DNA of 26,385 nucleotides, taken from positions 1-26,385 of IMG/VR virus record IMGVR_UViG_3300009413_001951. The stretch is one strand, 5' to 3'. The translations under genes and the position numbers were made by a program. Position 1 is the stretch's first letter, and every line of letters starts with the position of its first letter. Below the pieces are notes generated by a model, which saw only the letters and a list, made by a program, of their open reading frames with translations, did no database searches and was not told the DNA's origin. Positions 1 through 26,385 of the stretch are shown here, in pieces. This stretch comes from a virus.

Positions 1-1
1 A

Positions 2-250
2 AATAAAGATGACGCTGAAAAGATAGTTCGCTTACAGCTTAAGGAACTTCCCATACGCGTCACTAAAAAACTGGTGCATTTCATCACCGAAAACGCTTTT
101 TCCGAGGAATTCGGTGCTCGAAATATCAAAAGGTTTATTAAAAACAACATTTCAATTAAGATTGCAGATGAAATCCTGAAAGGGGGAGACTCTGTAAAAT
201 ACAAACCATTATTTAAAAAGAATGAATTCATCGGAGTCCAAGCCTGTTAG
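2..250 (+). CDS. Clp/Hsp100-like AAA+ ATPase, C-terminal end (5' part outside window)
   Basis: An open frame enters from the left edge and ends at TAG 248-250, giving 82 residues. The stretch EEFGARNIKRFI followed by 'IADEIL' matches the small C-terminal (D2) subdomain of ClpA/ClpB-type unfoldases, where an (F/Y)GAR.LKR..I motif precedes a helix ending in I/L. In that family the motif contains the sensor-2 arginine (here in GAR). The Walker motifs would lie upstream, outside the window. It overlaps the next gene by 29 nt in another frame, which suggests co-transcription. Seen: the motif. Inferred: that the whole protein is a Clp-type ATPase and not another AAA+ protein with a similar C-terminus. 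Confidence 0.7.
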   Translation, partial: NKDDAEKIVRLQLKELPIRVTKKLVHFITENAFSEEFGARNIKRFIKNNISIKIADEILKGGDSVKYKPLFKKNEFIGVQAC

Positions 251-482
251 ACTGTCTATGTCCAATCTCCTCCCTGTACTTACCTGTGCTGTTGCTGTAG
301 CTGTGTCATGGGGTACTCTGGACGCTCAAGTAAATGAATTAGAACAGAAGGTTTCCACCTTGGAGGAGAGGACTCTGGTGCAACTGGAAAGCCTCAATGA
401 AGGTATGAATAATCTCCGTGTAGAACTGGCTAAAGTATCCAACGACCTAGAGTGGATGAAAGACCAGATGAAAGAAAACTAG
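222..482 (+). CDS. Small membrane-anchored coiled-coil protein
   Basis: The protein has 86 residues: a short polar N-terminus, one hydrophobic segment at about residues 15-34 (LLPVLTCAVAVAVSWG), then a heptad-rich region at 38-85 (VNELEQKVSTLEER...) that should form a coiled coil. The topology suggests a membrane anchor with a soluble rod. Small phage proteins of this layout can be holin accessories, spanin-like or tail-associated, but no family motif is visible. Its start lies inside the end of the Clp-like gene. Function unknown. Confidence 0.7.
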   Translation: MNSSESKPVRLSMSNLLPVLTCAVAVAVSWGTLDAQVNELEQKVSTLEERTLVQLESLNEGMNNLRVELAKVSNDLEWMKDQMKEN

Positions 483-512
483 GTTTTCGGGTCCGTTTCG
501 GGGCAACAGGAC

Positions 513-541
513 TATAATAGTATACATAAGGGCAAAAGCCC
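513..541 (+). promoter_or_regulatory. TATAAT box and small hairpin ahead of gene 553
   Basis: TATAAT at 513-518 has no TTGACA-like hexamer 17 nt upstream, so it may be a late-type promoter (CTATAATA). It is followed by the tetraloop hairpin GGGC-AAAA-GCCC (530-541), which sits just before the AGGAG ribosome site (542-546) of the gene starting at 553. Confidence 0.35.
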
Positions 542-552
542 AGGAGACAAAA

Positions 553-813
553 ATGCACAGTAAAGAATTTTCTTATAAGCCTGGAACTGATTCGAACCCC
601 TCTGTTTTGGTGACTGCTGAAAATCAGCACACCCTGCGGGGCTTCAACACAAATTACATGACCAAAGGTCAAGCGACCCGAATTCGTAATGAGTGGCGAA
701 GGATTGAGAATCAGCCCTGGAAGCTCACTACTAAAGAGCGCGTTCTAATGAAGCGAGTTGGCTCACCAGCCAGGAACTCCTTCCGTTTGTACCGTAAAGA
801 GTACATTAGCTAG
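553..813 (+). CDS. Conserved-looking phage hypothetical protein
   Basis: The protein has 86 residues and is basic and soluble, with the stretch GFNTNYMTKGQATRIRNEW near its centre. The start is supported by AGGAG 6 nt upstream of ATG 553. A strong rho-independent terminator follows 24 nt after the stop, so it is the last gene of its transcript. I do not recognise a family with confidence. Many Arg/Lys residues in an amphipathic arrangement would fit a nucleic-acid-binding or virion-internal protein, but that is only inference. Confidence 0.65.
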   Translation: MHSKEFSYKPGTDSNPSVLVTAENQHTLRGFNTNYMTKGQATRIRNEWRRIENQPWKLTTKERVLMKRVGSPARNSFRLYRKEYIS

Positions 814-836
814 AACGAGTTTAAGTTTTACCTTTT

Positions 837-868
837 AATAGCGTAGGATTTTCCTACGCTATTTTTTT
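837..868 (+). terminator. Rho-independent terminator
   Basis: A perfect 12-bp stem (837-848 with 852-863) closes on a 3-nt loop and is followed by TTTTT. It separates the upstream genes from the sugar-nucleotide operon. The stem also contains AGCGTA, a short string common in the minus-strand cassettes at 15-19 kb. Confidence 0.9.
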
Positions 869-874
869 ATTTAG

Positions 875-883
875 TGCTATAAT
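875..883 (+). promoter_or_regulatory. Extended -10 (TGCTATAAT) exactly 6 nt before rmlA-like ATG
   Basis: TGC-TATAAT ends at 883 and the ATG starts at 890, so the predicted +1 coincides with the start codon. No TTGACA-like -35 is present at the right distance. It is either an extended -10 sigma70 promoter giving a leaderless mRNA, or a phage late promoter of the CTATAATA type. Confidence 0.5.
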
Positions 884-889
884 AAGCGT

Positions 890-1618
890 ATGAAAGGTAT
901 TGTATTAGCTGGGGGTCTAGGTACTCGTTTGCACCCTCTCACACATGCGACTAACAAACACTTGTTACCTGTATATGACCGACCGATGGTATACTATCCG
1001 TTACAAACACTTGTAACTGCGGGTATTAAAGATGTTATGGTGGTAACTGGTGGTCCTCATGCTGGGGACTTCATTCGTGTATTGAAAAATGGAGAAGACT
1101 TAGGTCTGGAGAAATTAAGTTATGGATATCAAGAAGGAGAAGGAGGAATCGCTGATGCTCTCGCTATGGCTGAACCTTTCGTCGGTGGTGATAGCTGTGT
1201 CGTCATTCTTGGCGATAATATTATTGCTGATGACATTTCTAATGTGGTTGAGCATCATGAGTCTATGGGAGGCTGTCAAATCCTTACCAAACAAGTTCCG
1301 GACCCGGAAAGGTTTGGTGTAGTTGAGTACGAACCTGTAGGGAGAGGAATAAAGGATATTATTGAGAAACCTGAGAATCCTCCGTCTGATGATGCAGTTA
1401 TAGGTTTGTATATGTATGATAATACAGTATTCGACCGTATCAGGAGCCTAAAACCATCGGCTCGTGGTGAGTTGGAGGTTACAGATTTGAATAGGTCTTA
1501 CCTCAGAGACGACCAACTAGAGGCACACAAACTTCACGGCACGTGGATTGATTGTGGTACATTTGATTCTCTAGCTCACGCAACCCAAAAATTCTATGAA
1601 GACAAGAATCAAGAATAA
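890..1618 (+). CDS. rmlA: Sugar-1-phosphate nucleotidyltransferase, RmlA-like
   Basis: The 242-residue protein has the nucleotidyltransferase signature GGLGTR (8-13), the conserved Lys at 23, LGDN (107-110, metal/sugar binding), EKP in the middle, and RGELEVTDLN followed by GTWIDCGT near the C-terminus, all in RmlA order. RmlA joins dTTP and glucose-1-phosphate to make dTDP-glucose. Bacterial RmlA is usually about 290 residues; this one lacks the C-terminal helical extension that in the long form contributes to the allosteric site, so feedback control may be absent. It overlaps the next gene by 23 nt and starts a three-gene module. Substrate choice (dTTP/glucose) is inferred from the neighbouring RmlB-like gene. 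Confidence 0.88.
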   Translation: MKGIVLAGGLGTRLHPLTHATNKHLLPVYDRPMVYYPLQTLVTAGIKDVMVVTGGPHAGDFIRVLKNGEDLGLEKLSYGYQEGEGGIADALAMAEPFVGGDSCVVILGDNIIADDISNVVEHHESMGGCQILTKQVPDPERFGVVEYEPVGRGIKDIIEKPENPPSDDAVIGLYMYDNTVFDRIRSLKPSARGELEVTDLNRSYLRDDQLEAHKLHGTWIDCGTFDSLAHATQKFYEDKNQE

Positions 1619-2555
1619 AACAATTGTGGTAACGGGAGGCTGTGGGTTCATAGGTTCTCGTTTTATTAATTACGTATACTATAATACGCCACATAATATT
1701 ATAAATGTGGACAAATATACTTATGCCGCAGACCACGACCGACTACCTATCTCCATTCGTGACGATAATGATAGGTATCACTACCTCAAAGCAGATATTT
1801 GTGATGACATAATTAAGCATGAAGAGATTGAGAATGCGGACTATGTGGTTAACTTTGCCGCTGAGAGCCACGTAGACAACTCTATTGAGGACGGTAAGCC
1901 ATTTGTGGATACGAACATAGGAGGAGTCTACAGTCTCTTAGAACAGTTTAGAAACGCTCCTAACCTAAAGAGATTCGTTCAGATTTCTACGGATGAAGTT
2001 TACGGAGACATGGACGATTATAGAGGAACTACCCATGCAACAGAATCATTTTCGCTTAAACCATCTTCGTACTATTCGGCTTGTAAGGCATCGGCGGACC
2101 TATTGGTACAGTCGGCTGCGAGAACGTTTGGACTCAAATACCTCATCACCCGAACCTGTAACAATTTCGGACCAGGACAAGACCCGGAAAAGTTCCTCCC
2201 CAAAATCGCTAAATGTATCGGGGAAGGAGGAAATGTTCCTGTTTACGGAGATGGAGAACAGGTAAGGGAATGGATGTACGTGGATGATAATGTGGAAATA
2301 ATCTATGGGTTAATGATGACGGCTCCCGACAATCAGGTTTATAATATCGGGACAGGGTATAGTCGGACCAACAATGAAGTGGTGGATATGATTAGTGATG
2401 CATTAGGAGAAAATGTTAAATACGAATATGTGGAAGACCGTCTAGGACATGATAGACGGTACGCACTTGATTGCGCTAAAGTGGATGAATACCTTTTAGA
2501 CCACTTCATTCCTTACAGCCTAGACAATTATATTAAGGATACCTTTGGGAAATGA
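1596..2555 (+). CDS. rmlB: dTDP-glucose 4,6-dehydratase, RmlB-like
   Basis: A 319-residue extended short-chain dehydrogenase/reductase. The NAD-binding GGCGFIG lies at 15-20, the catalytic STDE at 131-134 (Thr-Asp-Glu of RmlB), and YSACK at 160-164 gives the SDR Tyr/Lys pair. FGPGQDPEKF and REWMYVDD are also RmlB hallmarks. The enzyme converts dTDP-glucose to dTDP-4-keto-6-deoxyglucose. It overlaps both neighbours (23 nt upstream, 4 nt downstream), so translation is probably coupled. The ATG at 1596 precedes a short basic leader before the Rossmann fold. It is somewhat shorter than cellular RmlB (about 350). Confidence 0.92.
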   Translation: MKTRIKNKTIVVTGGCGFIGSRFINYVYYNTPHNIINVDKYTYAADHDRLPISIRDDNDRYHYLKADICDDIIKHEEIENADYVVNFAAESHVDNSIEDGKPFVDTNIGGVYSLLEQFRNAPNLKRFVQISTDEVYGDMDDYRGTTHATESFSLKPSSYYSACKASADLLVQSAARTFGLKYLITRTCNNFGPGQDPEKFLPKIAKCIGEGGNVPVYGDGEQVREWMYVDDNVEIIYGLMMTAPDNQVYNIGTGYSRTNNEVVDMISDALGENVKYEYVEDRLGHDRRYALDCAKVDEYLLDHFIPYSLDNYIKDTFGK

Positions 2556-3238
2556 GATTAGAAGGAAAAAGAATTTTAGTAACAGGTGCGCATGGACGAC
2601 TAGGGAAAGAGTTAGTTCCCCTCCTGCGTAAAGAAGGAGCTAGAGTTATGGCTCCCAGCCGCAAGGAATGGGATGTAAGTGCTTTTCCCTGTGGCTTGGC
2701 AATGCCCGAAGACCCAGATGTTATTATACACGCGGCGGCTTACACAAATGTTGCGGGGTCAGAGGTAGAAAAAGATGAGTGCCGACTAACAAACGTTGAC
2801 GGAACTCTCTCAGTTGCTAAATTGGCCAAACAGACAAAAGCTAAATTAGTTTATATATCTTCAGATTATGTTGATGTACATCCTATGGGCTTCTACGCCT
2901 TTACCAAGAAGGCGGGAGAATCATTTGTAGATAAGAATAAGGGGTTAATTATAAGAACCTCATTTAAACCAAGGGGTTTGTGGGGGGAGAATAAATTAGA
3001 GGGAGTGTTTCATCCTGTTTATACCAATGCGGATTGGGTGGATGTTATTGCCTCTAAGGTTGTGGATGTAGTTTGCTCAGACTTGACAGGTATGGTGAAT
3101 GTGGGAACCTCACCTAAAACCTTAAAAGACTTAGCAATCCAAGAGTATCCAGAGGTGGAGGAAATACCTGTAGAAGAAGCAGATGAGTTATTAGGGTATA
3201 TTTATCCACGAGATACTACTATGGAACTAACTATATAA
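2552..3238 (+). CDS. rmlD: dTDP-4-dehydrorhamnose reductase-like (RmlD-type) SDR
   Basis: A 228-residue Rossmann protein with TGAHGRLG at 11-18, HAAAYTNV (60-67, typical of RmlD), SSD at 103-105 and the catalytic Y115xxxK119. RmlD reduces the 4-keto group of the dTDP-6-deoxy-4-keto sugar with NAD(P)H. Full-length RmlD is near 290 residues; the substrate-binding C-terminal part is short here. No RmlC 3,5-epimerase is visible in the window, so the module as seen would make a 4-reduced 6-deoxyhexose without epimerisation (for example a dTDP-fucose-like sugar) unless RmlC comes from the host or lies elsewhere. It starts in the ATGA overlap with rmlB. Confidence 0.85.
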   Translation: MRLEGKRILVTGAHGRLGKELVPLLRKEGARVMAPSRKEWDVSAFPCGLAMPEDPDVIIHAAAYTNVAGSEVEKDECRLTNVDGTLSVAKLAKQTKAKLVYISSDYVDVHPMGFYAFTKKAGESFVDKNKGLIIRTSFKPRGLWGENKLEGVFHPVYTNADWVDVIASKVVDVVCSDLTGMVNVGTSPKTLKDLAIQEYPEVEEIPVEEADELLGYIYPRDTTMELTI

Positions 3239-3240
3239 TA
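3231..3240 (+). promoter_or_regulatory. AT-rich late-type promoter candidate (CTATATAATA)
   Basis: The box partly overlaps the end of rmlD and lies 5 nt before ATG 3246. The internal TATAAT (3234-3239) again leaves exactly 6 nt before the ATG. No -35 is seen. It could be a T4-type late promoter for the paired putative virion genes. Confidence 0.4.
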
Positions 3241-3245
3241 ATACT

Positions 3246-3674
3246 ATGCCACGATATGACCCTTGGACAAAAAAGAGGCACGGATTCCCTCGTACAGACT
3301 CCCCTGCTTTTCAAAGAGAATGGAAATCACTAGGTTCTAGTGGTGTTCTTTTGGATGATACCGCTTCACAGATAGTTGTAAAAGCCGCTTCGGGACCCTC
3401 TGAATCAGGTGTAAGTGGTACTTTATATCTTTGGGGTCTAGGTATGTGTACAACTAATAGCGCGGCGGCTGGAGGACATATAAAGGATGATGCAGGAAAT
3501 ACCCTCGCTACTGTTGTGTCTACCCGTAATGGTCCGTTCTTCCTTCAATTACCTACTCCGATTAAACTTCCTCAAAATTCCAATCTGGTATACCATCAGA
3601 TAATATATCGAGCGGAAAGTTATTTAACTCCTTTCTATTCAACTACGAGAGAACCTCAGGAGACGGGAACATAA
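3246..3674 (+). CDS. Putative virion protein, first of a tandem paralogous pair
   Basis: A 142-residue protein rich in Gly, Ser and Thr with alternating hydrophobic strands, as in a beta-sandwich. It shares DSP...RE near the N-terminus, a 'V.LLDD.A' strand and 'NGPFF...LPTPIKL' with the following gene, so the two arose by duplication. The position immediately after the sugar operon and the beta-rich make-up suggest a head-decoration or fibre-associated protein, but no family motif is recognised. Its stop overlaps the next ATG (TAATG). Confidence 0.65.
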   Translation: MPRYDPWTKKRHGFPRTDSPAFQREWKSLGSSGVLLDDTASQIVVKAASGPSESGVSGTLYLWGLGMCTTNSAAAGGHIKDDAGNTLATVVSTRNGPFFLQLPTPIKLPQNSNLVYHQIIYRAESYLTPFYSTTREPQETGT

Positions 3675-4168
3675 TGCCAGTCAATCCTTGGGGACCAGTA
3701 AGTTCGTTCGGAAGTGTCTTTAGAGATTCTCCTGGATTGCTACGAGAGAATGGATGGACATCCGTTTATCAAGTATTATTAGATGGTGCTGATGGAGCAA
3801 GTCGTGCTATATGTTCTGGAACAGGGGACAGCGGAACTTCTTATGATATCTTACCTATCTTAAAAGCAGGGGAAACATTGAATATATTTTCTATTCAAGG
3901 AGGCTCAGGTAATACTGGAGAGCCTCTACAATTTGGTCTACACGCGTCTGGAGATGGCACTTACGAGAGTGTCGCCGGAGATTCGTTATTAATGGTAGGT
4001 ACTTCAAACGCTAACGGACCATGGTTCCAAGGATATGAATTACCTATTAAGATTCATGGACCAGCTAAAGTATGGTGGAATGGGTTAGAGACAGGGGCAG
4101 TTGCCACCTACAATTTCGTTACCATCGATTATATTGTTGTAGATGAGTCTGCAAGTATAGTTGAGTAG
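3674..4168 (+). CDS. Putative virion protein, second of the tandem pair
   Basis: A 164-residue paralogue of the preceding protein: RDSP, RENGW, VLLDGAD, a Gly-rich centre, NGPWF, LPIKI and a C-terminal strand all align in order with its neighbour, though the centre has diverged and is longer. It looks like an all-beta fold with no signal peptide. The start at 3674 shares one base with the previous stop. Function unknown; a structural role is inferred from fold character and tandem duplication. Confidence 0.65.
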   Translation: MPVNPWGPVSSFGSVFRDSPGLLRENGWTSVYQVLLDGADGASRAICSGTGDSGTSYDILPILKAGETLNIFSIQGGSGNTGEPLQFGLHASGDGTYESVAGDSLLMVGTSNANGPWFQGYELPIKIHGPAKVWWNGLETGAVATYNFVTIDYIVVDESASIVE

Positions 4169-4179
4169 CCTCTGTAAAT

Positions 4180-4185
4180 TAAATA
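4180..4185 (+). promoter_or_regulatory. TAAATA late-promoter-like box
   Basis: TAAATA ends 10 nt before ATG 4196 in an AT-only stretch. T4-type late promoters are TATAAATA without a -35, and cyanophage versions are looser; this is a candidate only. Confidence 0.3.
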
Positions 4186-4195
4186 ATTAAAAATT

Positions 4196-4390
4196 ATGAA
4201 TAAATTACTTTTACTTTTGGCAGTTGCCTGTTTAGGTAGCTGTAGTGTTGCACAACCCGTATGGGATGGCACCAAAAATGTCGTAGGGACCGTTGTGGAA
4301 ACTACGGAAGATGGTGTGGTCTGGGTATACGACCATTCGGTTGGATACCTACTTCCTCGTGAGGAAGAGACTGCTGATTCTGAGGAATAA
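4196..4390 (+). CDS. Small lipoprotein
   Basis: The protein has 64 residues. It has a short Lys-containing N-terminus, a hydrophobic core LLLLLAVACLG and Cys at about residue 16 in a lipobox-like LGSC, so it should be exported, lipidated and left as a peptide of about 48 residues with an acidic tail (REEETADSEE). Repeated short motifs (VWDGTKNVVGTV, VETTEDGVVWVYD) could form paired strands. Phage lipoproteins are often spanin partners or superinfection-exclusion factors; nothing here decides between them. A hairpin follows 17 nt after the stop. Confidence 0.75.
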   Translation: MNKLLLLLAVACLGSCSVAQPVWDGTKNVVGTVVETTEDGVVWVYDHSVGYLLPREEETADSEE

Positions 4391-4407
4391 TTAATTTTCC
4401 TTTTGTT

Positions 4408-4437
4408 AATAGAGCCGTATTAATCTACGGCTCTATT
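4408..4437 (+). terminator. Terminator-like hairpin
   Basis: A perfect 12-bp stem (4408-4419 with 4426-4437) closes on a 6-nt loop right after the lipoprotein gene. Only a weak T-tract follows (CTCAT), so it may terminate partially or protect the 3' end. Confidence 0.65.
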
Positions 4438-4450
4438 CTCATATGGGGGG

Positions 4451-4505
4451 GGGAAGCATAAGTCAAAGCACTTGCTTCATGACCCTAGGGAAGCATAAGT
4501 CAAAG
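4451..4505 (+). repeat. ATAAGTCAAAG repeat family, copies 1 and 2
   Basis: The 18-mer GGGAAGCATAAGTCAAAG occurs at 4451-4468 and again, identical, at 4488-4505; a third identical copy begins at 14364. Copy 2 follows the palindrome CCCTAGGG. They lie between the lipoprotein terminator and a small membrane gene. Confidence 0.85.
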
Positions 4506-4520
4506 GGACTAGATAATAGT

Positions 4521-4667
4521 ATGGACTCCCTCAACACCTGGAATAAGAAGAATCAGAAACGCAAGGAACTGAGGAATGCTCTGATTCTAGCTCCACTTAT
4601 TTTGATAGTAACTGGCTTCGCAGTTGTAGGATTTTTGCGCCTATTAGAAGCCTGTAATATACTATAA
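4521..4667 (+). CDS. Small single-pass membrane protein
   Basis: From ATG 4521 the protein has 48 residues: a basic polar N-terminus (NKKNQKRKELRN) and then one long transmembrane segment (about 22-41, LILAPLILIVTGFAVVGFL). The positive N-terminus predicts that it stays inside. An upstream in-frame ATG at 4443 would translate through two copies of the 18-nt repeat and is less likely. There is no clear ribosome site. Function unknown; size and topology fit a holin or an inner-membrane interaction peptide. Confidence 0.6.
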   Translation: MDSLNTWNKKNQKRKELRNALILAPLILIVTGFAVVGFLRLLEACNIL

Positions 4668-4670
4668 TAG

Positions 4671-4686
4671 GTGGTATAAGTCAAAG
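4671..4686 (+). repeat. ATAAGTCAAAG repeat family, copy 4
   Basis: GTGGTATAAGTCAAAG sits in the 26-nt gap between two small genes and ends 7 nt before ATG 4694. Here the motif could act as a promoter (TATAAG) or as an RNA-level element. Confidence 0.75.
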
Positions 4687-4693
4687 AGTTATT

Positions 4694-4921
4694 ATGGCAA
4701 GAGCATTCATTCGAGGAAGGTCGTTCAACCAATATCTCAAAGTGGGATATAATGTTGTTCGTCGATTCCAAAAGGGAGATGAACCTGACAATGATAATGA
4801 TTTGTTTGAATGGTTATGTTCTGCTCGGACTCCTGAAGCGGCGAAAAGAAAAGCGGCGAAACACGAAGGTGAAACAGAAATAATGGTCTTCAAAAAACAA
4901 GAACCTGTAAAAGATAACTAA
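4694..4921 (+). CDS. Hypothetical small soluble protein
   Basis: The protein has 75 residues. A basic N-terminal part (MARAFIRGRSFNQYLK) is followed by an acidic patch (KGDEPDNDND) and an Ala/Lys/Arg-rich helix (TPEAAKRKAAKHEGE). No transmembrane segment or known motif. The start is the first ATG after repeat copy 4. Function unknown. Confidence 0.55.
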   Translation: MARAFIRGRSFNQYLKVGYNVVRRFQKGDEPDNDNDLFEWLCSARTPEAAKRKAAKHEGETEIMVFKKQEPVKDN

Positions 4922-4984
4922 AACGGTATTCTCGTCGTTATTATATTATAGCTCGCTCCCCTCCAAAATAAACATACAACTCCC

Positions 4985-4990
4985 TAAATA
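4985..4990 (+). promoter_or_regulatory. TAAATA late-promoter-like box
   Basis: CCCTAAATA lies 12 nt before ATG 5003 in an otherwise unstructured gap, matching the short late-promoter-like boxes before 21781 and 22282. Confidence 0.3.
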
Positions 4991-5002
4991 CTATTGCCCC
5001 CC

Positions 5003-5371
5003 ATGAAGCGTCCGAAATTACAACTCAATGTAGAGGGAGGAACAGGTGCTTTAATAAAACATCTTCTTCCCTTTGTAAATCTTGTAAGTACCAGAGCGGA
5101 TAGAGACTTAGCCATTAATCTTTTGGGGTTTCAATCTCCTAGTCATTATGTATTAGCCGTTACGCAAGACAAACGCTATGGAGATATGTTGGCAATTATT
5201 CTTTTTCTTTTTATGTTAGATGATTATGAAGAACGAAAAGTATTTTGGGATAGGATAAGTTTCTCTGATAGATTTTTAGAGAGTCGTTTGAGCCAACTAT
5301 GTGGTATGGATTTAGATGTTCCCACGGCACACGAATTGAATGAGGTTTGGGATTTGAAATTTCCCTACTAA
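5003..5371 (+). CDS. Hypothetical helical protein
   Basis: From ATG 5003 the protein has 122 residues (a TTG at 4994 would add three). It reads as mostly helical and soluble: KHLLPFVNLVSTRADRDLA, a YGDMLAIILFLFMLDDYEE hydrophobic helix that is probably buried rather than membrane-spanning, and an aromatic C-terminus. No family is recognised. It is the last gene before the promoter region of the large early operon. Confidence 0.6.
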   Translation: MKRPKLQLNVEGGTGALIKHLLPFVNLVSTRADRDLAINLLGFQSPSHYVLAVTQDKRYGDMLAIILFLFMLDDYEERKVFWDRISFSDRFLESRLSQLCGMDLDVPTAHELNEVWDLKFPY

Positions 5372-5402
5372 CTTTATGTTATGGGCGAAGTCCGTGAGCC
5401 GT

Positions 5403-5482
5403 GCGTAAGTGCTTACGCCACAAGGACTTACGCCTATTTTTATTTCATACATTAACTCCTTTGTAGGCAAGGACTTACGCCC
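5403..5482 (+). repeat. Stem-loop cassette upstream of the early promoter
   Basis: GCGTAAGTGCTTACGC (5403-5418) is a perfect 16-nt palindrome, found identically at 18082-18097. AAGGACTTACGCC occurs at 5422-5434 and 5469-5481 and matches strings in the minus-strand cassettes. It may terminate upstream transcription or serve as an operator for the promoter at 5504. Confidence 0.7.
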
Positions 5483-5503
5483 ATTGGATTTCCCATTTTG
5501 TTC

Positions 5504-5532
5504 TTGACAGGGAGAATGGATTTTGCTAAAAT
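5504..5532 (+). promoter_or_regulatory. Strong sigma70 promoter of the large plus-strand operon
   Basis: TTGACA (5504-5509), a 17-nt spacer, TAAAAT (5527-5532); +1 near 5539, leaving a leader of about 68 nt before ATG 5607. The spacer starts GGGAG, as in the other plus-strand promoter at 20355. The 11-mer AACTCCTTTGT occurs at 5454 and again exactly 100 nt later at 5554, inside the leader. Confidence 0.88.
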
Positions 5533-5606
5533 ACAGCTTCATTGTAAACCCAAAACTCCTTTGTGGTCTACACAAAACTTAAATTCAAAAAACATAAAAA
5601 TAAATC

Positions 5607-6449
5607 ATGAAGTTCGTAATCGACGAAACAAAGAATGAAATGATTCATACTCTTATCGAGGGCGGTAAGAATGTGATGCTCACAGGTGCAACTGGCTCAG
5701 GTAAAACTACTTACTGTGTAGAAGTTGCTAAGAAACTTGGAATGGATTATATTGTAGTAAACTGTGGTTCCACGCAGGACGCTCGTACTTCATTACTTGG
5801 TTATTTCCAGTTGAAGGATGGTAACACCAGTTTTACACCTTCCGACTTTATTAAAGCTATCCAGAAAGAAAATACGCTCATTATTCTTGATGAACTTTCA
5901 AGAGCTTCTGATGACGCTTTCAACATCTTGTTTCCTATTCTTGACCACCGTAGGGAAATAAACATTGAAGAAGAAAATGGTGGTGAGAGAAACATTAAAG
6001 TGGCAGACGGAGTTAGGTTTGTCGCAACCGCAAACATTGGTTTAGAATACTCCTCTACGAGAACTCTTGACCGAGCTTTACAAGACCGCTTTATGACTTT
6101 CAATCTTCCATACATTACGGGAGAGGAAATGGAGAAGTTTATTGACGACAACCATGAACTCACCAAAAAAGATAAGGAAATGGTTGGAGTCTTATCCAAA
6201 GTTTACGATTACTCCCACAACCTTTTTGGGAAGGGCAAAATCGGAACGAGGATTTCAACTAGGTCTGTTCTCGATGTGATGTCTCTCGTTAAGGGAGGTT
6301 TCAAGATGAGAGATATTTTAGACCATGCAATTCTTTCGCAGTACGAACAGGATTCTAGCACCATTGTAAATGATGCAAACATTATTCGTGAGTACGCAGA
6401 TAGCATGGGTGTTTACTTGGCAGACGATTCCGTTGAAGAAGAACTCTAA
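5607..6449 (+). CDS. MoxR/CobS-like AAA+ ATPase
   Basis: A 280-residue protein made almost entirely of one AAA+ module: Walker A GATGSGKT (27-34), Walker B LIILDE (91-96), sensor-1 TAN (141-143) and DRALQDRF (155-162) carrying the arginine-finger region. Layout and size match the MoxR/CobS class, which usually works with a VWA-domain partner to remodel or load a metal or cofactor into a target complex. Here a VWA protein lies three genes downstream, and CobS-like genes are common in T4-type cyanophages. It is first in its operon, has no clear Shine-Dalgarno, and its stop overlaps the next ATG. Confidence 0.88.
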   Translation: MKFVIDETKNEMIHTLIEGGKNVMLTGATGSGKTTYCVEVAKKLGMDYIVVNCGSTQDARTSLLGYFQLKDGNTSFTPSDFIKAIQKENTLIILDELSRASDDAFNILFPILDHRREINIEEENGGERNIKVADGVRFVATANIGLEYSSTRTLDRALQDRFMTFNLPYITGEEMEKFIDDNHELTKKDKEMVGVLSKVYDYSHNLFGKGKIGTRISTRSVLDVMSLVKGGFKMRDILDHAILSQYEQDSSTIVNDANIIREYADSMGVYLADDSVEEEL

Positions 6450-7693
6450 TGAGCAAAACTGAAACCGTCGATATACAGCCTGTTAAGGCTGATGCAGAAC
6501 TTATGTCTGCATGGCTTGGGGATATGGAAGATATTTCCATATCTCCCAAGTTGTTGTTCGACCTCCAAACCCTTTTGAGGCATTACGCAGACTTTCTTGT
6601 TCCAGATAAGAAAGTAAGTATTGATTATGCTTGCGAGGGAATTCCATGTGCGTCTGTGGATAAAAATCAAGTTTTTATTCCAGTTGATATGCTCAAGGAA
6701 GGTCGAGTAGATGAAACCATTTCCGCTGTGATACATGAGTTGCACCATATAAAACTCTCTGATGGAGAGACAGAAATATGTCGTAATTTGTTTCCCTATT
6801 TTAAGAGAATACTTAAAACTGTGGAAGTAGAACACTACGGTAGAAAGATGTCGTTATGGGATGCACTTGCTTCTCATGGCAACATGACTGCGAACCAGAT
6901 AGTGCAAAGAGAACTCAAGCACAAGTATAAGGACTATATCTATCAATTCTTTGGTGATTTATTCCTTTTAATGAATGCTGTTGAAGATGTGCGTATTGAT
7001 GAGATGCAACCTGAGAATCTTAAAAAGTATCGTTTCAAGCATGAAAAGATTTGTTACGATAAATTCGCAGAACGCATTGCCGAAGGCGAAATTGATACAA
7101 ACACTTTGCATGGGCAGTTTCTGAATTCTTTGTTTCATTGGAAAGGTTATGTGAAAGATGATATTATCGCTAACAGCAACCTTACCTCTGATTTCATTAA
7201 AGATGTAGAAACACCTAATGACTACTTCCCAAATACTTTCCAGACTTTTGGAAAGGTTGTTCAAGACCACGCAGGAGCGTTGTGGAAACAATTTGAGGAG
7301 CAAACTGAAATGAACCAAAGTGCTATCTCTGATTTTCTCGCTGATGAAGTGGGAGAAGAAGGAGGTGATACTGGTTCTTTACAGGGGGATGAGGAGTTAA
7401 AGTTGGAACCCAAAAAGGCTTCCGATTGCACGGATGTGGATGCGGAATTTGTTGAACAGGTTCGACACGAACTTGGTGAAGACGATATCCGAGATTTATT
7501 AACAGCAATGGGAAACCCTGAAGGGGAGACTGAGGCTGACAACAAGGGTGAACCACGATTTGTGATAAACCCCCAGCTTTGGGCTGAAATACAAGCCTTC
7601 AAAGCTATAAACCATGTTCCATGTAGAGAGATTATGAATCAAGCTCCACAAGGAATAGACTACGATACACTTATTTTTGATTGCTATGCTTAA
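6449..7693 (+). CDS. HExxH (zinc-peptidase-like) component of the ATPase/VWA module
   Basis: The protein has 414 residues. HELHH at 96-100 gives an HExxH zinc site, and VEDVRIDE further on is a plausible glutamate-bearing helix as in VWA-associated metallopeptidase-like proteins. An acidic linker (roughly 295-335, many E/D/G) separates the N-terminal domain from a short C-terminal region. T4-type cyanophages carry similar peptidase-like genes beside CobS. The VWA domain, fused in CobT, is on a separate gene here (8075-9034). It may be an active protease or a folded scaffold; the motif alone does not settle this. Confidence 0.75.
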   Translation: MSKTETVDIQPVKADAELMSAWLGDMEDISISPKLLFDLQTLLRHYADFLVPDKKVSIDYACEGIPCASVDKNQVFIPVDMLKEGRVDETISAVIHELHHIKLSDGETEICRNLFPYFKRILKTVEVEHYGRKMSLWDALASHGNMTANQIVQRELKHKYKDYIYQFFGDLFLLMNAVEDVRIDEMQPENLKKYRFKHEKICYDKFAERIAEGEIDTNTLHGQFLNSLFHWKGYVKDDIIANSNLTSDFIKDVETPNDYFPNTFQTFGKVVQDHAGALWKQFEEQTEMNQSAISDFLADEVGEEGGDTGSLQGDEELKLEPKKASDCTDVDAEFVEQVRHELGEDDIRDLLTAMGNPEGETEADNKGEPRFVINPQLWAEIQAFKAINHVPCREIMNQAPQGIDYDTLIFDCYA

Positions 7694-8075
7694 ACTAACA
7701 GAACCAAAATCATTTCTACGCTTTGCTAAGAACATGACGGTAGGGGAACTAAAAAATGTTACCACAACCGATATCATGGAATACGAAGCAGAATTTACAA
7801 CAACCATAAAGCCTGATTACGACGCTGACTTTGCGACGGTTACAGCTACTAACAACACCATGACCGAACTTGCGATGCAAGTTTATGGTGCTGGAAGTAA
7901 GCAACATAAGTATCTTGGTCGTAACTTTGCGAAAGGAGAAAGTGTGGTTGATTTACATTACTCCGTATATGCCACTATTAGAGAAATAAAGTGGTGGGTG
8001 GAGAACGCACAAAGTGGTCGTTACGATGATGCTTGTGTGCCAGCCCAAAATTATATGCGAAAGGAGGATATCTAG
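7686..8075 (+). CDS. Small middle subunit of the ATPase/VWA module
   Basis: The protein has 129 residues from ATG 7686, which overlaps the end of the HExxH gene by 8 nt; a TTG nine bases upstream is a weaker start. Mixed alpha/beta sequence (NMTVGELKNVTTTDIMEYEAEF, then VYGAGSKQHKYLGRNF) with no recognised domain. Being wedged between the HExxH and VWA genes with overlaps on both sides suggests a stoichiometric partner of that complex. Its end carries AAGGAGG, the ribosome site of the next gene. Confidence 0.6.
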   Translation: MLKLTEPKSFLRFAKNMTVGELKNVTTTDIMEYEAEFTTTIKPDYDADFATVTATNNTMTELAMQVYGAGSKQHKYLGRNFAKGESVVDLHYSVYATIREIKWWVENAQSGRYDDACVPAQNYMRKEDI

Positions 8076-9034
8076 TGGTTAGAGAGAATTCCAACAAACT
8101 TAGGTTTGATAAAGAAGCACTTTTTAAGAAGCATAAGCCTCCTGTAAAGAGTTATCGTGAGGAACTGTTCAGAAAGTTTACTCGCAATATGACTGCTTTG
8201 CTTGAATCAAGAGAGCCAAAGAGATACCAAAGTAATCGTGGACTACTTGACCCTAGAAAACTTTATCGACATCAAATGGACGATAGTGTGTTCTACAAAA
8301 AGACAAGTGTTCCTAAATCAGATACGACATTTCTTTTCTTGATTGATACGAGTGGAAGTATGTCGGGCTACACTAGGACGGAGTATGAGGATTATAACTT
8401 AGACCGTATTGAAATTGCTAATGCGATTGTTTCTGCTTTCGCAAAAGCAAATAAAGTAGTGTTGAACAACAAAATCAAGATGGAAGTATTCACTAAGTCC
8501 GAAGCGGGTGAAGTGTTTAATAGTTTTGTGAAAGGCTATGTTCCTGTTCTCAGTAGGGTATTTTCTAATGTAAAGAATGATACCGACTGGGATAAGATTT
8601 TAGATTTGGAAACCTCTGCTCCTATCACGATTAATGAGAGAGCGAGTGGAAGTTATACTCCAGAGTTTTTGCTTTTACCTGCTCTACTTGAGTGGTGCAG
8701 AAAGAACATTACAACTAAGAACATGGTTATTATCAATCTAACTGATGGAGAGGTGGTTCATAACTTTATTCCTAAAGAATCATTGGAGAGTTACATTAAG
8801 GATGGATATGGTGTAACAACTTATCGGGCACATAATGAGGATACTAAAGCACTACGCATTAAGTATCTTCGTGGTATTCCCAATCTCACAATGTATTTGG
8901 ATGGAGGTCGTAGCGACCACCATGCCGAGCAAATAAAAGACATATATGGCACGAATGCTGTTACTGTCTCCGACGATAACTTTGATGTAGAATTTTTCAA
9001 AACAATTAACCAACTGATAAACGAATATGCGTAA
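8075..9034 (+). CDS. VWA-domain protein (CobT-like)
   Basis: The protein has 319 residues from GTG 8075, chosen because AGGAGG lies 6 nt upstream and the GTG overlaps the previous TAG. The von Willebrand A domain begins near residue 84: FLFLIDTSGSMS with the MIDAS D91-x-S93-x-S95, a MIDAS Thr candidate in SGSYTPEFLLLPALLEW, and NLTDGE as the third metal loop. About 80 basic residues precede it. In MoxR/CobS-CobT systems the VWA subunit recruits the substrate for the AAA+ ring, so this is very probably the partner of the ATPase at 5607. Confidence 0.85.
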   Translation: MVRENSNKLRFDKEALFKKHKPPVKSYREELFRKFTRNMTALLESREPKRYQSNRGLLDPRKLYRHQMDDSVFYKKTSVPKSDTTFLFLIDTSGSMSGYTRTEYEDYNLDRIEIANAIVSAFAKANKVVLNNKIKMEVFTKSEAGEVFNSFVKGYVPVLSRVFSNVKNDTDWDKILDLETSAPITINERASGSYTPEFLLLPALLEWCRKNITTKNMVIINLTDGEVVHNFIPKESLESYIKDGYGVTTYRAHNEDTKALRIKYLRGIPNLTMYLDGGRSDHHAEQIKDIYGTNAVTVSDDNFDVEFFKTINQLINEYA

Positions 9035-10040
9035 AAAAATAATAAACGATTATACTCTAAAGTGTATGAGTAACGAAAAGAGAGGAGTGGCTACATTCCT
9101 TATGGATTTTGTTAGGAGCGACCATAGGACGGGTAAAAATAAAGAACGAGCGTTGCAAGATGTTCATAAGTTTGGCAGAGAGTGCAACCAAGTTGTTCTC
9201 ATAAATGATTTGCGAAAGGAAGTCGAGATGTTTGGTGCGACCCCAGATGACGCTAGGCATATCGTTACGAGTGGTATGCTGATAGATGAAATACTGCAAA
9301 CAAATCGTGGACAGCAAAACTATGAATATGAAAAGAATAAGTTTTTTATTCAAGATGGTTGCTCCCGTGGTCGGGGAAGATATCACTCCCAACCTGAACT
9401 GTTTTTTATGGACTTGTTGTGGTACATGAAAGAAAACGACTTAAATGCTTTGGTGCTGGAAAAGCCTGTTACCGAGTTGGACACTTCCTTTCTATCCGAA
9501 AGGTATAACAGTATCCACAATAAAGCGTTTAGCCGCATAAAGAGTAAATCTATCAAGATGGTGGTTGAAGCTATCGAAGACTTTATTGAGAAGAAGAATA
9601 AGGAAACTAAACATTCATTTAATTACGATTCATATATCAGTAGTTATGATTTGGATGGTAACTATCCTGATACTATAAAGTCGGTGATGAGTGATTTCTT
9701 CTCATACAGAAGATACTTGGATGGGGATGACAAGCCTTTGTCTCCTCAAAAGTGGTTGGAGAAGCAATATAGGGACGACGACAAATCGTACTATAGAAAT
9801 ACCATAACCTCTATGATGGCGACTCTTAAACAGCATTTCGGCTACTTGAAAAAGGAAGACCACGATTGCGTGGGGTACGCTTTTAATGGTACGATACCAG
9901 CCAAAGATAGAGAAATAACAGTTTACCCTTCGCAATACAAAAGAAGTGAAGATTGGACTGTGGATGATAAAGCCTTTATAAACTCAGAAGTATTAAAATT
10001 TCGTAGACTCATGATGGAGGGAACTTACAATGAAAACTAA
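9027..10040 (+). CDS. Large hypothetical protein linked to the ATPase/VWA module
   Basis: The protein has 337 residues, charged, with many Tyr, Asp and Lys and no signal peptide or membrane segment. It overlaps the VWA gene by 8 nt and the sigma-like gene by 11 nt, so it is clearly operonic. No recognisable catalytic motif. A Cys-containing basic turn (DGCSRGRGRYHSQPE) near residue 110 and a highly charged C-terminal half could bind nucleic acid. I do not recognise the family; it may be the substrate or effector of the module. Confidence 0.65.
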   Translation: MRKKIINDYTLKCMSNEKRGVATFLMDFVRSDHRTGKNKERALQDVHKFGRECNQVVLINDLRKEVEMFGATPDDARHIVTSGMLIDEILQTNRGQQNYEYEKNKFFIQDGCSRGRGRYHSQPELFFMDLLWYMKENDLNALVLEKPVTELDTSFLSERYNSIHNKAFSRIKSKSIKMVVEAIEDFIEKKNKETKHSFNYDSYISSYDLDGNYPDTIKSVMSDFFSYRRYLDGDDKPLSPQKWLEKQYRDDDKSYYRNTITSMMATLKQHFGYLKKEDHDCVGYAFNGTIPAKDREITVYPSQYKRSEDWTVDDKAFINSEVLKFRRLMMEGTYNEN

Positions 10041-10584
10041 ATTAACAAATGAAGATTGGGAATGGTTAGAAGAAAAGTACGGTAAATTGTTACACCACAT
10101 TTCATATAGAATTGGGGGCGATAAGATTACCAATGACCATGACGATAGCTATCAAGAACTTTCTATAGCAATCATGGATACCGTAGAGATGTTTGATAGA
10201 ACCACTAAAAAACCTTTTGCACAATATAAGCACACTTCTCACTTCGATAAGTATCTCAAAACTGTTTTGTGGAATAGAAAAAATAATCTGGGCGTAAAAA
10301 TAAAGAGGCGTGAGCCTTTGCGTAGGCAGATTAGTATAAACGAACAGTTGGTAAAGGATAAAGTCCACTCTCCAATTCATAGCTTTGAACCTTTTGGTAA
10401 TGAAGAGTTTGATGATGAGTTGAGAGACATGGTGAGTGAGATACAAAAGGATGGTAGAACCATTAAACCTAATGGCGGCTTAAATATAAATCGGCTATGC
10501 AGGAATACAGGGAAGAGCAAATCGGAAATCAAATACACAATACAAAGACTGGAAAGAAAGTTGCAGTCGTATAACGAAGAATGA
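10030..10584 (+). CDS. Small sigma factor, T4 gp55-like
   Basis: The protein has 184 residues. The segment DSYQELSIAIMDTVEMFDRT and then FDKYLKTVLWNRKNNL matches sigma70 region 2 (2.1-2.2 core-binding helix, then the aromatic 2.3/2.4 helix). The C-terminal part (GGLNINRLCRNTGKSKSEI) looks like a small helix-turn-helix. Size and domain content fit T4 gp55, which directs host RNA polymerase to TATAAATA late promoters; such boxes occur upstream of several putative late genes here. Its place in the early operon is what one expects of the late-gene switch. The alternative is a general ECF-like factor. Confidence 0.65.
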   Translation: MKTKLTNEDWEWLEEKYGKLLHHISYRIGGDKITNDHDDSYQELSIAIMDTVEMFDRTTKKPFAQYKHTSHFDKYLKTVLWNRKNNLGVKIKRREPLRRQISINEQLVKDKVHSPIHSFEPFGNEEFDDELRDMVSEIQKDGRTIKPNGGLNINRLCRNTGKSKSEIKYTIQRLERKLQSYNEE

Positions 10585-10745
10585 TATACGCTCTCCTTCT
10601 TGTCCTGACAGCTTTGGGTTGTAGCTTCTATAATGCCTACAATCAAAACTTTCAACTGATGGCTCTTTGGCTTTTGTTCTTGATGAATACTGCCAGCATA
10701 GGTTACTTGTACAATGCTACACATAGAGATGGAAAACCCAAATAA
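10581..10745 (+). CDS. Short lipoprotein or membrane peptide
   Basis: The protein has 54 residues, starting in an ATGA overlap with the sigma gene. An N-terminal hydrophobic stretch ends in LTALGC, a lipobox-like site at Cys14, and a second hydrophobic segment (MALWLLFLMNTASIGYLY) follows. It could be a lipoprotein or a two-pass membrane peptide. The ATG of the next gene lies inside it, a tight overlap that supports a real gene. Confidence 0.55.
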   Translation: MIYALLLVLTALGCSFYNAYNQNFQLMALWLLFLMNTASIGYLYNATHRDGKPK

Positions 10746-11160
10746 GCCCGAACGATACGAACAGTTGTATCTGGATATCGCACAAAGGTTGTCGGAGATG
10801 TCGCATTGTGAAAGGAATAAAGTAGGATGTATCCTTGTCCGTCAGGGCAGGATACTTTCTATGGGATGGAATGGTATGCCTAGCGGCTTTGATAATACTT
10901 GTGAGGAACATAATAGAACCAAGCCAGAAGTTATCCACGCCGAAGAAAATGCTATTGCTAAAATCGCTTGCTCCACCGACAGTAGTGCTGGCGCAACACT
11001 CTACACTACTCTCGCACCCTGCGTTGAATGTGCCAAACTGGTTATTCAGTCTAAGGTTGTGAAAGTAGTTTACAATAATCGCTACCGATATGATGCTGGG
11101 ATTGATTTGCTTAATCATGCTGGTGTAGAAGTAGTGAGCTACGAACCCCAAGGAAGATAA
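10729..11160 (+). CDS. dCMP deaminase
   Basis: From ATG 10729 the protein has 143 residues. The zinc-dependent cytidine/dCMP deaminase signature is complete: H70-A-E72 (zinc ligand and proton shuttle) and P97-C98-V-E-C101 (two zinc Cys). CxxN/WNGMPSGFDN and the C-terminal NNRYRYDAGIDLL also match the dCMP-deaminase/ComEB family. It turns dCMP into dUMP and so feeds dTMP synthesis for phage DNA. An in-frame ATG at 10714 would add five residues; I prefer 10729. It overlaps the upstream membrane peptide. Confidence 0.93.
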   Translation: MENPNKPERYEQLYLDIAQRLSEMSHCERNKVGCILVRQGRILSMGWNGMPSGFDNTCEEHNRTKPEVIHAEENAIAKIACSTDSSAGATLYTTLAPCVECAKLVIQSKVVKVVYNNRYRYDAGIDLLNHAGVEVVSYEPQGR

Positions 11161-11162
11161 AC

Positions 11163-11372
11163 ATGAAACAGAAAGAAATAATGACGGATGAAGAAGCATT
11201 AAAGTATGCTATCGAAAATTTAGAGGATGCTGAGAGGCTTCTCGATTTACCAGACCACGATAAAGCCGAGTTAGCAGAAGTAATCCACACACTAAAAAGT
11301 TTATTGGATTCATACGAGAAATGCTCATTTGGATTTTTAACTCTAGGAGATGAAGAAGATGCCGAAGCCTGA
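11163..11372 (+). CDS. Small acidic helical protein
   Basis: The protein has 69 residues, very acidic (many Glu/Asp), predicted mostly helical: EEALKYAIENLEDAERLLDLP, then ELAEVIHTLKSLLDSYEK. It starts 3 nt after the deaminase stop and its end carries AGGAG for the next gene. No family recognised; DNA mimicry or protein inhibition would suit its charge, but that is speculation. Confidence 0.6.
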   Translation: MKQKEIMTDEEALKYAIENLEDAERLLDLPDHDKAELAEVIHTLKSLLDSYEKCSFGFLTLGDEEDAEA

Positions 11373-11643
11373 TTGGACTCAACCAGAGAAGAAAGGGTTT
11401 TTAACAGACACACCCAATCTTCCAGAGGATGTAACAGAGGAATGTTTTGTTGTGTATCAAGCATGGGGTAGTGCGCATCAATGGTGGTGTGGTTGGAAAA
11501 ACTATTCCCGCCTATGGACTGCTTTACGATTCGGAATGATGCTTAACTATAATAAAGACCACCTGGCGTATGTAAAGAATACCAAAACCAATGAAATAGT
11601 ATGGAGGTCATGGGAAGATGAAAACCCTTATCGAGGTAGATAA
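11359..11643 (+). CDS. Hypothetical Trp-rich protein
   Basis: The protein has 94 residues from ATG 11359, preferred over ATG 11350 because AGGAG (11345-11349) is 9 nt away from the former and touches the latter. It is unusually rich in Trp and Tyr (HQWWCGWKNYSRLWTALRFG), pointing to a compact domain with an aromatic core. It overlaps the previous gene by 14 nt. Function unknown. Confidence 0.6.
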   Translation: MPKPDWTQPEKKGFLTDTPNLPEDVTEECFVVYQAWGSAHQWWCGWKNYSRLWTALRFGMMLNYNKDHLAYVKNTKTNEIVWRSWEDENPYRGR

Positions 11644-11644
11644 C

Positions 11645-11815
11645 ATGATTAGATGCGCAATTTGTAATGGCACAGGTATTCAAGAGGAGACTGTAAAAGG
11701 TTATCGTCGGTACAAGTGTTGGTCGTGTAAAGGTAAAAAGGTTGTAACCGACCCTTTCCCTTCTCAAAAAGAAACATTGACTGACGAGCAAGATTCTGAT
11801 ACAATGAACGCATGA
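11645..11815 (+). CDS. DnaJ-type zinc-ribbon mini-protein
   Basis: The protein has 56 residues from ATG 11645, which follows the previous stop by 1 nt and has GAGG about 8 nt upstream. Two CxxC knuckles, CAICNGTG and CWSCKGKK, are those of the DnaJ cysteine-rich domain (CxxCxGxG), so one zinc ion should be bound. Phages often encode such ribbons; the partner is unknown. The acidic C-terminal tail overlaps the next ATG. Confidence 0.7.
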   Translation: MIRCAICNGTGIQEETVKGYRRYKCWSCKGKKVVTDPFPSQKETLTDEQDSDTMNA

Positions 11816-12345
11816 ATATATTTGCTATTGAAAAAACTGGTAATGATATTGATTGGCACAAATCAGCTTTGTCCCATGATAACTATCGTGTAAACAAAAT
11901 GATTATTGAGTCTTGCCAGATGTTGTCCACCAATGTTCAGTTGTTCGGCTACGACAGTCGTTACAGAATGTCTTTCCAAAATCATCCCTCAACTAAATGG
12001 GCTAGAGAATCGTTTGCTAACTTTAGCAATCTGTTAGACCTAGCATTTAGTTTGCGTGGTGAGTTTTGTCGTAGACATGACAAGCAACAGCATGGGTGTG
12101 ATGATGTTCTCGTTCAAATGAATGAGTTGAGTAGGGATATTGATTTCGTAAAACAGTTTCCCACCGATGAGCCTACACAACTACCATTGTGTATGCCTGA
12201 TGAATACAAATGTGCAGATACGGTTACTGCGTATCGTACATACTTTGCTAACAAACCAAATCTTAGATACTTCCAAGGTGATGACCCTGATTGGGTTTGG
12301 CAGTATCGCACACACGAAAAGCCTATACAAATAATAGACCGATGA
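11812..12345 (+). CDS. Conserved phage hypothetical ('NHPSTKWARES' family)
   Basis: The protein has 177 residues. The order of motifs (MNIFAIEKTG at the start; HDNYRVNKMIIESCQMLST; NHPSTKWARESFANF; LPLCMPDEYK; YRTYF near the end) is one I recognise from many phage hypothetical proteins with HxxKMxxExxQ and HPxxxWARES signatures. The conserved His, Lys, Glu, Trp and Arg look like an active site, and an enzyme acting on nucleic acid or nucleotides has been suspected for such proteins; I cannot assign a reaction. ATGA overlap upstream, 4-nt overlap downstream. Confidence 0.7.
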   Translation: MNIFAIEKTGNDIDWHKSALSHDNYRVNKMIIESCQMLSTNVQLFGYDSRYRMSFQNHPSTKWARESFANFSNLLDLAFSLRGEFCRRHDKQQHGCDDVLVQMNELSRDIDFVKQFPTDEPTQLPLCMPDEYKCADTVTAYRTYFANKPNLRYFQGDDPDWVWQYRTHEKPIQIIDR

Positions 12346-12524
12346 AAAAGAAAACAACTAAGTACAGAACGATTAAAGGGTTCGATAATAAAATGAAAGC
12401 AGAGAAGTTTCTGGCTTCTCTTAATGACGCAGACCAGTATTCTCTTTATGAGAGAACATGGTTTGAACGAGACAAGAGGCGTTACTATGTTCGCCAACTC
12501 GTAAGAAAAGGAGTGAAGAAATGA
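12342..12524 (+). CDS. Small basic hypothetical protein
   Basis: The protein has 60 residues from ATG 12342, sharing 4 nt with the preceding gene (GATGA). It is rich in Lys, Arg and Tyr (MKKKTTKYRTIKGFDNKMKAEKFL ... RRYYVRQLVRKGVKK, quoted in parts). The layout suggests a beta-hairpin plus helix with a strongly positive surface, suited to binding DNA or RNA. No family recognised. Confidence 0.6.
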   Translation: MKKKTTKYRTIKGFDNKMKAEKFLASLNDADQYSLYERTWFERDKRRYYVRQLVRKGVKK

Positions 12525-12805
12525 ATAAAAGAGATTTAGATAAGTTTAGAGAAGAAATGAAGCGTGAAGCAATATCTTCTACGAGGATGTTAGGAGGAGC
12601 AATGTTATGTGGTGTAATTGTTTTAATAAGTATTTTTCTTTTTGCGTCCTGCTCAGTCCCAACGACAGATGCGTATGAGCAACACCAACTAGACCTAAAG
12701 GAATATAATTCCATAACAAATTACAATGGTATATCACACTCTACATTAAATAAGATGTGGGATACCTTTTATATTGAGGCGTTGATAAACACGGAGGTTA
12801 AGTAA
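12521..12805 (+). CDS. Membrane-anchored small protein
   Basis: The protein has 94 residues. A charged N-terminus of about 22 residues precedes one hydrophobic segment (LGGAMLCGVIVLISIFLFASC) and a soluble C-terminal half rich in Tyr, Asn and His. The Cys after FAS resembles a lipobox, but the charged leader is long for a signal peptide, so a simple N-in anchor is more likely. ATGA overlap upstream; its TAA overlaps the next ATG by one base. Confidence 0.65.
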   Translation: MNKRDLDKFREEMKREAISSTRMLGGAMLCGVIVLISIFLFASCSVPTTDAYEQHQLDLKEYNSITNYNGISHSTLNKMWDTFYIEALINTEVK

Positions 12806-13287
12806 TGCCGAACTGGGTGAGCAATAGTATAGAAGTAGAAGGAAAGTTGGAACACAGAAAAGAGTTTGTGGAGAAGAATAAAGGATTCCACTTCCACGAC
12901 ACCATGAAGAAAGGAAGCTATACAGACCTTTCATTTCATGCGTCTGTTCCTGTTCCAAAGAAACATATCAACTCCAAGAAAGGTGATGGTTGGTATCATT
13001 GGTGCATAAACAAGTGGGGAACAAAATGGGATGCGTCGGAACCATGTGTTGACCACAGCAAACACTCAACCTCTTATGGGTTTGAGACTGCGTGGAGTCC
13101 TCCAATTGATTGGATAGAAGCTGTGTCTAAGAAGTTTCCACATTTAATGTTTAAGGTTACTTGGGTAGAAGAACAACTCTACGGAGCAAGGTTTGATATT
13201 CAAGGAGGAGATTATTTCTGGCAACAGGATATGACCGAAGAACAATGCAAAGAGTATATGGGGATTGAAGATGACGAAGAAGAATGA
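12805..13287 (+). CDS. Api92-like / DUF1281 ferredoxin-fold protein
   Basis: The protein has 160 residues. It opens with MPNWVSNSIEVEG, then has GWYHWCINKWGTKWDASE and FETAWSPPIDWIEAVSKKFP. This run of Trp-rich motifs is characteristic of the DUF1281 / Api92-like phage family, whose members are thought to carry a ferredoxin-like fold without a known activity. It is full length for the family and ends in an acidic tail. It starts in a TAATG overlap. Confidence 0.8.
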   Translation: MPNWVSNSIEVEGKLEHRKEFVEKNKGFHFHDTMKKGSYTDLSFHASVPVPKKHINSKKGDGWYHWCINKWGTKWDASEPCVDHSKHSTSYGFETAWSPPIDWIEAVSKKFPHLMFKVTWVEEQLYGARFDIQGGDYFWQQDMTEEQCKEYMGIEDDEEE

Positions 13288-13477
13288 CCAGATTAACCAT
13301 CCCGAACACTATAATAGAGGGATGGAAACAACCAAATACATATTCTCATGGGATATGGATTTCGCAGAAGGAAACATAGTTAAATACATTACTCGCTACA
13401 AGTTTAAGAACGGAGTCGAAGACCTTAAAAAAGCTAAATGGTATTTGGAGTACCTGATTGAACAAAATGAAAATTAA
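13271..13477 (+). CDS. DUF3310 (SaV-like) protein
   Basis: The protein has 68 residues from ATG 13271. HPEHYNRGMETTKYI, then GNIVKYITRYKFKNGVEDL and KKAKWYLEYLI is the full signature of DUF3310, a short helical family found in many phages, often next to nucleotide-metabolism genes. A nucleotide-binding role has been suggested for the family but not settled. It overlaps the previous gene by 17 nt and the next by 11 nt. Confidence 0.88.
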   Translation: MTKKNDQINHPEHYNRGMETTKYIFSWDMDFAEGNIVKYITRYKFKNGVEDLKKAKWYLEYLIEQNEN

Positions 13478-13784
13478 ACCGATAGATGACCGCCTGTACC
13501 GAGCAATAGCTCATGTATCAGGATATGCCAAACACATGGCAGAAGAAACAGAACATGAATACAAGTATGGTAAGGGTTTGAATAACTCTATCGAACTTGT
13601 TGATGAGTACATTCGTTGTTTTGCCGCCGATGGTAGTGTTTCCCAAAGAGGGAGAATCCCTCACTCATGGAACGAAGATACAATCTTTGAATCCGATGAG
13701 AAATACATAACAGAACCAATGGAAGAAGCATCGCCTGACCAAAAGGATGCAAACGCCAAGAAACTCTTGGAGGAACTAACATGA
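13467..13784 (+). CDS. Hypothetical protein
   Basis: The protein has 105 residues from ATG 13467, overlapping the end of the DUF3310 gene; a TTG 9 bases upstream is less likely. Charged and helical, with a His/Glu-rich segment (HMAEETEHEYKYGKG) and an acidic C-terminal third. No motif recognised. The 4-nt overlap with the next gene (ATGA) supports it as part of the operon. Confidence 0.6.
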   Translation: MKIKPIDDRLYRAIAHVSGYAKHMAEETEHEYKYGKGLNNSIELVDEYIRCFAADGSVSQRGRIPHSWNEDTIFESDEKYITEPMEEASPDQKDANAKKLLEELT

Positions 13785-14071
13785 TTAAAGAAAATGATTT
13801 TATTAAAGGCATCGGTTTGATTCTGATGTTTACTCTAGGTTGGATTGCTAGTGATTTGTTTGCGCAAATTGATTGTGGTGAATGTAAAGATATGCGTAAG
13901 AGCATTGAGCAACGCATGAATCGTTACAACCAACAACAAAGGAATAAGCGTTTGGAGATGCAAAGGTATCGTCCAGAGAACAATAACGAGCGTCCTAAAC
14001 AGTTTCGTGAGAGGAGAGTCCGTCCTCAAGTCCACGAAGAAGTACCACCACTAGGAGTGAGTCTGGTATGA
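13781..14071 (+). CDS. Secreted or membrane-anchored Arg-rich protein
   Basis: The protein has 96 residues: one N-terminal hydrophobic segment (about 10-28, GIGLILMFTLGWIASDLFA) that could be a signal peptide cleaved after LFA, then DCGEC and a long Arg/Gln/Asn-rich tail with no hydrophobic core. The tail looks disordered and basic. It may sit in the periplasm or on the membrane. Overlaps its neighbours by 4 nt on both sides. Confidence 0.6.
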   Translation: MIKENDFIKGIGLILMFTLGWIASDLFAQIDCGECKDMRKSIEQRMNRYNQQQRNKRLEMQRYRPENNNERPKQFRERRVRPQVHEEVPPLGVSLV

Positions 14072-14364
14072 CCAGATATGTTGTAGGTAGAAAGTGTGAT
14101 GCTATCGAATGGGTATTCGTAGACGCAGACAATGTTGCTGAAGCACGAATAAAAGCTAAAGACAATCAGACCTCTGACTACGCTTCTAATGCTCTAGAGT
14201 TTAGTAAGTATCAACCAATCGAGTGCTGGTTAGTAAAAGATATTTCGGCGGATAGTACAACCGAGGTAACAAATACTGATACTAGTATAACAACTTCTTC
14301 AGAGACTACACAGTATTCCGAATGGGATTTAGATTTAGATACCAAAGACATATCACCCATATAG
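14068..14364 (+). CDS. Hypothetical protein with Thr/Ser-rich tail
   Basis: The protein has 98 residues. A compact N-terminal half (RYVVGRKCDAIEWVFVDADN..AEARIKA) of alternating strands and a helix is followed by a low-complexity Thr/Ser/Asp tail. It is the last gene of the large plus-strand operon: its TAG reads into repeat copy 3 (14364), and a terminator lies 60 nt on. Function unknown. Confidence 0.6.
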   Translation: MTRYVVGRKCDAIEWVFVDADNVAEARIKAKDNQTSDYASNALEFSKYQPIECWLVKDISADSTTEVTNTDTSITTSSETTQYSEWDLDLDTKDISPI

Positions 14365-14381
14365 GGAAGCATAAGTCAAAG
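14364..14381 (+). repeat. ATAAGTCAAAG repeat family, copy 3 (identical 18-mer)
   Basis: Identical to the copies at 4451 and 4488, nearly 10 kb away. CCC-ATATA-GGG, a small inverted repeat, leads into it and includes the stop codon of the preceding gene. Confidence 0.85.
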
Positions 14382-14420
14382 GATAAAAGATATATCACAT
14401 AGGGATAAAGTAGGTAAAAA

Positions 14421-14487
14421 ACTACCCCCTTTCTAAGACATACCCATAAGGGTCATATAAGTCAAAGGAAGGGGGTTTGTTTTTTTT
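14421..14487 (+). terminator. Terminator of the large early operon
   Basis: CCCCCTT (14425-14431) pairs with AAGGGGG (14469-14475), followed by TTTGTTTTTTTT. The 37-nt loop contains a second hairpin (ACCC-ATAA-GGGT) and repeat copy 5, so the repeat is displayed inside the terminator loop. Confidence 0.75.
14451..14468 (+). repeat. ATAAGTCAAAG repeat family, copy 5
   Basis: GGTCATATAAGTCAAAGG, preceded by CCC-ATAA-GGG and lying within the loop of the operon terminator. Confidence 0.75.
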
Positions 14488-14621
14488 ATTTAATTTTTTC
14501 CCTGCTTTTTTGTAAGATTGAGGGAATTTTGTTTTTTCTTGCTTATTATTTTGTTTTCGTAATAGGGGGTTTAAGAAAAAATATAATTAAAAACTCCTAT
14601 TTATCTCTCATTTACCCCTAT

Positions 14622-14638
14622 CTCATATAAGTCAAACG
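14622..14638 (+). repeat. ATAAGTCAAAG repeat family, copy 6
   Basis: CTCATATAAGTCAAACG, preceded by ACCCCTAT. The most diverged 3' end of the family (AAACG in place of AAAGG). Confidence 0.65.
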
Positions 14639-14730
14639 ACTATTTAGTATGTAATAAACTAGTAATAAATGCTATTTAGCTTGGTTTTACTACTCATTAA
14701 AAAACACTAGGAACAATGCGTCCCATATAA

Positions 14731-14748
14731 GGGTGGTATAAGTCAAGG
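14731..14748 (+). repeat. ATAAGTCAAAG repeat family, copy 7
   Basis: GGGTGGTATAAGTCAAGG, led by CCC-ATATAA-GGG and directly abutting the large inverted repeat that starts at 14748. Confidence 0.7.
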
Positions 14749-14875
14749 ATTGTTTTATACTGAAGGATATTATTTTGAAATTTTAATTTTTTGATTGTAA
14801 GTTTTATTTTTTTTTGCGCGAAAAGATAAAAAATCAAAATTAGAATTTCAAAACCAACAATATGTAAGAACAATC
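14748..14875. repeat. Large imperfect inverted repeat
   Basis: GATTGTT at 14748 pairs with AACAATC ending at 14875, and the AT-rich core TTTTGAAATTTTAA (about 14773-14788) pairs with the TTAGAATTTCAAAA side (about 14840-14853). The centre holds an oligo-T run and GCGCG. It could form a long cruciform or an RNA hairpin in the minus-strand transcript from 14921. Confidence 0.6.
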
Positions 14876-14927
14876 TAAGAAGGATGAAAGAACAGTAGAG
14901 GTATAGTAGTATCCTCTAAGGTATCTT

Positions 14928-14956
14928 ATTGTATCACATTCCCCCATGTCAGTCAA
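14928..14956 (-). promoter_or_regulatory. Minus-strand sigma70 promoter with no obvious gene
   Basis: TTGACT (14956-14951), a 17-nt spacer, TACAAT (14933-14928); +1 near 14921. The first transcribed stretch folds into AGAGG...CCTCT (about 14918-14897), and no reading frame follows. It may produce a noncoding RNA ending in the large inverted repeat. The -35 contains the stop codon of the 31-residue gene at 14953. Confidence 0.6.
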
Positions 14957-15048
14957 GCATAAACCTTTACAAAACAAGAAGTTGCAACGGTTTTCTTTTT
15001 TTTCTTCTTTCCTTTTATGCTTTGGGCTTTCCTAGTTTCTTTTATCAT
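14953..15048 (-). CDS. Tiny Lys-rich peptide (31 aa)
   Basis: ATG at 15048, TGA at 14955-14953; the product has a run of Lys (IKGKKKKKKTVATS) and is extremely basic. It has its own sigma70 promoter (15097-15124) and a leader of about 42 nt with GGGAG some 12 nt before the ATG. As with three other array genes, its stop codon lies at the -35 of the next promoter, an architectural hint that it is real. Short, basic early phage peptides often bind host polymerase or DNA; no specific target can be named. Confidence 0.5.
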   Translation of the reverse strand: MIKETRKAQSIKGKKKKKKTVATSCFVKVYA

Positions 15049-15096
15049 GTTCCGATAATCTCCCGCACCTTTTTCGAGCCTTGCTATGGAGCTTTT

Positions 15097-15124
15097 ATTT
15101 TACCACACTCCCCCACCCTGTCAA
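15097..15124 (-). promoter_or_regulatory. Minus-strand sigma70 promoter
   Basis: TTGACA (15124-15119), a 16-nt spacer (the only one in the array not 17), TAAAAT (15102-15097); +1 near 15090. It drives the Lys-rich peptide gene and is preceded by AT-rich DNA. Confidence 0.8.
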
Positions 15125-15179
15125 GATATTTTATAAGTTCTTATAGCGTAAGTAGTTAGGAGCGAGCCCAGGCCGGTTT
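15125..15179 (-). repeat. Intergenic cassette E1
   Basis: From the stop of the GP88-like gene: AAAAACCGGCC, then the TTACGCTATAAG dyad, then AT-rich DNA next to the -35. The module order matches cassettes E2-E4. Confidence 0.65.
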
Positions 15180-15920
15180 TTACACAGAAATCAAGTCCTT
15201 TTCAAACTTTTTCTCGTTTACTTTGTTGCCGTGATGAATATAGGCGACAGTTTCCACAGAGGTAGACCAGCAAGCTCTACAGCTACCACACTTTCCACCA
15301 CGCTCACCAGAGCGACAGAGAGCATAACCTTTTGCGGGAACAAAATCCTCTTTGGATTGTATGATTGTTGAGTTGTTGGGGTATAGGGTAGAATCCAAAC
15401 GACCACCTTCCCGGCTATCGCTCGAATAACGCACCACTACATTCGGAAGATTTCTAATACCTTCTAACCTTTTAGCGATACCCTTAACCTTATGGCTGCG
15501 AGTAGGGAGCCAGTGCATTGTGTCAGGAGTTGAGGCGATGACCGCCCAGATTTTACCAGCCAACACTGTGCTATTGATATCTCCAGAATCAAACCAACGA
15601 AAGTATTTCATCCCTTTAATCTCTTTTACCATAGCACGAACCCATCCGTCCTTTTGCCAATCGGCTTCGTTATGCTTTCTAGCGGCAATCGTTCCCGGGA
15701 ATTGATAGGCTCCAGTGAGCGCATAGCAAAAGCTACACGCATCCGTTGGGCTTCCGTCATCTTTTCTAGCACCGGGACAAGTTTCCCAAGCAGACTGCGA
15801 CCAGGATTTTCCTGGCATTTTAGAAGTTTTCGAGAGTTTGGGCTTGGCTTTTTGCCTAGCGTTGAGAACCGCTGGCGTAGCCATCGCACCCCTGTAAGGC
15901 TTTTGGGAACTGATTGTCAT
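15180..15920 (-). CDS. GP88-like Cys-rich phage protein
   Basis: The protein has 246 residues from ATG 15920, where the predicted +1 falls (an ATG 6 nt upstream lies between the -10 and +1). Cys48, Cys62 and Cys65 (ETCPG...ACSFCYA), then YFRWFDSGD (107-114) and HWLPTRSHK match the Pfam family 'Gene product 88' known from actinobacteriophages and others. A second Cys group near the C-terminus (CGSCRACWS) could complete an iron-sulfur or zinc site. The CxxCYA pattern has invited comparison with radical-SAM proteins, but the canonical CxxxCxxC is absent. Transcribed as a single-gene leaderless unit. Confidence 0.8.
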   Translation of the reverse strand: MTISSQKPYRGAMATPAVLNARQKAKPKLSKTSKMPGKSWSQSAWETCPGARKDDGSPTDACSFCYALTGAYQFPGTIAARKHNEADWQKDGWVRAMVKEIKGMKYFRWFDSGDINSTVLAGKIWAVIASTPDTMHWLPTRSHKVKGIAKRLEGIRNLPNVVVRYSSDSREGGRLDSTLYPNNSTIIQSKEDFVPAKGYALCRSGERGGKCGSCRACWSTSVETVAYIHHGNKVNEKKFEKDLISV

Positions 15921-15926
15921 GCGCAT

Positions 15927-15955
15927 AGTATAGCATATCCTTACAGCTTTGTCAA
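15927..15955 (-). promoter_or_regulatory. Leaderless promoter of the GP88-like gene
   Basis: TTGACA (15955-15950), 17-nt spacer ending ATGC, TATACT (15932-15927); the base 7 nt downstream is 15920, the A of ATG. Confidence 0.9.
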
Positions 15956-15960
15956 GTATA

Positions 15961-16001
15961 AAAAGAAGAAACCCGGTTCAAGCCTATAGAATCCTGAACC
16001 G
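15961..16001 (-). terminator. Rho-independent terminator (minus strand)
   Basis: CGGTTCA (16001-15995) pairs with TGAACCG (15980-15974), followed on the minus strand by GGGTTTCTTCTTTTT. It ends the transcript started at 16106. Confidence 0.8.
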
Positions 16002-16017
16002 AGCCTTCAATCCCCAT

Positions 16018-16095
16018 TTAGCTAGCGTGGGTGGTTCGCTTTATAACTTTTCTGTTTTTTTCTGTCGGGTGTGAAAAGCTGACTGAAAATCTCAC
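16018..16095 (-). CDS. 25-aa peptide coupled to a 4-codon leaderless uORF
   Basis: The leaderless AUG expected at 16106 opens a reading frame of only M-K-Q-R before TGA (16094-16092). A GTG at 16095 overlaps that stop (GTGA) and opens 25 codons (MRFSVSFSHPTEKNRKV...) to TAA 16018. A terminator follows 17 nt later, so the whole transcript is about 150 nt. The peptide is basic and Ser/Thr-rich. It could be a reinitiation-coupled micro-gene, a regulatory or noncoding RNA, or a gene broken by a frameshift. The promoter and terminator are firm; the coding call is not. Confidence 0.35.
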   Translation of the reverse strand: MRFSVSFSHPTEKNRKVIKRTTHAS

Positions 16096-16112
16096 CGTTG
16101 TTTCATGGGTAT

Positions 16113-16141
16113 ATTATAGCAGCTCGCTGCTCGCTTGTCAA
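16113..16141 (-). promoter_or_regulatory. Leaderless promoter of the 4-codon uORF unit
   Basis: TTGACA (16141-16136), 17-nt spacer ending CTGC, TATAAT (16118-16113); predicted +1 is 16106, the A of an ATG. Confidence 0.9.
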
Positions 16142-16211
16142 GTATTATTTAATAAATTTTAAATGCTTGTAGCGTAAGGACTTATGGAAGAAATTGGCCG
16201 CGATTTTTGGG
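16142..16211 (-). repeat. Intergenic cassette E2
   Basis: Downstream to upstream on the plus strand: an A/T-only block next to the -35 (UP-element-like), then GTAGCGTAAGGACTTA, then a GGCCGCGATTTTT hairpin half. Closely related to E3 (17251) and E4 (18906). Confidence 0.75.
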
Positions 16212-16221
16212 AATGTCAAGT

Positions 16222-16251
16222 AAAAAAGCCCCAAACCAAAAGGAGAGGGGC
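16222..16251 (-). terminator. Terminator of the coiled-coil gene
   Basis: On the minus strand GCCCC pairs with GGGGC around a short inner CC/GG step, followed by TTTTTTA. It lies about 85 nt beyond the stop of the gene at 16335. Confidence 0.8.
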
Positions 16252-16334
16252 GCTGGTTTTCTGTGGGCTTTCTATCTTACGGGGAATCCCCCAGCCACGA
16301 GCATTGCCAGCTTGCTCAGTATGAAAAACAATCC

Positions 16335-16667
16335 CTACATTCCCTTAGCCACCTCATTAGCGACTAGGTTTCTTTCCTCTTTCAAGGAAGCGAGGTCTTT
16401 TTTGTATTGAGCTAACCATTCTTCGGCTTGCTCATCTCGCAATTCCCACTCAGCTACTCGCTTTTGGAAATCAACGATTTTCTGTTGGGCATCTTTGCTC
16501 CAACGCTTCCATTTCAACGCTTCGTTATTGAGAGCGTGAATCTGAGCATCGACAGCTTGAACCTGTGGGTCAGCGTCTACTGCTTCTTTGTTCTGTTTGG
16601 TTTGCAATGCAACCATTTGAGCTTGCAATGCTTCCATTCGTTCTGAGATTGGACGATGTTTCGCCAT
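16335..16667 (-). CDS. Coiled-coil protein
   Basis: The protein has 110 residues and is almost wholly helical with heptad-like spacing (RMEALQAQMVALQTKQNKEA, then WKRWSKDAQQKIVDFQKRVAEWE), rich in Gln, Glu, Lys and Ala. It should dimerise as a coiled coil; no DNA-binding or membrane motif is seen. Unlike most array genes it has a real leader of about 50 nt with GGAGG before the ATG, and the ribosome site lies in the palindrome AGGTATACCT. An 18-nt tag at its stop codon is shared with the KTSC gene at 18514. Confidence 0.7.
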   Translation of the reverse strand: MAKHRPISERMEALQAQMVALQTKQNKEAVDADPQVQAVDAQIHALNNEALKWKRWSKDAQQKIVDFQKRVAEWELRDEQAEEWLAQYKKDLASLKEERNLVANEVAKGM

Positions 16668-16670
16668 TTT

Positions 16671-16680
16671 AGGTATACCT
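16671..16680 (-). promoter_or_regulatory. Palindrome overlapping the ribosome-binding site
   Basis: AGGTATACCT is a perfect 10-nt palindrome; its AGG is the end of GGAGG and it lies 3 nt before the ATG. It may be an operator or an RNA structure that masks the ribosome site. Confidence 0.5.
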
Positions 16681-16726
16681 CCGTGGTATGTAAGGGTTAA
16701 TGAGAGTGTCGTTTTTCGACTGATTT

Positions 16727-16755
16727 ATTATAGCGTGGAGTATTTGAAAAAGCAA
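16727..16755 (-). promoter_or_regulatory. Promoter of the coiled-coil gene (with leader)
   Basis: TTGCTT (16755-16750), 17-nt spacer ending CACGC, TATAAT (16732-16727); +1 near 16720, about 53 nt before the start codon. The -35 is weaker than in the leaderless units. The leader holds a GTCG-AAAAA-CGAC hairpin. Confidence 0.8.
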
Positions 16756-16763
16756 GGAAAAAA

Positions 16764-16970
16764 TTAAAATTCTTGAGAGTTTTCAAACACAGAATCCTGA
16801 CAGGTCTGGCACATACCAGAGATACCGTACTCCTTGCGAGAGAGTTCGTCCTTAAAATCCTTATCATGGATATCGTTAGGACAAGTTACGCATCCATTCT
16901 GTAGGATACGGTCAGCCGCTTCAGGAAAGAAAGCAAAGGCTGGTTTTGAAAGGTCGGGAGGAAGAGGCAT
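16764..16970 (-). CDS. Small Cys-motif (zinc-binding?) protein
   Basis: The protein has 68 residues. CVTC at about 27-30 and CQTC further on form two CxxC pairs that could bind one zinc. It starts in a TAATG overlap with the upstream gene at 16970-17215 and has AGGAG 6 nt before the ATG, so it is the second gene of a two-gene unit. The Pro-rich N-terminus (MPLPPDLSKP) is probably unstructured. Function unknown. Confidence 0.65.
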   Translation of the reverse strand: MPLPPDLSKPAFAFFPEAADRILQNGCVTCPNDIHDKDFKDELSRKEYGISGMCQTCQDSVFENSQEF

Positions 16971-17215
16971 TAAATGCTCCTAGCGTAACCTTGCGTAGCA
17001 TTGTACGCTTCAAAAGCTCCATAGCGAGAGCGGTACTCATTATTGCCATGACGGTTTACCATTCTTCGAGAATCTTTATAAATCTCTAAGAGGTTTACCG
17101 TTTCCTCTGAGTCAGGATGTATGGCGTAAGACTTAGCGAAAGCCAAGCCAATTAAGAGAGAGAGTTCATGCCGTTCTTCGACATTAGTAGGGACAGTGTA
17201 TTCATTCCAATTCAT
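16970..17215 (-). CDS. Hypothetical protein, leaderless
   Basis: The protein has 81 residues, soluble and charged, helical in its centre (VEERHELSLLIGLAFAKSYA), with a Tyr/Arg/Asn-rich C-terminus. The ATG coincides with the predicted +1 of its promoter. First gene of a two-gene unit with the Cys-motif protein. No family recognised. Confidence 0.7.
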   Translation of the reverse strand: MNWNEYTVPTNVEERHELSLLIGLAFAKSYAIHPDSEETVNLLEIYKDSRRMVNRHGNNEYRSRYGAFEAYNATQGYARSI

Positions 17216-17221
17216 GCGTAT

Positions 17222-17250
17222 ATTCTAGCGTCTCCTTTCCCCCATGTCAA
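17222..17250 (-). promoter_or_regulatory. Leaderless promoter
   Basis: TTGACA (17250-17245), 17-nt spacer ending GACGC, TAGAAT (17227-17222); predicted +1 is 17215, the A of ATG. Confidence 0.9.
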
Positions 17251-17325
17251 GAACTATTTTATAATTTTTAAATCCTTATAGCGTAAGGACTTAGGTCAAA
17301 ATCGTGGCCCGATTTTTTGAAAAGT
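17251..17325 (-). repeat. Intergenic cassette E3 (best-formed copy)
   Basis: AT-rich block (17253-17272), the dyad TCCTTA-TAGCG-TAAGGA (17273-17289), then the hairpin AAAATCG-TGGCC-CGATTTT (17298-17316), which has A- and T-tracts on both sides and could terminate in either direction. Confidence 0.8.
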
Positions 17326-17331
17326 TGGGCT

Positions 17332-17371
17332 GGCTAGGGTTCGTCTCTATGCCTAGAGGGTCTTCCTAGCC
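17332..17371 (-). terminator. Structured 3' region, possible terminator
   Basis: GGCTAGG (17332-17338) pairs with CCTAGCC (17365-17371) around an inner CTCT/AGAG hairpin. Reading leftward it is followed by AGCCCAACTTTT. It lies downstream of the genes at 17383-17792. Confidence 0.5.
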
Positions 17372-17382
17372 CATTTGGAGGA

Positions 17383-17544
17383 CTAACGCAATATGCTGCC
17401 TCGCACCAACTCGCTGTTTTGAATTCCAGAAGAGGAACTATGCCGCATATATCCTAATGTATTGCCCAGGGACAACCAGATAGAGGTAGTGATGGTAGGG
17501 AGTATCAACTGTTTTTCGGGGAAGGGTGTATAGGCTACCGCCAT
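17383..17544 (-). CDS. Possible 53-aa protein
   Basis: ATG 17544 to TAG 17383. The product begins MAVAYTPFPEKQLILPT and has a hydrophobic stretch (TITTSIWLSLGNTLGYM) that may reach the membrane. It lies 32 nt downstream of the leaderless gene at 17577 and could be its operon partner. GGGGGAGG abuts the ATG with no spacer, which is poor for initiation. The region could instead be an untranslated 3' tail. Confidence 0.3.
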   Translation of the reverse strand: MAVAYTPFPEKQLILPTITTSIWLSLGNTLGYMRHSSSSGIQNSELVRGSILR

Positions 17545-17576
17545 CCTCCCCCAGAGTTCAAAAGAGCTAAAGGTAT

Positions 17577-17792
17577 TTAGTTACCTTCACAACCTTGAGT
17601 AGCTAACCAAGGCTTGTAACCTGAACCGAGGTGGTTACCCCAGTGGTTACCGTTCAGAGTTATAGGCAAGTGCCTACGCACCGACCTGTAATGTTCCAAC
17701 AACGCAGGAGCGATGTGAGAGGAACCGTGATTCCAAGACCAAGCAAAGAGCTTGCCAACTTGGATAGAGTAGAGATTTATTAATGTTTTCAT
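17577..17792 (-). CDS. Hypothetical protein, leaderless
   Basis: The protein has 71 residues from ATG 17792. Longer readings that start at TTG in the -35 would translate the promoter itself and are rejected. The sequence is rich in His, Trp and Gly (FAWSWNHGSSHIAPALLEHY, then LNGNHWGNHLGSGYKPW), unusual for so small a protein and possibly metal-binding. Function unknown. Confidence 0.65.
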   Translation of the reverse strand: MKTLINLYSIQVGKLFAWSWNHGSSHIAPALLEHYRSVRRHLPITLNGNHWGNHLGSGYKPWLATQGCEGN

Positions 17793-17799
17793 TGTGTAT

Positions 17800-17828
17800 A
17801 TTATAGCGTCGCGCAAGTGCTTTGTCAA
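17800..17828 (-). promoter_or_regulatory. Leaderless promoter (7-nt version)
   Basis: TTGACA (17828-17823), 17-nt spacer ending GACGC, TATAAT (17805-17800); 7 nt separate the -10 from ATG 17792, one more than in the other units, so +1 is 17793 or 17792. Confidence 0.88.
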
Positions 17829-17829
17829 G

Positions 17830-18015
17830 TTAAATCTTGGCTTTTTCTACAGCTTTTAGAAATCTTTCTTGATTGAATCTTGGGTTTGCATCTTTACACA
17901 TTTCTAGCACCAAGTCCTCAAGGTCTGTAATCTGGTCTTTGGTGAGGTTCAACGCAAACTGAATGCCAGCAGTAAGTTCTGCCAAGGCTTGGAAGTGGGA
18001 CCGTGTCATTTTCAT
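17830..18015 (-). CDS. Small helical protein, leaderless
   Basis: The protein has 61 residues from ATG 18015, the predicted +1. Sequence is helical (HFQALAELTAGIQFALNLT, then DQITDLEDLVLEMCKD) with a basic C-terminus (FLKAVEKAKI). It resembles small three-helix phage proteins, but no family is recognised. Its stop falls 1 nt before the next promoter's -35 (TAACTTGACA). Confidence 0.7.
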   Translation of the reverse strand: MKMTRSHFQALAELTAGIQFALNLTKDQITDLEDLVLEMCKDANPRFNQERFLKAVEKAKI

Positions 18016-18021
18016 AAGCGC

Positions 18022-18050
18022 ATTGTAGCATATCCTAGGGGTCTTGTCAA
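18022..18050 (-). promoter_or_regulatory. Leaderless promoter
   Basis: TTGACA (18050-18045), 17-nt spacer ending ATGC, TACAAT (18027-18022); predicted +1 is 18015, the A of ATG. Confidence 0.9.
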
Positions 18051-18106
18051 GTAAAATCTGGAAAAATCGGCCCCGTTTTTGGCGTAAGTGCTTACGCTAG
18101 CCGGAC
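18051..18106 (-). repeat. Intergenic cassette E5
   Basis: AAAATCGGCCCCGTTTTT plus the perfect palindrome GCGTAAGTGCTTACGC (18082-18097), identical to 5403-5418. The stem begins just after the stop of the gene at 18107 and probably terminates it. Confidence 0.75.
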
Positions 18107-18388
18107 TTAGAAATAGTCCCCACTATCGTAGCACCCATAATCCTCGTCCGTACCCATGCCAGCAGATGCCAACGCATCCGCATCCGAGCAATCGTCATCG
18201 TACGCATCACAGTAATCCAGAAACCCTTTCTCGATATCCTGCCCAACCTCGCAAGAGCAGAAATCCTGCGTATCGTTTGGACCATGCACCATTCCCTCAT
18301 CATTGCATTCCATGCATTCAGGGATAGAATTACCTTCCATGCGCTCAGAGGGAGAGTAAGAAGAATCAAAGTTTCGGATGTCTGTCAT
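18107..18388 (-). CDS. Acidic Cys-rich protein, leaderless
   Basis: The protein has 93 residues from ATG 18388 (predicted +1; an ATG 6 nt upstream would be untranscribed). It is very acidic, with Cys pairs CMEC and CSC plus later single Cys in an Asp-rich tail (YDDDCSDADAL). CMECNDEGMVHG...DFCSC could be a zinc knuckle. Strong negative charge suits a DNA mimic or polymerase-binding early protein, but no family is recognised. Confidence 0.65.
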   Translation of the reverse strand: MTDIRNFDSSYSPSERMEGNSIPECMECNDEGMVHGPNDTQDFCSCEVGQDIEKGFLDYCDAYDDDCSDADALASAGMGTDEDYGCYDSGDYF

Positions 18389-18394
18389 GCCCAT

Positions 18395-18423
18395 ATTATA
18401 GCGTCGCCATACAACTCTGTCAA
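18395..18423 (-). promoter_or_regulatory. Leaderless promoter
   Basis: TTGACA (18423-18418), 17-nt spacer ending GACGC, TATAAT (18400-18395); predicted +1 is 18388, the A of ATG. The T-tract of the upstream terminator serves as its AT-rich upstream region. Confidence 0.9.
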
Positions 18424-18424
18424 T

Positions 18425-18455
18425 AAAAAAATGCGGTTTTTTATGAGAAACCGCA
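18425..18455 (-). terminator. Rho-independent terminator of the KTSC gene
   Basis: TGCGGTTT (minus strand, 18455-18448) pairs with AAACCGCA (18439-18432), followed by TTTTTTT. Directly abuts the next promoter. Confidence 0.85.
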
Positions 18456-18513
18456 AAAACTCCTTTCCGTATTATACTGTAGGCTCGGTAAGTTTACCTA
18501 TGAAAAACAATCC

Positions 18514-18708
18514 CTAGTTTCTCACATAGTCATATTGACCACGCAAGCAAGTGTTATGGAATTCACCTAGGCTGTCAGCGTCCGAGAATTCGTCCGCAAT
18601 CCCTTGAGGGACATCGCCGTAAGTGTATGACGCTCCGCTTTTCGTCTCGATATCGAGATTTCCAGTAGACGCATCGTAAGACCAATCTTTAATCCATGAA
18701 CTATACAA
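18514..18708 (-). CDS. KTSC-domain protein
   Basis: The protein has 64 residues. SSWIKDWSYDASTGNLDIET, then GASYTYGDVP and FHNTCLRGQYDYVR matches the KTSC domain (small beta domain ending in a Lys/Arg-rich strand, common in phages and bacteria). The start is a TTG at 18708: AGGAGG lies 7 nt upstream and no ATG or GTG gives the conserved N-terminus. The ribosome site is in the loop of an AACAC/GTGTT hairpin (18712-18727). KTSC proteins have been linked to nucleic-acid metabolism, but the activity is unclear. Confidence 0.82.
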   Translation of the reverse strand: MYSSWIKDWSYDASTGNLDIETKSGASYTYGDVPQGIADEFSDADSLGEFHNTCLRGQYDYVRN

Positions 18709-18711
18709 AGT

Positions 18712-18727
18712 AACACCTCCTAGTGTT
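18712..18727 (-). promoter_or_regulatory. Hairpin presenting the ribosome site
   Basis: AACAC (18727-18723) and GTGTT (18716-18712) form a stem whose loop is TAGGAG, the core of the Shine-Dalgarno for the TTG-started KTSC gene. It may tune translation. Confidence 0.5.
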
Positions 18728-18744
18728 GAGTTATTGAGGGAGAT

Positions 18745-18773
18745 ATTATAGCATCTCCCTAGGGCTATGTCAA
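18745..18773 (-). promoter_or_regulatory. Promoter of the KTSC gene (with leader)
   Basis: TTGACA (18773-18768), 17-nt spacer ending GATGC, TATAAT (18750-18745); +1 near 18738, giving a 30-nt leader with a Shine-Dalgarno. Confidence 0.9.
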
Positions 18774-18780
18774 GTAAAAT

Positions 18781-18870
18781 CTGGGAAAATTTGGGCTCGT
18801 CTGGTTTTTTCGAGTTACTCTAGGGTGGTGGATAAACCAGCAAACCGACCGCTCACGAGCCTAAGCGATA
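18781..18870 (-). ncRNA. Compact structured noncoding RNA candidate
   Basis: A consensus promoter at 18877-18905 starts a transcript at about 18870, but the region has no reading frame of note. The RNA folds: ACGAGCC/GGCTCGT (18855-18861 with 18794-18800) stacks directly on AAACCAG/CTGGTTT (18834-18840 with 18801-18807), with a GAG/CTC mini-hairpin in the apical loop and a 14-nt unpaired strand (18841-18854). AAATTTT follows the outer stem and may terminate it. Seen: promoter and complementary arms. Inferred: that this is a stable small RNA of about 80-90 nt. The alternative is a premature terminator after a deleted gene. Confidence 0.5.
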
Positions 18871-18876
18871 GGACAT

Positions 18877-18905
18877 ATTATAGCGTAGCGTTCCTGGGTT
18901 GTCAA
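18877..18905 (-). promoter_or_regulatory. Promoter of the structured RNA
   Basis: TTGACA (18905-18900), 17-nt spacer ending TACGC, TATAAT (18882-18877); +1 near 18870. Confidence 0.88.
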
Positions 18906-18975
18906 GTATTATTTTATATTTTTTAAGTCCTTATGGCGTAAAGGGTTAGGTCAAAACCGGGGCCGATTTTTTGGG
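18906..18975 (-). repeat. Intergenic cassette E4
   Basis: AT-rich block, TCCTTATGGCGTAAAGGG dyad, then AAAACCGGGGCCGATTTTTT (18953-18972), which starts 3 nt after the stop of the lytic-enzyme gene and most likely terminates it. Confidence 0.78.
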
Positions 18976-19371
18976 TTAATCAAGCACTTTCTGCACCTTT
19001 TTCCAATATTTTATTGTTGCATTTTTGCGGTAACCTTTTGGTCCCCCGTTATGAATGCGGGCAACCTTCTCAGCATCAAACTTCTTTGGGTTAGTCCATG
19101 CTTCTCTAGCGTAGCGCTTCATATATGCATCAAAGACCAGAATAGCATAATCCCTCTTAAAACAATCGTAATACTTACCACCGATATTAGAACGCTCGCA
19201 AGCATCTCGCCAGTATATCTCCCATATCTGTAAGCACCCGATTGCCGACCCTTTATCCCCGATAGCGTCATCCTGACCACTACTCTCCACTTGGATGAGA
19301 GCCTGGACGAGTTGCGTCTGTTGCGGGGTGAGAGTCTGGGGTAAAGCAAGGATTAATGTACTAAGAAGCAT
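18976..19371 (-). CDS. Exported lysozyme-like/SLT transglycosylase
   Basis: The protein has 131 residues from ATG 19371, inside the 3' end of the preceding gene; a GTG 36 nt upstream would spoil the signal peptide. MLLSTLILALPQ is a short hydrophobic export signal. The lytic transglycosylase fold is shown by LIQVESSG (catalytic Glu29), GSAIGCLQIW (the G..G.LQI motif) and AxIHNGGPKGY near the end. It should cleave peptidoglycan from the outside. Placed as second gene of a unit in the early array rather than beside a holin, so a role in cell-wall remodelling or exclusion is as likely as lysis. Confidence 0.82.
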   Translation of the reverse strand: MLLSTLILALPQTLTPQQTQLVQALIQVESSGQDDAIGDKGSAIGCLQIWEIYWRDACERSNIGGKYYDCFKRDYAILVFDAYMKRYAREAWTNPKKFDAEKVARIHNGGPKGYRKNATIKYWKKVQKVLD

Positions 19372-19612
19372 TTTCGTTATAGACTTCGAGGTCGGTTTTG
19401 AATACACCGCGCTCTATGTTTCGTTCGGTTTGTTCTACCCAACCTACAAAAAGGCTTTTGGGGAACTGGTCATTTATTCTTTTAGCGACTGCGTAGAATT
19501 CGCCTATGACAAGCTCTCTATTCCATTTAGTAGAGTTATCCATGTAGTAGAGAACTTGAGCGCAAGCCTCTGCCAGAGGTACGCAAAGGTCGTTAACAGG
19601 TATGTTTTTCAT
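19361..19612 (-). CDS. Hypothetical protein, leaderless, upstream of the lytic enzyme
   Basis: The protein has 83 residues from ATG 19612, the predicted +1. Helical and soluble (VPLAEACAQVLYYMDNSTKW, later VAKRINDQFPKSLFVGWVEQ) with a Trp/Tyr content typical of a folded domain. Its end overlaps the start of the lysozyme-like gene by 11 nt, so the two are translationally coupled. Possibly a regulator or immunity partner of that enzyme, but nothing in its sequence proves it. Confidence 0.68.
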   Translation of the reverse strand: MKNIPVNDLCVPLAEACAQVLYYMDNSTKWNRELVIGEFYAVAKRINDQFPKSLFVGWVEQTERNIERGVFKTDLEVYNENAS

Positions 19613-19618
19613 GACTAT

Positions 19619-19647
19619 ATTATAGCGTCTCCAGCCTAAGCTGTCAA
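19619..19647 (-). promoter_or_regulatory. Leaderless promoter
   Basis: TTGACA (19647-19642), 17-nt spacer ending GACGC, TATAAT (19624-19619); predicted +1 is 19612, the A of ATG. The -35 encodes the last codons of the upstream gene (TTG-ACA-GCT-TAG). Confidence 0.9.
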
Positions 19648-19830
19648 GACTTTATCAAAGAAATTTTTGGTGACTATGTTAGTCTCCAAGGTAGAGAAGC
19701 CATGCATCTCACGCAAAGCCTTGCAATAGAAGTACGAGCCTTTGTAGATGATATGTTTGTTCTTGCGTGTATACAAGACGCACATCTCTGTGAACTCAGA
19801 GATTTGATATTTCTTAGGTTTATTTTTCAT
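19636..19830 (-). CDS. Small basic hypothetical protein, leaderless
   Basis: The protein has 64 residues from ATG 19830 (predicted +1; the ATG at 19836 would be upstream of the transcript). Lys/Tyr-rich (MKNKPKKYQISEFTEMC, then YTRKNKHIIYKGSYFYCKAL), beta-like, with two Cys. The C-terminal VLTA-stop is written in the -35 of the next promoter. Function unknown. Confidence 0.66.
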   Translation of the reverse strand: MKNKPKKYQISEFTEMCVLYTRKNKHIIYKGSYFYCKALREMHGFSTLETNIVTKNFFDKVLTA

Positions 19831-19836
19831 GTACAT

Positions 19837-19865
19837 AGTATAGCATAGCCATACCCTCCTGTCAA
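19837..19865 (-). promoter_or_regulatory. Leaderless promoter
   Basis: TTGACA (19865-19860), 17-nt spacer ending ATGC, TATACT (19842-19837); predicted +1 is 19830, the A of ATG. The stop of the upstream gene (TGA) is inside TTGACA. Confidence 0.9.
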
Positions 19866-20041
19866 GTTAAATCTTCATTTTTTTCTCGATAGAAGGGGGA
19901 CTGTGCTACCCATCCTGTGAAGCCATTCACCTTGTCCGTAACTCTGTAGAATGGGGACTGGGCTCTCCATCCGTGGTCATATGCCCACGCGCCTACGCAC
20001 AAGCCTACAGGGAACGCAAGGAGACACCATGCGAAGGACAT
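19862..20041 (-). CDS. Small membrane protein with internal repeat
   Basis: The protein has 59 residues from ATG 20041, in a TGATG overlap with the upstream gene (a GTG 12 nt earlier is less likely). One N-terminal membrane segment (AWCLLAFPVGLCVGAWAY) is followed by a soluble tail in which AQSPFYR appears twice (WRAQSPFYRV and WVAQSPFYRE). The twin motif suggests two binding sites or a recent internal duplication. Partner in a two-gene unit with another small membrane protein. Confidence 0.65.
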   Translation of the reverse strand: MSFAWCLLAFPVGLCVGAWAYDHGWRAQSPFYRVTDKVNGFTGWVAQSPFYREKNEDLT

Positions 20042-20295
20042 CAATTGAACCACCCCCTGCGTGGCTTAAGCATAGTATCCTGAGCTAGCTGGGCATTATA
20101 CCCTGCATCCTCTAGCCTGTCAAGCACTTCGTATATAATACGCTCACGCTCAAGCTTATCAAGCTCAACAGTAGGATGTGGTGGTGAGAGCCATACAGCA
20201 CACACAACACCAAGTAAGAAGGCTAATGCATATTTCATAGCACCATTATAGCGTGTCGCTGCTGTGTTGTCAAGTATTGTTTGGATGTTTTTCAT
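20041..20295 (-). CDS. Small membrane protein with two promoter-defined starts
   Basis: Two leaderless promoters serve one frame. The distal one (20302-20330) puts +1 on ATG 20295 and gives 84 residues; the proximal one (20245-20273) puts +1 on ATG 20238 and gives 65 residues. The short form begins MKYALAFLLGVVCAVWL, a membrane or signal segment, followed by a charged helix (LDKLERERIIYEVLDRLEDA). The long form adds 19 polar residues, partly encoded by the proximal promoter, and would make the hydrophobic segment internal. The short form is the likelier functional product. Confidence 0.6.
   Translation of the reverse strand: MKNIQTILDNTAATRYNGAMKYALAFLLGVVCAVWLSPPHPTVELDKLERERIIYEVLDRLEDAGYNAQLAQDTMLKPRRGWFN
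20245..20273 (-). promoter_or_regulatory. Proximal leaderless promoter inside the long frame
   Basis: TTGACA (20273-20268), 17-nt spacer ending ACACGC, TATAAT (20250-20245); predicted +1 is 20238, the A of the second ATG. Confidence 0.9.
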
Positions 20296-20301
20296 GCGCA
20301 C

Positions 20302-20330
20302 AGTATAACATACTCAAGCTAAGCTGTCAA
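20302..20330 (-). promoter_or_regulatory. Distal leaderless promoter
   Basis: TTGACA (20330-20325), 17-nt spacer, TATACT (20307-20302); predicted +1 is 20295, the A of the first ATG. The first promoter of the minus-strand array. Confidence 0.88.
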
Positions 20331-20354
20331 GTAAAAAGTTTTTATTTATTTGAG

Positions 20355-20383
20355 TTGACAGGGAGGGATGTCTATGTTATAAT
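20355..20383 (+). promoter_or_regulatory. Divergent plus-strand sigma70 promoter
   Basis: TTGACA (20355-20360), 17-nt spacer beginning GGGAGGG, TATAAT (20378-20383); +1 near 20390. Its leader of about 90 nt (ACCC-AAA-GGGT hairpin at about 20418-20428, a C7 run, CCTCCTGGAGG) holds no obvious gene before GTG 20483. The transcript would be antisense to the tmRNA-like gene. Confidence 0.9.
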
Positions 20384-20482
20384 GCCCCACCGGAAAAAGC
20401 GACGTTAGAGTATGGGACCCAAAGGGTGAAACCCCCCCACTTCCTCCTGGAGGTACATCTCTATAAGTGCATATATAATAAT

Positions 20483-20572
20483 GTGTTACATTCAGTCACT
20501 ATCACCGTTCTTGCTATTGCGATTGCCGCATACGCTAGACAAGCTTGGGACTCCTACAAACAAAAAAACTAA
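20483..20572 (+). CDS. Possible 29-aa membrane micro-peptide
   Basis: GTG 20483 to TAA 20572 reads (M)LHSVTITVLAIAIAAYARQ and a short polar tail: one transmembrane helix with a basic inner end, the classic look of a phage micro-membrane peptide. GGAGG is about 30 nt upstream, too far to be its ribosome site. An ATG two bases upstream opens another frame that lacks this pattern. It is the only candidate product of the promoter at 20355 before 20775. Confidence 0.4.
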   Translation: MLHSVTITVLAIAIAAYARQAWDSYKQKN

Positions 20573-20630
20573 TTGAAAAAATAAAAAATTAGACGGAAAA
20601 AATAGGAGCCAGCGGAGAAGGTGTATAAAG

Positions 20631-20711
20631 TGGTGGAGGTGGTGGGAATTGAACCCACGTCCGAGCAGGCTCTCATTCAGAGTTCTACCCGTCGAATCGC
20701 CTGTCACCCCC
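20631..20711 (-). ncRNA. Stand-alone tRNA-like domain of tmRNA (mini-ssrA, 81 nt)
   Basis: Read on the minus strand, G1 is at 20711 and the CCA ends at 20631. The 7-bp acceptor stem GGGGGTG/CACCTCC has G3:U as its third pair, the alanine identity element, and ends in encoded ACCA. Positions 15-24 (ATTCGACGGG) are identical and in the same register as the 5' end of E. coli tmRNA. The last 33 nt align without a gap to the E. coli tmRNA 3' end, with about 29 identities by eye (GGAC, T-arm GTGGG-TTCAATT-CCCAC). Only 24 nt join the halves; they can form CTCT/AGAG plus CGGG/CCTG. The tag frame, pseudoknots and most of P2 are missing. It cannot be read as a normal tRNA: there is no canonical D-arm or anticodon loop (position 33 is not U). 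It should still be a substrate for AlaRS and SmpB/EF-Tu (inference). Confidence 0.85.
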
Positions 20712-20736
20712 GTGTCAGTAAAAATTCCACGGAATC

Positions 20737-20742
20737 ATTATA
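20737..20742 (-). promoter_or_regulatory. -10 box for the tmRNA-like gene
   Basis: TATAAT on the minus strand puts +1 near 20730, 19 nt before the mature 5' end. No TTGACA-like -35 is seen 16-18 nt upstream, so this may be a late-type box or a weak promoter. Confidence 0.5.
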
Positions 20743-20774
20743 GTCTGGGACTCCTATAACGGATATATAATTAT

Positions 20775-21326
20775 ATGAAAAACATATGCTTGGCACTTTT
20801 TCTCCTATTCCAGCCAGCAGCCTCCCCCCAAGACCCCGTAGTAGCAAAAAAAGATAATCTTTACATCGAGTTCATAACTGATTGCAATTGGTTAATACTC
20901 GACTTGAAAGGGAAAATAAAATTAAAGGCTGACAAACCCACTGGAAGCACAATAGGATTTCGGGCTTGGGAACCCAATAGGCACCTTGGGACTCAAGAAT
21001 ACCGGGGTATGATAATCTACCGAGACCTCGTGTACCCGTGGGCACGGGACTACCTAATATTTGCTCACAGCGCATACATTTCTACCTTTCCCGACCGATT
21101 TATATTTCCGTCGATTCCTGGTTGGCATTATGCGATACACCCGGGGAAGATAAGTGGAGGACAGTTTCCCAACGCTGGAGCCATCATGCGCCTATGGGGA
21201 CCATCTGGGCTGATAACTTTGTATAACGGCGAAGCTCTGGTCACTCACGGTGATAGCGTAGAGTATATAAAAGTAGATGAAAACGACTACCTTAACTTCC
21301 CTCCATGGCAAATATCCTTAAAATAA
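20775..21326 (+). CDS. Exported protein of unknown function
   Basis: The protein has 183 residues. A signal peptide (MKNICLALFLLFQPAAS, cleavage near AAS-PQ) precedes a beta-rich domain with many aromatic residues and no Cys pairs beyond one near the N-terminus. An AT-rich box (TATATAAT) ends 3 nt before the ATG and there is no Shine-Dalgarno. The gene overlaps the following lipoprotein gene by 22 nt, so the two may work together at the cell envelope. No family recognised. Confidence 0.7.
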   Translation: MKNICLALFLLFQPAASPQDPVVAKKDNLYIEFITDCNWLILDLKGKIKLKADKPTGSTIGFRAWEPNRHLGTQEYRGMIIYRDLVYPWARDYLIFAHSAYISTFPDRFIFPSIPGWHYAIHPGKISGGQFPNAGAIMRLWGPSGLITLYNGEALVTHGDSVEYIKVDENDYLNFPPWQISLK

Positions 21327-21766
21327 AAATTTTGTTGCTCGCTGCGCTCGCTGGATGTTTCCCTTCGGACCCTCCAGTTCCTGAGCCGGAGTTTATTGAG
21401 GTATTTGATGCTGGTTATATGGAGGTAATCGGAGGAACATCGGATTTTCTATTAGACGGGTCCCATCTTATGTTCTACATCTGGTTCGATGGAGAGGGAT
21501 ACATGAGCACTTACGGAAAGGTGGATGTTACTCGGTATCCTGATGTGGGCAATGGAGGCTTTCATTTTTGGTCCGTGTATGTTCAAGAAGGAGTATGCGA
21601 GGTCACAATACTAGAAGGTACCTATAACCTAGAAACCGACCCATGGGCTTTGGTGGGACCATCATGGTTTAAAGCATGGGGAGACGGTCTTCTGTTCGTA
21701 GCTGATGGTGGTTCCATCAAGTACGGAAACAAGTGGTACGATACACCATTTCAAAAAGAATTTTAA
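21305..21766 (+). CDS. Lipoprotein of unknown function
   Basis: The protein has 153 residues. A hydrophobic leader ends in LAALAGC, a textbook lipobox with Cys at 18, followed by a Pro-rich linker ([12 protein letters not shown]) and a beta-rich domain heavy in Gly, Trp, Tyr and Asp. The linker-plus-domain plan is usual for outer-surface lipoproteins; superinfection exclusion is one possibility. It overlaps the upstream exported protein gene. Confidence 0.75.
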
Positions 21767-21771
21767 CCCTA

Positions 21772-21779
21772 CATAAATA
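21772..21779 (+). promoter_or_regulatory. CATAAATA late-promoter-like box
   Basis: Differs by one base from the T4 late consensus TATAAATA and lies just ahead of the ferredoxin ATG (21781). The spacing would put +1 at or inside the start codon, so if functional it gives a leaderless mRNA or serves genes downstream. Confidence 0.4.
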
Positions 21780-21780
21780 T

Positions 21781-22047
21781 ATGACGTTTATTATAACAGA
21801 GCCATGCGTGGCAACTAAAGATACGGCATGTGTAGAGGTGTGTCCTGTAGATTGCATCTATGAGACAGAACCCGAAGAAAGCATGTTAAATCTTCCCATG
21901 TTCATCAATGCCGACGAATGTATCGATTGTGCAGCGTGTGAATCCGAATGCCCCGTGGACGCCATTTACGCGGAGGATATGGTACCCTCTAAATGGTCAT
22001 CCTTCACCGATATAAATTATAAACTGACGGAAGCCATGGAAGTGTAA
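21781..22047 (+). CDS. 7Fe-type bacterial ferredoxin
   Basis: The protein has 88 residues from ATG 21781; upstream in-frame starts would extend into the lipoprotein gene. Cys9-x7-Cys17-x3-Cys21-Pro is the [3Fe-4S] half-motif and Cys47-xx-Cys50-xx-Cys53-xxx-Cys57-Pro the [4Fe-4S] motif, as in 7Fe ferredoxins of the Azotobacter FdI type, with an extra Cys25. The segment after [10 protein letters not shown], and the C-terminal KW.SF..IN, are typical of that bacterial family, so capture from a host is likely. It would carry low-potential electrons. No partner enzyme is visible nearby. Confidence 0.92.
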
Positions 22048-22055
22048 ATACTTCT

Positions 22056-22274
22056 ATGGGAAACTTAACAGACATTTTATTAGAGTACGGAGTACTCGGC
22101 TTGTGGGTAGGATTTAGCCTCTACCGCGAGAGACAGCTCATGAGGCGCATGGATGAACTAGAATTACGTCATAGGCTAGAACGAGAGGAATGGAATAACG
22201 AACGCACACGATGGATGCGAACCCTAGGACGAAAGATGGGTGATAATACTTTTATGGAAGTGCAGGACTACTAA
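22056..22274 (+). CDS. Holin-like small membrane protein
   Basis: The protein has 72 residues. A single N-terminal hydrophobic segment (about 7-23, ILLEYGVLGLWVGFSLY) is followed by a long charged helix (MRRMDELELRHRLEREEW...). One N-terminal membrane helix with a charged coiled tail is the plan of BhlA/UviB-type holin-like proteins, though similarity cannot be confirmed by eye. TAAATA lies 5 nt before the ATG. Confidence 0.6.
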   Translation: MGNLTDILLEYGVLGLWVGFSLYRERQLMRRMDELELRHRLEREEWNNERTRWMRTLGRKMGDNTFMEVQDY

Positions 22275-22277
22275 ATA
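22271..22277 (+). promoter_or_regulatory. CTAAATA late-promoter-like box
   Basis: Ends 4 nt before ATG 22282 and overlaps the stop of the preceding gene. CTAAATA just before a start codon recurs in T4-type cyanophage late genes; here it is a candidate only. Confidence 0.35.
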
Positions 22278-22281
22278 TGGT

Positions 22282-22470
22282 ATGGCACAATTCCTAAACC
22301 TAGTTTCTTCTTTATGCGGCACTTTCGTGAATTGGTTCGATAACACCATTCGCGGTTTTGCAAATCTCGCCACAGACCTAGCCAACGTAGCGATTCGAGT
22401 ACTTTTGGCACTCGGACTGTACAAAGCTATTTTTGAAGGTCTCCTAACCGACATCCTATCAGCTTTCTAA
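22282..22470 (+). CDS. Small amphipathic or membrane protein
   Basis: The protein has 62 residues from ATG 22282 (an upstream in-frame start would overlap the previous gene). Hydrophobic and almost free of charge apart from a few Asp/Arg (MAQFLNLVSSLCGTFVNWF, later VAIRVLLALGLYKAIFEG), it would form one or two membrane-associated helices. With the preceding gene it may form a holin pair. Its TAA is followed directly by the next ATG. Confidence 0.6.
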   Translation: MAQFLNLVSSLCGTFVNWFDNTIRGFANLATDLANVAIRVLLALGLYKAIFEGLLTDILSAF

Positions 22471-24705
22471 ATGGCTAAAAGACCTCTCACCAACGACGAA
22501 CCTTCACAATTGAGTGCAAAGGACAAGCATGTGATGGGTAGAGGATTCCAGGACCTTCATCCACGTCAGCCTATGATGCCTGACACCGAGATACTGCGGC
22601 AGGATGGAAAGATAATGAGTCCAGGTGTCCAGGGCGTAGAGGGCACCACTCTAATTGAGAAGGAGAAGAGTGAGTGGGAGCAGGCGCAAACGGACTATGA
22701 GCGCCATGTCGGTAATTATCATAACCATAAAGCCGCACAACAGTATTGGTTTGGGGATATATTTACCGAGAAGGTACTTAAAGACACCGGAACCAATTTA
22801 ACTGAATCCCTAACCCCAGAGGAGATTCGGCAAAATTCATTACCTTGGGAGGTGATGGAAGAAGAGGGGTTTTCGCTTTGTTTCAGTATTTCTATAGGAC
22901 ATACGAGAATTAATGACATGGTTCCTGAACATCTAAGAGAGCAGTACGCCGCATGGGGAATAAATCCTGTACCAAAGCAGATGGAGCATTTCACCCTTAG
23001 TGAATACGAGTACCCAAATTATAAAGGACCGTGGCACTACACTTTGGAGTTAGTATCAATACACCATACGCGAAGAAGTCGAATGACCGTGGGATACTAC
23101 GACAATGTATGGCGTCCAACTTATAACGGAGGCGAATTACTGTCTCATCCCCAAAAAATACCTATGTATGCTGATGTAGCGACTGTACAGGGGGGAAGCG
23201 ACTGGAATTGGCCTGCATGGGCTTCCACGGGACGGAAGGGAGGGCGTCTTCACCAAGTAACGGGGTGGATGACTTATTTCAACACTGCGCGGGATGGTGC
23301 TAGAGCGGCTGCTGGATTGCCAGCGGCGGTAAAGCGAGAGCCAAAATTAGTTGACGGACCCGGAGATATGCTTACTGTGGGGGGATTTCACTGTGAGTCG
23401 GTTGATGGTCCATTCGGAAATGGTCCTGTGGGAGATAGTACTCGGGGTACTGCCGCACTCGACCATTGGCAAGTGTTAGAATTCGTGCTAGGACAGCCGC
23501 AAGAGGGTACTGATGAACAGAAAGACTGGTTTGTGGACGAGAGACCATCAGGCTGGAATTTTTATCCCGGAGGACGGGTTATTAAGGGGGTAGGGGGAAT
23601 GGGGAGGTACGCAAAAGGTAGGGATGCTCCAAGGGACCCATTTAGCCCGCTCGGAAACATGAAGCGGGGTCTTTTAAATCAATTGTATGAAGCAAAAAAT
23701 GAGTTTGGTGCAAGAGGTTGGGGGACCGGACACCTAAAAAACCTATACAAGATGCACTCCTCCGATAACCTTAATGGATACGGACCTAATGTGTGGGGGG
23801 ATGCTTATTTGATGCAGCCGGGTATAGACACGCTGAGCCTGAATTATACATATAATAGAAGTCCAGGTGGCAGCGCAGGAATGAGGGGATATATTACCTC
23901 ACCCAAAGCTTATATGAATACTTTTCTTGATGTGATGGCAGCGACTGGTGACCGCGCAGGGAGGGATAAATGGGAGTATCCAGGTTGGGACAGGAAAGAC
24001 GAACCTAATGCTACGATAGGAGGATTTGGTTACGTTGGAGGGGGCAATTATGGTACCAATGCGTGGTACTGCGAGGAGTTGGGTCCGAGAGGTTTACACT
24101 CTAAATGCACCGGTGGAATGGCTGCTGGCTGTTATGGGAAGCGTGGATGGTGTCCCCCGGTTAGGTATCCTGGGTATTGCAAAAACAAGGACAGGGTGGT
24201 AGCGGGACCTTGGTGGACGCCACATGCACTGGAAAATAGTGAACCCTATCGAGAGAGACGGGAAAATTTTTGGGTTTCCCCAAATTGCAGAGGGACCGGG
24301 TGCCTGGACCCTCGCCAGGACCGCACCATACCCGGATATTGGCCAGATGAATGGAGAAAAAGGTATGACCCTATGCCCCTTCCCTGTTTGGACGGATTAA
24401 CTTGGGAAGAGTTTAGTGATAACCCAAAGTATATTCCTTTAGTAATAAAGGACGTTCTTCGTCAAATGAGTTTTAAAGAGGGAATGTACGGAAAAGGAAC
24501 TTTCGGTCTCCCTGATAGCACGAACCAATGGCGACAACTACCAGGATATAAACTGCGTACAGGAGAGTTGGCGATAAAAAGAGTTAATAGAAAACCCGTA
24601 TCGGAGTTGGACAACTGGATTCCACCCGGAGAGAAACCTGAGAAATGGTGGGGACCATGGGGTTCAGAAGTATGGGATGAGCATTATATGCCACCCAAGG
24701 ATTAA
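22471..24705 (+). CDS. Large (744 aa) Gly/Trp/Tyr-rich protein, unknown, probably virion
   Basis: The largest gene in the window. After a charged N-terminal 80 residues the protein is strikingly rich in Gly, Trp, Tyr, Pro and Asn, with repeated short turns such as GGFGYVGGGNYG and PGGSAGMRG. A block at about 535-620 holds most of the Cys (CEELGPRGLHSKC, CYGKRGWC, CRGTGC), which may form disulfides or bind metal. No signal peptide, no transmembrane segment, no recognised enzyme motif. Its place just before a gp14-like neck protein and its composition fit a virion surface or baseplate component, but this is inference only. Confidence 0.75.
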   Translation: MAKRPLTNDEPSQLSAKDKHVMGRGFQDLHPRQPMMPDTEILRQDGKIMSPGVQGVEGTTLIEKEKSEWEQAQTDYERHVGNYHNHKAAQQYWFGDIFTEKVLKDTGTNLTESLTPEEIRQNSLPWEVMEEEGFSLCFSISIGHTRINDMVPEHLREQYAAWGINPVPKQMEHFTLSEYEYPNYKGPWHYTLELVSIHHTRRSRMTVGYYDNVWRPTYNGGELLSHPQKIPMYADVATVQGGSDWNWPAWASTGRKGGRLHQVTGWMTYFNTARDGARAAAGLPAAVKREPKLVDGPGDMLTVGGFHCESVDGPFGNGPVGDSTRGTAALDHWQVLEFVLGQPQEGTDEQKDWFVDERPSGWNFYPGGRVIKGVGGMGRYAKGRDAPRDPFSPLGNMKRGLLNQLYEAKNEFGARGWGTGHLKNLYKMHSSDNLNGYGPNVWGDAYLMQPGIDTLSLNYTYNRSPGGSAGMRGYITSPKAYMNTFLDVMAATGDRAGRDKWEYPGWDRKDEPNATIGGFGYVGGGNYGTNAWYCEELGPRGLHSKCTGGMAAGCYGKRGWCPPVRYPGYCKNKDRVVAGPWWTPHALENSEPYRERRENFWVSPNCRGTGCLDPRQDRTIPGYWPDEWRKRYDPMPLPCLDGLTWEEFSDNPKYIPLVIKDVLRQMSFKEGMYGKGTFGLPDSTNQWRQLPGYKLRTGELAIKRVNRKPVSELDNWIPPGEKPEKWWGPWGSEVWDEHYMPPKD

Positions 24706-24717
24706 CTATATAAGTAT

Positions 24718-25281
24718 ATGGGAAAAGAGTTCAAAGCCAACCATAAAAGGTTAGTTCCACCGAATCCTTCTAAGAGCGGAAGCTTGAGAATGTTCGACCT
24801 GGACAATGCCGATATTGATTTATTCAATATGGTTGACGATGAACTTATTCGCATATCAGGTTCCGAACTTTTCATATACAAATATGAAGTGGATGAGAAC
24901 TTTGATGACGTCTTTGGCGAAAACCGCGTGAAGGCAATCAAACAGGAACCTATTCTCGTCGAAGGTCATTATGACCCTAGAGCCTTTGAGGAAAATTTGA
25001 CCGAGTTTGGTATTGAGATGACCAACGACCAGTTGTTCACTTTTAATAAGTCATATATTGAAGCCAAGCTTGGTCGCCCTCTCATTGCAGGGGATATCAT
25101 TCAACCTAGGTTCCAGAATGTATATTTCGACGTGTATGAAGTTCAGCAGGACGGTTTTGAGGTATACGGAGTATATCACTTAGTAGCGTCGGCTAGAGTC
25201 CTCCGTGATAAGCCTGAGATTCTCACAGACTCCGGTGGTTCGGCTGAGGCGGATATTTACGACCCACCAGAATGGAGCTAG
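24718..25281 (+). CDS. T4 gp14-like neck protein
   Basis: The protein has 187 residues. The order DELIRISGSELFIYKYEVDE, DDVFGENRVKAI, LTEFGIEM, RPLIAGDIIQPRFQN and a final FDVYEVQQ...YGVYHLVASARVLR follows gp14 of T4-type phages, where 'LYGED/FGE', 'SKFG', 'RP.EGDLIY' and a last strand before the C-terminus recur. gp14 seals the filled head and forms the neck for tail joining. It is shorter than most gp14 proteins. CTATATAAG precedes the ATG. This is one of the two best pointers to a T4-type myovirus; by-eye similarity only. Confidence 0.6.
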   Translation: MGKEFKANHKRLVPPNPSKSGSLRMFDLDNADIDLFNMVDDELIRISGSELFIYKYEVDENFDDVFGENRVKAIKQEPILVEGHYDPRAFEENLTEFGIEMTNDQLFTFNKSYIEAKLGRPLIAGDIIQPRFQNVYFDVYEVQQDGFEVYGVYHLVASARVLRDKPEILTDSGGSAEADIYDPPEWS

Positions 25282-25295
25282 TCTAACTAGACTAG
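25278..25295. terminator. Palindrome between convergent genes
   Basis: CTAGTCTA-AC-TAGACTAG, an 8-bp inverted repeat that starts inside the stop region of the neck gene and lies 12 nt from the convergent gene's stop. No T-tract, so at most a weak bidirectional terminator. Confidence 0.4.
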
Positions 25296-25306
25296 GAATG
25301 ACCGTT

Positions 25307-25894
25307 TCACGTGCCGCCGCCTTTCTTCTTGTGCGGGTGTAACTTTCCGTGAAGACGTTTCTTACGTTTTTTAATCTGCTTTTCGTCAACAGAAGGCATT
25401 GGGGAATCTCCATCTAACGAACCTTGTCCGTATACTTCCTCGGCATACATATCCTTTAACTGTTCCTTGGAGTAGACTTTTTTATCCATCTCGCGAGGGT
25501 CTAAGTAACCCCCTTCTGGCTCAGGACATAGCTTTGCAAGGTCATAGAGATTCATATCCTCTAAAGTACCACCTTTCTTATACTTCTTACGTTTTACCAA
25601 GTCTCCCGAAAACCACGACCGGTCCTTATTTTTTAGTTTCCAGGCGTTGTTGAAATCGAGACCGAAAGCACCTTTGGGAGCTCCCTGTATTACTCGGTCT
25701 TCTTCTAGTCTTTGTTTTCCCATACGGGACACCTTACCTTGGGGAACCGCATTAACCTTGCTCTCACCCTTAGGTTTCCTTTTGGCTTTATCCATCGCAA
25801 TAGCGATAGCCTGCTTGTGGGGATATCCCTCGTCCCCCAATTTACTAATGTTGGAGGAAATGGCTTTTTGGGAAGAACCAGACTTGAGGGGCAT
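25307..25894 (-). CDS. Basic phage protein with conserved 'KSGSSQKAISSNI' N-terminus
   Basis: The protein has 195 residues. The start MPLKSGSSQKAISSNISKL followed by GYPHKQAIAIAMDKA is a motif I recognise from many phage proteins of unclear function, often next to structural genes, in which a short helical hairpin precedes a variable basic region. The rest is Lys-rich, ending in KKRKKRLHGKLHPHKKK. Probably a virion-internal or head-associated DNA-binding protein (inference). It starts immediately after the stop of the upstream gene (TAA-ATG). Confidence 0.65.
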   Translation of the reverse strand: MPLKSGSSQKAISSNISKLGDEGYPHKQAIAIAMDKAKRKPKGESKVNAVPQGKVSRMGKQRLEEDRVIQGAPKGAFGLDFNNAWKLKNKDRSWFSGDLVKRKKYKKGGTLEDMNLYDLAKLCPEPEGGYLDPREMDKKVYSKEQLKDMYAEEVYGQGSLDGDSPMPSVDEKQIKKRKKRLHGKLHPHKKKGGGT

Positions 25895-26385
25895 TTAACC
25901 TTCTCCTCTTCTTCTTTGTAATCTTTTGTTTCCTTGAGCGGTTACAGGAGTATTCCCATGTTTCGCGACGTGCCTCTTGCGAAGCTCTTTAGCTCTATCA
26001 AAAGGGTTCTCATCAACATCAGGATTAAATTTTCCTAATTTTTTAGAGTCCTCAGGAGTCCACGTGGATTGTTCTTTTTTAACGTGTCCTAGCGCTTTGG
26101 CTACCCGAGCAGAGCTTTCCTTGGCTGCACTTGTGTCTTTTTGGATTCTAGAGAGTCTTTCTGAGGCTTTGTGTCCGTTATCTTCTTGGGATACGGATAC
26201 CTTGCCCGTAGCTGGCGATTGAGAGGCATCGTGCTTTCTAATCCTCTCCTTTCTTTCTTTTTCAGCCCAGTCGGGTTGTTTGAGCGGTCTCTTTCCGTAC
26301 GCGCTACGTCCGACCGTCTTTGTGGGTTGTCCCCCTTTTTGAGGCACACGGCACTCATCTACTTTTTTTTTACGCCAATCCTTCG
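25895..26385 (-). CDS. Basic hypothetical protein (5' end outside window)
   Basis: The frame stays open to the right edge: upstream of a possible GTG start at 26347 it reads KDWRKKKVDECR with no stop, so the true start probably lies beyond the window. The visible part (over 160 residues) is hydrophilic, rich in Lys, Arg, Ser and Gln, and likely disordered in places (HDASQSPATGKVSVSQEDN). With its neighbour it forms a two-gene minus-strand unit of basic proteins. Function unknown. Confidence 0.6.
   Translation of the reverse strand, partial: KDWRKKKVDECRVPQKGGQPTKTVGRSAYGKRPLKQPDWAEKERKERIRKHDASQSPATGKVSVSQEDNGHKASERLSRIQKDTSAAKESSARVAKALGHVKKEQSTWTPEDSKKLGKFNPDVDENPFDRAKELRKRHVAKHGNTPVTAQGNKRLQRRRGEG

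Follow-up and report, generated by a model that had tools for sequence, protein, structure and literature searches.

A phage-encoded tmRNA that keeps only the tRNA-like domain, and its relatives in viral contigs and cultured phages

Trans-translation is nearly universal among bacteria, and the question raised by the locus described here is whether a phage carries a tmRNA that has no message and, if so, what such an RNA would do. The window, by which we mean the whole analysed stretch of 26,385 nt of the virus record IMGVR_UViG_3300009413_001951, holds an 81-nt RNA gene on the minus strand at 20711..20631. The initial annotation had read this segment as a tmRNA cut down to its tRNA-like domain (TLD), and the reading was borne out when the window was searched by cmscan with the Infernal tmRNA model: RF00023 matched the same 81 nt on the minus strand end to end, well above its gathering threshold (67.1 bits against 47, E 2.4e-24), the alignment spanning model positions 1-374 of 374 with an internal deletion of about 300 model positions. 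The R1 family model gave the window RNA 67.9 bits with the near-identical copy from L080 in its training alignment. ARAGORN, which was also run on the window, called no gene at this place and thus annotation based on ARAGORN would miss it.

The RNA has the layout GGGGGUG-ACAGGCGAUUCGA-[C...G]-GAC-GUGGGUUCAAUUCCCAC-CACCUCC-A-CCA and its parts are given in Table 1. The features of an RF00023-type TLD, namely, G3:U70, A73, the T arm, and the D-region GG...GAC, are all present, and ATTCGACGGG does lie at nt 15-24 as had been described. The acceptor stem with G3:U70, the T-loop TTCAATT, the discriminator A, and the encoded CCA were likewise confirmed from the sequence and the alignment. A tag reading frame with a resume codon and a stop is absent and so are the pseudoknots, and a linker hairpin of 30 nt occupies their place. 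Since about 300 model positions are absent and a hairpin stands there instead, the window RNA is not a complete tmRNA. This linker had been described as a 24-nt hairpin; it is a hairpin, but its extent is better given as nt 21-50 because C21 pairs with G50, and the middle of the RNA then reads as a short capped hairpin set on an outer stem of about 7 bp, with an A-rich internal loop between them. The predicted fold is made up of the acceptor stem, the linker hairpin, and the T arm (-32 kcal/mol, z -1.9). The RNA is not a canonical tRNA because it has A8 and not U8, the D stem and a 7-nt anticodon loop are absent, and ARAGORN calls no tRNA. Sequence comparison strongly supports the identity of the locus as a phage tmRNA gene of which only the TLD remains.

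Table 1. Parts of the short tmRNA gene and a nearby candidate promoter element in the window
Feature	Position	Strand	Basis or remark
Whole TLD-only tmRNA, 81 nt including encoded CCA	20631..20711	-	RF00023, R1 model
Acceptor stem 5' strand GGGGGUG, including G3	20705..20711	-	Pairs with 20635-20641
tmRNA-type D region ACAGGCGAUUCGA, D stem absent, GG retained	20692..20704	-	RF00023 alignment
Linker hairpin: outer stem, internal loop, capped inner stem	20662..20691	-	Fold and family covariation
T arm GUGGG-UUCAAUU-CCCAC	20642..20658	-	RF00023 alignment, fold, T-stem covariation
Acceptor 3' strand CACCUCC (U70), discriminator A73, encoded CCA	20631..20641	-	RF00023 alignment
Candidate -10 box TATAAT, 26 nt upstream of the RNA; no convincing -35 box	20737..20742	-	Sequence reading; weak

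Whether the same short form is kept in relatives had been set as a test of the claim, and both ends are indeed kept in related phage sequences. IMG/VR contigs were scanned with patterns in which the two tmRNA ends had to lie a short distance apart; the first pattern matched 17 contigs, a wider one matched 108, and a pattern for a U4:A69 acceptor added 22 more. After removal of L126, which lies inside a full tmRNA, the family comprises about 129 viral contigs and, counting the window, 96 distinct sequences of 74-92 nt, among which the linker is 30-33 nt long in 82. L125, L128, and L130, in which the D-region GAC is missing, were likewise left out of the family. With L080, the closest relative, identity is 99.8% over 7 kb, so that it represents the same phage, and the two RNAs differ at one position. 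Many viral contigs have only the 3' end of a tmRNA or a full tmRNA gene. Recurrence of the short form across many contigs and in cultured isolates rules out an assembly artefact.

The fold is conserved in the family. In A1, a MAFFT alignment of 53 sequences that was used for covariation, 89.9% of the cells of the structure were paired compared to 68% in shuffles, 285 cells were changed on both sides compared to 101, and the covariation score was 0.535 compared to 0.138; when the partners were slid by 1-3 columns the score was at most 0.123. The acceptor, linker, and T stems all covary. The E-value of the RF00023 match, together with the size of the family and this covariation, rules out a chance match. 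An alignment-free count over the 96 sequences, in which bases at equal distance from the two linker ends were taken as partners, showed pairs 1-5 beyond the fixed C:G to be 86-100% paired compared to 42-47% in shuffles; the 5' end of the stem was picked among the GAC positions by stem length, which slightly favours pairing. The family linker is thus built in two tiers: a conserved stem of about 7 bp is separated by an A-rich internal loop from a short inner stem, which is capped by GNRA, CNNG, or another sequence and is the least secure element (60% of its cells paired in A1). A stop codon, UAA or UAG, is found in the first internal loop of the linker in 37 of 61 non-redundant members, the window having UAG at about 20686-20680 on the minus strand. 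We considered that it could serve as a zero-length tag and rejected this because about a third of the 61 members have neither codon; the UAA or UAG is probably structural. The linker was also considered as an anticodon arm and this was rejected because in the TLD-SmpB structure SmpB fills the place of the anticodon (PMC3929946); in that structure the remainder of tmRNA projects like a variable arm (PMC3929946).

Carriers of the short tmRNA fall into at least three clearly different settings. In one, the gene order is terminase, RNA, portal, capsid, and the best match of the terminase is to actinophages (Microbacterium phages, 43%); 26 of 30 portal-linked loci have the short tmRNA on the strand of the portal gene and 36-65 nt ahead of it, and where the locus includes the terminase gene the RNA follows that gene at a distance of 84-235 nt. 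T7-like phages form another setting, and phages of about 110 kb with tRNA clusters, among them Streptomyces phage BRock, form a third. The loci of the 108-contig scan, when linked by any common flanking protein cluster, fall into 22 groups, a rough figure because the contigs are short. Unannotated short tmRNAs were also found in ten cultured phages, which are Stenotrophomonas phage Jojan60 and the nine Streptomyces phages BRock, LuckySocke, GiJojo (by BLAST only), Alone3, pSt2308, Shaeky, Tomas, Naboo, and Riptide. Tomas, Naboo, and Riptide each have a full tmRNA plus a diverged short form, and the two RNAs in such Tomasvirus-type phages may have different jobs. In Tomas (L325) the short RNA is at 12001-12078 and the full tmRNA, for which the tag DNSNVAFALAA is annotated, is at 21118-21390, about 9 kb apart; the other two records are L329 and L330. 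The CCA is encoded in 23 of 79 family members, and the majority without it implies that there the 3' end would be processed and CCA added as in a tRNA.

The family looks phage-restricted within the test that was made, in which a strict pattern was run over 84,980 bacterial and archaeal species genomes and no short form was found in bacterial chromosomes. Of the 58 chromosomal matches to this pattern, 53 lie inside full tmRNAs, as checked by the 5' motif, and the other five are truncated by the locus boundary; examples were confirmed separately. Applied to the 107 short-form viral contigs of the wider scan, the strict pattern recovers 38, and so rarer chromosomal forms could escape it.

The identity elements for alanine do not vary in this family. 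The main ones recognized by AlaRS are G3:U70 and A73 (PMC3968760). When the pattern was changed to have any other base at position 70 no contig was matched, and none was matched when G3 was changed, compared to 108 contigs with G3:U70. In the U4:A69 scan, in which position 70 was left free, it was U in 22 of 22 contigs. The cultured-phage sequences were found by BLAST without any constraint on G3:U70, and in all nine of them 3:70 is G:U and the discriminator is A, while acceptor pairs 4 to 7 vary among them. A73 and the D-region GG, neither of which was imposed by the patterns, are each present in 96 of 96 members. Since a TLD that is not chargeable also inhibits tmRNA, according to PMC4131195, the strict conservation of G3:U70 argues against a plain SmpB sponge.

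How does this RNA compare with what has been described? The initial annotation held that no described family keeps only the TLD, and that statement has to be withdrawn because the tmRNA of mycobacteriophage DS6A is listed as 'TLD only' (PMC4131195 and PMC11915505, which both refer to Mao et al. 2009) and tag-less organelle tmRNAs are known. A TLD-only phage tmRNA is thus not a new kind, and DS6A is the published precedent. The window RNA, 81 nt in a virus record, resembles it in being a phage-encoded tmRNA with little beyond the TLD, a likeness at the level of the published description; it differs in that DS6A is a single published phage case whereas here there are about 129 contigs and ten further cultured phages with a conserved two-tier linker. 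With the one-piece tmRNAs of bacteria and phages that RF00023 describes, the family has in common the G3:U70 acceptor stem, the D-region GG...GAC, the T arm, A73, and the normal 5'-3' order, but it is without the tag frame and pseudoknots and is 74-92 nt long compared to about 230-400. Tag-less tmRNAs are found in mitochondria and, in two forms of about 65 bp, in plastids (PMC11915505). These RNAs of jakobid and oomycete mitochondria and of Mallomonadaceae plastids have also retained the TLD and lost the tag; however, they belong to organelle genomes under reductive evolution and not to phages, and the resemblance is probably convergent. A very similar design comes from the laboratory: an engineered TLD, in which 25 nt from the 5' end and 34 nt from the 3' end are joined by UUCG, binds SmpB, and a solved structure shows Ala-TLD-SmpB-EF-Tu bound to a stalled ribosome (PMC3929946, PMC3968760). 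This Thermus thermophilus TLD (PDB 2CZJ; 4ABR for the complex) is near-identical in design in that two ends are joined via a short loop, which is UUCG there and a conserved hairpin in the phage RNAs. In the searchable literature, outside of which most subscription papers lie, our searches brought up no account of TLD-only RNAs as a broad family in phages, and the broad spread in phages, the conserved linker, and the strict alanine identity appear not to have been described before.

Two-piece permuted tmRNAs (RF04321, RF01850), which occur in phages as well, also have a TLD in a separate RNA, but their order is permuted and they have a message piece, whereas the window RNA has the normal order and is closed by a hairpin; RF04321 reached only 19.6 bits (E 2.9). 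With the same model, permuted two-piece tmRNAs were seen at sites without a tmRNA annotation in nine cultured phages, which are Stenotrophomonas phages QDWS359, DLP6, and BUCTxx99, Pseudomonas phage SM1, Xanthomonas phage Rb1, Tunturiibacter phage Tunturi_4, Acinetobacter phage BUCT628, Alcaligenes phage QDWS595, and Bordetella phage PHB04 (records L292, L294, L295, L296, L297, L298, L300, L301, and L302). In Tunturi_4 (L296, 1120-1467) a gene for a peptide release factor with an RF-1 domain adjoins the permuted tmRNA and is a possible second ribosome-rescue part.

We then consider what the carriers encode besides the RNA. SmpB was found in 0 of 49 carrier records, as was an RF-1/ArfB-type domain, and a tyrosine integrase was found in five of the 49. 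A full tmRNA of about 350 nt was found in none of the 94 carrier records searched with RF00023, in which the top match was the short form in all but two (L190 and L321, where the model missed the short form). Many of these records are fragments and therefore absence in any single phage is not proof. Since SmpB is in none of the 49 records, the SmpB of the host would be used. In the window the RNA gene sits in a divergent intergenic region, and the promoter scan found no full promoter on its own strand in the window and did not report the TATAAT box listed in Table 1. A sigma-70 promoter on the plus strand at 20355-20383 (12/12 match) would read the window RNA antisense, and it stands back-to-back (20302-20383) with one on the minus strand at 20330-20302 (11/12 match). 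The 11-nt motif TAGGAGTCCCA flanks the RNA gene on the minus strand at 20546-20556 and 20746-20756, 200 nt apart, and has no further exact copy in the window. Elsewhere in the window there is a gene for a phage-encoded 7Fe-type ferredoxin at 21733-22047 on the plus strand (PDB sequence matches down to E 2.6e-23) and one for a Gene product 88 family protein (PF17338) at 15180-15926 on the minus strand, a family that two further loci likewise have in the vicinity of their short tmRNA. A tblastn search of phages with a 744-aa protein of the window gave no match.

The reading that we prefer, to which we assign a probability of about 0.5, is that the phage RNA is a TLD-only tmRNA that competes with the host tmRNA and lowers tagging and trans-translation. 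Host enzymes would process the RNA as they would a tRNA, host AlaRS would charge it with alanine via G3:U70 and A73, host SmpB would bind its elbow, and EF-Tu would deliver the RNA to ribosomes that have stalled for want of a stop codon. There it would occupy the A site and be able to accept the nascent chain, and without a resume codon or a tag it would compete with the host tmRNA so that tagging and normal trans-translation would drop during infection. This reading draws on the RF00023 match, the family of about 129 contigs, the covariation and the invariant G3:U70, the lack of SmpB in 49 records and of a full tmRNA in 94, and the behaviour of the engineered TLD with SmpB and, as Ala-TLD-SmpB-EF-Tu, on a stalled ribosome (PMC3929946, PMC3968760). 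It also draws on DS6A, because a DS6A-like RNA strongly inhibits tmRNA whether it is chargeable or not, perhaps by titrating SmpB (PMC4131195), the inhibition having been reported in E. coli (Mao et al. 2009, as cited in PMC4131195 and PMC11915505). Three observations count against competition with the host tmRNA. One is the antisense promoter on the plus strand together with the lack of a full promoter on the RNA's own strand, and another is the full tmRNA in Tomas, Naboo, and Riptide, since a general blocker is expected to inhibit the phage's own tmRNA too. The third is the strictness with which G3:U70 is conserved, which goes beyond what titration of SmpB would call for.

The presence of a full tmRNA in those phages argues for a distinct job, and so it favours a tag-free rescue, in which Ala-TLD-SmpB would take the nascent chain on nonstop ribosomes, add a single alanine or several but no degradation tag, and free the ribosomes for return to the phage. 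A role that depends on charging would be in line with the strict conservation of the alanine identity, polyalanine is made in vitro by SmpB and a TLD fragment when mRNA is absent (Shimizu and Ueda 2006, as cited in PMC3929946), and tag-less mitochondrial tmRNAs are kept alongside SmpB and are thought to help with incomplete mRNAs (PMC11915505). However, no release step is known for a message-less ribosome that holds a peptidyl-TLD, an ArfB/RF-1-type factor is in none of the 49 carrier records, and inhibition of tmRNA by a similar RNA is on record for E. coli (PMC4131195, PMC11915505); we regard this rescue as a serious rival, though less likely than competition with the host tmRNA. Unlikely in our judgement is its fuller version, in which a widespread, dedicated RNA family would do more than inhibit: the charged RNA with host SmpB would take over nascent chains and add alanine untemplated and tag-free on nonstop ribosomes, the linker hairpin would tune this, and the RNA would work beside a full tmRNA in some phages. 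It is also conceivable, though very unlikely since a decoy does not require an exceptionless G3:U70, that the RNA acts as a decoy against defence systems detecting or cleaving tmRNA or SmpB complexes; the SmpB-like folds of CoCoNuTs, which would be an example, are predicted to bind tmRNA (PMC11090510), and presence in unrelated phages with absence from the chromosomes scanned fits an anti-defence part.

The remaining explanations would make the RNA a by-product, a remnant, or a fragment. Its same-strand position 36-65 nt before the portal gene in most portal-linked loci and shortly after the terminase gene is what a processing mark would predict, the tRNA-like fold directing RNase P and RNase Z to cleave a late polycistronic transcript and the freed RNA being a by-product. 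RNase P needs neither G3:U70 nor a tmRNA-type D sequence, yet both are kept, and elsewhere the RNA is in divergent regions, as in the window, or in tRNA clusters, which leaves this explanation highly improbable. Integration could have left an attP site or a decayed copy of a host tmRNA, since tmRNA genes often serve as integration sites (PMC11915505) and viral contigs with only the 3' end or with a full gene are numerous. We rejected such a prophage scar as extremely unlikely because conservation and covariation extend over both ends and the linker, a tyrosine integrase is in only five of 49 records, and Mycobacterium phage Shandong1, an attP-like control with only the 3' part beside an integrase, is not matched by the family model; among the window proteins scanned, a subset of the ORFs, none matched an integrase family. 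Two-piece tmRNAs do occur in phages (PMC9004378), so the RNA could be half of a split tmRNA with the message half elsewhere in the genome. The genes of such tmRNAs are permuted with the 3' part first whereas the window RNA keeps the normal order and has a covarying hairpin closing it, and a tag-encoding second piece, the finding of which would have spoken against the initial annotation, is not in the window, nor is there a full-length RF00023 match in the 94 related records, so that a split tmRNA is extremely unlikely.

These results carry a warning for annotation, because ARAGORN misses TLD-only RNAs and Infernal labels them as ordinary tmRNA; some of them may have been dropped from tmRNA collections that exclude truncated forms. 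A message-less tmRNA was formerly a matter of one phage, DS6A, and is now seen to recur in many phage contexts that have no recognisable common flanking genes. This is the first evidence known to us that TLD-only tmRNAs are common in phages, and it suggests that widespread phage RNAs interfere with, or bypass, the rescue of stalled ribosomes by the host. The exceptionless alanine identity, together with the existence of cultured carriers that infect laboratory hosts, makes it a testable question whether phages block or re-purpose ribosome rescue, and why.
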